From: Hyphomonadaceae bacterium
GTDB lineage: Bacteria > Pseudomonadota > Alphaproteobacteria > Caulobacterales > Hyphomonadaceae
Direction of reading: 5' to 3'
Length of the DNA: 64,000 bases
NCBI GenBank assembly: GCA_024743315.1
Contig: JANSWU010000002.1
Location: 186,001 to 250,000, forward strand
This document shows, one piece after another, positions 1-64,000 of the stretch. The notes beneath the pieces are model-generated. The model did no database searches and had not been told where the DNA came from. It saw only the letters and a program-made list of their open reading frames with translations. Made by a program: the position numbers and the translations under genes. Position 1 is the stretch's first letter. Every line of letters starts with the position of its first letter.

Positions 1-1
1 G

Positions 2-475
2 CCCACGGGCTGTGTGATCCTCGCCAAGCGCGCGCTCGGCGAAGATCTGTCCGGAAAGCATGTTGTGGTGATTGGCCGGTCTATCCTCGTCGGCAAGCCT
101 GCGGCGCTACTCTTCCTGGCGGAGAATTGCACGATTTCGATTGCGCATTCGCGCACGGCGGACTTACCGGCCCTGTGCCGAGAGGCAGATATTCTCGTGC
201 CGGCCGTGGGCCGCCCGGAAATGGTCAAGGGCGATTGGCTGAAGCCCGGCGCTTGCGTGATCGATGTTGGCATCAACCGGGTGCCGGCGCCGGAAAAAGG
301 CGAGGGCAAGACCAAATTGGTGGGTGACGCGGATTTTGACAGCTGTTCAGAGGTGGCTGGATCGATCACGCCGGTGCCGGGTGGGGTCGGACCGATGACC
401 ATTGCCTGCCTGTTGCGAAACACCGTCCTCGCGGCGTGTGCGCGGCGCGGTTGGGACGCACCGGACGGCTTGTGA
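2..475 (+). CDS. folD: Bifunctional methylenetetrahydrofolate dehydrogenase/methenyltetrahydrofolate cyclohydrolase, C-terminal part (5' truncated by window edge)
   Basis: [12 protein letters not shown]...[22 protein letters not shown]...VIDVGINRV...[19 protein letters not shown] is the FolD C-terminal signature; frame is open to the window start. Confidence 0.95.
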
Positions 476-723
476 GCCAATCCTACCAACTCTCAACCGG
501 CGCGCTGACGCAAACGCTCTGGCATGCCCAGAGTGGGAAATGTGCCCTCTGCGGTCGACCCATGCTGCGCAATCGTTTTGAAGCTCCGCATGCACAGGTC
601 TGGGCCAAATCTCGGGCCACGCTGGATCATATCCAGCCGCGCTCGAAGGGCGGAGCAGATACGGTCGAGAACTTGCAGCTGGCGCATGCGCGCTGCAACA
701 AGATCAAAGGCAATCAGATCTAG
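472..723 (+). CDS. HNH endonuclease family protein
   Basis: GTG start overlaps the folD stop (GTGA); CALCGRPM...[32 protein letters not shown] is a CxxC-HNH core. Confidence 0.85.
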
Positions 724-1533
724 CTATTTGGCAATCTCGTCAGGGATCGCCTGATCCATGCTGCGGGCAGGCTCGCAACACGGGCCGCCCACTTGCTTGG
801 CGGGGACGCCCGCGACGGTGCATTGCGGCGGCACATCTTTCAGGACCACTGAGCCAGCGGCCACTTTGGCCTCGTCGCCGATGCGGATATTGCCGAGCAC
901 TTTTGCGCCAACTGAGAGCAGGACACCCTTGCCAATTTTTGGATGCCGGTCGCCAATCTCTTTGCCGGTGCCGCCCAAGGTCACGCCATGCAGAAGCGAG
1001 CAATTGTCTCCGACCACAGCGGTTTCACCAATGGTGATGTCGGTTGCGTGGTCGAGCATGACGCCCTGACCCATAGTTGCGGCTGGATGAATGTCGACAG
1101 CAAACAGTTCGCTGGCGCGCGACTGGAAATGAAACGCGAGGGTTTCGCGGCCCTGCTTCCACAAATGATTGGCCACGCGGTGGGTCTGCAAGGCAAGGAA
1201 GCCTTTGAAGAACAGGAAGGGCTGCAACATGCCGCGGCAGGCAGGGTCGCGCTCAAGCGTCGCCTGCATGTCAGCTTCGGCCGCTTCGACCAAAGCGTGA
1301 TTGGCATCATAAGCATTCGCAATGACCTGCCGAACTTGTTGCGCGCCCATTTCAGGCCCGGCCAGCTTTTCCGCCAAGTGAAAGGCGAGGGCCTGGCAGA
1401 TGGTTTCGTGGCTCAAAATCGCGGCATCAATATAGCTCGCCATAGTCGGCTCATCGGCAGCCGCTGCGCGGGCTTCAAAGCGCAAGCGCGTCCAAACCGG
1501 TGGGGGCGCTCCGATATCGGGATTATAGTCCAT
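724..1533 (-). CDS. cysE: Serine O-acetyltransferase
   Basis: Left-handed beta-helix hexapeptide repeats, HPAATMGQGVMLDHATDITIGETAVVGDNCSLLHGVTLGGTGK typical of CysE. Confidence 0.95.
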   Translation of the reverse strand: MDYNPDIGAPPPVWTRLRFEARAAAADEPTMASYIDAAILSHETICQALAFHLAEKLAGPEMGAQQVRQVIANAYDANHALVEAAEADMQATLERDPACRGMLQPFLFFKGFLALQTHRVANHLWKQGRETLAFHFQSRASELFAVDIHPAATMGQGVMLDHATDITIGETAVVGDNCSLLHGVTLGGTGKEIGDRHPKIGKGVLLSVGAKVLGNIRIGDEAKVAAGSVVLKDVPPQCTVAGVPAKQVGGPCCEPARSMDQAIPDEIAK

Positions 1534-1608
1534 GAGCCGGGTCCTCCCTTCGGCGTCTCCCGTAAATGGAGCCCTAACGCCGAGACTTCAAGTCAAACCT
1601 TGGTGAAG

Positions 1609-2205
1609 TTAGTTTTTCTTAGGATGCAGAAAGCGGATCGCAAACTCGCCGGTGACCGCCCGAACCACTTCGCCGCGCAGCGATCCAACGCGGACATGCT
1701 CGCCAACGATCGGAACCGGGCCATCAAACTCAAACGCCGCGCCGGTGAGCGAAATATCGATCACCCGGCATTGGATTTTGGTTCCATTGGTGCGGGTAAC
1801 CAGGGCGGGCCCACCGGCGGCCTTGCGCGGGGCCGAGCGTTCATCTTCGAGATTGTATTTCTTGTGATTGAGCAGCCAGACCAGCCGGTCCGCGAGTTTG
1901 TCTTTCTTGTGCTGCGGCGTCAGGAATCTCACCGCAAAGCCGTCGTCGGTGATCCGCGTGACTTTCGACGCCACTCGCCCGAGATCATCAAAATAGCAAA
2001 CGATGTCGGTGCCAATTTCCGGGATTGCAACGGCTTCGAGGCGCGCACCGCCGCAGGAAATGTCCACCGTCAAAAACGTGTGGTCCGCGCCCTTATGCAA
2101 AAAACGCCCGTTCAGGCGAAGCGCCACGCGATGATGGCGTCGGCGATCTGGTTTTGACCGAGTATAGGGAGATGAGGCGACTGCTTTTTGAACGGGCAGA
2201 CTCAT
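1609..2205 (-). CDS. Tandem PilZ-domain protein (ORF extends to 2274; start at MSLPVQ preferred)
   Basis: RRRHHR...DISCGGARL (RxxxR + D/NxSxxG) and a second DISLTGAAF motif. Confidence 0.8.
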   Translation of the reverse strand: MSLPVQKAVASSPYTRSKPDRRRHHRVALRLNGRFLHKGADHTFLTVDISCGGARLEAVAIPEIGTDIVCYFDDLGRVASKVTRITDDGFAVRFLTPQHKKDKLADRLVWLLNHKKYNLEDERSAPRKAAGGPALVTRTNGTKIQCRVIDISLTGAAFEFDGPVPIVGEHVRVGSLRGEVVRAVTGEFAIRFLHPKKN

Positions 2206-2297
2206 ATCGGCTCTCAAAGACGTGCGACGCAACGCACAAGGGACTCGCGTTGACAATAGGCAGCTTGGGTTCACAAATGGTTGATAATTCAGCGATC

Positions 2298-2313
2298 CTG
2301 TCAGTATTGACAG
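2298..2313. promoter_or_regulatory. Inverted repeat CTGTCA-gtat-TGACAG upstream of the GMC oxidoreductase, possible operator
   Basis: 6-bp perfect arms, 4-bp spacer, about 30 bp before the ATG; includes a TTGACA -35-like hexamer. Confidence 0.35.
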
Positions 2314-2341
2314 CGAATAGACTTGGACCGGGGAAGATTAT

Positions 2342-3985
2342 ATGGCCCAGAAAAAAGGGTTTGATTACATCATTGTAGGCGCCGGTAGCGCGGGCTGTGT
2401 CCTGGCCAATCGCCTGAGTGAAGACCCAAATATCTCAGTTTGCTTGATCGAAGCAGGCAAGAAGGACACTTCGCTTCTGATTCGCATGCCAGCCGGTGTC
2501 GGGGGCCTGATCAAGCAAGAGAATGCGCAAAACTGGGGGTTCTGGACAAAACCGCAAGCGCATATGGATGGCCGTAAACTCTACTGGCCGCGCGGGCGCG
2601 GCTGGGGCGGATCCTCCTCGATCAATGGCATGATCTACATTCGCGGCCATGCGCGCGATTATGATCAATGGCGCCAGACTGGCCTTACCGGCTGGGGCTT
2701 TTCAGATGTGCTGCCATATTTCCGCAAGTCCGAGGCGTATGAAGGTGGCGCCAATGAATTTCATGGCGGCGAGGGACCTTTGCATGTCAGCGAAAGCCCG
2801 TTGCAAGACAGCCTTTATGAGCTGTTTGTCAAAGCCGGGGTTGAAGCGGGATACAAGCAGACCAGCGATTTCAACGGACCCCAACAAGAAGGTTTTGGGC
2901 CATATCAGAGAACTATTCGCGAAGGTGAGCGCTGGAGTGCATCCTTCGCCTATTTGCGACCGATCGAAAAAGAACGCTCAAACCTGACCATTCTTTCCAC
3001 GGCCCTGGTCTCGAAAGTCGTGTTTCGTGGTGGCAAAGCCTATGGCGTTGAAGTCGTTGCAAAAAAAGGCGCTCAGCCAGAAACCATCCATGCTGAGCAG
3101 GAAGTGATCCTGTGCGCGGGCGCCGTGCAATCGCCGCAAATCCTGCAGCTGTCCGGCATCGGCCCGGCGGATGAGATCCGAAAACTCGGGGTGACCAGTG
3201 TGGTCGATAGCAAGAATGTCGGCGCCAATTTGCAGGACCATCTCGATGTTACCGTCATTCACGAGATGACCCAGAAAGCGTCCGCCTATTCAAAGCAATC
3301 AGGTCTGAAAAAATACGCGGTCGCGATCAAATATCTGATGACCAAGGAAGGCCCGGGCGCGGATAATTTCCTGCAGGCCGGGGCATTCTTGAAGTCGCGT
3401 GAGGGGCTGGATCGTCCGGACCTGCAATTGCATCTGGTCAATGCGATGATGCGCGATCATGGCAATTACGATTACAAGCGGGATGGTTTCACCATTCACT
3501 CGTGCCAGTTGCGGCCCGAAAGCCGCGGCACGGTGATGATCCAAAGCGATGATCCGTTTGAGCACCCAGCTATCGACCCCAACTATCTCGCTACAGAAAC
3601 CGACCGCATTACGATGCGGGAATCCGTCAAGATGATGCGCGAGATTGCCGGTCAGGACGCGCTCAGCCCGTTACGCGGCAATGAGGCCTTACCGGGTCAG
3701 GCGGTGCAGACGGATGAGCAGATTGATGCCTATATCCGGACCTATGGAGAGACCATCTATCACCCGGTCGGCACGGTTGCGATGGGCATCCATGATGAAG
3801 ATCCAGTCGATGGCGATCTGCGCGTGCGCGGCGTCGATGGATTACGGGTCGTCGACGCGTCAGTCATGCCAACGCTAATTGGCGGCAATACCAATGCGCC
3901 GACCATCATGGTCGCGGAAAAGGCCGCTGACATGATCCGTGGGATCGCACCGCCCGTGCCGGCAGAGGTCGAAATCGCGGCCTAA
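2342..3985 (+). CDS. GMC-family FAD oxidoreductase (choline/alcohol dehydrogenase-like)
   Basis: DYIIVGAGSAGCVLANRLSED N-terminal motif, GRGWGGSSSINGMIYIRG, GAVQSPQILQLSGIGP, HPVGTVAMG. Confidence 0.95.
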   Translation: MAQKKGFDYIIVGAGSAGCVLANRLSEDPNISVCLIEAGKKDTSLLIRMPAGVGGLIKQENAQNWGFWTKPQAHMDGRKLYWPRGRGWGGSSSINGMIYIRGHARDYDQWRQTGLTGWGFSDVLPYFRKSEAYEGGANEFHGGEGPLHVSESPLQDSLYELFVKAGVEAGYKQTSDFNGPQQEGFGPYQRTIREGERWSASFAYLRPIEKERSNLTILSTALVSKVVFRGGKAYGVEVVAKKGAQPETIHAEQEVILCAGAVQSPQILQLSGIGPADEIRKLGVTSVVDSKNVGANLQDHLDVTVIHEMTQKASAYSKQSGLKKYAVAIKYLMTKEGPGADNFLQAGAFLKSREGLDRPDLQLHLVNAMMRDHGNYDYKRDGFTIHSCQLRPESRGTVMIQSDDPFEHPAIDPNYLATETDRITMRESVKMMREIAGQDALSPLRGNEALPGQAVQTDEQIDAYIRTYGETIYHPVGTVAMGIHDEDPVDGDLRVRGVDGLRVVDASVMPTLIGGNTNAPTIMVAEKAADMIRGIAPPVPAEVEIAA

Positions 3986-4512
3986 GCGTCGCGTTTCCAG
4001 ACCGCATTGGCGAAATCATTGGCGTCCGGGCTGAGCCCCATCCAGGCCAAGCGCCCGGAAGACGCATTGACGATGACGAAACGGCCGCGCTCGGCCAACA
4101 CGGTCGAAAGGTCCTCGCGCAAGCGTTTGATGGGCATCACGCTGTGCAAGATGAAACAGCCCGGCATCAATTCAGCGAACCGCCCGGCTTTATTAAGCAC
4201 GGCGATTGCAGCGCGGCGGCCATCACCATCGGATTGAAGCGTAATCAAAAAATTCGCGGCCTGTTCGGTCGGCGCCACTGCAATTGGCGTGGTGTAGCCA
4301 GGAATGAGGCTGCGCAGCTCTTTGTGCTCAAAGGCGGATAGGAATGCACCGCCATCACCTGACGCGACTTTTGATGTGTCCAAAAGTCGGCCTTCCTCAG
4401 CGAACACTTTCATCTGGCCAAGCGTATAGGGGCCATAAACCGCGCCATCGACCATGACTCGCCAGATGGGCGGATCAATCGCGGAAAGATCTAAGGCGTT
4501 TCTATCAACCAT
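3982..4512 (-). CDS. Hypothetical protein with an N-terminal GYF_2-like segment
   Basis: WRVMVDGAVYGPYTLGQMKVFAEEGRL resembles GYF_2 (W.v...g..yGP.t...l); remainder unknown. Confidence 0.65.
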   Translation of the reverse strand: MVDRNALDLSAIDPPIWRVMVDGAVYGPYTLGQMKVFAEEGRLLDTSKVASGDGGAFLSAFEHKELRSLIPGYTTPIAVAPTEQAANFLITLQSDGDGRRAAIAVLNKAGRFAELMPGCFILHSVMPIKRLREDLSTVLAERGRFVIVNASSGRLAWMGLSPDANDFANAVWKRDA

Positions 4513-4563
4513 GTCGCCACGTCATCCTTGATTCGACTTAACGAAGTCATAGCCTAGCGCGAA

Positions 4564-5364
4564 ATGATGAACAGGGAGGTCACAATGATCGAAAGTGAAT
4601 TTGTAAACACCAAAGTCGACGGCAATATCCTGATTGTCGAGATCAACCGACCGGAAAAGATGAATGCGCTTCATCCCCCCGCCAATCGCGACCTTGGGGA
4701 GATATTCGACAAGTTTGCTGCAGATAAGGATCTCTGGGTTGCGATTATTACCGGCGCCGGTGATCGGGCCTTTAGCGCTGGCAATGATTTGCGCTACCAG
4801 GCTGAAGGCGGCGAAATGTTCCCGGTTCCCAGCGGCTTTGGTGGCCTCACCAATCGCTATGACCTATTCAAGCCGGTGATTGCCGCGGTGAACGGCGTAG
4901 CCATGGGCGGCGGGTTCGAGATTGCGCTCGCCTGTGATCTCATCATTGCTTCGGATAATGCGCGGTTTGCGCTGCCAGAGCCGAAAGTCGGACTGGCGGC
5001 CTTGGCAGGCGGATTGCACCGCTTGCCGCGTCAGATCGGGCTCAAACGCGCCATGGGCATGATGCTCACCGGACGCCATGTCTTTGCCGAAGAGGGCAAG
5101 GAGCTTGGCTTCGTCAATGAAGTGGTGCCACAGGCCGAGCTGATGGATGCGGCGATGAAATGGGCCGGCATGATTACAGAGTGCTCACCAGCCTCGGTCC
5201 GCACGACGAAAGAAGTCGCGATGAAAGGCCTCGATACGGCGAATTTCCAGGACGCGTTTTGTCAGAAATACGAGGCGATTGGCCGAATGGTCAAAGGCCC
5301 TGATTTTATTGAAGGACCGTTGGCCTTCTCGCAAAAACGCAAGCCGAACTGGAGCGGCGAATAA
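4564..5364 (+). CDS. Enoyl-CoA hydratase/isomerase family protein (start possibly at 4585)
   Basis: Crotonase fold motifs GDRAFSAGNDL, AVNGVAMGGGFEIALACDLIIAS. Confidence 0.93.
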   Translation: MMNREVTMIESEFVNTKVDGNILIVEINRPEKMNALHPPANRDLGEIFDKFAADKDLWVAIITGAGDRAFSAGNDLRYQAEGGEMFPVPSGFGGLTNRYDLFKPVIAAVNGVAMGGGFEIALACDLIIASDNARFALPEPKVGLAALAGGLHRLPRQIGLKRAMGMMLTGRHVFAEEGKELGFVNEVVPQAELMDAAMKWAGMITECSPASVRTTKEVAMKGLDTANFQDAFCQKYEAIGRMVKGPDFIEGPLAFSQKRKPNWSGE

Positions 5365-5427
5365 GACATTTGCGTTTTACGTGACCTCATCATCCCTCTA
5401 TGGTTTTGCTCATAAGACCATAAAGGG

Positions 5428-5769
5428 GTGAGCACTATGTGGACCATTTTTCGATCGCTTTCGAATGCGTCGGCGAAGATTCTGGCAACGTTTTTCATGG
5501 TCATGGTATTGATCATGATCGGTGTTCTGTTCGTGCCAAGCCTGTTCAACGGGGTGAACGATTTCGCCAATTATCTCGCTAATCTCGACATGGTTCGAAA
5601 CCCGGATATTGGTGAACAGGGCGTCGCCGTCACGCGTGTATTCATCAATGAATCCTCGATTTTCGGGATCGTGATGACGTTGATTGCACGGATCTTTGTC
5701 GAGATCATCTGGTGGTGCAGCGGTCAGCTCTGGGCGATGGTCAATCCGCCTGAGGACAGCGCCGCCTAG
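5428..5769 (+). CDS. Small integral membrane protein, unknown function (DUF6460-like)
   Basis: Two hydrophobic segments; no clear enzymatic motif. Confidence 0.65.
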   Translation: MSTMWTIFRSLSNASAKILATFFMVMVLIMIGVLFVPSLFNGVNDFANYLANLDMVRNPDIGEQGVAVTRVFINESSIFGIVMTLIARIFVEIIWWCSGQLWAMVNPPEDSAA

Positions 5770-5879
5770 GGTGCGAAATCACAGACAAATGCAGTCTTGG
5801 CTGAGGAATTCGCGCGCTTGAGGTTTGCACAGGGCGCGCAGCTCGTTATGTCCGACACAGATCGAATTAGGAGTGGACC

Positions 5880-6086
5880 ATGGGCCGCGAAGAAGTATTG
5901 CGCCTCGAAGCGTATTTGAAAGAGAAACTTAATCCGGGGCTGCGCCTGATTGCGCGCAAGGAGACCGATGATTCCGTCGAAGTCTATCTCGGCGCGGAAT
6001 TCCTCGCGGTTGTCTACAAGGATGTCGATGATGGCGAGACCAGCTACGCGCTGAATATGACGGTTCTGGCGGAAGATATCGGCTAA
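5880..6086 (+). CDS. DUF3126 family protein
   Basis: 68-aa ORF with RBS aggagtgg; EVLRLEAYLKEKLNPGLRLIARKETDDSVEVYLGAEFLAVVYKDVDDGETSY. Confidence 0.8.
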   Translation: MGREEVLRLEAYLKEKLNPGLRLIARKETDDSVEVYLGAEFLAVVYKDVDDGETSYALNMTVLAEDIG

Positions 6087-6110
6087 GCTGGAAACGCCGC
6101 GAACAATAGA

Positions 6111-6136
6111 AAAGCCCCGGCACAACCGGGGCTTTT
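6111..6136. terminator. Bidirectional intrinsic terminator between DUF3126 and phoH
   Basis: aaagccccgg-caca-accggggctttt hairpin with A/T flanks between convergent genes. Confidence 0.85.
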
Positions 6137-6154
6137 GTGTTTATTGAGGCGTGA

Positions 6155-6961
6155 CTAGAGAACGTCGAGCATCTCTGCGACCAGGGGGTGCCTGACCACG
6201 TCCTGGCCTTGCAAGCGAATGACCGAAGCGCCGCTCAGTTTTTCGAGCCGCTCCGCCGCCTTGCCGAGGCCGGACAGCTCCGGCAGCAAGTCACTCTGGG
6301 CCGGGTCGCCGGTGACAACCATGGTTGAGTGCCAGCCAAGCCGCGTCAGCAACATCTTGATCTGCGTATAGGTGCAGTTTTGCGCCTCATCGATAACCAC
6401 GAAGGCATTGTTCAGGGTTCGGCCGCGCATGAAGCCGATTGGGGCAATCTCGATCAGGCCTTCAGCCATCATGTGCTTGAGCTGTTGCGGGCTGAGTCGA
6501 TCAGAAAGCGCATCGTAAAGCGGGCGTAGATAAGGCGCGAGTTTGTCTTCCATAGCGCCCGGGAGAAAACCGATCTGTTCGCCCGCTTCGACGGCAGGAC
6601 GAGACAGAATGATCCGCGCGACTTTGCCTTTCTGCAGCGCCTCTACCGCTTTGCAGATCGCGAGATAGGTTTTGCCGGTGCCAGCTGGGCCAAGCGCGCA
6701 GACGAGTGATTTGTCTTCCAGCGCTTCAAGCAAGCGGGCCTGATTCTCCGAACGGGGTTTGACGGTTTTCTGATAGCGCTGATTGCGCGAGCCATGGGCC
6801 GGTGTCGGCCGTTTCGGTTTATCGGCATCGTCAGGATGCCAGTCATTTCCTCCAGGGATGGCATAGAGCTGTGTTTCGCGAGCAGCGCCATTTTCAAAAA
6901 AGTTCGAAGCATCGAAGGCGGCTTGAGCTTTCTGGCGTTTCGTGGCTGCGCGTTTACCCAT
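6155..6961 (-). CDS. phoH: PhoH family ATPase
   Basis: Walker A GPAGTGKTYLA; RPAVEAGEQIGFLPG; Walker B AFVVIDEAQN; MVVTGDPAQSDL. Confidence 0.93.
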   Translation of the reverse strand: MGKRAATKRQKAQAAFDASNFFENGAARETQLYAIPGGNDWHPDDADKPKRPTPAHGSRNQRYQKTVKPRSENQARLLEALEDKSLVCALGPAGTGKTYLAICKAVEALQKGKVARIILSRPAVEAGEQIGFLPGAMEDKLAPYLRPLYDALSDRLSPQQLKHMMAEGLIEIAPIGFMRGRTLNNAFVVIDEAQNCTYTQIKMLLTRLGWHSTMVVTGDPAQSDLLPELSGLGKAAERLEKLSGASVIRLQGQDVVRHPLVAEMLDVL

Positions 6962-7115
6962 GAGGATCTCCTTGTGAGGCTGAAGTTTGGGCAGAAAAAA
7001 ACCGCCGAGCCAAAGGCTGGGCGGTTGGTGAATCAGCAGGGCGGGACAGGGCGTCCGGACCGGAATGTTCGTTCCTGGTCGGTGGTGGTGTTTGCAAGCC
7101 TGGTCGATGGACCAT
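6954..7115 (-). CDS. Candidate upstream short ORF (53 aa) overlapping the phoH start; speculative
   Basis: ATG at 7115 preceded by GGAGG, reads MVHRPGLQTPPPTRNEHSGPDALSRPADSPTAQPLARRFFSAQTSASQGDPHG*, TAA overlaps the phoH ATG (ATGGGTAA); below the ORF-track length cutoff. Confidence 0.25.
   Translation of the reverse strand: MVHRPGLQTPPPTRNEHSGPDALSRPADSPTAQPLARRFFSAQTSASQGDPHG
6995..7026 (-). terminator. Intrinsic-terminator-like hairpin on the minus strand inside the phoH leader
   Basis: Minus strand AACCGCC-c-AGCC-ttt-GGCT-c-GGCGGTT followed by a T7 run, about 35 nt upstream of the phoH ATG. Confidence 0.75.
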
Positions 7116-7218
7116 CAGCAATCTGCCTCCCGAATCTCTATCTTGAATTACACACTAAGAGGGTTAACCGAGTGTGACAGTGATAATCCGCAGGCGAAAC
7201 AAATGATGGGAGACTGGT

Positions 7219-7752
7219 ATGGCATTGTACGACTTTGACGGGGTTTGCCCAACAATTCCGCAATCTGGAAATTATTGGGTGGCCGAGAATGCCACTGTGC
7301 TTGGCAATGTGATTCTCAAGGAAAATGCCTCGGTCTGGTTCAACGCTGTTTTGCGCGGTGACAACGACCCGATCACGGTTGGCGAGAATTCCAATGTCCA
7401 GGATGGTAGCGTCTTACACACCGATATTGGGTGCCCTCTAAACATCGGAAAAGACGTCACGATCGGGCATATGGCGATGCTGCATGGTTGTACGATTGGC
7501 GATGAGACGCTGATCGGAATTGGCGCGACTGTCCTTAACCGAGCTGTTATCGGCAAGAATTGCATTATCGGTGCCCACGCTTTGATCCCGGAGGGCAAAG
7601 TGATTCCCGACAATTCGCTGGTCATGGGGGCGCCAGGCAAAGTTGTGAAGGAATTGCGCGAAGACCAAGTCATGCTGATCAAAGGCTCAGCCCAGGTCTA
7701 TGTCGACAATTGGAAACGCTTCAAAGCCGGGCTGAAACGAATCAAGGGGTAA
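7219..7752 (+). CDS. Gamma carbonic anhydrase family protein
   Basis: Hexapeptide-repeat protein with [41 protein letters not shown] and [24 protein letters not shown]. Confidence 0.93.
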
Positions 7753-7756
7753 AAGA

Positions 7757-7784
7757 TAAGGGCGGCTCCGGAGGCCGCCCTTAT
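7757..7784. terminator. Intrinsic terminator between gamma-CA and the S9 peptidase
   Basis: taagggcggctccggaggccgcccttat hairpin between convergent genes. Confidence 0.8.
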
Positions 7785-7792
7785 AAAAGTGC

Positions 7793-9796
7793 TTATTCCA
7801 GTTCGCCGTTAAAGACTTTTTCGAAGAACATGGTTTCAGCCTCACGCTGGAAATCACGGTTAGATTTCTTACGGAAGCCATGGCCTTCATCCTTGGCCAG
7901 GAGGTACCAGGCCGTGCCCTCATTCTCGCGCACCGCGGCTAGAATCTGTTCGGCCTCGGACGCTGGAACGCGTGGATCGTTCAGGCCCTGAATGATGAAG
8001 ATTGGCTTGGTGATCTTGTCGGCATTGCGCAGCGGTGAAATCTCGTCAAAGAACGCCGCGATTTCGGGATCACGCTCATCGCCATATTCGGCCCGGCGCA
8101 AGTCGCGGCGATAGCCCTTCGTATTGGTCAGGAAAGTCTTGAAATCGGAAATCCCAACAATATTGACGCCAGCCGCAACGCGGTCGGCATAATCAATCAT
8201 CGAGGCCAAAACCATATAGCCCCCGTAGGAACCGCCAAACACGACAATCCGGTCCTTGTCCAAGTCGGGCTGGGTTTCGATCCAGTCGAGCAGGGCGCCA
8301 ATGTCTTCCACTGATTTCTTGCGATTCAGGCCATTGTCGAGAGAGACATAGGTTTTGCCATAACCGGATGATCCACGAACGTTCGGTACGACGACCGCCG
8401 CGCCGAGCTCGTTGACCCAGTACTGGTAGGTTGATGAGAAGGATGGTCGGGCCTGGCCTTCAGGACCGCCATGGATTGAGACAATCACCGGATGCGGGCC
8501 GTCGCCTTCCGGGCGATAGACAAAGGCCGGAATCTGCATGTCGTCATAATTTGGATAGGTGAACAGTTCCGGTTCGGCGAAGCCGCTCGTATCCATGCCG
8601 CCAACGTCTGCAGTGGTCCAGCGGGTCAGTTCTCCAGTCTTGATATTCGCAGACCAGGCATCTGCCGGACTGGTCGCGGCAGAGAAGGTAAAGCCGATCT
8701 GCTCGCCATCTGGATGGAAGGTCACGCCGCCGACAATCCCGACCGGAAGCGCCGGCCCGTCGCTGATCTCGCCGGTCGTCAGATCCAGCAGCTTGATCGT
8801 GCCGAGCCCGCCTTCGTTCAGCGTGAAGGCCACTGTGCTTTCATCTGGGGAAATGTCATAGCCTGCGACATCCCAATTAATCTCCGCGGTATAGACCGTT
8901 TCTTCCCCGGTTTCCGGATTGATCCGAACCAGGTTTTTGAAGTCAGAGCCTTTGTCTGTGGAGCTGAGCAGCGTGCCGTCTGACAAGAGCAGGGCACCAT
9001 TATACGCAACATCGTCATCCGGATTGATCTCGGTCGCTTCGCCCGTCTGAACATCGAGCACAAAAAGCTGGCTCTTGGTGATCGAGATATAGCGTTGCAC
9101 CACGAGCTGGTCGGCCTCGGGCGAAAAGTCGACGGTGAACACCGCCCCTTCGCCTTCAAACAGGACGCGGGTTGAGCTTGGGTCAGAAGGATCGCCGATC
9201 AGGATGTCATAGTCCGGATCACCATCTGTGGCCTGATACCAAGCGCCCAGCGTGCCATCATCGGACCAGACAAATGATCCGTTTCGGGTGCCCGGCTCGG
9301 TAAAGCTCTGGGTGGCACCGGTCTCCATGTCATAGAGGAAAGCCTGATAGAACTCGTCTCCGCCCGTATCCTTTGCGAACACGAAGGATTTGCCATCCGG
9401 GGCCGCGCTGGCGCCGCCAATCGGCTCTGGATAGAAGGTGATCTGCTTGCGCGCGCCGAGCGGCGTGGTCACCTGGTGGATTTGGCTGACTTCGCCGAAC
9501 CGGGTCGAGATCAGGATGCCGTCCTCGGTCCAGTCCTGAAAGCCGTGGCCGCGCACATTCTGATATTGGCGCAGGCGCTCTTTCACATCGGTTGGGATCT
9601 CCGGAATGCCCTCCATGACCAGATTGCCCACTTCCACCCGCATATTGTTATCTGCGGCGGGCTCCATAATCGCTTCAACAGAGGGGGCATCGTCGGCGGT
9701 CTCTGCCGAGAGCGTCTCAGTGACGTCAATGGAGACGCAGCCAGCGAGCGCAATTGTGAGAAGGGATGAGCTTAAGAGAAGCCGTTTTACGGTCAT
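7793..9796 (-). CDS. S9 family prolyl oligopeptidase-like peptidase, predicted lipoprotein
   Basis: Lipobox LTIALAGC; beta-propeller repeats; GGSYGGYMVLASM catalytic serine motif; C-terminal DEGHGF. Confidence 0.93.
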   Translation of the reverse strand: MTVKRLLLSSSLLTIALAGCVSIDVTETLSAETADDAPSVEAIMEPAADNNMRVEVGNLVMEGIPEIPTDVKERLRQYQNVRGHGFQDWTEDGILISTRFGEVSQIHQVTTPLGARKQITFYPEPIGGASAAPDGKSFVFAKDTGGDEFYQAFLYDMETGATQSFTEPGTRNGSFVWSDDGTLGAWYQATDGDPDYDILIGDPSDPSSTRVLFEGEGAVFTVDFSPEADQLVVQRYISITKSQLFVLDVQTGEATEINPDDDVAYNGALLLSDGTLLSSTDKGSDFKNLVRINPETGEETVYTAEINWDVAGYDISPDESTVAFTLNEGGLGTIKLLDLTTGEISDGPALPVGIVGGVTFHPDGEQIGFTFSAATSPADAWSANIKTGELTRWTTADVGGMDTSGFAEPELFTYPNYDDMQIPAFVYRPEGDGPHPVIVSIHGGPEGQARPSFSSTYQYWVNELGAAVVVPNVRGSSGYGKTYVSLDNGLNRKKSVEDIGALLDWIETQPDLDKDRIVVFGGSYGGYMVLASMIDYADRVAAGVNIVGISDFKTFLTNTKGYRRDLRRAEYGDERDPEIAAFFDEISPLRNADKITKPIFIIQGLNDPRVPASEAEQILAAVRENEGTAWYLLAKDEGHGFRKKSNRDFQREAETMFFEKVFNGELE

Positions 9797-9917
9797 AGTT
9801 GAGGTCCTTTAGTCGTTTCAGTGTTCCCCGCGCGTTTCACGCAATCTTGCGCACGCGTCTGTGTTGGATGTGTGTTAACCATGATGAGAATTGGTTTCAA
9901 CTGAAACCGATGCGGCA

Positions 9918-10286
9918 CTATTTCCCAGTCTGTGGCTCGGGTCGGGTGGCGACGAAGAGAACCCCAATCAGAATGGTGACGATCAACACGCTCAATCCGA
10001 GCACCGAAGACCTCAAAAACCAGCCACTCAACAGACAGGCAAGCGACATGCCGGTAATTGCGGCATATTTGCTCTTGCGGGAGATCTCACCGCGTTCGAC
10101 GAAATCCTGAATGATCGGGCCAATCCCTTTGCGGGCAAAGATCCAGTCACGGATTTTGGGGTGGGATTCAGCTAGGCAAAAGACGGCGACAATCCAGAAA
10201 ATCGTGGTCGGCCAAAGCGGCAGGATCAGTCCGATCGCGCCGATCGCCAGAAAGGCAAAGCCGAACAGGACCCAGATCCACCTCAT
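9918..10286 (-). CDS. YbaN/DUF454 family inner-membrane protein
   Basis: GxIGLILPLWPTTIFWIVAVFCLAESHPKIRDW...; ATGA overlap with upstream oxidoreductase stop. Confidence 0.85.
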   Translation of the reverse strand: MRWIWVLFGFAFLAIGAIGLILPLWPTTIFWIVAVFCLAESHPKIRDWIFARKGIGPIIQDFVERGEISRKSKYAAITGMSLACLLSGWFLRSSVLGLSVLIVTILIGVLFVATRPEPQTGK

Positions 10287-11470
10287 GCGACCTCCGCAGC
10301 CGCTGCGGCGCTGGCCCAGGCCCATTGGAAATTATAGCCGCCAAGCCACCCCGTGACGTCAACGCACTCGCCGATAAAGAACAAACCGGGCTGAAATTTG
10401 CTTTCCATGGTGCGGGAAGATAGGCCGTCTGTGGCGACGCCGCCAGCTGTGACCTCGGCGGTGCGCCAGCCTTCCGTACCTGCAGGCTTCAAGGTCCAGT
10501 CTTTTAAGGCTTGGCCAAATTGGTCAATCTGATGATTGGACAATTCGGCGAGACGTGTCGATTTTTCCAGCCCGAGCTCTTTTGGGAAGTAATTGGCGAA
10601 CCGGCCGGGAAAGTGTTGGCTGAGAAATTGAGACACGGGTTGTTTTGGGGTGTCCGCTTTCGCGGTTCTGATAAGGTCAATCGCATTCATCCCGGGCAAG
10701 AGATCAAAGGCGATCGCCTCGCTTTGATGCCAATAGGATGAGACTTGCAACACGGACGGACCCGACAAACCGCGATGCGTGAACAACATGTTTTCCGCAA
10801 AGCCTGGGCCACGCTCGGCGCGTGCTTCGACCGCGAGCGAAACCCCGGACATATCCGAAAACGCGTCGCGATGATCATCTGTGAAGGTCATAGGCACGAG
10901 CGCCGGACGGGGCGGGATAACCTCATGCCCGAATTGCTGGGCAAGTTCGTAGGCGAACCCCGTGGCGCCGATTTTCGGGATCGATAGCCCGCCCGTAGCG
11001 ACGATTAGACTGTCGCATGTGATTGGCCCTGCGGATGTTTGCACACGAAATGCCTCGCCTTCGCGTCGGACTTCATGGATGCTGGTGTCCAGCGCCAAGA
11101 CGCCGCCAGCCGCGGTGAGGTCTTCAATCAGCATGTCGATTACAGCGCCGCTTTTCTGATCACAGAAGAGCTGACCCAATGTCTTTTCATGCCAGGTCAA
11201 CCCATGCTCGGCCATCAGGGAGCAGAAGTCCCAGGGCGTGTAGCGCGCGAGAGCCGATTTGGCGAAATGCGGATTCTCAGACAGGAAGCATTTCGGCTCG
11301 GTTTCGAGATTGGTGAAGTTGCAGCGACCGCCGCCGGAGATGCGAATCTTTTCAGCCGGTTTCCTGGAATGATCGAGCACGCGTACCCTGCGGCCGCGCT
11401 GCGCCAGGCGACCGCCGCAGAACAATCCGGCGGCGCCACCGCCTAGAACCAAGGCATCAACGTGTTCCAA
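10283..11470 (-). CDS. NAD(P)/FAD-dependent oxidoreductase, BaiN/HI0933 family (TTG start proposed; ORF extends to 11611)
   Basis: VDALVLGGGAAGLFCGGRLAQRGRRVRVLDHSRKPAEKIRISGGGRCNFTN; C-terminal GGYNFQWAWASAAAAAE. Confidence 0.9.
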   Translation of the reverse strand: MEHVDALVLGGGAAGLFCGGRLAQRGRRVRVLDHSRKPAEKIRISGGGRCNFTNLETEPKCFLSENPHFAKSALARYTPWDFCSLMAEHGLTWHEKTLGQLFCDQKSGAVIDMLIEDLTAAGGVLALDTSIHEVRREGEAFRVQTSAGPITCDSLIVATGGLSIPKIGATGFAYELAQQFGHEVIPPRPALVPMTFTDDHRDAFSDMSGVSLAVEARAERGPGFAENMLFTHRGLSGPSVLQVSSYWHQSEAIAFDLLPGMNAIDLIRTAKADTPKQPVSQFLSQHFPGRFANYFPKELGLEKSTRLAELSNHQIDQFGQALKDWTLKPAGTEGWRTAEVTAGGVATDGLSSRTMESKFQPGLFFIGECVDVTGWLGGYNFQWAWASAAAAAEVA

Positions 11471-11579
11471 AATCCAATCCCGGGCCAAGAAAGATGGCGA
11501 AAAAGTCTTTATTCCGCCCTGTTGGCGGCAAGCCGAAGCCGTGTAAAGGATGTCGATAAAGAGAGGAAGGGACTTCACC

Positions 11580-14500
11580 ATGAGCGGTCGGACATTAGGG
11601 GTTCGCAGCATTCTGCTAAGCGCAATGGCACTTGCATTGGCGGCATGCGGAGGCGGGAATAATACCTCTGACGAGATCCCACCGCCGCCGGAAGAAGCTG
11701 AAGGCCAGGTGGTTGAGCGGTCACGCTCGGCCCAAGTCGCCGCAGATCGCCGCGAACGCGAACGTCAAAGACTGGCCCAACAAGAAGGCGACGCGCGGTT
11801 TTCCTATGTCCGATATGCCCCAGACACGAGCGACAGTTTGCCAAAAGCCTGTCTGGTTTTTTCCGAGCCGCTCGATCCGAATGCCGATTACGCCATCTAT
11901 GCCCCGATGGATGGCGATGTCGACGTCGCCTATAGCGTCAATGGTGAGCAACTTTGCCTGAACGGGCTAAGCTTTGCCGCGTCGTACACACTGACCCTGA
12001 CCGAAGGGCTGCCATCCGGAGATGGCGATGAGCTCGGCCGCGAAGAGGAAGTCCAGATCAGTTTTGAAGATCGCCCGCCTTATGTCGGGTTTAGCGGATC
12101 TGGCGTGATCCTTCCGCGTGAAGACGCCGACGGATTGGCGATCGAGACAGTCAATGTTGACCAAGTCAAAGTCAAAGTCTCGCGCGTCAATGATCGCGCG
12201 CTCGCGTTCAAGTCAGTCACCCGCGGCACTGAAAGCCAGCAAGGTCGTTACTCCTATGTCTATGGTGACGAGAATCCGAGCGACTTGTCTTCGGAAGTCT
12301 GGTCCGGTGTGATGGACGTTCAGAACCTCAAAAATGCGCCCGTCGTCACCGTTTTCCCTTTGCCGGATGTGATCGGCACGCTCGAGCCAGGTGCCTATTT
12401 CATTGAGCTTACCGATGCGATTGAGCTTGATCGTTATGAAGGCCCGCCCGCCTCGGCCAAGCGCTGGGTGATGCTGACCGATCTGGCGCTGACCGCGTAT
12501 CGCAGCCAGTCCGGCTTGGATGTCACCTTGCGCTCGCTCCAGGATGGCCGGGTCATGCCGAACACGCCGGTGCAGCTGATCGCCCGCAATAATGAAGTTC
12601 TGAGTGAAGCGGCGACCGGCGTCGATGGGCGCGTTTCCTTCAATGCAGAATTGCTCGCAGGCACCGGCAATATGGCCCCCAAATTGGTGCTCGCATCAGG
12701 CCTCAAAGGCGATACGGCCATCCTCGACTTGTCGCGAGCGCCAGTAGATCTTTCCGAGCTTGAAATCGGTGGCCGCGTGACGCCCGGAGAGGTCGATGCG
12801 TATCTCTACACTGAACGCGGGATCTATCGCCCTGGCGAGACCGTGCACATCACGGCCATGATGCGTGACCGGGCAGGGCGGGCCATTGCCGAGCGCAATG
12901 GTACACTGATCACCTATCGGCCGAATGGCATGGAAGCGTTTCGCGTGCGCTTCGCGGTAGACGAAGCGGGCGCATTGCAACGCGACATCGAGCTGCCGCG
13001 CAGCGCGTCCCGCGGCATGTGGCGCAGCGCGCTCGAAATCGACGGGCTCGGCCAGGTCGGCGCGGTGTCCTATTCGGTTGAAGATTTTGTGCCGCAGCGT
13101 ATCGCGGTTGAACTCGAAGCCGAAGATGCACCCTTCCTGCCAGGAGACGATGCGCGCGATATCGATGTCTCGGCCCGTTTCCTGTATGGCGCGCCAGGCG
13201 CGGCCCTGACCGTCAAGGCGCAGGCCCGGGTCGAAGTCGATCCGAACCCGTTTGGCTATACTGGCTTCAGCTGGGGCCCACACGATGGCAGCTTCCGTGA
13301 ACAGATTATCGATTTGGATGACCGGGTCACTGATGGCGCAGGCCAGGCGACCGTTCGGCTCGCACCTGGCAATCGCGGCCGCAATGCAGACGTGCCCTTG
13401 CGCCTGAACACAGTGGTCAACGTGCTGGAGCCCGGTGGCCGCGCCGTGGCGGAAAGCCTGCGGATCCCATACCGGCCAAAAGACCTTTATCTCGGCATCA
13501 AGCCAAGTTTTGACGGACGTTTGGGATACGAAGAAGAGGGCAATTTTGAAATTGCCGCGCTCGGCGCTGATGGCGAAGGCCAGGTTGAAGATCTGCGCTG
13601 GAAAATCCTCGAAATCAATTATCATTATGACTGGTATCGCGAGGATGGACGTTGGAAATGGCGCCGCTCTCGGACGGTCCGCACGGTCAATGAAGGCGGC
13701 CTCAGAACCCAGAATGGCGCGGCCATGATTTCGGTATCAGGCCTTGAATGGGGCGCCCACGAACTTGTCATCGAAGCTGCAAATGGCAGCACGGCCAGTC
13801 GCGCCTTCAATGTCGGCTGGGGCGGCAGCGTGTCCGATGATGGCGTCGAAGCGCCCGACCGGGTCGACGTGGTCGTCGAGGAGCAACAGATCGTTTCTGG
13901 CCGGCCGGCCGCCCTGACCATTGTCCCGCCATATGACGGTGAGGCACAGATTGTCGTGGCGACCGATCGCATCCTGTCGATCGAAACCCGACAGGTGCAG
14001 GCGTCAGGCACGTCCATCACATTGCCCGTCTCCGATGAATGGGGCGAGGGCGCTTATGTTATGGTCAATGTCTACACGCCGCGCGACCCGGTGGTGCAAT
14101 CGAAGCCGCGCCGTGCCGTGGGCGTCGGCTATGTGCCCGTCAACCTTGATACACGGACCTTCGCGGTAGAGATCGAAGCGCCTGAACTTGTGCGTCCAGG
14201 CCGGAACCAGACGGTGACCGTCTCGGTGGCCGATGGTCCGCGCGAGAAAGCCTTCGTGACGCTGGCTGCGGTCGACGAGGGTATTTTGCGTCTGACCAAA
14301 TTCTCGAGCCCGGATCCAACCAAATGGTATTTCGGCAAAAAGGCGATGGGCGTCGCGCTGTATGACGATTATGGGCGCTTGCTCGATCCCAATCTCGGCC
14401 TGCCGGCGGAAGTTCGGACCGGCGGGGACCAGCTCGGCGGTGAAGGCTTGTCGGTCGTTCCAACCCAGACCGTCGCCCTGTTCAGCGGCATTGTCGAAGT

Positions 14501-16535
14501 CGGCCGCGGCGGCGAAGCCGAAATTGAATTCCAGATCCCTGAGTTCAATGGCGAGCTGCGCCTGATGGCTGTGGCCTGGTCACAAACCGGGCTCGGCGCG
14601 TCAGATCGACCGCTCACCGTGCGCCGGGAAGCGCCGGTCGACCTGATCCTGCCACGCTTTATGGCGCCAGGAGATGAAGCCGTCGCGACCGTCAGCATCG
14701 ATAATATCGAACTCTCCGACGGCGAGTTCAGCGCAAACCTGATCGCGTCAAATCCGTTAAGCGTGTCGACGGCGGAACTGTCCAAGGTGATCCCGAGCGG
14801 TACGCGCTCCGATCAGGGCATACGCTTCAGCGCCGATGGCTCAGGCATCTCTGACCTCGCTTTGAGCGTCGCCGGGCCGGACAATTACAATATCACCCGC
14901 AATTATCAGATCGAGACCCGCTCCGCCTTCCTGCCGGTCACCAATATTGATCGCGCGCTGATGCAAGAGGACCAGACTTACGCCCCAGAGGTCAGCCTGT
15001 TTGATGGTTTTGTGCCTGGCACCGCCCGGATGACGGTGAGCTTCTCTGGCTTGCCGGTTGATCCGAATGCCTTGTACAACTCACTGGCGCGGTATCCCTA
15101 TGGCTGTACCGAACAGACCATTAGTCGGGCCCTGCCGCTGATCTACGCCGAGCAGTTGATCGAGGAAGGCGCGCGGGACAATCGTCCGGTGGCAAGGGAT
15201 CGGGTGCAGGTTGCGATCTCGCGTGTGCTGAACCGGCAAAGCGACAATGGCGCTTTCGGACTTTGGCGGGCAGGCGATGGTTATGCGTCGCCCTGGCTTG
15301 GCGCCTATACGACCGATTTCCTGTACCGCGCCAAGGAGCAGGGCTATGAAATCCCGCAAGCCGCATTGGATCGGGCCTATCAATCCTTGCGGACCATCGC
15401 CCAGGGCGATGCCTGGCGCGTTTATGGCTATCAGACCGACGTTTATGAAAGCCGCTACCATGATGACACCGAGAAGAAGCTGATGCAGCGCGCCGCGCCA
15501 TACGCACTTTATGTGCTGGCACGCGCCGGCAAGGCGGATGTGTCACGCTTGCGCTACTTGCACGATCGCGAATTGAACGAGATGCGTTCACCGCTCGCCA
15601 AAGCACATTTGGCCGCGGCGCTGTCCTATATGGGGGATCGCGCTCGCGCCTTTAGTGCCTTCAATGCGGCTGAAGAAGCGCTCGGCTATCAGAATAGTGG
15701 CGACTATTATCAAACCGCGTTGCGGGATCTTTCCGGCGTCCTCGCTCTGGCCGCTGAAACCGGCTTCAACGATCATGTCGCGCGGCTTTCTGAACAGATC
15801 GGTGAGGATACGCCCGAACCAGACCGCCTGACGACGCAGGAAAAAGCTTTCATGCTGCTGGCGGTGGGTAGCCTGGCGCAAGAGGATGGATTGCGTCTCG
15901 ATGTTGATGGCCTGGGGCGCAATAGCGACAATGACCGCCGCTATTTCGTCACCCCGGACCAGGTCGAGCGCGGCGTTAGTTTCCGCCTCCGCCGTGGCTC
16001 CAATCCTGTCTTCCGGACCGTGATGGTGACCGGTGCGCCCGAGACTGCGCCTAGTCCGGCCAGCGAGAAACTTTCTGTCAGCAAGACGATCCGAACCTTG
16101 CAAGGCGCCCGGGTCAATCTCGGCGATCTCACACAAGGCGATCAGCTTGTGGTCGCGCTAACCTTGTCTCCGCGCGAGCGCCGGAACAATCCAGTCATCC
16201 TGGAAGACCTGTTGCCAGCTGGCTTCGAGATCGAAACCGTCTTGCGTCCGGCCGACGGTCGCCGGGAATTCGGGACTGATGGGGCCTTCGCCTGGGTCGG
16301 TCAGATCGACCAGGCCGAAACCGCTGAAGCGCGTGACGATCGCTTCGTCGCCGCGATCGATGTGGTCGGTGAAGATCGCACATTGGCGTATGTGGTGCGC
16401 GCGGTCACGCCAGGCTCGTTCACAATGCCGGGGGTTGTCGCCGAGGATATGTACCGACCGGACGTGTTCGCGCGCTCGGCAGCGACTGAAATCACCATCG
16501 CGCCACAAGTCTCCGGCCCGGATGGCAGCAGATGA
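11580..16535 (+). CDS. Bacterial alpha-2-macroglobulin family lipoprotein (YfhM-like) with thioester motif
   Basis: Lipobox ALALAAC; ERGIYRPGETVHITAMMRD; YPYGCTEQTISRALP thioester motif (CTEQ at about 15105-15116); followed by pbpC. Confidence 0.93.
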   Translation: MSGRTLGVRSILLSAMALALAACGGGNNTSDEIPPPPEEAEGQVVERSRSAQVAADRRERERQRLAQQEGDARFSYVRYAPDTSDSLPKACLVFSEPLDPNADYAIYAPMDGDVDVAYSVNGEQLCLNGLSFAASYTLTLTEGLPSGDGDELGREEEVQISFEDRPPYVGFSGSGVILPREDADGLAIETVNVDQVKVKVSRVNDRALAFKSVTRGTESQQGRYSYVYGDENPSDLSSEVWSGVMDVQNLKNAPVVTVFPLPDVIGTLEPGAYFIELTDAIELDRYEGPPASAKRWVMLTDLALTAYRSQSGLDVTLRSLQDGRVMPNTPVQLIARNNEVLSEAATGVDGRVSFNAELLAGTGNMAPKLVLASGLKGDTAILDLSRAPVDLSELEIGGRVTPGEVDAYLYTERGIYRPGETVHITAMMRDRAGRAIAERNGTLITYRPNGMEAFRVRFAVDEAGALQRDIELPRSASRGMWRSALEIDGLGQVGAVSYSVEDFVPQRIAVELEAEDAPFLPGDDARDIDVSARFLYGAPGAALTVKAQARVEVDPNPFGYTGFSWGPHDGSFREQIIDLDDRVTDGAGQATVRLAPGNRGRNADVPLRLNTVVNVLEPGGRAVAESLRIPYRPKDLYLGIKPSFDGRLGYEEEGNFEIAALGADGEGQVEDLRWKILEINYHYDWYREDGRWKWRRSRTVRTVNEGGLRTQNGAAMISVSGLEWGAHELVIEAANGSTASRAFNVGWGGSVSDDGVEAPDRVDVVVEEQQIVSGRPAALTIVPPYDGEAQIVVATDRILSIETRQVQASGTSITLPVSDEWGEGAYVMVNVYTPRDPVVQSKPRRAVGVGYVPVNLDTRTFAVEIEAPELVRPGRNQTVTVSVADGPREKAFVTLAAVDEGILRLTKFSSPDPTKWYFGKKAMGVALYDDYGRLLDPNLGLPAEVRTGGDQLGGEGLSVVPTQTVALFSGIVEVGRGGEAEIEFQIPEFNGELRLMAVAWSQTGLGASDRPLTVRREAPVDLILPRFMAPGDEAVATVSIDNIELSDGEFSANLIASNPLSVSTAELSKVIPSGTRSDQGIRFSADGSGISDLALSVAGPDNYNITRNYQIETRSAFLPVTNIDRALMQEDQTYAPEVSLFDGFVPGTARMTVSFSGLPVDPNALYNSLARYPYGCTEQTISRALPLIYAEQLIEEGARDNRPVARDRVQVAISRVLNRQSDNGAFGLWRAGDGYASPWLGAYTTDFLYRAKEQGYEIPQAALDRAYQSLRTIAQGDAWRVYGYQTDVYESRYHDDTEKKLMQRAAPYALYVLARAGKADVSRLRYLHDRELNEMRSPLAKAHLAAALSYMGDRARAFSAFNAAEEALGYQNSGDYYQTALRDLSGVLALAAETGFNDHVARLSEQIGEDTPEPDRLTTQEKAFMLLAVGSLAQEDGLRLDVDGLGRNSDNDRRYFVTPDQVERGVSFRLRRGSNPVFRTVMVTGAPETAPSPASEKLSVSKTIRTLQGARVNLGDLTQGDQLVVALTLSPRERRNNPVILEDLLPAGFEIETVLRPADGRREFGTDGAFAWVGQIDQAETAEARDDRFVAAIDVVGEDRTLAYVVRAVTPGSFTMPGVVAEDMYRPDVFARSAATEITIAPQVSGPDGSR

Positions 16536-18586
16536 TCTGGCTCAAGCGGTCAGCGCTGATCCTCGCGGTCGCGCTGACCACGATTTTCGTCCTCGACAAA
16601 CTCTTCCCGCCGCCGATTGAACGCGGACGGGTGGTCTCGGTCATGATCAGCGACCGCGAGGATCGCCCCTTGCGAGCGATCCCGCTGGACAATGGCACCT
16701 GGCGGTTCGCCGCCGATCTCGATGAGATCGATCCGGTCTTCATCGAGGCCTTGCTGGAAGTTGAGGATCAACGCTTCTGGCGTCATGGCGGCACCGATTG
16801 GGTCGGCATGGCGCGCGCCGCAATTAGTTCGGCAAGCGCGGGCCGCGTGGTGTCAGGCGGGTCGACCATCACCATGCAGACGGCACGCCTGTTGGAGCCA
16901 CGACCTAACCGAACCATCGGTGCCAAGCTTATCGAGATCTGGCGCGCTCATCAAATCGAATGGCGACTGTCCAAGCGGGAAATCCTGGAGCTATATCTGA
17001 CCCTGACGCCTTATGGCGGCAACCTGGAGGGCATCCGCGCGGCGAGCTGGCGCTATTTCGGACGGGCCCCGGATCGCCTGTCCGATGACCAGATTGCGCT
17101 TCTGATTGCTCTGCCGCAATCACCCGAAGTGCGGCGACCCGATCTGCGTCCGGAGGGCGCGCGTTCAGGGCGGGACTCGATTGTCGCAAAGCTTGAACGC
17201 CTCGGCTATTTCCCCGAGCATCGCGCGGAAGAGGCGCGAGAGGCGTTTATTCCCGGACGGCGTTACGCGTTCCCGGCCCGCGCCTGGCACGCAACAGACA
17301 GTGCTGCGGGGGATCGCACGCGAGATGTTCGGTCGACTTTGGATGCGGGCTTGCAGGCCGAGCTTGAACAGATTGCGCTTCGTCATGCCAAAACTTTGGA
17401 AGATGAGGCGCAAGTCTCGATCCTGGTCGTCGATATCCCGACCCGCGCGGTGCGAGCCGCGGTGGGGTCGGCTGATCGGAACCGTTCCGGCGGCTGGCTG
17501 GATCTGACGGCACAAGCGCGCTCTCCAGGGTCAACACTGAAGCCGTTTATTTATGCGCTCGCCTTCGATGATGGTGCCGCGGCGCCATCGACCCGGATCG
17601 CTGACCTGCCGAAACGCTTTGCCTCTTACCAGCCGGAAAATTTTGACAGACTGTTCCGGGGAGATGTCCGGATCTCCGAAGCCTTGCAGCACTCGCTCAA
17701 TGTCCCGGCAGTTCTGACGCTCGACAAGATCGGACCGCAACGGTTCGCCGCTGCCCTGGCATTATCCGGTGCTTATCCTCGGATTTCCGGTGCGGCCCGA
17801 AAAGATCCGGGTTTGGCTTTAGCGCTTGGCGGTGCCGGGCTGACTGCGCAAGAGCTTGCCGTCTTGTACGCCGCGCTCGGCGATGGCGGTGTGGCCAAGC
17901 CCTTGGTTTGGGACGCGGACCTGATCGGCGCACAGCCGAGTGGATATCGCCTTATGAGTGCGGACAGTGCCGATCAGATTATCAAGATCCTCAAAGACAC
18001 ACCAGCCCCGCAAGGTCGGATGCCGGGTCGGCTGACCGCGAATGCGCCAGAGGTCGCGTTCAAGACAGGCACATCCTACGGCTATCGCGATGCCTGGGCG
18101 GCAGGCGTGACCGGAGATTACGCGATCATTGTCTGGGTCGGCCGTGCTGACGGTGCGCCTCGTCCGGGCGAGACCGGCCGAAAAGCTGCTTTGCCGCTAT
18201 TGTTTGAAGTCGCTGATCGGGCCGCACATCATCTCGGCGAGAGCGGGACATCGCTGACGCGGTTAATGAGGGAAAGAACACCTGACGCCAAAGGTGCGCT
18301 GGCCAAGTTTGATGGCGATGCCAAGCCACCAGAAATTCTGTTCCCGCCGCGCAATGCCGAGCTTTGGGCTGGCGCGGTCGACGGCAAACCAGCCCGACCC
18401 TTTGTCTTTGCCGGACGCGGGGAGGGGGCGTTGCGCTGGTATGTCGATGGTCGGCCTGTGGCCCTCGATGATGGCGGCTTGCCGAGCTGGCAACCGCGTC
18501 GAGCGGGTTTCTATCAGGTCTCCGCGGTCGACCCGGTCGGGCGCGCCAGCAGCGTCGAGATCCGTGTGCTTGGCGACGCGCAATAG
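16532..18586 (+). CDS. pbpC: Penicillin-binding protein 1C
   Basis: Glycosyltransferase EVEDQRFWRHGGTDWVGMARA...GGSTITMQTARLLEP; transpeptidase SPGSTLKPFIY, KTGTSYGYRDAWAAG; PbpC C-terminal domain. Confidence 0.95.
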   Translation: MIWLKRSALILAVALTTIFVLDKLFPPPIERGRVVSVMISDREDRPLRAIPLDNGTWRFAADLDEIDPVFIEALLEVEDQRFWRHGGTDWVGMARAAISSASAGRVVSGGSTITMQTARLLEPRPNRTIGAKLIEIWRAHQIEWRLSKREILELYLTLTPYGGNLEGIRAASWRYFGRAPDRLSDDQIALLIALPQSPEVRRPDLRPEGARSGRDSIVAKLERLGYFPEHRAEEAREAFIPGRRYAFPARAWHATDSAAGDRTRDVRSTLDAGLQAELEQIALRHAKTLEDEAQVSILVVDIPTRAVRAAVGSADRNRSGGWLDLTAQARSPGSTLKPFIYALAFDDGAAAPSTRIADLPKRFASYQPENFDRLFRGDVRISEALQHSLNVPAVLTLDKIGPQRFAAALALSGAYPRISGAARKDPGLALALGGAGLTAQELAVLYAALGDGGVAKPLVWDADLIGAQPSGYRLMSADSADQIIKILKDTPAPQGRMPGRLTANAPEVAFKTGTSYGYRDAWAAGVTGDYAIIVWVGRADGAPRPGETGRKAALPLLFEVADRAAHHLGESGTSLTRLMRERTPDAKGALAKFDGDAKPPEILFPPRNAELWAGAVDGKPARPFVFAGRGEGALRWYVDGRPVALDDGGLPSWQPRRAGFYQVSAVDPVGRASSVEIRVLGDAQ

Positions 18587-19449
18587 TGGACTTGTCCGAG
18601 CACCTCGCGCGAACCCTGGTCGACGTGCAATTTCCTGACTATGCCAATTTGCCGATACGCGCTGTCTCTTCCGGTGGGACTGATAATGCGATCTTTCGCC
18701 TGGGCGCGCATCTGAGCGTTCGTTTGCCCAAACGCGAGGAGGCGGTCGGGCAGATTGAAAAGGAGCAGCTCTGGTTACCAAGGCTCGCCCCTTTACCGTT
18801 ACGCATTCCAACCCCGGTCCAGCTTGGCGCGCCATCGGCAGGCTTCCCGTATCCCTGGTCGATTTATGACTGGTGTCCCGGCGTGCCGCTCAGCCAGGCA
18901 CAAGTCACTGACTGGTCGCGCCTCGCGCGTCATCTGGCACAGTTTCTTCTCGCTTTGCGAGCCAAGGGGACCCATGGTGCGCCGCAGGCGGGCGCGCAAA
19001 ACCATTTTCGCGGCGTTGCGCTGGCGAAACGTGATGCGCTGACACAAGCCGCTTTGACGGGCATTTCAGATCTGTATCCAGCGGCTGAGATGCAAGCGAT
19101 TTGGCACTCGGCTTTGGAGGCTCCGAAATTTCAGGGCGATCCAGTTTGGCTGCATGGCGATTTGCAGGGTGGAAACCTGCTGATTGAAAACGGCCTCCTC
19201 GCCGCTGTCATTGACTTTGGCCTCTGCGGGGTTGGCGATCCGGCCATGGATCTGGTGGCCGCATGGTCGGTTTTGCCGGATTCGGTACGCCAAGTCTTCC
19301 GACAGGAAATCGGTGCGGGTGATGCCGCATGGGCCCGCGGGCGCGGCTGGGCGCTCTCGGTCGCTGCCATCGCGCTTGATTATTATCGTGATCGAAACCC
19401 GGCCTTGTCGGTGATATCGAAACAGACCATCGAGGCGGTCCTGTCGTAA
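18586..19449 (+). CDS. Aminoglycoside phosphotransferase (APH) family kinase
   Basis: GTG start overlapping the pbpC stop by 1 nt; WLHGDLQGGNLLIENGLLAAVIDFGLCGVGDPAMDL catalytic loop. Confidence 0.9.
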   Translation: MDLSEHLARTLVDVQFPDYANLPIRAVSSGGTDNAIFRLGAHLSVRLPKREEAVGQIEKEQLWLPRLAPLPLRIPTPVQLGAPSAGFPYPWSIYDWCPGVPLSQAQVTDWSRLARHLAQFLLALRAKGTHGAPQAGAQNHFRGVALAKRDALTQAALTGISDLYPAAEMQAIWHSALEAPKFQGDPVWLHGDLQGGNLLIENGLLAAVIDFGLCGVGDPAMDLVAAWSVLPDSVRQVFRQEIGAGDAAWARGRGWALSVAAIALDYYRDRNPALSVISKQTIEAVLS

Positions 19450-19513
19450 ATTCAGGGGTTCTGACCCTCCGATAAGTCTGGACAGGGGGCTCAAAAAAAG
19501 TGACACTGGCGTC

Positions 19514-21016
19514 ATGAATAAGACCCATTATGACGTATTGATTGTCGGCGCTGGCCTGTCTGGCATTGGCGCTGCGGTTCATTTGCAGAAAAAATGCCCG
19601 GGCCGGTCCTACCAGATCCTCGAAATGCGTGAGGCTATGGGCGGCACCTGGGACCTGTTCCGCTATCCCGGTATTCGCAGCGATAGTGACATGCACACGC
19701 TCGGCTTCAATTTCAAACCCTGGAATGCGCAAAAGGCCATCGCGGATGGTCCGGCGATCCGCGAGTATATTGAAGAGACGGCAGAGGAATATGGGATCAA
19801 CCCCAATATCCGGTACGGTCACAAAGTGGTCAGCGCCGAATGGGATAGCGACACCGCAAAATGGATCATACAGGTCAAGATTGACGGCAAACGCAACAAG
19901 CAGAAATTCACCTGTAATTGGCTGCATATGTGCGCCGGTTACTACAAGTATGAGCAAGGTTATACGCCGGAATTCGAAGGCCGCGACGATTTCAAGGGCG
20001 ATGTGATCCACCCGCAGCTCTGGCCGGAAGACTATGACTATTCGGGCAAGAAAGTCGTGGTGATCGGCTCTGGTGCTACCGCCATGACGCTTGTCCCGGC
20101 GATGACCGACAAAGCCGAGCACGTGACCATGCTGCAGCGCTCTCCGACCTATGTCGTGTCGCGTCCGGCGGAAGACAAAATCGCCAATGGCCTGCGCAAA
20201 GCCCTGCCCAACAAAATGGCCTACGGGCTGACGCGCTGGAAGAATGTGCTTATGCAGCAAGCCGTCTACCGGCGGACCCGCACGGCACCGGACAAGGTCA
20301 AAGAAAAACTGCTCAGCTTGGTGCGCGAAGAACTCGGCCCGGATTTCGATGTCGAGAAACACTTCACGCCAACTTACAATCCCTGGGACCAGCGGCTTTG
20401 CCTGGTGCCGGACAGTGATCTGTTCGTGGCCTTGCGCGAAAACAAAGCGTCGGTGGTCACAGATCATATTGACCGATTCACAGAAACCGGGATCAAGCTG
20501 AAATCGGGTGAGGAAATCGAAGCCGATATCATCATCACCGCGACCGGGCTCGATTTGCAATTCATTGGCGGCACCGAAATTACGGTCGATGGTCGGACCC
20601 TCAATCCGCATGATCTGATCAATTATCGCGGCGCCATGATCTCGGGTATTCCCAACATGACCTCTGTGTTCGGCTATACCAATGCCAGTTGGACGTTACG
20701 CGCCGACCTGACCAGCGAATATATGTGCAAAGTGCTCAATCACCTGGAGCGCGAGAACTATGTCGAAGCGCGTCCGGTCGCTGAGGGCATTGAGCCGGTC
20801 AGCGATTTCCTCGACTTCTCGTCAGGCTACGTCCAGCGCGCGATGGAACGCTTCCCGCAGCAAGGCAAAGAGGCGCCTTGGATTATCACGCAGAATTATA
20901 CGCGTGACATTTTCCTGATGCGCCACGGCAAGCTCGAAGATGGCGCGTTGATCTTCCGCCGCGCGCACGAAACCGTCGACCAGGTCGCTGGGATCGCCCC
21001 CGTGGCGGCGGAATAG
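19514..21016 (+). CDS. Flavin-containing monooxygenase, Baeyer-Villiger type
   Basis: VLIVGAGLSGIGAA; FKGDVIHPQLWP fits FxGxxxHxxxW(P/D); second GSGATA motif. Confidence 0.93.
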   Translation: MNKTHYDVLIVGAGLSGIGAAVHLQKKCPGRSYQILEMREAMGGTWDLFRYPGIRSDSDMHTLGFNFKPWNAQKAIADGPAIREYIEETAEEYGINPNIRYGHKVVSAEWDSDTAKWIIQVKIDGKRNKQKFTCNWLHMCAGYYKYEQGYTPEFEGRDDFKGDVIHPQLWPEDYDYSGKKVVVIGSGATAMTLVPAMTDKAEHVTMLQRSPTYVVSRPAEDKIANGLRKALPNKMAYGLTRWKNVLMQQAVYRRTRTAPDKVKEKLLSLVREELGPDFDVEKHFTPTYNPWDQRLCLVPDSDLFVALRENKASVVTDHIDRFTETGIKLKSGEEIEADIIITATGLDLQFIGGTEITVDGRTLNPHDLINYRGAMISGIPNMTSVFGYTNASWTLRADLTSEYMCKVLNHLERENYVEARPVAEGIEPVSDFLDFSSGYVQRAMERFPQQGKEAPWIITQNYTRDIFLMRHGKLEDGALIFRRAHETVDQVAGIAPVAAE

Positions 21017-21088
21017 CAGCGATTGCTGACATCGCGCGCAATTCAAACTTGAACGCAGGCACGCTCCGGCGTATGTGTCCCGTTCCGT

Positions 21089-21165
21089 GCCGCCTTAGCT
21101 CAGTCGGTTAGAGCGCTAGATTGTGGATCTAGAGGTCCCCCGTTCGAACCGGGGAGGCGGTACCA
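21089..21165 (+). tRNA. tRNA-His (anticodon GTG), CCA encoded
   Basis: Cloverleaf GCCGCCT/AGGCGGT acceptor, anticodon loop ttGTGga in CTAGA/TCTAG stem, T-arm cccccgTTCGAACcgggg, A73-CCA. Confidence 0.95.
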
Positions 21166-22226
21166 CCCCCTAATTTCGCGGGTTTTGGCTTAATCCAACC
21201 ATAGGCGCTTTCATAGCGTTCGAACCCATCATCCGGGACGACATGGTGACAGCGCAGCTGGCTGCTGATGAAATCTGAAATCACGAACCGGTCAGAGGTC
21301 AGGTAATGGTCTCCGAGGATCGGCTTGATCGCATCGGTCGCTTCTTGCAGCCGGTAGTGCGGGATGGTCGGGAAGATGTGATGGATCACATGCAGGTTGC
21401 CGATATTATGGGTCAGCCAGTTGAACGGGCCATAATCGCGATCGACCGAGGCGAGCGCACCTTTCAGGCGGGTCCAGTCCTGCTCGTCATAGACCGGCAC
21501 ATCCGGAGCAACATGCTGCATATAGGTGACGAAAGTCAGCCAGGCGCCATAGATCAGGTAAGGCGCGAGAATGTACTTGGCGAAAAAGCCCCAGCCAAAA
21601 ATGACACCAAGGCTGACATACAGGGTCAGGAAGCCGACCAGCGCAGCAAGGCCGAGATACCAGGACACGCGCACGGACTTTGTGTAGAGATCGCTCTGCG
21701 GCAGATAATGGCTGCCGGTGATCGGCTTGTACGTGGTCAGGTTGCGGATGCCGAGTTTGTACATCGGCCAACCGATCAGAACGAAGATCCCGGATCGGAA
21801 AATGATCTTACGGAAGAGACGATCCTCGCCTTTGCGGGCTGGGCGGAAGACTTCCTCCTGCTTGAAATGACCCGTCTTCATATGGTGGAGCGCATGACTG
21901 CGTTGCCAGCCGCGATAGGGTACCAGGATGGCGCCGTGGACCAGAATGCCGACAATCGTATTGATGGTGCGATTGCTCGAGAAGGAACCATGTCCGGCAT
22001 CATGACCGATCACGAAAAGTGACCAGAGCATGGTGCCGATCAGAAAGATGACCGGCCATTCGATATACCAGGCGCTGGTTTGGGTGAGAATCGCATACAG
22101 CCCGGCAATCACCGCAAGATCGAAGGCCAAATAGGCAAACGCGCGACCCGTATCGGGTTGAAAACAGCGTTTCGGGATTGCTTTGTGCAAATCCTCAATC
22201 GTGAATGGCAAATCGGTCTGGCTCAT
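21129..22226 (-). CDS. Fatty acid desaturase (omega-6/delta-12-like)
   Basis: Three His boxes [25 protein letters not shown]; 3' end overlaps tRNA-His antisense. Confidence 0.92.
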
Positions 22227-22466
22227 GTCTTACTCTGCGGAATATTTCAGCGATACGGTATTCGCATAGTTTTTGCTGATATAGTGAGCGTAGAGTTAAC
22301 ACGCGCGGACCCTGATGAGCTAGCCTCATCCGCTCGATTCATCGGCAATTCTCCACAAGCTGAGGGTGGACTCACACAGACGCTTGCCCGATGGGGTGAC
22401 GAAAGCTACGAAGCACCCCATATCTGTTGCGGCGCGGCATCGCGCGTCGGTTTAAATGGAGACAGG

Positions 22467-22685
22467 ATGTCAAAAGAAGAAATCATCGAGTTTAACGGCA
22501 CGATCGTTGAACTTCTGCCGAACGCGACGTTTCGCGTGAAGCTGGAAAATGATCATGAGATCATTGGCTATACAGCTGGCAAGATGCGCAAGAACCGCAT
22601 TCGTATTCTGACTGGGGACAAGGTTCTTGTTGAAATGACCCCTTATGATCTGACCAAGGGTCGGATCACCTATCGCTTCAAATAG
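22467..22685 (+). CDS. infA: Translation initiation factor IF-1
   Basis: 72 aa [72 protein letters not shown]. Confidence 0.98.
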
Positions 22686-22695
22686 GCTGCTCGCC

Positions 22696-23118
22696 TTGAG
22701 CGAAGCGCAGGTTCCAGATGGGTTTGAGCGGCACTTTCGCCGCTCCGGACTAACCGACCCCTGGGAACCGCTTTATTCCCGAAAACTCGACGACCGCGTG
22801 CAAATGGGACTGTTCCTATCAGAGCAGCACTGCAATTCGCGCGGTCTGGTGCATGGCGGCCTGATCGCAGCGCTGGCTGATAATGCGATGGGGCTGTCCT
22901 GTGTGGTCGCCTTGGCGGCGGCCGGCCGCGATCCTGGCAAAGGCCTGGTGACGGTCTCGCTGGGGACCGATTATCTTGGTAGCGCCAAGCTTGGCGCGTG
23001 GCTGGAGATTGATCCTGAACCGGTCAAGGTCGGCGGCTCGATCTGTTTTGCACGCGCCATCATACGCGGCAATGAAACGCCCGTCGCCATGGCCAATGCA
23101 ACCTTCAAAATCCTATGA
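22696..23118 (+). CDS. PaaI-family hotdog thioesterase
   Basis: HCNSRGLVHGGLIAALADNAMGLSC hotdog motif; TTG start. Confidence 0.85.
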   Translation: MSEAQVPDGFERHFRRSGLTDPWEPLYSRKLDDRVQMGLFLSEQHCNSRGLVHGGLIAALADNAMGLSCVVALAAAGRDPGKGLVTVSLGTDYLGSAKLGAWLEIDPEPVKVGGSICFARAIIRGNETPVAMANATFKIL

Positions 23119-23681
23119 GCAAGCTCATCCTGGCCAGCGCCAGTCCGCGGCGCCGTCAATTATTGGCACAAATCGGCGTCACGCCGGATGAGATCAAACC
23201 CGCGAACATAGATGAGACGCCAAAGCCTGGGGAATTGCCGCGCGCCTATGCCATGCGAATGGGGGTGGAGAAAGCCAGGGCGGTGCATCAGCCTGGACAA
23301 TTCACGCTCGCGGGCGACACCGTGGTCGCGCTTGGACGCCGGATCCTGCCAAAAGCCGAAAGTAATGGCGACGTCGCGGACTGCCTGCGTCTGGTTTCAG
23401 GCCGCGCGCATCATGTGCTGACGTCGGTTTGTTTGATGGCCCCCGATGGCCGTATCTCGCAACGCTTGAGTGATACGCGCGTGAAAGTGAAACGGCTCTC
23501 AGAGGCAGACATCGCTGCTTATCTCGCGAGCGAAGAAGGACGCGGCAAAGCCGGCGGATATGCCATTCAGGGCCGGTTCGGCGCCTATATACCGCACATC
23601 TCCGGCAGTTATACCGGGGTCATGGGGCTGCCTGTATTTGAGGTCGCTCAAATGCTCAACGGGCTCGGCTACCGATTGTAG
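23115..23681 (+). CDS. maf: Maf family nucleoside triphosphate pyrophosphatase
   Basis: LILASASPRRRQLLAQIGV; AGDTVVALGRRILPKAE; YAIQGRFGAYIPHISGSYTGVMGLP. Confidence 0.93.
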   Translation: MSKLILASASPRRRQLLAQIGVTPDEIKPANIDETPKPGELPRAYAMRMGVEKARAVHQPGQFTLAGDTVVALGRRILPKAESNGDVADCLRLVSGRAHHVLTSVCLMAPDGRISQRLSDTRVKVKRLSEADIAAYLASEEGRGKAGGYAIQGRFGAYIPHISGSYTGVMGLPVFEVAQMLNGLGYRL

Positions 23682-24538
23682 AAGTCGAATTCGATCTCGT
23701 ATTCCAGGTGCCCGTCACCCATAGACAGATCATAGCCTCCAAATCCGTAAACATAATCAAACCGCACCGATTGCGAGGGCAGGTCTAAGGCATCGCGGCG
23801 TCGAATCGGGTTGCGAAATTCCATGATCCGCGTTGGACTGCCAAATATGTCGCTGAGATCGCCAACATTTCCAACTCGGCGAATATAGTTTCCATTTCGG
23901 GCATTGGCGCCAAACGCCATTCCGTCATCGACCCCGCGGCGGGTCACGTCATAAACAAAGTCGATATTGTTCAACAGGTTAGAGGCATTGAACCCTGTAT
24001 CTGAGCCAATCAGACGGGCCTCGGCGGTGAGATAGAAATCGGTTCGGGATGAGAGATAGAAGCTGCGCTGCGCGGAGGTGTCTGCTGCGACCAGATCGGT
24101 ACTGAGGGTGAGTTCGAATGGGTCCATCCGGTCGCTGGCATCGAGAAAGCCATTGCTATTGCTGTCAATCGGCAAGCGATCCGGAATGCCATCGCCATTG
24201 GTATCGATACCGAGGATCACGCTCTGGTCTTGCAGGGGGACCGTATGAAATCCCTCTGTCCGGGTACCTGTAATGACCGGATTGACCCCGCCAATCCCTT
24301 CAAACGGGTTTCCGGTCCACGGAATCATGCGCCCGCCCGGGGGCACCGTGCCGCCCGTGGCAAAGACATAATTGTCATAGACATCAAACGTGAAGCCGTC
24401 ATGGACAACTACACAGCCATAGACCCGGCAATAAAAATCCGAGTCGAGCCAGGAGGCAGAGGCTGGCGGCACGGTGGTTAAGATTGCACCGCCAACCAGG
24501 ATCAGTTTGAGCCTATTCCAGAGCCGTTTCGGCATCAT
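23669..24538 (-). CDS. Secreted protein with EF-hand-like Ca-binding repeats, unknown function
   Basis: Signal peptide; DTNGDGIPDRLPIDSNSNGFLDASD; start inside the preceding chaperone ORF. Confidence 0.7.
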   Translation of the reverse strand: MMPKRLWNRLKLILVGGAILTTVPPASASWLDSDFYCRVYGCVVVHDGFTFDVYDNYVFATGGTVPPGGRMIPWTGNPFEGIGGVNPVITGTRTEGFHTVPLQDQSVILGIDTNGDGIPDRLPIDSNSNGFLDASDRMDPFELTLSTDLVAADTSAQRSFYLSSRTDFYLTAEARLIGSDTGFNASNLLNNIDFVYDVTRRGVDDGMAFGANARNGNYIRRVGNVGDLSDIFGSPTRIMEFRNPIRRRDALDLPSQSVRFDYVYGFGGYDLSMGDGHLEYEIEFDFYNR

Positions 24539-25382
24539 CCGTGAGCGCGGCTGGAGCAGCCGTTTCCTCAAAAGAAAGATCAGATGTGAACGGCTCTAAC
24601 ATCACAGCGCCGGCAGCATTTTGCGGCGCATAAATGTTCTCGAGCGTGACTTTCACCTCTGGATTCGCTGGCAAAGCCTGAGCGAGGGGGAGGCGATACT
24701 TGCGTTTGCCATCGTGCAAGACGACGAGATTGCTGATCGACTCGGTAATGGTCGTGCCGCCATCGCCGCGGATTTCAACGTCCCCGCGCAAACGGGCATG
24801 GGCATTGCCATTATTCTCCAGATCAAACACCACGGCCTGCTCGCCATCAGGCGATTGAGTCAGGCTGGCGCCCTTGATTTCAGGCTTGCTCTCGGCATTG
24901 CCCATGGTCAGGTAAAACAGGCTGGCAATCTGATACTTCTTCCAGACGCCGGACTGGCCGGACCGCTCTTCCGGCAACAAGGTGGAAGCGATCAACGCGA
25001 AACGATAGTCGCCTTCACGGTCGATCCGGATCGGCGCCGCCATGTCGACAATAATCTGCTCAGTCTCGCCCGGTTCCAGGGTCACGAAAGCAGGACTGAA
25101 GCGCACCCAATTGGCGGCAGACACATCGCTTTCACCGGGCGGGGTTAAGGCGATCTGACCGTTTTCATCGAGGCTCCAATCGGCGAGGCCCAAAGTCAGG
25201 GAAATCGTATCTTCCTGGTGCACATTGCCGAGATTGATCACCTGGCGTTGGCGATCGCCTGGTTGGACTGACATTTCGACCGTGGTTGGCTGCAGGCCAA
25301 TCCCAAATGGTGCGGCGGGTGCGGCGATGGCCGCCATGGCAAAGGCAATAAAGCCAGTCCGCAGCGCGGATGGAAAGCGCAT
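24513..25382 (-). CDS. PapD-like periplasmic chaperone family protein
   Basis: Signal peptide; FGIGLQPTTVEMSVQPGDRQRQVINLGN...WVRFSPAFVTLEPGETEQIIVDMAAP...REGDYRFALIAST resembles pilus chaperone Ig domains. Confidence 0.75.
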   Translation of the reverse strand: MRFPSALRTGFIAFAMAAIAAPAAPFGIGLQPTTVEMSVQPGDRQRQVINLGNVHQEDTISLTLGLADWSLDENGQIALTPPGESDVSAANWVRFSPAFVTLEPGETEQIIVDMAAPIRIDREGDYRFALIASTLLPEERSGQSGVWKKYQIASLFYLTMGNAESKPEIKGASLTQSPDGEQAVVFDLENNGNAHARLRGDVEIRGDGGTTITESISNLVVLHDGKRKYRLPLAQALPANPEVKVTLENIYAPQNAAGAVMLEPFTSDLSFEETAAPAALTDDAETALE

Positions 25383-25502
25383 AAACAAATCCCCTAGTTT
25401 TAAGCTCTTATTGGCCAAGACCTTATGCGGTTATGGTTACCGGAGGGTTTCTAATGCGCCTGTCGGCTTGCCGGTTTTGCAGGGCTCGGGTAACGCGATC
25501 AC

Positions 25503-26198
25503 ATGAAATTACCGGGTCACAAGAAGCGGAAACACGTCGCGGCGGATATCAGCACCAAACCGGGGCGCGTCCGGGCCGAGCGTGAACTTACGCTCGGCGA
25601 TCACGGGTTTCTGCGTGAGAGTTTCCAGAACCTGCACCAGATCAGCGACGAGATGTGGCGCTCCAATCAGCCGAATCCGCGCCAGATCGCCGACCATGTA
25701 CGTCAGCGTGGGATCAAAACAATCCTCAACCTGCGCGGCCCGAGCACGCGTGGCTATTATCTGTTGGAAAAAGAAGCCTGCGAAGAGCTCGGCGTGACCC
25801 TGATAGATTTTCAGGTCTATTCCCGCGACACGCCAACGGTAGAGCGCGTTCTCGAGGCAAAAAAGTTATTTGAATCAATCGAATACCCGGCTTTGATGCA
25901 TTGCAAATCGGGCGCAGATCGAGCCGGCCTGATGAGCGTCCTCTACGTGATTTTCCGGCTCGGTGAGCCTGTCAGCGTTGCGGTTCGGCAACTGTCGAAG
26001 AAATATCTACACATGCGCGAGGGCAAAACCGGTCTTCTGGACGCCTTTTTCGAGACCTATCTGGAGGCCGAAAAAGCCACCGGCATTGCCTTCGAAGACT
26101 GGTTGGTCACGGAATATGACCGCGTTCAAGTCAAGGAGGACTTCCTCAAATCCGGCAAGGGGCGGCTTCGCCTCGATTGGCTGCTACGCCGCGAATAA
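25503..26198 (+). CDS. Tyrosine/dual-specificity protein phosphatase
   Basis: HCKSGADRAGLMS (HCX5R) P-loop. Confidence 0.88.
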   Translation: MKLPGHKKRKHVAADISTKPGRVRAERELTLGDHGFLRESFQNLHQISDEMWRSNQPNPRQIADHVRQRGIKTILNLRGPSTRGYYLLEKEACEELGVTLIDFQVYSRDTPTVERVLEAKKLFESIEYPALMHCKSGADRAGLMSVLYVIFRLGEPVSVAVRQLSKKYLHMREGKTGLLDAFFETYLEAEKATGIAFEDWLVTEYDRVQVKEDFLKSGKGRLRLDWLLRRE

Positions 26199-26277
26199 GG
26201 GCTTTTTTTTCTGGCCTTGGGCTGGGATTCGTGGAACGTTGCCCTCTGTGCGAAACATTGAGGAAAGGGGTTCGCGT

Positions 26278-26598
26278 ATGAAAAAGGTTATCTTTGCATC
26301 GCTGTTTGCGATTGGCTTGGCAGCCTGTGGGGGTGCCGGTGGTGGCGGCGCCAAAGCGGCGCTGGTTCAGTCTTGCCTTGACGATGGCAGCACTGACGAA
26401 AGCACCTGCAATTGCATGGCGGATAAAGCCGTCAGCGATCTCGATCCGAAACTGGTCGATATTCTCGTCGAAGCCACGAAGGCTGAAGACGAGGATGCGT
26501 TCATGATGTCGAAAATGAGTGAGCTTTCACCAGAAGAGATGACATCATTCATGACCGTCATGATGGGTGCCGCGACTGAGTGCGGCATGGAGATGTAA
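26278..26598 (+). CDS. Small predicted lipoprotein with a conserved-looking Cys cluster
   Basis: MKKVIFASLFAIGLAAC lipobox; SCLDDGSTDESTCNCMADKA; acidic Met-rich C-terminus; ORF track lists a longer upstream start. Confidence 0.75.
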   Translation: MKKVIFASLFAIGLAACGGAGGGGAKAALVQSCLDDGSTDESTCNCMADKAVSDLDPKLVDILVEATKAEDEDAFMMSKMSELSPEEMTSFMTVMMGAATECGMEM

Positions 26599-26623
26599 GG
26601 ACGACGAGTAAATCTGGTTTAAA

Positions 26624-26661
26624 ACAGCCCGGGCCTGAAAGAACTCAGATGTCCGGGTTGT
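26624..26661 (+). terminator. Possible hairpin/terminator between lipoprotein and small membrane protein genes
   Basis: ACAGCCCGG...CCGGGTTGT (9 bp, one G-U) followed by cttt; weak U-tract. Confidence 0.4.
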
Positions 26662-26683
26662 CTTTGTGTAGAAAGAGGACGCC

Positions 26684-26971
26684 ATGAAATTCTTCATTAT
26701 CAACAGCTTCCGCCTAATGGTTTATGTGGCTTACTTGGCCACAATCATCATTGGTCTCTTACTGGCTTATTATAATGCGGTTCCCCAGAAAGGGGCGATG
26801 ATTACGGACCTGCTCGGCATTGAGGGCTCAATGGCCCAAGTGCTGTCCTTTGTCGCTCTGTCTGTCGGCAGCTGGATTATTGCCAGTGTTGTGGCCGGTC
26901 TGATCGTCACGATTCTCGACATTCGCGACGACATTAATGACCGTCTGCCAGACGCGCGACGCGACGACTAA
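26684..26971 (+). CDS. Small two-TM membrane protein, unknown function
   Basis: 95 aa with two hydrophobic helices, RBS gaaagagg. Confidence 0.65.
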   Translation: MKFFIINSFRLMVYVAYLATIIIGLLLAYYNAVPQKGAMITDLLGIEGSMAQVLSFVALSVGSWIIASVVAGLIVTILDIRDDINDRLPDARRDD

Positions 26972-26995
26972 AGACTTGAAACCGGGGAGGGCTGG

Positions 26996-27382
26996 ATGAG
27001 CGCACTGCAAGTCGCGAGCGTCTATATCGCGATCAATATTTTGATGCTCATTTGGCTCGCCTTCCGGGTCGTAACCCATCGGTTTCGCGGCAAAATCTCT
27101 ATGGGAGATGGCGGGTCTGAACCCTTGGCCAAGGCCATCCGGGTGCATGGAAATGCTTCAGAAAACACCCCGCCCATGCTGATCGGGCTCTTGGCACTGG
27201 CCTTCCTGAACGGACCCGTCTGGCTGATCCATGCGCTCGGCATTGGGTTCACAGGTGGACGCCTTCTGCACGCGATTGGCATGGGGGGCGGCCCCTTGAT
27301 CTTTCGTCAACTCGGCATGATCCTGACCTGGACCGGCATGGGCATTGTGTCGCTTGCCCTTCTGTATTTCGTCTTTAGCTAG
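26996..27382 (+). CDS. MAPEG family membrane protein
   Basis: RVHGNASENTPPMLIGLLALAFLNGPVWLIHALGIGFTGGRLLHAIGM. Confidence 0.88.
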   Translation: MSALQVASVYIAINILMLIWLAFRVVTHRFRGKISMGDGGSEPLAKAIRVHGNASENTPPMLIGLLALAFLNGPVWLIHALGIGFTGGRLLHAIGMGGGPLIFRQLGMILTWTGMGIVSLALLYFVFS

Positions 27383-27388
27383 GCCTGT

Positions 27389-28210
27389 ATGGCCACGAAA
27401 CTGACGATCCCTGAGCTTTTACAAGACAGCATCGACCGCATGCAGCGGCTGATTGTGCCGTCTTTGCCATTTGCGGCCTCGTTCGCTGTTGCCTCGGGTG
27501 TCCTGATCTGGGCGGCAAATGTATTGCCGGAAGGCGGCTCTGGCTTTGCCGCGTTCAGCGCGCTGTTCTTTTTGACCTTATTCGCGCACAGCCTGTTTTC
27601 CGTCGCGATGTATCATGCCGTCTTACCGGCTCGGTCCGGCAAGCTCGGAGCGGCGTGGAAGCTCACGCTGGCCTGGATTCTGGTTTTCGTGATCGCGGCA
27701 ATTGCGGGCAGCATGATCACGCTGTTTTTTGCCCTCATCGGCGCAAGCCTCGGTGTCGGCACCAGTGAGGATGTTGGCAATATCTCCGACATGACGGCGC
27801 AAATGCGCGAAGGCGGGACGTTCTGGCCGCTGTTTATGCTGTTTCTGGCCACCCTGTTTGGCCTGTTCTGGTTCGCTGTGCGGTTGATGACCTTCGCTGC
27901 CGCAACCTCGGCGCGCGGCACCGTGCACGTCTTGCGTACCTGGTATTGGACAAAAGGGTACTTTCGGGTGCTCGGCCCGTTGATGCTTGGTCTTGTGGTT
28001 GTTCCGATTGCCGCTTTGGGGCAACTTGCAGGCGTTGTCAGTGGGATCGTGTTCGGTCCTGAACCGACACCGGTCCAGGCGGGCCTGTCGACGGCTCTGG
28101 CGATGATCATTCTGTTGCCGTCAGCCTGGCTCGGACATGGCTTTGCCGCGTCCGTCTTTGCCCGGCTGGCACCTGAGGACACGGATCAGACGACAACGCC
28201 CGCCTCGTAA
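27389..28210 (+). CDS. Multi-pass membrane protein, unknown function
   Basis: Several long hydrophobic segments; follows MAPEG gene by 6 nt. Confidence 0.7.
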   Translation: MATKLTIPELLQDSIDRMQRLIVPSLPFAASFAVASGVLIWAANVLPEGGSGFAAFSALFFLTLFAHSLFSVAMYHAVLPARSGKLGAAWKLTLAWILVFVIAAIAGSMITLFFALIGASLGVGTSEDVGNISDMTAQMREGGTFWPLFMLFLATLFGLFWFAVRLMTFAAATSARGTVHVLRTWYWTKGYFRVLGPLMLGLVVVPIAALGQLAGVVSGIVFGPEPTPVQAGLSTALAMIILLPSAWLGHGFAASVFARLAPEDTDQTTTPAS

Positions 28211-29397
28211 AGCGCTTTGATCGTTTCGGCGTCATAGCCGATTGAGGCTAGCACATCCTTAGAATGCTCGCCCATGCGCGGTGAAGCCCCCTTGGGCCCA
28301 TCATTTGCGCCCGGAAAGCGGATCGGAGAGGCCGGGGATGAGAATGTTGAGCCGTCGCCGCTCGCGCTCGGCACCTGGGTGATACCACCGGCGGCTTTGA
28401 CTTGCGGATCCTTGGCAACCTCCGCCAGTGTTTGCACCGGCGCCCAGGCAATCGCTTCGGCGTCCAGGCGTTCGGCGATTTCGGCTTTGGTATATTTGCC
28501 GAACGCTTCGTCCATCAGGGTGACGAGTTCGGCTGCATTGGCCCGGCGCGATTTTCCGGTCGTGTAGCGCTCATCCTCGATCAGGTCTTCGCGATCCATT
28601 ACCCGGCAAAGCGGCGCCCAATCGACATTACCTTGGCGCGAAACGATGCAAATCCAGCTCTCATCCTTGGTCTTGAAGAAGTTCATCAAAGGCTGGATCT
28701 GCTCATGCCGCGACTTGGTCGAGCCAATCCGGCCGAAAAACAGCTGGATGGCGAAATCCGAGCCAAGCGCGAACAAGGCGGCGCGGAGCAGGGAGGCTTC
28801 GACCAGCTGTCCTTCGCCGGTGCGCTGGGCTTTGACCAAAGCGGCGCAAATCCCCGCGGCCGCAGCCATACTGGTCGTGTGATCGCCAAAGGCGGTGCGC
28901 AAAGCGAACGGGTCTTGGCCCTTGGGTACTGTCAATTGCCCGACCCCGGCGCGCGACCAGAAGGAGGCGACATCAAAGCCAGGTTTGTCGGCATCCGGGC
29001 CTTCGAGACCATAGCCGGTCAGCGTGCAATAAACGAGTTTTGGATTGATCGCGTGCAGGCTGGCATAATCAAGTCCAGAGCGGCTCAACCCCCCGGGCCG
29101 GACATTGGTCAGAAACACATCAGCATCACCGGCCAATTCGCGCAGGATTTTCTGACCTTCTTCGGTACGGGTGTCGAGGACGATGGATTTCTTGCCGCGA
29201 TTGTCGAAATCGAAGACTGGATTGTCCTGAATATCGGTCCCGATCGTGCTGAAGAAGTTGCGGATCGGATCTCCGCCGGGCGGTTCGATCTTGATCACAT
29301 CGGCGCCCCAATCGCTCAGGATGCCGCCTGCGCCGGGGGCTGCCATATAGGTGGCATGCTCAATCACTTTTATCCCGTCTAACATCGCGTTTCCCAT
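28186..29397 (-). CDS. CaiB/BaiF CoA-transferase family protein
   Basis: MLDGIKVIEHATYMAAPGAGGILSDWGADVIKIEPPGGDPIRN; LDTRTEEGQKILREL. Confidence 0.94.
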   Translation of the reverse strand: MGNAMLDGIKVIEHATYMAAPGAGGILSDWGADVIKIEPPGGDPIRNFFSTIGTDIQDNPVFDFDNRGKKSIVLDTRTEEGQKILRELAGDADVFLTNVRPGGLSRSGLDYASLHAINPKLVYCTLTGYGLEGPDADKPGFDVASFWSRAGVGQLTVPKGQDPFALRTAFGDHTTSMAAAAGICAALVKAQRTGEGQLVEASLLRAALFALGSDFAIQLFFGRIGSTKSRHEQIQPLMNFFKTKDESWICIVSRQGNVDWAPLCRVMDREDLIEDERYTTGKSRRANAAELVTLMDEAFGKYTKAEIAERLDAEAIAWAPVQTLAEVAKDPQVKAAGGITQVPSASGDGSTFSSPASPIRFPGANDGPKGASPRMGEHSKDVLASIGYDAETIKALYEAGVVV

Positions 29398-29498
29398 CTC
29401 TTATGTCCGTCCCGATTTCTTGTTTGGTAAACCAGGTATTAACCCGCTCAGTTCATTTATTCACAAATCAGAATCGGTGACAGGGATTACGCCGCGAT

Positions 29499-30647
29499 AT
29501 GACTGTACAAAGCATGCGACCGGAACTCAGCGAGAACGACATAATTCGCTTAATGAAAGGCGAAACGTCGGAGGAGCGCGCCACCGTTGCCCATCGTCTC
29601 TGCCGCCGGATCGCGACGGATGTGTTGAGCGATGGCGAACGCCAGTACGCCGATGAAATTATTCAGATTTTGGCCAAGGATACGGCAGAACTCGTACGCC
29701 GTACTTTATCAGTCACACTCCGAAATTCACCGCGCCTGCCTCACAGTGTAGCGGTGCAACTGGCCCAGGACGTCGAGTCGGTTGCGATTCCACTGCTCGA
29801 AAACTCACCTGTTTTCTCGGATGAAGACCTGATTGAACTCGTTCTCTCAGTGACAGCCGCCAAGCAAGCTGCAATCGCCGGTCGGGCCAGCATTTCGGGG
29901 CCGCTATCGGAGGTGATCTGTGAGCATGCGGCCGAAATCGCGGTCGAAACCATCGCGTCCAATCCCGGCGCAGACCTCACCGATCGCGCCTTTGAGCATT
30001 CTATTGAACGCTTTCCGGCCAACCAGTCCATGCATGAAGGCCTGGTCCTGCGCGATCATATCCCGGTCCATATTGCCGAGAAAATGGTCTCACTGGTCTC
30101 TGGCCAGGTCTTTGACTTACTCATCAACCGGCATGAGTTACCGGCGCAAATGGCGATTGATCTCGCCGCCGGTGCGCGCGAGCGGGCAACGATTGATCTG
30201 GTGGAACAGGCTGGGCGAACCAATGATCTGTCGCGCTTTGTCTCCCAGCTCAATCTCAATGGCCGTTTGACCCATTCCCTGATCATGCGCGCGCTTTGTG
30301 TCGGCCATATGCCCTTTGTGGAGCATGCCTTGGCGGAGCTTTCCGGCGTGCCGCATTCGCGCGCCTGGCTGATGATCCATGATGCTGGGCCGCTCGGCTT
30401 GCAAGCGATTTTCGATCGTGCGGGCCTGCATCGCAAATTGCTGCCAGCCTTCCGCGCCGCAGTCAAAGTCTTTCATGAGCTTGAGCTCGATGGCGAAGCG
30501 AATGACAAGGCGCGGTTCAGAATGCGCATGATCGAGCGCGTGCTGACGCAGTTCCAGGCCATCCCGAAAGATGATCTCGATTATCTTCTCGAAAAGCTCG
30601 ATGCGTATGCCGAGCAAGCCAAATTGCGCGAAGAAAGCGCCGCTTAG
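29499..30647 (+). CDS. DUF2336 domain-containing protein
   Basis: Alpha-helical repeat protein; VAIPLLENSPVFSDEDLIELV typical of DUF2336. Confidence 0.8.
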   Translation: MTVQSMRPELSENDIIRLMKGETSEERATVAHRLCRRIATDVLSDGERQYADEIIQILAKDTAELVRRTLSVTLRNSPRLPHSVAVQLAQDVESVAIPLLENSPVFSDEDLIELVLSVTAAKQAAIAGRASISGPLSEVICEHAAEIAVETIASNPGADLTDRAFEHSIERFPANQSMHEGLVLRDHIPVHIAEKMVSLVSGQVFDLLINRHELPAQMAIDLAAGARERATIDLVEQAGRTNDLSRFVSQLNLNGRLTHSLIMRALCVGHMPFVEHALAELSGVPHSRAWLMIHDAGPLGLQAIFDRAGLHRKLLPAFRAAVKVFHELELDGEANDKARFRMRMIERVLTQFQAIPKDDLDYLLEKLDAYAEQAKLREESAA

Positions 30648-31357
30648 GCGTCAGCCCGCATCCGGAACCCGTATTCGACGCCGAGCTCGTTGAGGTAATA
30701 CGTGTCGCGCCAATTGGCGTTTTCCGCGATGACCAGCATGCCGGCGCAAGCGGCGGCATCAATCCGGTCCTGCAGGGCTTCATCCCCTTCAATTTTCCGC
30801 GCATCAACGCGCAAACTGTCGAGCAGAATGCGCAGATTGTGGTCGAGCGGCGCCTGCCACGACCGTGTCGAGTTTAGCGATACTCGGAACCCACACTTGC
30901 GCAGGGCTTCGATCCCGGACTGCGCGCTGCGGGCGGCTGGCAGCGCCAGCGCTGCGTCCTGAACCTCGAGGCAGATTTCTTGTGGGCACAACTTGGTCCG
31001 CGCAATGGCGGCGTCGCAGGCCAAAGCCGTGTCCGGGTGGATCAGGGCGACCAAAGGTAATTCAACGATCACAGGGCGCTCGACGGTACGATTGTGCGCG
31101 TCATGCGCCACAGCTTCGAGATGTTCGGCCATCCATTGCGCAGGAGTGGCGGCCTCGCTGCCTTCTGCAGCGAGGGCCGCCGGTCCGAAAACCGCACGCT
31201 CTTCGAAGCGCTTCTCGGTTTCGGCAAACAAAAGCACGGCATCGCCTGTTTCCAGGTGCATGACGGGCAGAAGCCGGTTGCGAAGTGGGGGCGCTGTTTG
31301 CGCGCCGCTGAGGCTGAGTGGAGTAGGGCGCATTCTGCTTCCGTGACGTTGCGACAA
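30644..31357 (-). CDS. Degenerate EAL-like domain protein (predicted non-catalytic); true start may be internal
   Basis: ICLEVQDAAL...GIEALRKCGFRVSLNSTRSWQAPLDHNLRILLDSLRVDARKI aligns by eye with LELEITE...LRxLGVRLALDDFGTGYSSL...LPVDxLKID. Confidence 0.6.
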   Translation of the reverse strand: MSQRHGSRMRPTPLSLSGAQTAPPLRNRLLPVMHLETGDAVLLFAETEKRFEERAVFGPAALAAEGSEAATPAQWMAEHLEAVAHDAHNRTVERPVIVELPLVALIHPDTALACDAAIARTKLCPQEICLEVQDAALALPAARSAQSGIEALRKCGFRVSLNSTRSWQAPLDHNLRILLDSLRVDARKIEGDEALQDRIDAAACAGMLVIAENANWRDTYYLNELGVEYGFRMRADA

Positions 31358-31446
31358 GCCTCGTACCTACAGAAACATAGTTGAAATCACGCGCACATCG
31401 GTGTGAGGATTTCTGGCAAATTTGATCAAACTTTTTCGGAGTGCCC

Positions 31447-32259
31447 ATGTCAGAGCCAGCCGAGCCTCGCCTGTCCGCCACAATCCTCCTCTTGCGCGAC
31501 CAGCCCGACCTGCAAGTGCTGATGGTGAAGCGTCATTATGAGATCGATTTTGCGTCGGGCGCGCTTGTCTTTCCAGGTGGCAAGGCAAATGAAGAAGATG
31601 AGGACCCGGCCTGGGCAGATTGGACCGATGGGGATTTCCACGGTGAAGAACAGGCGGCCCGGATCTCCGCCATTCGCGAGGCTTATGAAGAAGCCGGGAT
31701 CATACTCGCGCGTCGGAAGGCAGCGCGAGGCTCTGAAGCAGCATTGGTGGGCCAGGATGTTGTCGATACGCTTGCGCCGATGCGCGGCCCAGTAGATCGC
31801 CGCGAAGCGAGTTTCCTGGACCTGATCAAACAGCACGACCTGGTCCTGGCGCTCGATGCGCTGGTGCATTTCGGGCATTGGATCACGCCGACCATGATGC
31901 CGAAACGGTTCGATACGCATTTCTATCTCGCCGCAACGCCGCCAGACCAAGTGGCCGAGCAGGATGGCCGCGAGACCACGGAGGCGGTCTGGCTCGGTCC
32001 AAAGGAAGCCCTCGACATGGAGGCTGCCGGGGCCGCAACGATCATTTTCCCGACCCGAATGAACCTCGGCAAGCTCGCCGAAACCCCGAACGTAGCCGCG
32101 GCGCTCGATCGCTTTTCATCTGAGCCGGTGGTCACGGTCTTGCCGGAGATCGGCAAGGATGAGACGGGCGACCCGTGCCTGCACATTCCAGAAGAGGCCG
32201 GCTATATCCAGGTCACCGAGCCGCTGAAGCGCGTCGCCAATGTCGCGAAAAGCAAATGA
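31447..32259 (+). CDS. NUDIX hydrolase
   Basis: ALVFPGGKANEED...AIREAYEEAGI Nudix box. Confidence 0.88.
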   Translation: MSEPAEPRLSATILLLRDQPDLQVLMVKRHYEIDFASGALVFPGGKANEEDEDPAWADWTDGDFHGEEQAARISAIREAYEEAGIILARRKAARGSEAALVGQDVVDTLAPMRGPVDRREASFLDLIKQHDLVLALDALVHFGHWITPTMMPKRFDTHFYLAATPPDQVAEQDGRETTEAVWLGPKEALDMEAAGAATIIFPTRMNLGKLAETPNVAAALDRFSSEPVVTVLPEIGKDETGDPCLHIPEEAGYIQVTEPLKRVANVAKSK

Positions 32260-33056
32260 CGCAGCGGTTTGCAGACTGCGTTCGCATTGACCGAGACGGG
32301 GCGGTTGCCACGGTGACACTGGACCGCGGTGATGGTCGCAATGCGCTGTCTCTGAAAGCCATGCAGGCGTTGATCGATGCGGCGGCTGCACTGAAAGCCG
32401 ACACAGAAATCCAGGCTGTCATCCTGACCAGCGCCGGTGCCTTCACGGCGGGGGCCGATCTGAAGGATCCAGACCGCGCGGCGATCGCAGACAAAACGCG
32501 GCTCGAGCAACGCCAATCGTTAAAGCTCGGACCAGACATGTGCGCCGCCTGGGAATCGCTGGAACAGATCACCATCGCGGCGATTGAGCGATATTGCATT
32601 GGTGGTGGGGTCGCGCTCGCTGTCGCCTGCGATCATCGTATCGTCGCAGAAGATGCATTCTTTCGGCTGCCCGAGATCCCGCTCGGGATGAATATGAGCT
32701 GGCAAACCAATCCGCGCACGGTCGCTCTGATTGGGCCGTCACGCGCGAAACAGTTCACCATCCTAGGCGAACGATGCAGCGCCGCGACCGCGCTTGAATG
32801 GGGGCTGGCCGATCAGGTGGTTCCCGTTGGCGAAGCGCGACAAGCGGCCGAGGCCCTGGCGGCGCGGTATGCTAAAGTCCCGCCAATCGCGCTGCGCATG
32901 ACCAAGCAGGCGATCAATGTCGCGGCCAATCCGCTCGGGCATGCGACCAGTTTTATGGATCGTGACCAGTTCGCGTTCGCGTCGACCACGAATGATCAAC
33001 GCGAAGCAATCCAGGCCTTCCTCGAGAAACGCGACCCGGCCTTTAAAGGCGACTAG
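32256..33056 (+). CDS. Enoyl-CoA hydratase/isomerase family protein
   Basis: ATGA overlap with NUDIX stop; AGAFTAGADLKD; IAAIERYCIGGGVALAVACDHRIV. Confidence 0.92.
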   Translation: MTQRFADCVRIDRDGAVATVTLDRGDGRNALSLKAMQALIDAAAALKADTEIQAVILTSAGAFTAGADLKDPDRAAIADKTRLEQRQSLKLGPDMCAAWESLEQITIAAIERYCIGGGVALAVACDHRIVAEDAFFRLPEIPLGMNMSWQTNPRTVALIGPSRAKQFTILGERCSAATALEWGLADQVVPVGEARQAAEALAARYAKVPPIALRMTKQAINVAANPLGHATSFMDRDQFAFASTTNDQREAIQAFLEKRDPAFKGD

Positions 33057-34320
33057 CGCTTATAGGCGAGCGGCTTTTCGGACTCATCGAGGTTGAGATA
33101 GCGATCCCGTAATTTGGTTTGCCGGCTTGTCAAAGATTGCGGCTCGCCATTGATAAAGATTGAGGACGGAGCGCTGGAGACTTCCAGAGGGTCACCGTCC
33201 CAGACGACAATGTCTGCGCGATTGCCGCGTTCAATGCTGCCGACCCCATCCATATCGAATATGGCGGCTGGGACGACGGTCATTGCCGCCATGGCATCAT
33301 CAAAGCTGACACCATTGGCGACCGCATTGCCGGCGGATTGCAGCACCAGTCGAGACTGATGCCCACTATTGCCAAGATGAGCAAAGGCGGTCGGCACGCC
33401 TGCCTCGATCAGGCGCTCCGCATTGCGGCTGGTGGCGCCGAGTTGCGAGAAACTGGCCGGCAAGTTGGAGAACGGATCGACGATCACAGGGATATTCGCC
33501 GCCGCCAATTCATCAGCCACCATCCAGCCTTCATCGGCACCGACAATTGCGACATCGAGATTCGGGTTCTCAGCCTTGAGATCGATGACCAAACGCAGAT
33601 CACTCGCCCGATGCGCCGAGACGAGCATCAATTGCTGGCCGCGGACAGCTGGCCCAAAGGCCTGAGCATCAGCGCGGGTCAGCGCATCACCTTCATTATG
33701 CGCCATGAAGCGGGCCGGATAGCCCCGTGCGTCGGCAAACGCGCCGCGCAGTGCCGACCAGGCAGCAGGGCGCGACCCACCGGCCAAGTCCGCGCCGCCT
33801 TCGCCGAGATTAATATAGACAAAGGCCCGCTCATTCGAGATCGAACCCGGGCTGCCGGACGTGTCAGCGAGGAAGCCCTGACCAGCAATCATCGATGCGC
33901 CATTAGACGGCGCGACGGCGATCCGGGTCACGCCTTCGATCCGGGTCACAGCCACTGGCGTCGCGGCCGGGTTGAACCCGTCCGCCGCGCGCAAGGCGAC
34001 AGAGAAAGGCGATCCACCCGCGCTGGTATCATTGGTCGAGTCTTCGGCGCCGACTTCAACCGTGCCAACTCTTGAGAACGGTGCGATGATGCCCGGTGTC
34101 ACCCAATTGCCGCCAACATCAATGGTCTGGGTGCCGCTGGGCGCAGCGAAATTCACGCCCATGCCCTCAATCACGCCATCAGAAATGTAGATGGTCGCAT
34201 TGTCGAGGGTGCCGGCACTTGTGCCGGTCCAGACCTTGGCATTGACGATAGCCACGTCCTGCGCGGCAGCGGTGGCGGCAAGGCTCAGCATGGCCGCCGT
34301 CGAGAGGAGAAGTTTGCGGA

Positions 34321-34324
<4 letters not shown>
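33053..34324 (-). CDS. Amidohydrolase-family periplasmic protein lacking the HxH motif (predicted pseudoenzyme)
   Basis: Signal peptide; GGNWVTPGIIAPFSRVG where PGIIDxHxH is expected; C-terminal GSIERGNRADIVVWDGDPLE. Confidence 0.82.
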
Positions 34325-35736
<1,412 letters not shown>

Positions 35737-35808
35737 TTAGAGGTCTCGCAAATATCTATGCGGACCAGTGTGTTGCTTTTGCTGCGCTTGGCAAGCGAAA
35801 ATCCGGGA

Positions 35809-36741
35809 TCAGTAGAGTTCGCGCACGCAATTTTCCAATTGCGTATCAAGCTCGAACGTGACCGGGGTGGGTGAGGTGCGGGGGCCTTTTTGAGTCGCGG
35901 CTTTATGAGCCCGCGCAAAGGCGGCTTTGGCGACCGCGAACGGGCCAACCTGCGCGCCAATCTTGGGCGATAGAGGGGTGCTTCGCCGGATCAGCTTATT
36001 GGTATAGATCGCATTGGCCTGCACAAAACTGCTCAGCGTCTGGTATTCGCAAGACAGGGAGACATTTAAGCAGTCGGCATTTTCGACCCGGTGTGGCATG
36101 AATTGCGGCCAGGTCAGGCCCATGCCGGGTTCCAGATCATAGACCGTCGCGGTTTGATCATAGGCCTTGCGATAGGGCAGCTCTTCCTCGCGCGACATGT
36201 GCACAATATCCTCAATGAAAGCCGACGGCGCGACGGCTTCATTGCGCGGATACATCCATAAGCGCTTCTGGCCACGCATCTGGAACAGGGCGACCATCGG
36301 AATGTCCAAGTGATAATGCACTTTCACTTTGGGTGAGGAAATCAGGACCGAGACGTCGCGTTTGCGGGTCTTACGACCGGTGGCGTCTTCCAAGCTGCCA
36401 TAGATCGCGTCGGCGATGGGCTCGAGGTCTGGCACATCAATATTGGCGCGCCGCATGTTGAGCCAGATATGGCCGCGTTTGACCGCGTCGACAATCTCTG
36501 CGCCGCTAAGCTTAGGGGCTCGGCCGCGCAGCGCCGAATTCACGCCTTCGCCTTCCTGGCCAAAGGTCCAAATATCGAGGTTTTGACGCGGATAGACATC
36601 GAGCAGATGCGCGAGCCCATCATCCATGAACAAGTCCGTTTTGAAGACATCATGCTCGGCCAGCAGCACGTCCTTGCCAAAGCCTGTCTCGGATTGATCT
36701 TGCCAGCGCACAAACATGCTCTTCCCTCGCAGATGCGTCAT
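35809..36741 (-). CDS. Cupin-like/JmjC-type (2OG-Fe(II)) domain protein
   Basis: VHYHLDIPMVALFQMRGQKRLWMYP (HxD region) ... TWPQFMPHRVEN (distal His). Confidence 0.65.
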   Translation of the reverse strand: MTHLRGKSMFVRWQDQSETGFGKDVLLAEHDVFKTDLFMDDGLAHLLDVYPRQNLDIWTFGQEGEGVNSALRGRAPKLSGAEIVDAVKRGHIWLNMRRANIDVPDLEPIADAIYGSLEDATGRKTRKRDVSVLISSPKVKVHYHLDIPMVALFQMRGQKRLWMYPRNEAVAPSAFIEDIVHMSREEELPYRKAYDQTATVYDLEPGMGLTWPQFMPHRVENADCLNVSLSCEYQTLSSFVQANAIYTNKLIRRSTPLSPKIGAQVGPFAVAKAAFARAHKAATQKGPRTSPTPVTFELDTQLENCVRELY

Positions 36742-37094
36742 CTCGTTTCCCGTAGAGAAGCAAGATCAGGGCCAATTCGCGTGATAGGAGAAAAATGGAC
36801 TTTTGTTCGCGCCCGCGGTTAATATTCGTAACACAATCAGCGGTTTAAGAACCTGTTTTACGCTTAAAAGTGCGAATTTGTGGACGCTCGGAGCGTGAAA
36901 TCGAGACGCCTCGCTAATGATGCCTCGGCCGCTTTCTGAGACCTTGAATTGATACTCCGCCGCATCTGCGCGGGGAAACAAACGGGGTCGCAAGTGATGC
37001 GCTTAGATTTCGGCTCTGGATTTCGAAAACGTGTTTCAAATTGTGCCAAGTTCGGTGCCGATGTGGCGCCGGGGTGGGGGGAATTGCTGAAGGG

Positions 37095-39092
37095 CTAGAT
37101 ATCTAGCTCTTCAGCAAAATGCGCGTTTTCCTGAATGAAGCGGTACCGATGCTCGGCCTTTTTGCCCATCAGCGTGTCGATCAGCTCGGCGGGCTTGGCT
37201 TCGGTTAGCTCATCAATGCTGTCGGGCAGGGTGATCCGGGCGAGGGTCCGGGTTTCCGGGTTCATCGTTGTCTCTTTGAGCTGAGACGGGTTCATTTCAC
37301 CAAGGCCCTTAAAGCGGCTGAGTTCGACCTTTTGATTGGGTTTGAACTCGAGCTCCATCAGGAGCTCTTTGTCCTCGTCATCCATCGCATAGACCGATTT
37401 ACCCTTGTAAGAGAGCTTATATAGCGGCGGCATCGCCATATAGAGGCGACCGCTTTCGATCAGGCCGGGCGTCATTTTGTAGAAGAAGGTAATCAGCAGG
37501 GCGGCGATATGTGCGCCATCCACGTCAGCGTCGGTCATGATGATGATCTTTTCATAGCGCAGATCATCGATATTGAAGCGTGAGCCAGTGCCGGTGCCGA
37601 GGGCGAGTAGCAGGTCCTGTAGCTCCTGATTCTTGTCCATCTTGTCAGCCGTGGCCGAGGCAACATTCAAGATTTTCCCGCGTAACGGCAGGATGGCCTG
37701 GGTCTTACGGTCCCGTGCCTGTTTGGCGGAGCCGCCGGCTGAGTCACCCTCAACCAGAAACAGTTCAGTGTCGCCTTTATTGTCGGAGCAATCGGCGAGC
37801 TTACCCGGCAGCCGCAGTTTCTTGGTCGCCGATTTGCGCGCAACTTCCTTGGCCTTGCGACGCCGGGCGCGTTCATCGGCGCGCTCAATCGCCCATGTCA
37901 GGAGTTTGTCGGCTTCTTTCGGGCTGGCCGCGAGCCAGTGGTCGAAGCGGTCACGAACCGAGTTCTCAACCAGGCGGAAGGCGGCGGTCGTGGATAGTTT
38001 GTCCTTGGTCTGGCCAACGAATTCCGGATTGCGGATGAAGACGGACAAAAGCAGGCCGGAATGGCCCATAATATCGTCTGCGGTGATCGACGTGCCCTTT
38101 TTCTGGCCGGTCAGCTCGGCATAATTGCGCATGCCTTTCGTGATGGCAGAGCGGAAGCCTGCCTCATGCGTGCCGCCATCCGGGGTCGGGATCGTGTTAC
38201 AGTAAGAGCGCGCAAACCCATCGGTTTCACCGAATCCGGCCGCGGTCCAGGCAATCGCCCATTCAACCTTGCCGTCCTCGGTTTCAACGAGACCGGCAAA
38301 ATGCTGTTCGGTAATCGTCGCCTTGCCTTTGAACACCTCGTCGAGCTGGTCGGCGAGACCATTCGGATAAGACAGGGTTTTCTCTGCTGGGACTTTGGAA
38401 TCTTCTGGCAGCAGCTCCGGGTCGCATTTCCAGCGCACTTCAACGCCGCGATAGAGATACGCTTTCGAGCGTGTCATCTGGAACAGGCGCTGCGGCTTGA
38501 AGCGCAGCTTCTCACCGAAAATCTCGAAATCCGGCTTAAATCGGACGGTCGTGCCGCGGCGGTTCGGGGCCGCGCCCATCAGCTCCAGCGGACCCGTCAC
38601 TTTGCCGCGTTCAAAAGCCTGGAAATAAAGCTTCTTGTCGCGTGCGACTTCGACTTCCATACGCTCAGACAGGGCGTTCACGACTGAAGACCCGACACCG
38701 TGCAGGCCGCCGGCGGTCTCATAGGCCTTGTTGGAGAATTTCCCCCCGGCGTGGAGCGTCGTCATGATAACTTCCAGCGCTGACTTGCCAGGATATTTCG
38801 GATGCTCGCCGACCGGGATACCGCGGCCATTATCGATCACTTCGACATACCCGTCGGTTCGCAAGTGAACCTCGATGCGTGTGGCGTGGCCGGCCACGGC
38901 TTCGTCCATGGAATTGTCGAGGATTTCCGCGAAAAGGTGATGGTAGGCGCGCTCATCGGTGCCACCAATGTACATGCCCGGGCGTTTCCGCACCGGTTCA
39001 AGGCCTTCCAGGACCTCAATGTCTTTCGCGCTATAGCCAGAAGGATCAGTTTTCATATCGTCAAACAGGTTTGATTGCTTTGCAGCGCCCAT
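37095..39092 (-). CDS. parE: DNA topoisomerase IV subunit B (ORF open to 39134)
   Basis: VLEGLEPVRKRPGMYIGGTDERAYHHLFAEILDNSMDEA; TLHAGGKF; LVEGDSAGGSAKQARDRKTQAILPLRGKILNV. Confidence 0.97.
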   Translation of the reverse strand: MGAAKQSNLFDDMKTDPSGYSAKDIEVLEGLEPVRKRPGMYIGGTDERAYHHLFAEILDNSMDEAVAGHATRIEVHLRTDGYVEVIDNGRGIPVGEHPKYPGKSALEVIMTTLHAGGKFSNKAYETAGGLHGVGSSVVNALSERMEVEVARDKKLYFQAFERGKVTGPLELMGAAPNRRGTTVRFKPDFEIFGEKLRFKPQRLFQMTRSKAYLYRGVEVRWKCDPELLPEDSKVPAEKTLSYPNGLADQLDEVFKGKATITEQHFAGLVETEDGKVEWAIAWTAAGFGETDGFARSYCNTIPTPDGGTHEAGFRSAITKGMRNYAELTGQKKGTSITADDIMGHSGLLLSVFIRNPEFVGQTKDKLSTTAAFRLVENSVRDRFDHWLAASPKEADKLLTWAIERADERARRRKAKEVARKSATKKLRLPGKLADCSDNKGDTELFLVEGDSAGGSAKQARDRKTQAILPLRGKILNVASATADKMDKNQELQDLLLALGTGTGSRFNIDDLRYEKIIIMTDADVDGAHIAALLITFFYKMTPGLIESGRLYMAMPPLYKLSYKGKSVYAMDDEDKELLMELEFKPNQKVELSRFKGLGEMNPSQLKETTMNPETRTLARITLPDSIDELTEAKPAELIDTLMGKKAEHRYRFIQENAHFAEELDI

Positions 39093-39145
39093 AATGGTTT
39101 TCTCCCCGTAAGCCCATTCGCCCACTGATTCCAAGGATTTCCATC

Positions 39146-40462
39146 ATGACGATTATGATTAACACGCCATTAACCCTGCCATCGGGCGTGGAATTGCCCA
39201 ATCGGCTGGTTAAGGCGGCGATGACGGAACGCCTGGCGAATCCAAAGAATGAAGTCACTGAGCGCCATTTGCGGCTGTACAAGGCCTGGGGCGATGGGGG
39301 GATTGGCTTGCAGATCACGGGCAATGTCCTCATCGATCGAAGAAATCTCGAAGCGCCTGGCAATGTCGTGATTGATGGCGCGCCGTCGAATGAACATGCT
39401 GTCATGCTCGGAAAATGGGCGGAGGCGTGCAAGGCGGGCGGCGGCAAAGTCGTGATGCAGCTCAGCCATGCCGGACGTCAGACCCAGAAAATGGTCAATC
39501 CGCAGCCGGACGCGCCAAGCGCCATCGCGGTTGATCTGCCAGGCGGGCAGTTCGGGACGCCGCGGGCGATGAGTGGTGATGATATTAAACGCCTGATCGA
39601 GAAATACGCGATCGCGACCAAAGCGGCGCGCGCGGCCGGGTTTGATGGCGTGCAGATCCATTCGGCGCACGGCTATTTGATGAGCCAATTCCTGTCACCG
39701 CTCACCAATCAACGGAACGATGAATGGGGCGGACCGCTGGAGAACCGCGCACGAGCCTTGCTCGAAGTAATCAAGGCCGCCAAGGCTGAAGCCGGGCCGG
39801 GCTTTGGGGTTTCGGTCAAACTCAACTCGGCCGATTTCCAAAAAGGCGGGTTCACGCAGGACGAGTCAACAAAAGTGATCGGCATGCTCAACCCGCTCGG
39901 GCTCGATTTTGTCGAGATTTCGGGTGGCAATTATGAGCAGCCGAAAATGATGGACATGGAAGGGTTGAAACCCGCAGACACATCCGGCGCACGGGCGAGC
40001 ACGGTCAAACGCGAAGCCTATTTCCTCGATTACGCCAAAGACGTGCAATTGGTGGCAGAGATGCCGCTCATGGTCACTGGCGGCTTCCGGACACGCGACG
40101 GCATGAACGCAGCTCTGGCAGGGGGTGAGGCGGACCTGATCGGGCTGGGGCGGCCGCTCTGCGTGGACGTTGATGCGCCGGCTCAATTGATAGCTGGCAC
40201 GCTCGACGAACTCCCGAAATGGGAAAAGACGCTGCGCATCGGCCCCGGCATTTTTGGCCCCAACTCGTCGATCGGGCTGTTCAAGGCGCTCAACGGATTT
40301 GGCATGCAGGGCTGGTATTATTCGCAACTACACCGCATCGCTGACGGGCTTGAGCCTGATCGCAAGCTTGGCGTGCTCAGCGCCTTTCTCAAAATGCAGG
40401 GGATCGACTCCAGGATGGCAAAGGCCTACCACGCCGACCTCAAACAGATGGAGACGGCATGA
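39146..40462 (+). CDS. NADH:flavin oxidoreductase, Old Yellow Enzyme family
   Basis: LPNRLVKAAMTE; QLSHAGRQ; GFDGVQIHSAHGYLMSQFLSPLTNQRNDEWGGPLENRARALLEV. Confidence 0.94.
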   Translation: MTIMINTPLTLPSGVELPNRLVKAAMTERLANPKNEVTERHLRLYKAWGDGGIGLQITGNVLIDRRNLEAPGNVVIDGAPSNEHAVMLGKWAEACKAGGGKVVMQLSHAGRQTQKMVNPQPDAPSAIAVDLPGGQFGTPRAMSGDDIKRLIEKYAIATKAARAAGFDGVQIHSAHGYLMSQFLSPLTNQRNDEWGGPLENRARALLEVIKAAKAEAGPGFGVSVKLNSADFQKGGFTQDESTKVIGMLNPLGLDFVEISGGNYEQPKMMDMEGLKPADTSGARASTVKREAYFLDYAKDVQLVAEMPLMVTGGFRTRDGMNAALAGGEADLIGLGRPLCVDVDAPAQLIAGTLDELPKWEKTLRIGPGIFGPNSSIGLFKALNGFGMQGWYYSQLHRIADGLEPDRKLGVLSAFLKMQGIDSRMAKAYHADLKQMETA

Positions 40463-41595
40463 GCCTTAGCATATCTTCGGTATTCGATAGCGGGAATATC
40501 ATCGTCAATGATGCCAGCGACCCAGGCAATGTGCGACTGGAAATTGCGAAAGATCATCAGTCCGACTTCTACCAATGGTTCCATTTTCGCGTGACGGGCG
40601 AAAAGGGGCAGGCACTTCGCCTGTTGATTGAGAACGCGGGCGGCGCGGCGTACCCGAAGGGCTGGGAGAATTACCAGGCCGTGGTGTCGCAAGACACAAT
40701 GGAATGGCGTCGCGTTCCGACAAGCTTTGATGGCCAGACCTTGATCATCGAAACTGAATTGACCGCAGACTCCATCTATGTCGCGTATTTCGCGCCGTAC
40801 TCTTCGGAGCGTCATCAAATGTTGGTGGCAGGGGCGTCCAATTATGAGCATGCGCGGGTCAGCGTGCTCGGTAAGACGCTTGATGGGCGCGATCTTGACC
40901 TCATCACAATTGGCGAGCCCGGGCCAGACAAGCGGACGATCTGGATCACAGCGCGACAGCATCCAGGGGAAACCATGGCGGAATGGTGGATGGAAGGCTT
41001 TCTGGAACGGATGCTCGATCCAATCTCCGCCATCTCGCGGGATCTCACAGCTCGAGCCGTGTTTTATGTTGTGCCGAATATGAATCCTGATGGCAGCGCG
41101 CGTGGGCATTTGCGCACCAATGCTGCGGGCGTGAACCTCAATCGCGAATGGCAAGCCCCATCCATGGAGAAGAGCCCTGAAGTCTTTCTCACGCTCGAAA
41201 AAATGAAAGAAACCGGCTGTGATCTCGCTCTGGATGTTCATGGCGACGAGGCGTTGCCATATAATTTTATCGCGGGCACGGAAGGCATTCCAAGCTGGAA
41301 CGATCGCCTTGGAAACTTACTCGAGACCTTCAAGTCGACCTATGTGAAATCTTCAAATGGGGCATTCCAAACCCAGTTTGGGTATCCCAAGAATGCGCCG
41401 GGTAAGGCTAATCTGACGATTTGCAGCAATGCGCTGGCCGAACGGTTTGATTGTCTCGCGATGACATTGGAGATGCCGTTCAAGGATGATGCGAACCATC
41501 CCGATCCGGCTTTTGGCTGGTCTCCGGCGCGCGCCAAACAGCTTGGGGCGAGCGCGCTCAGCCCGCTTCTGGCCGTGATGTCGGCATTGCGTTGA
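40459..41595 (+). CDS. M14-family cytosolic carboxypeptidase-like (CCP/Nna1-type) zinc carboxypeptidase
   Basis: DFYQWFHFRVTG N-domain; ARQHPGETMAEWWMEGFLE; NMNPDGSARGHLRTNAAGVNLNREW; LDVHGDEALPYNF. Confidence 0.9.
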   Translation: MSLSISSVFDSGNIIVNDASDPGNVRLEIAKDHQSDFYQWFHFRVTGEKGQALRLLIENAGGAAYPKGWENYQAVVSQDTMEWRRVPTSFDGQTLIIETELTADSIYVAYFAPYSSERHQMLVAGASNYEHARVSVLGKTLDGRDLDLITIGEPGPDKRTIWITARQHPGETMAEWWMEGFLERMLDPISAISRDLTARAVFYVVPNMNPDGSARGHLRTNAAGVNLNREWQAPSMEKSPEVFLTLEKMKETGCDLALDVHGDEALPYNFIAGTEGIPSWNDRLGNLLETFKSTYVKSSNGAFQTQFGYPKNAPGKANLTICSNALAERFDCLAMTLEMPFKDDANHPDPAFGWSPARAKQLGASALSPLLAVMSALR

Positions 41596-42583
41596 TCTCG
41601 GCCATAGCCGTTTCGATCAGGCGATAGGAATTGATGCGCGTTTCGATGTGATCGGTAATTGAGAGCAAGAAGAACTCGCACGCATGCGTCTCCCGCGCGA
41701 TAGCCGACAAATGCTGCGCCACGGATAGGCCACTGCCTATAATCCCGCGTTGTGGCGGATCGAGCGGCGCCTTAGCAAGATAGGCTTCAGCTTCGCTGGT
41801 GCTCAAATAGGGCTGAAACTGTCCCGCGCCGCGACTGAGCGCCCAGGCCTTGATTGGAGCGCTCAGGCGCTCTGCTTCTGCCTCAGTTTCGGCCGCCAGG
41901 ACAACCAACCCGATCGCAGCATGGGGTTTGGCGCAAAACGGCGATGGTTCGAATGCCTGATGATAAGCGTCGAGAGCATCCTTGGCCCCGCCCGGATTGA
42001 GAAAATCCGCGAAGGCCAGCTTCAGCCCCATCTGCCCCGCAAAGGCTGCGGAGGCGGGCGATGAGCACAGCATCCAGAGGTCCGGCCCTGGGCCTTTGGG
42101 ATTGGCCGCGATCCCACGCGCGCGATGGTCGTCCGGCAAATGGGCCGCACCGCTGGCATCTAGCAACCAGTCCATCAACATGCGCAACATGGTCGGAAAA
42201 TTCTGCCCGCCAGGCCCCAATAAAGCAGCAGATGTTCGCGGATCGGCGCCGGTGGCGCGCCCGAGCCCAATCTCGATCCGGCCAGGATAAAGCTGCGACA
42301 GGGTTTGCCCCCATTCCGCAACTTTCAAAGGCGAGTAATTTGGCAACATGATGCCGCCAGAGCCCAAAATGATCCGCGACGTCCGGGCCGCGAGGTCGGC
42401 CATCAAGATCTCTGGCGTAGTTCCGGCAAAGCTCGTCGCATTGTGATGCTCTTGTACCCAATAAGATCGATAACGCATTCCGTCCGCTGCGCTCGCCAGA
42501 GCGCGCGTTTCATTCAGGGCGTCTGCCGCGGTGCGGTCTTTGAAAATAGGCGATGGGTCGAGTACTGATAGAGTGGGTGTCAT
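41558..42583 (-). CDS. LLM class flavin-dependent oxidoreductase (luciferase-like)
   Basis: RYWVQEHHNATSFAGTTPEILMADLAARTSRIILGSGGIMLPNYSPLKVAEWGQTLSQLYPGRIEIGLGRATG. Confidence 0.93.
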   Translation of the reverse strand: MTPTLSVLDPSPIFKDRTAADALNETRALASAADGMRYRSYWVQEHHNATSFAGTTPEILMADLAARTSRIILGSGGIMLPNYSPLKVAEWGQTLSQLYPGRIEIGLGRATGADPRTSAALLGPGGQNFPTMLRMLMDWLLDASGAAHLPDDHRARGIAANPKGPGPDLWMLCSSPASAAFAGQMGLKLAFADFLNPGGAKDALDAYHQAFEPSPFCAKPHAAIGLVVLAAETEAEAERLSAPIKAWALSRGAGQFQPYLSTSEAEAYLAKAPLDPPQRGIIGSGLSVAQHLSAIARETHACEFFLLSITDHIETRINSYRLIETAMAEINAMPTSRPEAG

Positions 42584-42632
42584 CCCGCGCCTTGTGCTGT
42601 ATGCAAAGGCGAAACACAAGTTGGAGGACAAT

Positions 42633-45338
42633 ATGCGGGTTGGGATCTTCGCACTATTAAGCGTTTTGCTCGCAGCTTGTAATGGCGCGAACGCGCCGAT
42701 TCAATCTATCGATGATGGGCTGGAGGATTTAATCGCTCAGGCACCGCCTGGGCCACTCGATCCGTCTCCATACCCGCTCCATTATGATCTCGATCTGACG
42801 CTTGATCCGCGCGAAACGCGATTTGGCGGGACGGTCACAATCACCCTGGATGTCAAAGCGCGATCGAGTGGACTCTATTTACATGGCCGTGATCTTGTCG
42901 TCACAGAGGTTCGCTCGCGGGTCGGGGAAGGGCAACCTCTGACGGGCGTCTGGCAACCGGTCCTGGAGTCCGGCGTGGCCTGGCTTGATTATGGTCAAAC
43001 CGTCGACCCGGGCGAAGTCGTGGTCGAGATCGACTATAATGCACCTTTCGATGTCAATCTTTCAGGCCTGTTCAAAGTGACTGAGCAGGGCGACGCTTAT
43101 GCGCTCGCCAAGTCTGAGAGCATTCAGGCCCGCCGCTTCATGCCGGGTTTTGACCAACCGGCTTTCAAAGCCCCGTTTGATATCAGGCTGACCATTCCTG
43201 AGACCGATTCCGCGATTAGCAACGCGCCTGAGACGGCGGTGGAGACGCTAGAAGGCGGGCTCAAGCGGGTCACATTCGAGACAACTCGGCCGCTACCGAC
43301 TTATCTTTTGTCTCTCGCTGTTGGCAGTTTTGATGTGGTCGAGGCCGAGGCGCTGCCGCCAAATGAGGTGCGCGCTGAGCCGATCCCGCTGCGTGGATTT
43401 GCACGCCGAGGCAAAGGCGGCGAACTGGACTTGGCCCTGGAGACCGCGCCGGAACTGGTGCGCATTTTTGAAGAAGCCTTGCAGCAGCCCTATCCGTACA
43501 AAAAACTCGACATCGTCGCTGCGCCGCAATGGCCATCGGGGGCGACCGAATTGGCTGCTGCGATCACCTATCGAGAGAGCCGAATTCTGGCGAGCCCGGA
43601 TATCGGCCCGGCGGCGCGTCGAAGCCTGCTCGCGATCCATGCGCATGAAGTTGCGCATATGTGGTTCGGCAATCTCGTGACGCCACCCTGGTGGGATGAT
43701 CTTTGGCTGAAGGAGGCCTTTGCGAGCTGGGGCGAAGGCGCCAGCCTGTCGGTCATGTATCCGGGTGAAGGCTATGAGCTCGATGCGATTGTCGATGGCA
43801 TTCGCGCCATGGGGCTCGACAGCCTGTCGAGCGCGCGCGCCGTGCGGGAACCGATTGCGCTAAACGAAAATGTTCGTAACGCTTACGACTCAATCACCTA
43901 TAATAAAGGCCTCGCGGTGATCGGCATGGTCGATGCCTATTTCGGGGCAGACATCTTCCGACCGGCGCTCGGGCGCTATGTCGAAGCTTATGAGGATGGC
44001 GTCGCGGACAGTCCGGAATTCTTTGACATTATTGGCCGTGAGACCAATGAGCCGGATCTTACGCGAGCCTTTCGGAGCTTTGTCGAACAGAAAGGATTGC
44101 CCTTGCTGACCATCGAGCAAGTCGCGCCTTATGATTATATCGTCAAGCAGTCGCGCTATGCGCCGTTAGGCAGCAAAATCGATCCGAACCGGGCTTGGAT
44201 TATCCCATTCTGTTGGGCGCATGGCTTGGGCGAGGCCCGTGAGCGTGGGTGTTCTTTGCTCACCGAAGACTTGCAAATGGTCACGCTTGAGCCGTTTGAT
44301 GGTGAAGTGATGACGCCTGGCTGGTTCATCCCGAACGCCGGAGGAACGGGTTACTATCGCTTCTCGCTGCCCTATGAAAGCTGGCAGGATCTTGGCCGCG
44401 GGTTTGGCGAGCTTTCGGACGCCGAACAGTTGGTGACCCTAGACAGTGTCGGCGCAGAGTTTGCGGCAGGTCGGATTGATGTCGACACAGTCTGGCGGTT
44501 CATTGATGAGGCCGTACGAGACGAAGAGCGCCGGGTCGTGCAAGCCGCGATCCGTGAGGCGGGTCGATTTGAACGTTTTGTCACGCAGGATGAACAGGCT
44601 CTTGCCGGCTATCGCGCCGCTGTACTGGACGTGTTCCGGGATCGATATGAAACTCTGAATGGCGGTAAGTCCAATGATCCGGAGCAAGCCATTCTGAAAT
44701 CCAGCCTGGAACGTTTCCTGATTGGGACCGGCGAGGATACGGCTTTGCGCGAGAACCTCGCCAAAGCGGCCGCGAGCTTTATTGGTATGGAAGGCGCAGT
44801 TTCGGAGCGCACATTGAACACGGACGAGTACCTCGCCGCGATGGCAGTCGGTATGCAAGTTTATGGTGCGCCCTTCCTTGATCAATTGCTCGCCGCGCGC
44901 ACACAAATCGATGATCCGGTATTTGAGCAAGCAGTGGCCTATGCGATCGGCCAGAACCGCGATCCCGCCTTGTCAGAGCGGGTGCTGCAGCTAGCGCTGT
45001 CAGGCGAATTGGGCAGCCGCGAATCGCGCACGATTGCGCAAGGCCAGATGAATCAGGACGAAACGCGGGCGCAAACCTGGGCCTGGCTGAAAGCGAATTT
45101 CCCGACTTATCTGGAAGTTATTCCGCGGCAGCGAAAACGTTCCAGCCCGGCGCTAGCCGCATCTCTATGTTCGGACACTGAACGTGATGAATTGATCGCT
45201 CTGTTCGAAACACATGGCGCGCTGGCGGAAGGACATGAACGCTCGCTGAGACAAACCGTAGAACGGATTGAACTCTGCGCTGCATTGGACGCCGCAAACG
45301 GAGAAGAAGTCAGAACCTTCTTTGCCAGCGGCGGCTAA
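42633..45338 (+). CDS. M1-family metallopeptidase (aminopeptidase N-like) lipoprotein
   Basis: Lipobox LLAAC; HEVAHMWFGNLVTPPWWDDLWLKEAFASW (HExxH-x18-E). Confidence 0.92.
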   Translation: MRVGIFALLSVLLAACNGANAPIQSIDDGLEDLIAQAPPGPLDPSPYPLHYDLDLTLDPRETRFGGTVTITLDVKARSSGLYLHGRDLVVTEVRSRVGEGQPLTGVWQPVLESGVAWLDYGQTVDPGEVVVEIDYNAPFDVNLSGLFKVTEQGDAYALAKSESIQARRFMPGFDQPAFKAPFDIRLTIPETDSAISNAPETAVETLEGGLKRVTFETTRPLPTYLLSLAVGSFDVVEAEALPPNEVRAEPIPLRGFARRGKGGELDLALETAPELVRIFEEALQQPYPYKKLDIVAAPQWPSGATELAAAITYRESRILASPDIGPAARRSLLAIHAHEVAHMWFGNLVTPPWWDDLWLKEAFASWGEGASLSVMYPGEGYELDAIVDGIRAMGLDSLSSARAVREPIALNENVRNAYDSITYNKGLAVIGMVDAYFGADIFRPALGRYVEAYEDGVADSPEFFDIIGRETNEPDLTRAFRSFVEQKGLPLLTIEQVAPYDYIVKQSRYAPLGSKIDPNRAWIIPFCWAHGLGEARERGCSLLTEDLQMVTLEPFDGEVMTPGWFIPNAGGTGYYRFSLPYESWQDLGRGFGELSDAEQLVTLDSVGAEFAAGRIDVDTVWRFIDEAVRDEERRVVQAAIREAGRFERFVTQDEQALAGYRAAVLDVFRDRYETLNGGKSNDPEQAILKSSLERFLIGTGEDTALRENLAKAAASFIGMEGAVSERTLNTDEYLAAMAVGMQVYGAPFLDQLLAARTQIDDPVFEQAVAYAIGQNRDPALSERVLQLALSGELGSRESRTIAQGQMNQDETRAQTWAWLKANFPTYLEVIPRQRKRSSPALAASLCSDTERDELIALFETHGALAEGHERSLRQTVERIELCAALDAANGEEVRTFFASGG

Positions 45339-47887
45339 TTCGGCGCTGGCTCAGTATCCTCGTCGCCCTCATCTTCGTCGCGGTCGCGATTTCCGAACAG
45401 GGCGCCGAGCGCTCGGCTACGCAATTCGTCTTCAAGATTTTGTGCCGGGTCTTCTTCCGTTTCGGTACCGGGTGCGTTGCCGACAATTTCGCCAAGAATA
45501 TTTCCCGCATCGCCGCCAATCCGGCTGGTAATCTCGCTGGCCGCGCGGTTGCGGAGGCGCGAGGTCAATTCTGTCTGCACCGCCGATGAGTCGAGCCCGA
45601 ACCGGACATTCGACCAGCTGCCATAGATCCGCACCGGAATTGGAATATCGCCAACGCCGATGGTCGAGCCAGCGCCGGCCGCCTGCACATCAACCCGCGG
45701 TGTCAGGCGAATGTCGAGTGTGCGGGCACCAAGGTTGATTTGACCGGACCCGATAACACCAATCACTGGATTGTCGATATTCAGTTCGGTCAGGGTCGCG
45801 ACGCCATTCTGAATGTCGAGATTGCCGAGGAATTTGGAGAAATCCGTGCTCGCATTCGGTGAAAAGGCTTCCTGGAAACTGGCGATGGTCAACCCGCCAC
45901 CACTCATCAGGCCTTGCAAGTCTGAGGCGTTCTGGACCAGTTTAGTCAGGTTCATGCCGCGCAGGGCGCCATCGTTGAGATCGCTTTCGAACTTGCCGTC
46001 CAGCCCATTGATCAAGGCTTTGAGACTATTGCCTTCAGAGCTTAGATTGAGATGGACATCGCCAAGGCCGTTGAGGTTTTTGAAGCCGGTCAAAGCGGTC
46101 AGCATTTCCTGCGCTGCAATGCCATTGGCCAAAGCTTCGATTTGCAGGCGCGGGGTCGACCGCGAGGCATCGAGCACCAGGTCTCCTGACCAGCCCCCCT
46201 GGAACACGCGGAAGCCGGGCCTGTCATCATCCTGTCGGAAAATCGCGGACAGGCGCCCCTCATCGAGGCGCGTGTTGAGAAGCGCATCCTGCAAGGTGAT
46301 TTGATCAATGATCACCTCATTCGCGGCGACTGTGACCGTCGCATTCATGGCTTTCAGCGCGGCCAGATCAAGCGGTGTATCATCCCAATCTTCATTCAGG
46401 CTGGGCTCGTCATCAGCCTGCTGTGCGCCGCTGCCGAGGAAGGGCGTCAGATCGAGCCGAGGCATTTGCAAGTCAGCACTGATGCGAGGCGTCGCGCCGC
46501 GCAAATCAGCGCCGACTTTGCCCTTCGCCGTCGTATCATCAAGGGTGAGGGTCGCGCCGCTTAAGGTCGGCGCCATAAGCTGTCCCGAGACGCGTCCTGA
46601 AATATCGAGCCTGTTCAGCGTGCCGCCTGGCGGAATGTCCGTCCCAAGCGCACTCAACACCGCGCGCGGATCGTTGCTGGAGATTTGCAACGCCCCGTCG
46701 AGGGGCTGGTCACCGGCCAGGCTGAGCCCGCCCGTGTAGTCGGTGATCAGAGACTCCCCGCGCTGCTTCAGTGCGATGCCGGTCAGCGAAGGCGCGGTTA
46801 ACGGACCACTCAAAGTGGCTTGCAAATCGACATTCCCGAGCAGGGTCAGGATTGGAATCAAGTCATGACCTGGCTTAAGAAGGCGTTGGGCGTCGGCAGC
46901 GTTCAGATCAACCGTACCATTCAAGACCGGTGTATCGCCGAGCTGGACGCCGCCGACAAAATCGACATCCAAGCCAGTCGCCGCGAGGGTGAGAAACTCA
47001 AAATCCAAGGCTGCGTCGGTGACGACGCCTTTCACTTTGCCGCGTGCCCGAACGGACTCGAGGGCACTGGCCACGATGGGCAGATCCTGATCACCGATCA
47101 GGGTTAGCACTTCGCCAATCGTGTTCGAAGAAAGCTCGAACGCCCCATCGAGGGTCGGGGTCTCTGCCAGGGTCAGAGCGCCCTCATAAGAATAGTCACC
47201 ATAAATCGTCCCGAGGCTGGCCGCGAGCGAGACAGGGGTCTCGGCTAGCAATTCGGCAATGGTTTCGAGCCGGATATTGTAATTAAAGGCCTGGCCGTTG
47301 ATCAGGCCTTCGCCATCCGATGAGAACGGCTCATCCAATGCGGTCAGCCGCGCCGTCGCGTTAAATTCGGTCAGCGCGTAATTGGCGTCCGTGGTCCAGT
47401 CGCGATAATAAACCGCCGTATTCGACAGCGCAGCGCGTTCGATTCCGGTTTCAAAACCGCTACCGCCTTGTTCGCCGGGCGTCTCGCCAGGGTCGCTGCC
47501 GTCACCAAATTCCCAATTGGCGGTGCCATCGGCGAGCCGCTCTAGCCGGACGGTTGCATCCTCAAGCGTGATTTGTGCGATTTCGACTCGGCTGGCGAAG
47601 AGCGGCATCAGCTTGACGCTCGCACGCAGGCTCCCGGCTTCGATCATGAGCGGGTCCGTAAAGCCTTCAGGGTTGGCCACTTCAACATTGTCGACGCGGG
47701 CGGCGATGATTGGGAAAATGGATAAACTGGCCTCGCCCTTCATCACCACATCCCGGCCAAGCGCCTTGGTCGCGGCAGATTCAATTTGGGCCTTGTAGAC
47801 CGAAGATGGAATCAGAAACGGCACCACCGCGACAATCGCCACGAGAACCGCAATCACGGCGCCAAGAATGATCAAAAGACGTTTCAT
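45335..47887 (-). CDS. AsmA family protein
   Basis: N-terminal TM; IPSSVYKAQIESAATKALGRDVVMKGEASLSIFPIIAARVDNVEVANPEGF; AsmA C-terminal domain. Confidence 0.92.
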   Translation of the reverse strand: MKRLLIILGAVIAVLVAIVAVVPFLIPSSVYKAQIESAATKALGRDVVMKGEASLSIFPIIAARVDNVEVANPEGFTDPLMIEAGSLRASVKLMPLFASRVEIAQITLEDATVRLERLADGTANWEFGDGSDPGETPGEQGGSGFETGIERAALSNTAVYYRDWTTDANYALTEFNATARLTALDEPFSSDGEGLINGQAFNYNIRLETIAELLAETPVSLAASLGTIYGDYSYEGALTLAETPTLDGAFELSSNTIGEVLTLIGDQDLPIVASALESVRARGKVKGVVTDAALDFEFLTLAATGLDVDFVGGVQLGDTPVLNGTVDLNAADAQRLLKPGHDLIPILTLLGNVDLQATLSGPLTAPSLTGIALKQRGESLITDYTGGLSLAGDQPLDGALQISSNDPRAVLSALGTDIPPGGTLNRLDISGRVSGQLMAPTLSGATLTLDDTTAKGKVGADLRGATPRISADLQMPRLDLTPFLGSGAQQADDEPSLNEDWDDTPLDLAALKAMNATVTVAANEVIIDQITLQDALLNTRLDEGRLSAIFRQDDDRPGFRVFQGGWSGDLVLDASRSTPRLQIEALANGIAAQEMLTALTGFKNLNGLGDVHLNLSSEGNSLKALINGLDGKFESDLNDGALRGMNLTKLVQNASDLQGLMSGGGLTIASFQEAFSPNASTDFSKFLGNLDIQNGVATLTELNIDNPVIGVIGSGQINLGARTLDIRLTPRVDVQAAGAGSTIGVGDIPIPVRIYGSWSNVRFGLDSSAVQTELTSRLRNRAASEITSRIGGDAGNILGEIVGNAPGTETEEDPAQNLEDELRSRALGALFGNRDRDEDEGDEDTEPAPN

Positions 47888-48025
47888 GGGAGGAGGGTGA
47901 CCTATTTAAGCTGTATCAGCGGTGAATAGCTGCATCTGATGTCAAAGTCATGGCAATTGCCGCTTGACCCCAAAAAAGCGCACGTATAGATCACCCTTTC
48001 ACCGCTTCGGCGGCGAAGCCCATGC

Positions 48026-48102
48026 GCGGGTGTAGCTCAGTTGGTTAGAGTACCGGCCTGTCACGCCGGGGGTCGCGGGTTCGAGTCCCGTCACTCGCGC
48101 CA
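48026..48102 (+). tRNA. tRNA-Asp (anticodon GTC), CCA encoded
   Basis: GCGGGTG/CACTCGC acceptor, CCGGCctGTCacGCCGG anticodon arm, GCGGGttcgagtCCCGT T-arm, G73-CCA. Confidence 0.96.
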
Positions 48103-48127
48103 CTTACATTGGTAAGTGACTGTTTTT
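48101..48127 (+). terminator. Intrinsic terminator of tRNA-Asp, stem beginning within the CCA end
   Basis: CACTTAC-attg-GTAAGTG then actgttttt. Confidence 0.75.
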
Positions 48128-48149
48128 CCTAAAAATTATTAAGCGCCGC

Positions 48150-48626
48150 TCATGCGCCAGCATGGCTTGCGGCGGCCTCGACTGCTGCAATGTCGATTTT
48201 GCGCATTTGCATCATCGCCGCTTGCGCCCGTTTGCCAGCGGCCTTGTCGTCCTGATTGATCAAGCCCGGCAAGATTTCCGGAACGATCTGCCACGACACG
48301 CCGTAGCGATCGACCAGCCAGCCACACATGCTTTCCTCGCCGCCATTGGCGATCAAAGCGTTCCACAGGTAATCGGTTTCGGCCTGGTCTTTGGTTAGCA
48401 CGCTGATCGAGGCGGCCGGCGTCAGCTTGAAATGAGGCCCGGCGGTCAAAATCATCATCGGGGCGCCTGCGAGCGTGAATTCGACGACCATTGGGTCGGC
48501 CTCATTGTGATGGTCGAGCACCATGTCGATCGTGCTGTTTGGCAGCAGCGAGACATAAAACTCTGCGGCTTCGCGACCCCCCTTTTCGAACCAGAGACAG
48601 GTTCTGACTTTCGATTTGAATTCCAT
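48150..48626 (-). CDS. VOC/PhnB-like family protein
   Basis: TCLWFEKGGREAAEFYVSLLPNS...MVVEFTLAGAPMMILTAGPHFKLTPAASI...YGVSWQIVPEIL. Confidence 0.9.
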   Translation of the reverse strand: MEFKSKVRTCLWFEKGGREAAEFYVSLLPNSTIDMVLDHHNEADPMVVEFTLAGAPMMILTAGPHFKLTPAASISVLTKDQAETDYLWNALIANGGEESMCGWLVDRYGVSWQIVPEILPGLINQDDKAAGKRAQAAMMQMRKIDIAAVEAAASHAGA

Positions 48627-48695
48627 GTTCCCTCACCTCCGACATTCGCCGTTTCGAGGTGAGGGTAACAGAGGCGCTGAGGCGTACCAACCGCT

Positions 48696-51113
48696 TTATC
48701 GAACCGTCAGGATCGTCGATTTGTGTGATTGTGAGCTAGATCCGACCATGATCTCGAACTCGCCCGGCTCGACAACACGGTCCATGTCCCGATTGTAGAA
48801 GTGCAGAGACTCTGACGTGATCGGAAGTTCAACTTGCTGCGTCTCGCCCGGAGCGAGGGTTACGCGTTGAAAGCCCTTCAGCTCCATCACGGGGCGGGTG
48901 ACGCTGCTAATTTTGTCGCGAATATACATTTGCACCACCTCATCCGCTGCCATGTCGCCTGTATTGGTGACGCTCACGGTGACGCTGGTCGAGCCACTCA
49001 CGCTAATTTCAGGTGCGGTCAGAACCGGTTCGGAGATTTCGAAACTGGTATAGCTGAGGCCCGAGCCGAAGGCGTAGAGCGGGGCTGTTTCGGCGAAGGC
49101 ATACCCGCGCCGGGCTGTGGGTTTGTGATTGTAGAAGACCGGGATCTGACCGACATTACGCGGGACAGAGACCGGCATTTTGCCGCTTGGTGACACGTTC
49201 CCGAGCAGAAGGTCTGCCACCGCGGTCCCGGTTTCCTGTCCGAGTTGCCAGCCATAAAGAATGGCGTCGAAATGATCCTGGACATTGGTCAGTGCCAATG
49301 GGCGACCCGAAATGATCACGCCAATCATTGGAATGTCTGTTTCGGCAAGCGCTTCGACTAGCTCTTTTTGTTGGCCGATCAGAGTGATGTCATCACGATC
49401 GCCAAGATGGGTTTCGGACCAGGCTTCGCGCGACGTCGATTCATCGCCGCCAATGGCGAGAATGATCACATCCGCACCCTGCACCGCCGCAACGGCCTCT
49501 TCGATCAGGGCAAAGTTTTCGGCCGGATCGATCAGGTTGACCTCATCATCCCACCAGGACCGATTGTCGGTCAGCTTAACGCCTTTGGCATGAACAATTT
49601 CGATCTCATCGCCGAACGCGGCCTGAAACCCATCAAGGATGCTAATGGTCTGGCGCGGTTCGTCTGAATAGCCGCCAAGCACCGTGATGTCGCTGTTCGG
49701 GCCCACAATGGCGACGCGGCTAAGCTCTGCCTGATTGAGGGGCAGGGCATTATTGTCATTCTTGACCAGCACCGCGGCTTTGTGCGCCGCCTCGAGAGCG
49801 ACCGCGCGCGCTTCAGCATTGCCGGTCAATGCGTCGGCCTCTTCGCCGTCCGCATAGGGATCATCAAATACGCCGCCACGTTTTTTCATACGCAGCACCC
49901 GCTCGACGGCCGTATCAATAACAGAAATGTCGAGATCGCCCGCCTCGATTGCGTCTTTCATCTGATAGAATGCGACCCCGTCTGGCAATTCAAAATCAAC
50001 CCCTGAGCTTAGCGCTAGGGCACCCGCTGCCCCCAGCGAGTCGACCAAGCGATGGCGCACTTGCAGCTCGTTGATTGCGAAATAGTCCGCGACCACGACC
50101 CCATCAAAGCCCCACTCACCACGCAAGACATCGTTCAACAGCCAGGAATTGGCGTGAGACGGAATGCCATCAATCTCATTGTAGCTCGCCATGACACTGG
50201 CGGCATTGGCTTCCTTCACGGCCGCTTCAAAAGGGGGGAAGAAGATTTCTCGAAGCACACGCTCCGGCAGTTGGGCCGGCCCGACATTCATCCCGGCTTC
50301 TGGTTGTCCATGGCCGGTCATGTGTTTGAGCGTGGTCAGGACTTTGCCGTCAGGCACGGTTTCGCCGCTGCCCTGAAACCCTTTGATCGCGGCAACGCCC
50401 ATGCGGCTGACCAGATATGGGTCTTCGCCAAAAGTTTCCTCAATTCTGCCCCAGCGCGGATCGAGCGCGACATCGACGACGGGAGAGAGAACGTGATGAA
50501 CGCCGCGGACACGGATCTCGCGCGCGGTGATCGAATATACCCGCTCGAGCAATTCGGGATCAAACGTGCTAGCAAGCGCGATCGATTGCGGGAAAGAGGT
50601 CGCGTAGCGGGCCTGGAAGCCGTGCAAGCCTTCTTCGTGAAACAGGGTCGGGATGCCGAGCCGCGTTTCTTCGATCATCCATTGTTGCACGGCATTGGTG
50701 AGTTTGACCGTTTCGCTTGGGGTGCGGGCCGACATTCTGCGCACCACGGTGGCATCGTTCACATCTTTCCGCTCTTCGGTCTGCTCCATCCCCATCGTGT
50801 CTTGCGGTCGGGCAAAGCAGCCGACGCCGTGCGGATAAGTGGCGGCCATTTTCTCAGGCGAGAAGTCTCCATTCTCATCGAGGATCTGGCCTTTATTGAT
50901 CCAGATACAGCTCAATTGAGCGAGCTTTTCATCGAGCGTCATATCCGCAATCAGCGCGGCGATTTCTGGATCATTCGATAGCGGTGCAGAGACAAAGGAA
51001 TCGGTGGCTTCTTGTGCCCCGATCTCCGGCATAGGTGAAATCGCCTGACAGGCCTGCAGGATGAGTCCCGTCGTCGCCAAAAGCCCCATCGAAAACAGTG
51101 TATTTGTCCGCAT
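48696..51113 (-). CDS. bglX: Glycoside hydrolase family 3 beta-glucosidase-like lipoprotein
   Basis: GLHGFQARYATSFPQSIALASTFDPELLERVY; FDGVVVADYFAI; GH3 C-terminal and FnIII-like domains. Confidence 0.9.
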   Translation of the reverse strand: MRTNTLFSMGLLATTGLILQACQAISPMPEIGAQEATDSFVSAPLSNDPEIAALIADMTLDEKLAQLSCIWINKGQILDENGDFSPEKMAATYPHGVGCFARPQDTMGMEQTEERKDVNDATVVRRMSARTPSETVKLTNAVQQWMIEETRLGIPTLFHEEGLHGFQARYATSFPQSIALASTFDPELLERVYSITAREIRVRGVHHVLSPVVDVALDPRWGRIEETFGEDPYLVSRMGVAAIKGFQGSGETVPDGKVLTTLKHMTGHGQPEAGMNVGPAQLPERVLREIFFPPFEAAVKEANAASVMASYNEIDGIPSHANSWLLNDVLRGEWGFDGVVVADYFAINELQVRHRLVDSLGAAGALALSSGVDFELPDGVAFYQMKDAIEAGDLDISVIDTAVERVLRMKKRGGVFDDPYADGEEADALTGNAEARAVALEAAHKAAVLVKNDNNALPLNQAELSRVAIVGPNSDITVLGGYSDEPRQTISILDGFQAAFGDEIEIVHAKGVKLTDNRSWWDDEVNLIDPAENFALIEEAVAAVQGADVIILAIGGDESTSREAWSETHLGDRDDITLIGQQKELVEALAETDIPMIGVIISGRPLALTNVQDHFDAILYGWQLGQETGTAVADLLLGNVSPSGKMPVSVPRNVGQIPVFYNHKPTARRGYAFAETAPLYAFGSGLSYTSFEISEPVLTAPEISVSGSTSVTVSVTNTGDMAADEVVQMYIRDKISSVTRPVMELKGFQRVTLAPGETQQVELPITSESLHFYNRDMDRVVEPGEFEIMVGSSSQSHKSTILTVR

Positions 51114-51194
51114 TTTTGCCTCCCTGATGCACCCGTCGCGGCGGTGCTGATGGCTTCTCTCAGCGAGGGTTGCTCGGCGCGGAGAAGCATGATT

Positions 51195-51210
51195 ATGTTA
51201 GCGCTAACAT
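51195..51210. promoter_or_regulatory. LacI-family operator (perfect palindrome ATGTTAGCGCTAACAT)
   Basis: 16-bp perfect palindrome with central CG in the GH3/GH2 divergent intergenic region. Confidence 0.8.
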
Positions 51211-51384
51211 TATCAGTTTCGCGTTTCAAGCGAAAGCTATTGAAATCTTTGCGTCAGTGTTGCCAAATTTCGGCTCAGTAATTGCATTAGCCGGGTCAAA
51301 GGCCAGCTAGGCATTGATTTTCGTTTAGGTTTAAGAGACCAAAGATTACCGAGTAGAGGCCTGCTGGTCTTAGAGGGATGTAGA

Positions 51385-54300
51385 GTGTTACCGCTTCCGC
51401 TGTCGCAATTGTTGCAGCCACAGCTCACCGCGATTTCGCGGATGCGCGCGCGTGCATCTTTGACCCCGTATCCGAATGAAGCGGCGCTCATGGCCCGACA
51501 ATCGCCCTGGCGAAAGTCCCTCGATGGTGCTTGGCGCTTCCAATTGATCGCTCGGCCTGAAGCAGCTCCTGAAAACTGGACGACGGCGCCAACCAGTTCA
51601 GAGCCGTGGCGTTCCATTCAAGTGCCCGGCGTGTGGACCCGACAGAACACGGGCGACCTGCCGCACTATACCAATTGGCAAATGCCGTTTGATTGTCAGA
51701 AACCCCCGACAATCCCAGAGGATAACCCGACCGGGTTGTATCGATACGCCTTGCAAGTGCCTTCAGACTGGGGGGACCGCCGTACGATTTTACATATTGG
51801 CGGATTTGAAAGCATGGCGCTGGTCTGGTGCAATGGTGTTTTCGTTGGCATGGGCAAGGACTCGCGTCTACCGAGTGAGTTTGACCTGACCGACGCGGCC
51901 AAGCATGGCGAAAACCAGATTGCGATCATGGTCACGCGGTGGTGCGACGCAACCTGGATCGAAGATCAGGATCACTGGAACCATGGCGGTTTGCATCGAT
52001 CTGTCTGGGTCGAGTCGCGCGCGCAAACGCATATTGGCGACATCATTGTCGATACCGATTTCGACCCTGAAACGGCGCTCGGCTCGGCACAGATTCGCGT
52101 TCCGGTCTCGGGCCATTCGCAAGGATTCATGGTTCACGCGCGATTGGAAGATGCCGACGGTGAAGCCTGCGTGATCAGTCCGGGTACCCCAGTCGAGCAG
52201 TTCGACCCAGCGCAGCCAGCGGGCGCGCAATGGGCGCAGTCTTATGCGTTCAAGGGCTATGCAGCCGCGTTTGATATGACGGTGCCCAAGGCCTCGCCCT
52301 GGTCAGATGAAATCCCGACCCGCTATCGTCTCGTCATCGAGCTGTTTGATCCTGATGGAAAGTGCCAAGAGGTGCATGAAGCTTGGATCGGGTTCACCCG
52401 CATCGAAACCTCCGACCGACGGCTGCGCGTCAATGGCAAGCCGGTCGTTCTGATCGGCGTCAATCGCCATGATCATCATCCCGAGAATGGCAAGACGTGC
52501 AGCGCCAATGATATTCGCGCTGAGCTAATGACCATGAAGCGGCACAATATCAATGCCATTCGAACCGCGCACTATCCGAACGACCCGATCTTGCTCGATC
52601 TGGCCGATGAGCTCGGCCTTTATGTGATTGATGAAGCCAATGTGGAGTGTCACGCGCGGTGGTCTGAGGTCGCCCACCAGCCGGAATATCTCGCGGCGAT
52701 CGTCGAGCGGACCACACGCATGATCGCCCGGGATCGCAACCATCCTTGTGTCATTGGCTGGTCGCTCGGCAATGAAGCGGGGCACGGTCCCGCCCATGAC
52801 GCGGCCGCCGCTGCAGCGCGGCATCTCGATCCGACCCGTTTTATTCATTATGAGGGCGCGGTATCGCTGCGTATGAGCTTTCCGTTTGGACGTTCGCCTG
52901 AAACCACGCATCAATCGCCCTCTGCGTCCGAGCGAGCAACCACAGACGTCGTCTGTCCAATGTACGCGCCGATCGAACACATCATCGATTGGGCGCGCTG
53001 GGCGGAGGAAACGGGCGGCGATGATCGCCCCTTGATCCTGTGCGAATTCTCTCACGCCATGGGCAATTCCAACGGCTCGATCAGCGCTTATGTTGACGCT
53101 TTCTTCCAAGAACCTGCGCTGGCCGGGGGCTTCGTTTGGGATTGGCGCGATCAAGGCCTCGCCGAAACGGATGCGCATGGTCGTTTCTATTGGGCCTATG
53201 GCGGGCACTTTGGGGATGAGCCAAATGACGGAAACTTCAACATTAATGGCCTTGTCGGTCCGGACGGTACACCGCATCCCGCGCTGCGGGAATATCAATG
53301 GGCCGCCCGTCCGATCCGCGCCGAATATGCAAATGGCCAGCAGCTGACATTTACAAACCGACGAGTGTTTAAAGATGTCAGCGACCTTGTCCTGGATTGG
53401 CGATTATTGCGCGACGGTGTTTCAGTTGAGACCGGAACTCTGGCGCCTGAGATGCAGCCTGGCGAGATCATCGCGATCAATCCTGAGTTTGAGACAGAGC
53501 TCGATCCGCATTCAGAATGGCATCTGACCCTGATCTGGAAACTGGTCGAAGATGCCCCCTGGGCGGCTGCGGGGCATGTTGTCGCCTGGGATCAATTCCT
53601 TCTGAAAGAGGCGATCAAGACAGAACCGGTGCCGACGCGCCGCCGCCCGATGACCCGTCCGATTGAGCATCATGGATTGGTGCTCGACTTCAATGTGGAA
53701 GGGGCAATTTCTACTGTCTATCTCGACGACACGCCGGTGATTTGTACGCAAGTCGATCCATGGGTCTGGCGCGCGCCGACAGATAATGATGGCGGTAAGC
53801 CAGGGGCGCGCCCATTATTTCCAAACAAGACATCCGAATGGGTGTCATATGGATTGAATGCGTTGAAGCCGGGCGATCTCGGTACATTCGATCTGCCGCG
53901 TGATTTCGGCCTGGCGCTTGGCTTTGAACGGCATTGGCGCAATGAGGAGGATCAGGCTCTGATCCATCAGAGTGCCTGGCGGCTGGTCGAAGGAAAGACG
54001 GTGATCGACGAAACGATCATTGTGCCAGAAGACTGGAAGGATTTGCCGCGGGTCGGTGTTCGGTTTGAAGTGCCGGGAGCCTTCAAGCGACTGGAATGGT
54101 TCGGGCGTGGCCCGGAAGAATCCTATCCGGATCGTTGTGGGGCGCCGACGATTGGCCGATGGTCTTCAACGATTGCTGAGCAATACCATCCTTATGTCCG
54201 TCCGCAGGAATATGGCGCGCATGAGCACACCCGTTGGTTCCGCCTGCTTAACGAGGCCGGCGCTGGGGTCCAGATTACACTGCCGAAACCACTTAGCTTC

Positions 54301-54510
54301 TCGGCCCGTCCATATCATGACACGGATCTCAATCAGGCAGAGACGATCGCCGAGCTCACCTCAAGAGACACGACCGAGGTCCATATTGATGTCGGTATGC
54401 GTGGACTCGGAACGGCGGCCTGCGGGCCAGACACGCTCACGGACTACCGGCTTGGCCCTGGTACTTATAATTTCCGCTGGGAGATTAGCGCGGTCATTCC
54501 AGACGAATAA
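51385..54510 (+). CDS. Glycoside hydrolase family 2 beta-galactosidase (LacZ-like)
   Basis: GVNRHDHHPENG; GWSLGNEAGHG (acid/base); LCEFSHAMGNSNG (nucleophile); beta-sandwich domains. Confidence 0.93.
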   Translation: MLPLPLSQLLQPQLTAISRMRARASLTPYPNEAALMARQSPWRKSLDGAWRFQLIARPEAAPENWTTAPTSSEPWRSIQVPGVWTRQNTGDLPHYTNWQMPFDCQKPPTIPEDNPTGLYRYALQVPSDWGDRRTILHIGGFESMALVWCNGVFVGMGKDSRLPSEFDLTDAAKHGENQIAIMVTRWCDATWIEDQDHWNHGGLHRSVWVESRAQTHIGDIIVDTDFDPETALGSAQIRVPVSGHSQGFMVHARLEDADGEACVISPGTPVEQFDPAQPAGAQWAQSYAFKGYAAAFDMTVPKASPWSDEIPTRYRLVIELFDPDGKCQEVHEAWIGFTRIETSDRRLRVNGKPVVLIGVNRHDHHPENGKTCSANDIRAELMTMKRHNINAIRTAHYPNDPILLDLADELGLYVIDEANVECHARWSEVAHQPEYLAAIVERTTRMIARDRNHPCVIGWSLGNEAGHGPAHDAAAAAARHLDPTRFIHYEGAVSLRMSFPFGRSPETTHQSPSASERATTDVVCPMYAPIEHIIDWARWAEETGGDDRPLILCEFSHAMGNSNGSISAYVDAFFQEPALAGGFVWDWRDQGLAETDAHGRFYWAYGGHFGDEPNDGNFNINGLVGPDGTPHPALREYQWAARPIRAEYANGQQLTFTNRRVFKDVSDLVLDWRLLRDGVSVETGTLAPEMQPGEIIAINPEFETELDPHSEWHLTLIWKLVEDAPWAAAGHVVAWDQFLLKEAIKTEPVPTRRRPMTRPIEHHGLVLDFNVEGAISTVYLDDTPVICTQVDPWVWRAPTDNDGGKPGARPLFPNKTSEWVSYGLNALKPGDLGTFDLPRDFGLALGFERHWRNEEDQALIHQSAWRLVEGKTVIDETIIVPEDWKDLPRVGVRFEVPGAFKRLEWFGRGPEESYPDRCGAPTIGRWSSTIAEQYHPYVRPQEYGAHEHTRWFRLLNEAGAGVQITLPKPLSFSARPYHDTDLNQAETIAELTSRDTTEVHIDVGMRGLGTAACGPDTLTDYRLGPGTYNFRWEISAVIPDE

Positions 54511-54511
54511 T

Positions 54512-55957
54512 CTATTTCGTACGTACCGGCTCAAACTCGTAAACTGAAATGCCCCGTGCATGTGCATCGAATTTGAGCTTGCGATTGAGCGGTGCGTGCG
54601 CGCGCGACTCGCAATTCTGGCGATCACAAAGATAACAGTTCACACCGATCGGCGTGGGTATCTGGTCCTCGACTTTGAGGTGCTCGAAATAGACCAGATT
54701 CTCAGCATAGGCCTGGTCACAACCGAGACCGATGGCGACGCGGGCGGGCGGATGCCCATAATGACCGCGCGATCGCGTGATCGCTTTTGAAATGGAAACA
54801 TAGGTCGTGTCATCCGGCATCTGGATCAGCTGGGTCAGCGTCTCGCCAGGCTGTTCAAAGGTGCGGTGAATATTCCAGCGCGGGCAGGCGCCGCCAAATT
54901 TCGAAAAGTGGAACCGGCCCGCGCTGAAGCGCTTGGAAACATTGCCGGCCGCATCGATCCGCAGGAAAAAGAATGGAATGCCGCGTGCATCGGGTTTCTG
55001 AAGCGTGGTCAGACGGTGCGCGGTCTGTTCGAAGCTGGTGCCGAACCGATGGCTCAGCAGATCGACATCATAGCGCGTATCCTCGCAGGCTTTGAGGAAA
55101 GCATCATATGGCATGAGCAGAGCCGCGGCGAAATAATTGGCCAGCGATACGCGCGCCAGACCAACTGTGCTTTCATCCGTTATCCCGGACTCAACGACAA
55201 TGCGCTCGATCAGGTCGCGATATTCCAAAAATCCCAGCTGAAAGGCGAGCTGGAACTGGCGCCCCGTCGGATGCAGGAGCTCGGAAATATCGATGCCAGA
55301 ACGATGTCGATCGAAATAGGTGAAGGAAGAGGGCATGGCCGAGCTCGGCAGAACGCGGATGCGCAATTTGTGTTGATCTTCGAGCCGGTCTTGGATCGCG
55401 ACGTCGATCTGTTTGCCACCCAGCACCAAAGTCTTGCGAAATTGCGAGGCGGCCTCGTCCAGTTCTGGAAAATAATTGCTTTGTTCATGCACGAATTGGC
55501 GGATCGTCTCGACCGGACGTGAGGATTCCTCGAGGATTTCAACCTTTTCGCGGTCGGCCAGGTGATTGGCGTCGGAATAGGTGCTGAGGGCGAGTTCCCG
55601 GTAGCGTTCGTGCAGTCTTAGAAACGCCTTGATCGCGTCGGGGCTGGCGCCGACCAGGTCTTCAACTTCTGACTTTGACACTTGCACGCCGCCAAAAACC
55701 GGGTGGCGCAGCGCGCTGACCAATTCATTGACCAGGCTGGCATCGAGATCCTGTGCCAATTCGGCGACGTTGATATCGAACTCTTCGGCAAGTTTGAGCA
55801 GGACGGTGGCACTGACCGGGCGCTGATTGCGTTCGATGAGATTGATATAGGTCGCCGAGACATCGAGCCGCCGCGCAAATTCAGCTTGCGTCAGGCCAAG
55901 CTGCGCGCGCAATCGCTTTACGCGTGGGCCGATTATGAGCTTCTTCTTCATCGCCAT
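54512..55957 (-). CDS. XRE-family short-chain fatty acyl-CoA type regulator (ScfR/RamB-like)
   Basis: N-terminal HTH RVKRLRAQLGLTQAEFARRLDVSATYINLIERNQRPVSATVLLKLAEEF; M78/DUF955-like middle; C-terminal CYLCDRQNCESRAHAP; divergent from aceBA. Confidence 0.9.
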   Translation of the reverse strand: MAMKKKLIIGPRVKRLRAQLGLTQAEFARRLDVSATYINLIERNQRPVSATVLLKLAEEFDINVAELAQDLDASLVNELVSALRHPVFGGVQVSKSEVEDLVGASPDAIKAFLRLHERYRELALSTYSDANHLADREKVEILEESSRPVETIRQFVHEQSNYFPELDEAASQFRKTLVLGGKQIDVAIQDRLEDQHKLRIRVLPSSAMPSSFTYFDRHRSGIDISELLHPTGRQFQLAFQLGFLEYRDLIERIVVESGITDESTVGLARVSLANYFAAALLMPYDAFLKACEDTRYDVDLLSHRFGTSFEQTAHRLTTLQKPDARGIPFFFLRIDAAGNVSKRFSAGRFHFSKFGGACPRWNIHRTFEQPGETLTQLIQMPDDTTYVSISKAITRSRGHYGHPPARVAIGLGCDQAYAENLVYFEHLKVEDQIPTPIGVNCYLCDRQNCESRAHAPLNRKLKFDAHARGISVYEFEPVRTK

Positions 55958-55963
55958 AACCTA

Positions 55964-56062
55964 TTACAACATTTACAAACATTACATACCAAAATTTACA
56001 TAACAAACAATGAAACCCAATAGTTATGGGGGTGCTATGGACGTGGCATGTGTTTTGTAAAT
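55964..56062. promoter_or_regulatory. TTACA iterons and inverted ATTTACAAA/TTTGTAAAT sites in the scfR-aceB intergenic region
   Basis: TTACA at 55964, 55973, 55982 (9-bp spacing) and 55996; ATTTACAAA 55971-55979; inverse TTTGTAAAT 56054-56062. Confidence 0.55.
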
Positions 56063-56096
56063 AGAGGAGGGCATAACAAGAAATCAGGAGTCCAAC

Positions 56097-57755
56097 GTGT
56101 CTGACACGCTTATTCAAACCGCGGTTTCGGCCTCGAAACCTACCCCTCGTCACCGCCGGCCTGCTGAAGTCGTGGGCAAGGTTCCACCGGAATATGATCG
56201 CGTGCTGACTCACCGGGCCCTGCTCTTTATCGGGGACCTTGAGCGTCGTTTTGGTGGCCAGCGCCGGATTCTGCTGGAAAACCGCAAGCTCGCGCAAATG
56301 CGCTTTGATGATGGCGAAATGCCAAGCTTCCCGCCGGAGACCGAGCACATCCGCAATTCCGTCTGGGAAGTCGCGCCGGTTCCAAAAGCCCTACAAGATC
56401 GCCGTGTCGAAATTACCGGACCGGTCGATCGCAAAATGATGATCAATGCGCTGAATTCCGGCGCCAAGATGTTCATGGCCGATTTCGAGGATGCGTCGTC
56501 TCCGACCTTCGCGAATATGATCGAAGGCCAGGCGAATATGATGGATTATGCCAATGGCGCGCTTGAATTTGATGATGAGGCGCGCGGCAAGTCCTACCGC
56601 TTGAATGACGAGACGGCGACCATGCTGGTTCGCCCGCGAGGCTGGCATTTGGAAGAGGCGCACGTCACCGTTGACGGTCAGCCCATGTCAGCCAGCCTGT
56701 TCGATTTTGGTCTGCACATCTATCACAATGGCAAGAAGCTGATGGAACAGGGCAAAGGCCCATTCTATTACCTGCCGAAAATGGAGAACTATCAAGAGGC
56801 GCGCCTCTGGAATGATGTTTTCAATTTCACTCAGGCTGCGCTTGGCATTCCAAACGGCACGATCAAGGCAACCGTCCTGATCGAGACCTTGCCAGCCGCG
56901 TTCCAGATGGATGAAATCCTGTACGTGATGCGCAATCACATTGTCGGCCTCAATTGCGGCCGCTGGGACTATATTTTCAGCTATATCAAAACCTTGCGCA
57001 ATCACCCCGAATACGTCCTGCCGGATCGGGCACAGGTCGGCATGGATCGCGCCTTCCTGAAAGCCTATTCGCTGAAACTGATCCAGACCTGTCACCGCCG
57101 CCGCGCGCATGCCATGGGCGGGATGGCGGCGCAGATCCCGGTCAAGGGTGACGAAGAGGCGAATAAGGCAGCGTTCGATAAGGTTCGCGCTGACAAGAAG
57201 CGTGAGGCCCAACAAGGCCATGACGGCACCTGGGTCGCGCACCCGGACCTGGTTCCGGTGGCGATGGAAGTGTTTGACGCAGAAATGCCGAACGCCAATC
57301 AGGTGCTGAGCCAGCGTCAATTCCCGACCATTACCGAGCAATCGCTTTTGACACCGCATACCGGCGATGTGACGGAAGCCGGGATCCGGACGAATATTTC
57401 AGTCGGTATTGAGTACACAGCCGCCTGGTTGCGCGGCCGCGGCGCAGTGCCGATCCACAATTTGATGGAAGATGCGGCCACCGCCGAAATCTCGCGAAGC
57501 CAGCTCTGGCAATGGCTGACTCATGGCGCCGAGTACATCAAAGCCGATGGCAGCAAAGAAGTTTTCGATGCCAAAGCGTTTGACCGTCTGCTCAATGACG
57601 AACTTGGCAAAATCAAAACCGCGCTTGGCGAGGATGGCTACACAGAAGGCCGGTATCCTGAGGCGACCGAGATTTTTGTGGCCACTTCGACCGGCGACAG
57701 GCTCGCCGATTTCCTGACCCTCCCAGCCTATGATGTGCTGCGGACGCTCAACTGA
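56097..57755 (+). CDS. aceB: Malate synthase A
   Basis: FMADFEDASSPTFANMIEGQ; LRPRGWHLEEAHVTVDG; GLNCGRWDYIFSYIKTL; MGGMAAQIPVK. Confidence 0.96.
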   Translation: MSDTLIQTAVSASKPTPRHRRPAEVVGKVPPEYDRVLTHRALLFIGDLERRFGGQRRILLENRKLAQMRFDDGEMPSFPPETEHIRNSVWEVAPVPKALQDRRVEITGPVDRKMMINALNSGAKMFMADFEDASSPTFANMIEGQANMMDYANGALEFDDEARGKSYRLNDETATMLVRPRGWHLEEAHVTVDGQPMSASLFDFGLHIYHNGKKLMEQGKGPFYYLPKMENYQEARLWNDVFNFTQAALGIPNGTIKATVLIETLPAAFQMDEILYVMRNHIVGLNCGRWDYIFSYIKTLRNHPEYVLPDRAQVGMDRAFLKAYSLKLIQTCHRRRAHAMGGMAAQIPVKGDEEANKAAFDKVRADKKREAQQGHDGTWVAHPDLVPVAMEVFDAEMPNANQVLSQRQFPTITEQSLLTPHTGDVTEAGIRTNISVGIEYTAAWLRGRGAVPIHNLMEDAATAEISRSQLWQWLTHGAEYIKADGSKEVFDAKAFDRLLNDELGKIKTALGEDGYTEGRYPEATEIFVATSTGDRLADFLTLPAYDVLRTLN

Positions 57756-57791
57756 TTTCACGACATACAAATATAGACGAGGAAGACTCCA

Positions 57792-59417
57792 ATGACCCAA
57801 CGTCCAACTTACAAACAGCTGATGGAAGAAACCCTGAAGCGTTATCCAAATGGCCGCACGGCGGCTGGGATCAGCGTTGAAGATGTTGTTCAGTTGAAAA
57901 TCCAGAACACCTATAACACGCATCTCGACATTGCCCGCGCTATGGCAGGTGTGATGCGCAGTGACATGGCAGCGTATGACGCTGACTCCTCCAAATTCAC
58001 CCAGTCGCTCGGCTGCTGGTCTGGTTTTCATGCGCAGCAAAAGATCAAGGCTGTGAAGCGCATGCGCGGCACCGCCAAGGGGACTTATATCTATCTGTCT
58101 GGCTGGATGGTTGCTGGTCTGCGCAATAGCTTCGGCCACCTGCCGGACCAATCCATGCATGAAAAGACGGCTGTGACTGAGCTGATCAAAGAGATCTACA
58201 CTTCGCTCCGCCAGGCCGATGAAGTCGCGCTGAATGACCTGTTCCAGGAGTTGAATGCCGCAAAAGCCTCAGGTGCGGACCAGGCAGCGCTCGATGAAAT
58301 CATCTACCGCATCGATACGTTTGAAAGCCATGTTGTGCCGATCATTGCGGATATTGATGCCGGCTTCGGCAATGAGCACGCGACTTATCTGCTCGCCAAG
58401 GAACTCATTCTTGCCGGCGCGTGCTGCCTGCAGATCGAGAACCAGGTCTCTGATGCGAAGCAGTGTGGCCACCAGGATGGCAAGGTTACCGTGCCGCGTG
58501 AAGACTTCATCACCAAGCTGCGGGCTTGCCGGATGGCGTTTGAAGAGCTGGGTGTTGATGAAGGCGTTATTGTTGCCCGGACCGACAGCCTCGGCGCTGG
58601 CCTGACCCAGAAAATCCCGGTTTCCATGGAGCCCGGCGATCTTGCCGCCGAATACATCAAATGGATCGAGACCGAAGACGTCACCGATGCCAACCCGCTC
58701 AAAGAGGGTGAAGTCGCCCTGATGCGTGATGGCAAAGTGGTGCGTCCGATCCGCATGCCGAACGGCCTGTACAAGTTCAAGGACAATACCGGCCGCGAGC
58801 GCGTCATCGAGGATTGTATTAGCTCTCTGACTGAGGGCGGCGCTGACCTGCTCTGGATTGAGACGGCAACCCCGAACGTTGATGAGATCGCCTCGATGGT
58901 GAATGCCGTGCGCGAAGTCGTGCCGAATGCGAAGCTGACCTACAATAATAGCCCAAGCTTCAACTGGACGCTGAACTTGCGCAAGCAGGTCCGCGAGCAG
59001 TGGATCGCAGAAGGCAAGATTGCCGAGGGCGATTATCCGGATGGCGTTGGCCTGATGTCGTCCAAGCTGGACGAGACCGAGCTTGGTCTTGAAGCCGATG
59101 CCCGCTTGCAAAGCTTCCAGACGGACATTTCTGCCCGTGCCGGTGTGTTCCACAATCTGATCACGCTACCGACCTTCCACCTCACCGCCAAAGGCATGGA
59201 CGAGCTGTCCAATGGCTATTTCGGCGACGAGAAGATGCTGGCCTATGTCAAGAACGTCCAGCGCGAAGAGATCCGCCGTGGCGTCTCGGCTGTGAAGCAC
59301 CAGCACGAAGTCGGCTCGGATCTCGGCGATACATTCAAGGAAATGGTGGGTGGCGACCGCGCACTGAAAGCGGGCGGCGAGCACAATACAATGAACCAGT
59401 TCGAAGCGGCTGAATAA
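57792..59417 (+). CDS. aceA: Isocitrate lyase
   Basis: IADIDAGFGNEHATYLLAKELILAGACCLQIENQVSDAKQCGHQDGKVTVPREDF; YNNSPSFNW. Confidence 0.96.
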   Translation: MTQRPTYKQLMEETLKRYPNGRTAAGISVEDVVQLKIQNTYNTHLDIARAMAGVMRSDMAAYDADSSKFTQSLGCWSGFHAQQKIKAVKRMRGTAKGTYIYLSGWMVAGLRNSFGHLPDQSMHEKTAVTELIKEIYTSLRQADEVALNDLFQELNAAKASGADQAALDEIIYRIDTFESHVVPIIADIDAGFGNEHATYLLAKELILAGACCLQIENQVSDAKQCGHQDGKVTVPREDFITKLRACRMAFEELGVDEGVIVARTDSLGAGLTQKIPVSMEPGDLAAEYIKWIETEDVTDANPLKEGEVALMRDGKVVRPIRMPNGLYKFKDNTGRERVIEDCISSLTEGGADLLWIETATPNVDEIASMVNAVREVVPNAKLTYNNSPSFNWTLNLRKQVREQWIAEGKIAEGDYPDGVGLMSSKLDETELGLEADARLQSFQTDISARAGVFHNLITLPTFHLTAKGMDELSNGYFGDEKMLAYVKNVQREEIRRGVSAVKHQHEVGSDLGDTFKEMVGGDRALKAGGEHNTMNQFEAAE

Positions 59418-59437
59418 ACCGCTCGATCCTTCCATCA

Positions 59438-59473
59438 AAAAAGCGCGCCGGTCTGATGATCGGCGCGCTTTCT
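59438..59473. terminator. Intrinsic terminator after aceA
   Basis: aaaagcgcgccg-gtctgatgat-cggcgcgctttctttt. Confidence 0.85.
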
Positions 59474-59501
59474 TTTCCCCCGAAGGTCGCCCCTCGTTCT
59501 A

Positions 59502-60041
59502 TTAATCCAGATCACTCATCGCTTCGGCGACGCGCTGCCAGTCTTCACTCGGCACATCATCCAGTACGCTCTGACGATAGACCCGGACACCAGCCTCGCG
59601 TTCCCGCATCGTCCGTTGCAGGCGCGCGTAAAAGTCGGCGGAGCGGACATGGTAAGGAAAGAAGGACGAATATTGGCGCCGCGCGTTTTTGTTGCCCCGC
59701 AGGATGATCCGCATCATGGCGTCCGAGGTCGCCCGGGCTTCGTCACTGTCGCGATTGGCCAAGATTGCCTGAACTTTCCGTTCCATTGCAAACCGTTCGG
59801 CGCGTTTTTCGTAGAGGCTTTGGCGGTTTTGGCCGCCGGCAATAACTTTTACTGCGCCTGGCCGCGCCTCGGCGTCGCGGTCAACTGTCGAGTAGGTTTT
59901 CGATTTCCCGCCGCCATAAACCGTGACATCGCGGGCAAGAGCAGGGGCCGATAAGAGCGCAAACGCCCCCACAAGAGCGAGTAAACGCGGGCTGGAAACG
60001 CAGATTTGGCGCATCAATTCTTCGAGCTCCTCAATAGCCAT
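59502..60041 (-). CDS. Secreted protein of unknown function (start may be internal, e.g. MRQICVSS)
   Basis: Signal peptide LLALVGAFALLSAPALA followed by a basic alpha-helical region. Confidence 0.65.
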   Translation of the reverse strand: MAIEELEELMRQICVSSPRLLALVGAFALLSAPALARDVTVYGGGKSKTYSTVDRDAEARPGAVKVIAGGQNRQSLYEKRAERFAMERKVQAILANRDSDEARATSDAMMRIILRGNKNARRQYSSFFPYHVRSADFYARLQRTMREREAGVRVYRQSVLDDVPSEDWQRVAEAMSDLD

Positions 60042-60180
60042 TCTGGCTTTGGTTAGGAGAACATTGTCCGTTTATTTCGAATTTGCAACAAATTCCTATA
60101 GTTAATGCGGTTATTCCCTATTTGCGCGAGTTCTGTATCGTGCTGACCTGAGCTGTTGAGCAAATAAGGATCGAGAACAC

Positions 60181-61380
60181 ATGCCAAAGGCGATCATTGT
60201 TGGAGGAGGGATTGGTGGGCTCACCGCGGCCCTGTCCTTCCACGCCTTTGGCTGGAAGGTTCAGGTCCTCGAACGCGCCGCGGAGCTGGGTGAGATCGGG
60301 GCTGGGATCCAGATCAGTCCTAATGGCATGAAAGTCTTTCGCGCCCTCGGAATCGAGGATGAGATTGCTGAAAATGCGTTTCAGCCCGAGGCGCTTGAAA
60401 TGCGGTTTGGCCGCTCTGGTAATCGCATCTTTCAGATCCCGGCGCGCCAAGCGATTATTGAGCGCTGGGGCGCGCCTTACCTGCATTTGCATCGCGCCGA
60501 TCTTGTCGCCTCGTTGACCCGGCTCCTGCATGCACGCCAACCCAATGCTGTGCGCTTGTATGCTGAATGCGAGCGCTACGAGAATACAGCCGACGGCGTG
60601 CAGGTTCACTTGAAATCCGGCGAGACGATTTCAGGCGATCTCCTGGTTGGAGCGGATGGCATTCACTCGGCTATCCGGACGCAAATGCTGGGCCCCGAAC
60701 GACCGGATTATACCGGCAACATTGCCTGGCGCGCGGTCGTGCCGATGGACAGGCTTGGGGATCTTGCGCCGCCACCAACCGCATGTGTTTGGGTGGGGGA
60801 GCATCGTCACGCCGTGACCTATCGGTTGCGGGCGGGGCAGCTGGCAAACTTTGTCGGCATTGTTGAAAGCGAGAGCTGGGCCTCTGAGTCCTGGACCGAG
60901 CAGGGCACAAAAGAAGAGGTTCTGGCGGACTTTGCCGGATGGCATCCCATCATCACCAATCTAATCGCAAAAGCGGAGACGCATTTTCGCTGGGCCCTGT
61001 TTGATCGCCAGCCCCTGACTTCTTGGGTCGACGGGCGCACGGTCTTGCTCGGCGATGCCTGCCACCCGACACTGCCCTTCCAGGCGCAAGGCGCGGTGAT
61101 GGCGATCGAAGACGCCTATTTGCTCGCCAAGCTGTGTTCAGATGAGGCGGACAAGCTCTCGTCCGCACTGAAGACTTATTTTGAAACGCGGCAACCGCGC
61201 ACATCGCAGGTTCAGGCCGCCTCACGTAGCAATGCCAAACTGTTTCACAAACATACGCCGATCAGCCGGGCGATGACCTATGGTCCGATGTGGCTCGCTG
61301 GAAAGATTGCGCCAGGCGCCATTCGCTCGCAACAGGACCCGTTTTACGCCTACGATGTGCGAGAAGAACCGCTCAGATAG
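60181..61380 (+). CDS. FAD-dependent monooxygenase (salicylate hydroxylase-like)
   Basis: AIIVGGGIGGLTAALSFHAFGWKVQVLE; LLVGADGIHSAIR; VLLGDACHPTLPFQAQGAVMAIEDAYLLAKL. Confidence 0.93.
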   Translation: MPKAIIVGGGIGGLTAALSFHAFGWKVQVLERAAELGEIGAGIQISPNGMKVFRALGIEDEIAENAFQPEALEMRFGRSGNRIFQIPARQAIIERWGAPYLHLHRADLVASLTRLLHARQPNAVRLYAECERYENTADGVQVHLKSGETISGDLLVGADGIHSAIRTQMLGPERPDYTGNIAWRAVVPMDRLGDLAPPPTACVWVGEHRHAVTYRLRAGQLANFVGIVESESWASESWTEQGTKEEVLADFAGWHPIITNLIAKAETHFRWALFDRQPLTSWVDGRTVLLGDACHPTLPFQAQGAVMAIEDAYLLAKLCSDEADKLSSALKTYFETRQPRTSQVQAASRSNAKLFHKHTPISRAMTYGPMWLAGKIAPGAIRSQQDPFYAYDVREEPLR

Positions 61381-61383
61381 CGC

Positions 61384-61941
61384 TTAGGCTTTACCACCAG
61401 TCATATGCAGATGCGCGGGATCAATCCCGAGCATACCCAGGGTCTGCTCCCATTTTTTCGAATGGGCCGACCCGAAAATGATGTCTTCATGCGGATTGGA
61501 CACAAGCCAGGCATGTTCGGACAGCTCATGCTCCAGCTGCCCCGGTCCCCAGCCAGCATAGCCGAGCGTCATGGTCGCAAGAGACGGGGCGCCCTCAGAC
61601 GCCATGGCGCGCAGCACATCGCGTGTCGCCGTCATAGAAAAGTCGTCCGCCACTTCGACGGTTGCCCCATCGCTGAAATAGTCGGTCGAGTGCACCACAA
61701 AGCCGCGGTCTGTGCCGACCGGACCGCCATTCAACACGTACGTATCTGGCAGTTGGATGTTCTGCTCGATCCCCAATTGCGTGAACAAATCCGGCAAAGT
61801 GAGATCGTCAATCGGGTTATTGAGCACCAGGCCCATCGTATAATCTTCGCTATGCGCGCAGATCAGGATGACCGATCGATTAAAGCGCGGATCGCCAATG
61901 CCGGGCATCGCGACCAACAATTTTCCGCTCAGATCCTGCAC
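61384..61941 (-). CDS. YqgE/AlgH family protein
   Basis: LSGKLLVAMPGIGDPRFNRSVILICAHSEDYTMGLVLNNPI; GYAGWGPGQLEHEL. Confidence 0.94.
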   Translation of the reverse strand: MQDLSGKLLVAMPGIGDPRFNRSVILICAHSEDYTMGLVLNNPIDDLTLPDLFTQLGIEQNIQLPDTYVLNGGPVGTDRGFVVHSTDYFSDGATVEVADDFSMTATRDVLRAMASEGAPSLATMTLGYAGWGPGQLEHELSEHAWLVSNPHEDIIFGSAHSKKWEQTLGMLGIDPAHLHMTGGKA

Positions 61942-62059
61942 GTGAATGCTCCTCTACTCCACATGACGCTACTCAACCGTCTAAATTTGGCAAGCTTTTG
62001 TCATTGCGACACTGCGGCAGACGTCTATGTAAGGGGCGAAGATGACAGGAGACCCTTCA

Positions 62060-62542
62060 ATGACGATTTCAGTTGGCGACAAACTCCCCGAAGCGACTTT
62101 CATGGAAATGACGGCAAATGGCCCCGAGCCCGTGAGCACAGCCGATGTTTTTGCCGGCAAGACTGTGGCCTTGTTTGCCGTGCCCGGCGCCTACACGCCG
62201 ACCTGCTCTGCCAAGCACCTGCCTGGCTTTGTCGAGAAACAAGGCGATCTTTCTTCCAAAGGCGTGGATGAGATCGTCTGCACCTCGGTGAATGATGTGT
62301 TTGTCATGGGCGCCTGGGGCAAGGATAATGGCGTCGATGGCAAGGTCCGGATGCTCGCCGACGGCAATGGCACTTTTGCCAAAGCGCTCGGGCTGGAAAT
62401 GGATGGCAGTGGCTTCGGCATGGGTCAGCGGTCGCAACGCTATTCCATGCTGGTCAAGGATGGCACTGTAGCAGAACTAAACGTTGAGCAGGGCGGTGGT
62501 TTTGAAGTTTCAAGCGCAGACTACTTACTCGCACAGCTTTAG
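62060..62542 (+). CDS. Peroxiredoxin (Prx5-like)
   Basis: KTVALFAVPGAYTPTCSAKHLPGFVEK; ATG at 62060 preferred over 62042. Confidence 0.93.
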   Translation: MTISVGDKLPEATFMEMTANGPEPVSTADVFAGKTVALFAVPGAYTPTCSAKHLPGFVEKQGDLSSKGVDEIVCTSVNDVFVMGAWGKDNGVDGKVRMLADGNGTFAKALGLEMDGSGFGMGQRSQRYSMLVKDGTVAELNVEQGGGFEVSSADYLLAQL

Positions 62543-62610
62543 AGCGAGCGAATAAAGATCTGTTTCAAGCTGGAACAGATCCTCAAGGTTTCGTAACGGA
62601 ATCGGGTGAG

Positions 62611-62645
62611 AACGGCGTGTTTCCATGGGAAATGCGCCGTTTTTC
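62611..62645 (+). terminator. Terminator-like hairpin (conformer A) in the leader of the SPFH gene
   Basis: AACGGCG-TG-TTTCC-atg-GGAAA-TG-CGCCGTT (two G-U wobbles) followed by TTTC. Confidence 0.65.
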
Positions 62646-62684
62646 GATGAATAATTATTGAAAAACGGCAAAATCCTTCCCATG
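62624..62684 (+). promoter_or_regulatory. Nested inverted repeats (conformer B) mutually exclusive with hairpin A
   Basis: CATGGGAA(62624)...TTCCCATG(62684) enclosing GCCGTTTTTC(62636)...GAAAAACGGC(62669). Confidence 0.65.
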
Positions 62685-62715
62685 TGAATCTTGGTTCAAT
62701 CAGGGAGGACCATAA

Positions 62716-63633
62716 ATGGAAATGAATTTAATTGTACTCGGCCTGTTGGCAGTTGCGGCTCTGGTGCTGATCACATCTGCAGTCAAAGTCGTGCCTCAAG
62801 GGTTTAATTATACTGTAGAGAACTTCGGACGATACACGCGCACGCTCGGTCCGGGCCTACACTTCATCATGCCCTTCTATCAGCGCGTTGGGCGCAAGAT
62901 GAACATGATGGAGACGGTGCTCGATATTCCGACCCAGGAAGTGATTACCCGCGACAATGCGCAAGTCTCTTGTGATGCGGTTGTGTTTATCCAGGTCGTC
63001 GATCCAGTTTCGGCCGCCTATGAGGTCAACAATCTTGAAAATGCGATCACCAATCTGTCGCTGACCAATATCCGGACCGTGGTCGGGTCGATGGATCTCG
63101 ACGAGGTCTTGTCCAATCGCGATGACATCAATGCGCGGCTTTTGTCCGTGGTCGACGCGGCGACCAATCCATGGGGCGTGAAAGTCACGCGGATTGAGAT
63201 TGCCGACCTGTCACCACCAGCCGACATTACGGAAGCCATGGCGCGTCAGATGAAAGCCGAACGCTTGAAGCGGGCGGAAATTCTCACCGCAGAGGGCGAC
63301 AAGCAATCGGCGATTCTGAAAGCAGAGGGCCTGAAACAGTCTCAGATCCTCGAAGCTGAAGGTCGGCGCGAAGCGGCCTTCCGGGACGCTGAGGCGCGGG
63401 AGCGGGAAGGCGAAGCGGAAGCCAAAGCGACCGCCTTTGTGTCTGAAGCGATCGCCAAGGGTGACGTCAATGCGATCAACTACTTCCTTGGTCAGCAATA
63501 TGTCACCGCGTTTGAGAAGCTGGCCTCAGCCGGCGGCAACAAGACGGTCATCATTCCAGCAGAGTTCAGCTCGATTATCGGAACGATTGAAGGCATTCGC
63601 GGCCTGACGGACGCGGCCAAGGATAAAGCCTAG
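62716..63633 (+). CDS. SPFH/Band 7 domain protein (stomatin/QmcA-like)
   Basis: VPQGFNYTVENFGRYTRTLGPGLHFIMPF; TRDNAQVSCDAVVFIQVVDP; coiled-coil Glu/Ala-rich segment. Confidence 0.94.
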   Translation: MEMNLIVLGLLAVAALVLITSAVKVVPQGFNYTVENFGRYTRTLGPGLHFIMPFYQRVGRKMNMMETVLDIPTQEVITRDNAQVSCDAVVFIQVVDPVSAAYEVNNLENAITNLSLTNIRTVVGSMDLDEVLSNRDDINARLLSVVDAATNPWGVKVTRIEIADLSPPADITEAMARQMKAERLKRAEILTAEGDKQSAILKAEGLKQSQILEAEGRREAAFRDAEAREREGEAEAKATAFVSEAIAKGDVNAINYFLGQQYVTAFEKLASAGGNKTVIIPAEFSSIIGTIEGIRGLTDAAKDKA

Positions 63634-63642
63634 GAGATCATC

Positions 63643-64000
63643 ATGGAAGGCTTAGACCTCGTACTTTGGCCCCCAACGGCCTGGCATTGGCTGGCCTTGG
63701 GACTGTTCCTCCTCTCCATCGAAATGATGACAGGCACCTGGGACTTGCTGTGGGTTGGCTTGGCGGCTTTGTTCACCTCCGCCTTCGCCGCCTTCGCGCC
63801 AGCCGGGATTGCTGGCTGGGAAGGACAATTGGTGTTCTTCGCGATCGCTTCGACCGTGCTGTTCATCATCGGTCGCACCGTGTTCCGATCGATGCGCGAA
63901 AACATAAAAGAACATCCGACCTTGAACAAAAGGATGGCTGGAACCCTCGGACAACGCGGCGTGGTCGCCGCGGACTTTTCCGGTGGCCTCGGCCGCGTGA
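63643..64000 (+). CDS. NfeD family membrane protein, N-terminal part (truncated by window end)
   Basis: Open frame MEGLDLVLWPPTAWHWLALGLFLLSIEMMTGTWDLLWVGLAALFTSAFAAF...; 9 nt after SPFH stop; absent from ORF track because it runs off the window. Confidence 0.85.
   Translation, partial: MEGLDLVLWPPTAWHWLALGLFLLSIEMMTGTWDLLWVGLAALFTSAFAAFAPAGIAGWEGQLVFFAIASTVLFIIGRTVFRSMRENIKEHPTLNKRMAGTLGQRGVVAADFSGGLGRV

Follow-up and report, generated by a model that had tools for sequence, protein, structure and literature searches.

The window analysed here is a 64,000-nucleotide stretch of the 3.3 Mb genome of a Henriciella-like member of the Hyphomonadaceae, whose nearest named relatives belong to Henriciella. 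Toward its 3′ end a peroxiredoxin gene is followed, after an intergenic region of 174 nt, by the genes of an SPFH/Band 7 protein and of a small membrane protein in the position of NfeD. The latter, a protein of 157 amino acids, gave no match above threshold in Pfam or NCBIfam. The genes and the elements between them are:

62042 to 62542, + strand: open reading frame of a peroxiredoxin of the Redoxin/AhpC-TSA family (Pfam PF08534, E 2.5e-34), with A as its predicted terminator.
62611 to 62644, + strand: hairpin A and T-tract, the predicted intrinsic terminator of the peroxiredoxin gene, from its strings, stem covariation and alignment.
62624 to 62631, + strand: CATGGGAA, 5′ arm of the outer helix B, in the apical loop and 3′ arm of A; complementarity to the −10 region kept family-wide.
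62636 to 62645, + strand: GCCGTTTTTC, 5′ arm of the inner helix B, at the end of the terminator stem and the T-tract.
62655 to 62671, + strand: TTATTGAAAAACGGCAA, conserved promoter block and copy of a dispersed motif (2 mismatches), including the 3′ arm of inner B (62660 to 62669).
62658 to 62663, + strand: TTGAAA, predicted −35 element of an RpoH-type promoter; ATTGA is invariant in 73 leaders.
62678 to 62685, + strand: TCCCATGT, predicted −10 element of this promoter, overlapping the 3′ arm of outer B (62677 to 62684); the architecture is like that of dnaK.
62691 to 62693, + strand: predicted transcription start of the SPFH gene, placed about 7 nt past the −10 element.
62703 to 62709, + strand: GGGAGGA, Shine-Dalgarno (SD) sequence of the SPFH gene, for which CCTTCCC in the −10 region is a possible pairing partner in a read-through RNA.
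62716 to 63633, + strand: open reading frame of the SPFH/Band 7 protein (PF01145, E 2.6e-39).
63643 to 64000, continuing beyond the window end, + strand: open reading frame of the small membrane protein.

The initial annotation described the intergenic region as a leader RNA in which a terminator-like hairpin (A) and two nested downstream helices (outer and inner B) exclude each other, as in attenuators and riboswitches. All six strings that make up these helices were found at the coordinates given for them, and a T-rich tract follows A at 62640 to 62644. Of the shuffles of the region, 0.6% had a perfect inverted repeat of at least 10 bp and 1% had at least two of 8 bp or longer, so the inverted repeats of the leader exceed chance. 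The mutual exclusion of A and B was borne out for one of the two B helices. Outer B is incompatible with the upper part of A, but distal inner B is not, since the minimum-energy fold contains both, with pair probabilities of 0.94-0.97 in the upper part of A and of 0.73-1.0 in distal inner B; competition between A and inner B is limited to 3-6 basal pairs. Outer B has a pair probability of about 0.02 and costs about 3 kcal/mol. The whole leader folds at −63.6 kcal/mol, better than shuffles (z −5.3), which speaks in favor of a structured regulatory leader.

Orthologous SPFH upstream regions were taken from genomes of the family and of GTDB, yielding 73 distinct leaders with the promoter block in common. 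Nearly all leaders with an upstream peroxiredoxin gene carry, at the same place, a hairpin that differs in sequence and precedes a T-tract. In an unbiased scan, the pairing of matched windows was compared with that of windows swapped between species for 325 window pairs, and the A stem gave the top signal (Z −11.6; −8.6 in a separate test). At interior non-Watson-Crick positions of the stem the orthologues showed 41 G-T and 0 A-C combinations, the pattern expected under selection on the plus-strand RNA. The region 62611-62644 thus has both a stable hairpin directly before a U-tract and a stem kept by compensatory change, and like known intrinsic terminators it combines a GC-rich stem and a short loop with a T-tract soon after the stop codon. 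As judged from these properties, A is a conserved Rho-independent terminator of the upstream peroxiredoxin gene. A consensus terminator scanner did not list A, probably because the initial T's of the tract are part of the A stem. Directly 3′ of the peroxiredoxin stop codon, at 62557-62581, lies another hairpin, GATCTGTTTCA-AGC-TGGAACAGATC; it has no T-tract and is changed in near relatives.

The position of A relative to B bears on attenuation. Because the 3′ arms of B come after the T-tract of A and would be transcribed once the decision at A has been made, B could not decide termination at A, whatever the start site. This leads to the question of what the downstream arms of B represent. The RpoH/sigma32 heat-shock promoter consensus is CTTGAA-N13-17-CCCCATNT (PMC4263515), and the RpoH1 promoter of S. 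meliloti is CTTGAA-N15-16-CCTATAT (PMC4843759). 3′ of the terminator, the leaders read TTATTGA(A/T)(A/T)A(A/T)CG..AAA and then CC(C/G/T)AYNT or a close variant, and in the window the corresponding segment, ATTGAA-N15-TCCCATGT (62657-62685), matches the consensus at 11 of 13 positions. When scored against CTTGAA-N13-17-CCCCATNT, 69 of the 73 leaders reached 10-12 matches out of 13, against a maximum of 9 for reversed leaders, and in 70 of 73 the best match sits at the promoter block with a spacer of 14 or 15. The region upstream of dnaK in the same genome contains CTTGAA-N15-CCCACATG, with the same spacing as the window promoter. The −10 variants of the relatives (CCGATNT, CCTATAT, CCCCAYNT) also resemble this promoter class, and one relative (L024) carries CCTATAT, the −10 of S. 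meliloti RpoH1 (PMC4843759). Two features are unlike known RpoH promoters, namely the A that replaces C before TTGAA in the window and the unusually conserved AACG(G)CAAA after the −35 element. The promoter block TTATTGAAAAAC is retained in leaders without an upstream peroxiredoxin gene and terminator (L073, L074, L010).

The 3′ arms of B therefore coincide in position with conserved DNA that we infer to be an RpoH (sigma32)-type promoter of the SPFH gene. From the position of this promoter, SPFH transcription is predicted to start near 62692, beyond B. The cis-regulatory RNA of the initial annotation presupposed a start no further downstream than 62684. A sigma70-type scan of the region yielded a sole site, within the peroxiredoxin gene, and a search of the accessible literature for NfeD or stomatin together with RpoH found no report. 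The groES gene of the same genome has no clear match to the RpoH promoter type; its upstream region (L221) carries a CIRCE-like inverted repeat, TTAGCAGTC...GAGTGCTAA, pointing to HrcA control. Two other promoter arrangements were considered and rejected. An invertible promoter between inverted repeats disagrees with the promoter block having the same orientation in all leaders, and a divergent minus-strand promoter that uses the copy of the −10 within the terminator lacks a −35 at workable distance in the relatives read.

The two B helices differ in their conservation. Inner B, between the terminator end and the −35 block, did not covary among the orthologous leaders (Z −0.9 to −1.6); it results from the GCCGTTTTT at the end of the terminator and the AAAAACGGC of the conserved −35 block. 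In addition, this block is one copy of a palindromic DNA motif, TTATTGAAAAACRATAA (variants TATCG-N5-CGATA), that is dispersed in the genome. In this genome 22 matches with up to 3 mismatches were found versus 6 for the reversed pattern, and seven relatives gave 24 matches with up to 1 mismatch versus 0 in controls. The motif, whose members are sometimes paired, looks like a putative operator, and an additional regulator may bind at the −35 block. It is situated mostly in promoter regions (G000 loci L190-L211; relatives L237-L256), and its neighbors include genes for DUF2807 and Bax1-I proteins, a histidine kinase before pstC and an outer-membrane efflux gene. A search for the exact palindrome retrieved no relevant paper.

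For outer B, the loop and 3′ arm of A pair better with the −10 region within the same leader than with −10 regions taken from other leaders. This was assessed by a permutation test of matched versus swapped partners, short of full phylogenetic modelling, which gave Z −6.7 for 36 representatives and Z −5.9, −5.1 and −3.75 for 33, 19 and 9 increasingly divergent ones. The first windows had been picked after examples were seen; this selection concern is answered by the unbiased scan, in which outer B was the second signal among the 325 window pairs, and by removal of the discovery clade. Z was −5.5 after exclusion of the clade of the window and −3.5 (p 0.00025) after exclusion of the two strongest clades. 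Controls using the −10 reversed or complemented, the 5′UTR or upstream sequence gave Z of about −2.3 to +2.5. Base composition was rejected as the cause, since Z is no stronger than about −2.3 with reversed −10 sequences, as was a direct repeat with a 5′ arm resembling the −10 (Z −0.16). Examples of the pairing are CATGGGAA/TTCCCATG in the window, AGATCGGT/ACCGATCT in L012, CATCGGTA/TACCGATG in L021 and GGTGGGG/CCCCACC in L050. GGGG is present within the loop window of 38 of 40 Hyphomonas-type leaders, and peroxiredoxin terminators away from an SPFH promoter (L224; L225-L227 in Ponticaulis-like genomes) have no such loops. Both sides change with complementarity kept, and direct compensatory events are few. 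In Hyphomonas alone the two arms are nearly invariant, so that outer B showed no covariation (Z −0.5), and leaders of the H. marina-like clade pair little or not at all. Counting G-U as a pair raised the signal no more than counting A-C, giving no indication that selection on outer B acts through RNA.

By these comparisons, the complementarity between terminator loop and −10 is conserved across the family while both sequences change, and it is a real signal rather than mere coincidence. It is also where A departs from known intrinsic terminators, since in most lineages its loop complements the −10 of the promoter that follows. Compensatory pairing of B in orthologous leaders, which the initial annotation had made a touchstone, thus exists for the outer helix and not for the inner one. 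The alternative offered there, in which A is simply the peroxiredoxin terminator and B a coincidence or dispersed repeat, agrees with our results for A and for the 3′ arm of inner B but not for outer B.

A and B as alternative states of an SPFH leader RNA that switches expression would account for the covarying loop/−10 pairing and, like attenuators and translational riboswitches, the leader has competing helices and an anti-SD-like CCTTCCC. Such a switch predicts covariation of both helices, whereas outer B gave Z about −6 and inner B did not covary. The order of elements is moreover wrong for termination control, the arms lie in promoter DNA that the main SPFH mRNA is not expected to include, and the leader has no conserved aptamer-like core; Rfam gave no match of note for it. 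Pairing of the −10 region with the SD sequence, the anti-SD arrangement, is not conserved among leaders (Z −1.1, p 0.14), and SD accessibility did not differ consistently between real and shuffled upstream sequence (p 0.49). A three-way switch of anti-anti-SD, anti-SD and SD was rejected on the same two results. An attenuator or riboswitch is accordingly very improbable, and the cis-regulatory RNA originally proposed fails on helix order, predicted start site and inner-helix covariation.

The explanation we favor, with a probability of roughly 0.8, is that the intergenic region consists of a terminator and an RpoH-type promoter, forming punctuation between two genes and not a regulatory leader RNA. 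Transcription of the peroxiredoxin gene would end at A by Rho-independent termination, and about 15 bp past A a promoter of the heat-shock sigma type would serve the SPFH gene, with its −35 and −10 elements as the downstream arms of B. An SPFH mRNA made from it would normally have a leader of about 24 nt containing neither A nor B. Any action of outer B would be limited to read-through RNA or to the DNA itself. In Hyphobacterium/Maricaulaceae-like relatives outside the group (L092, L094, L096, L102, L105, L107) the gap between the peroxiredoxin and SPFH genes is only about 20-30 nt and the terminator is absent, suggesting an ancestral peroxiredoxin-SPFH operon that was later split by a terminator and a promoter. 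This makes read-through plausible by giving it a history, a point that favors an RNA switch as well.

For outer B itself we tentatively prefer a role confined to transcripts that read through A, in which pairing of the loop with the −10 RNA would form a loop-to-tail pseudoknot that might, for example, shield or present the SPFH ribosome site or affect RNA stability. The geometry of a terminator stem combined with loop/−10 pairing in a putative read-through RNA resembles an H-type pseudoknot, and the persistence of family-wide covariation after removal of the discovery clade, the GGGG loops and their absence from terminators away from SPFH all argue for it. Unlike known pseudoknots, this putative one has a promoter element as partner strand. 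Against it are the missing G-U preference, the weak or absent pairing in the H. marina-like clade, the lack of covariation within Hyphomonas and the inconsistent effect of upstream sequence on ribosome-site accessibility; negligible read-through would leave it without a substrate. Taken on its own, it is rather unlikely.

A process acting on DNA, either template switching at nearby inverted repeats during replication or a two-arm DNA-binding protein, could also have produced the loop/−10 complementarity. Both arms adjoin the AAAAACGGC/GCCGTTTTT inverted repeat, a possible seed for template switching, the missing G-U preference fits DNA as well, and the dispersed motif too sometimes occurs in pairs. 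However, in the window the inner and outer arms are 4 nt apart on one side and 7 nt on the other, a difference that simple copying from a template would remove, and the differences in sequence between clades are incompatible with a fixed DNA-binding protein. An origin in DNA is improbable in itself; together with the pseudoknot it is among the likeliest accounts of outer B. That the terminator and the adjacent heat-shock promoter co-evolve, with loop/−10 pairing coupling peroxiredoxin termination or read-through to SPFH expression through a pseudoknot or an RNA-promoter contact, is likewise a doubtful proposal.

The arrangement is ordinary punctuation plus one surprising feature. An apparent two-state leader RNA between co-directional genes can thus be a terminator followed by a promoter with complementary elements, and the promoter assignment predicts that the SPFH-NfeD pair is under heat-shock (RpoH) control in the Hyphomonadaceae. 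The tracking of the −10 of the next promoter by a terminator loop across genera was unexpected and, if functional, would be a new way to link neighboring transcription units. In one genome (G014; L010, L224/L236) about 5.5 kb of other genes separate the peroxiredoxin gene from the SPFH gene. The breakpoint lies inside the terminator: its 5′ arm has been lost, the 3′ half and the promoter are retained, and the peroxiredoxin gene has a different terminator.
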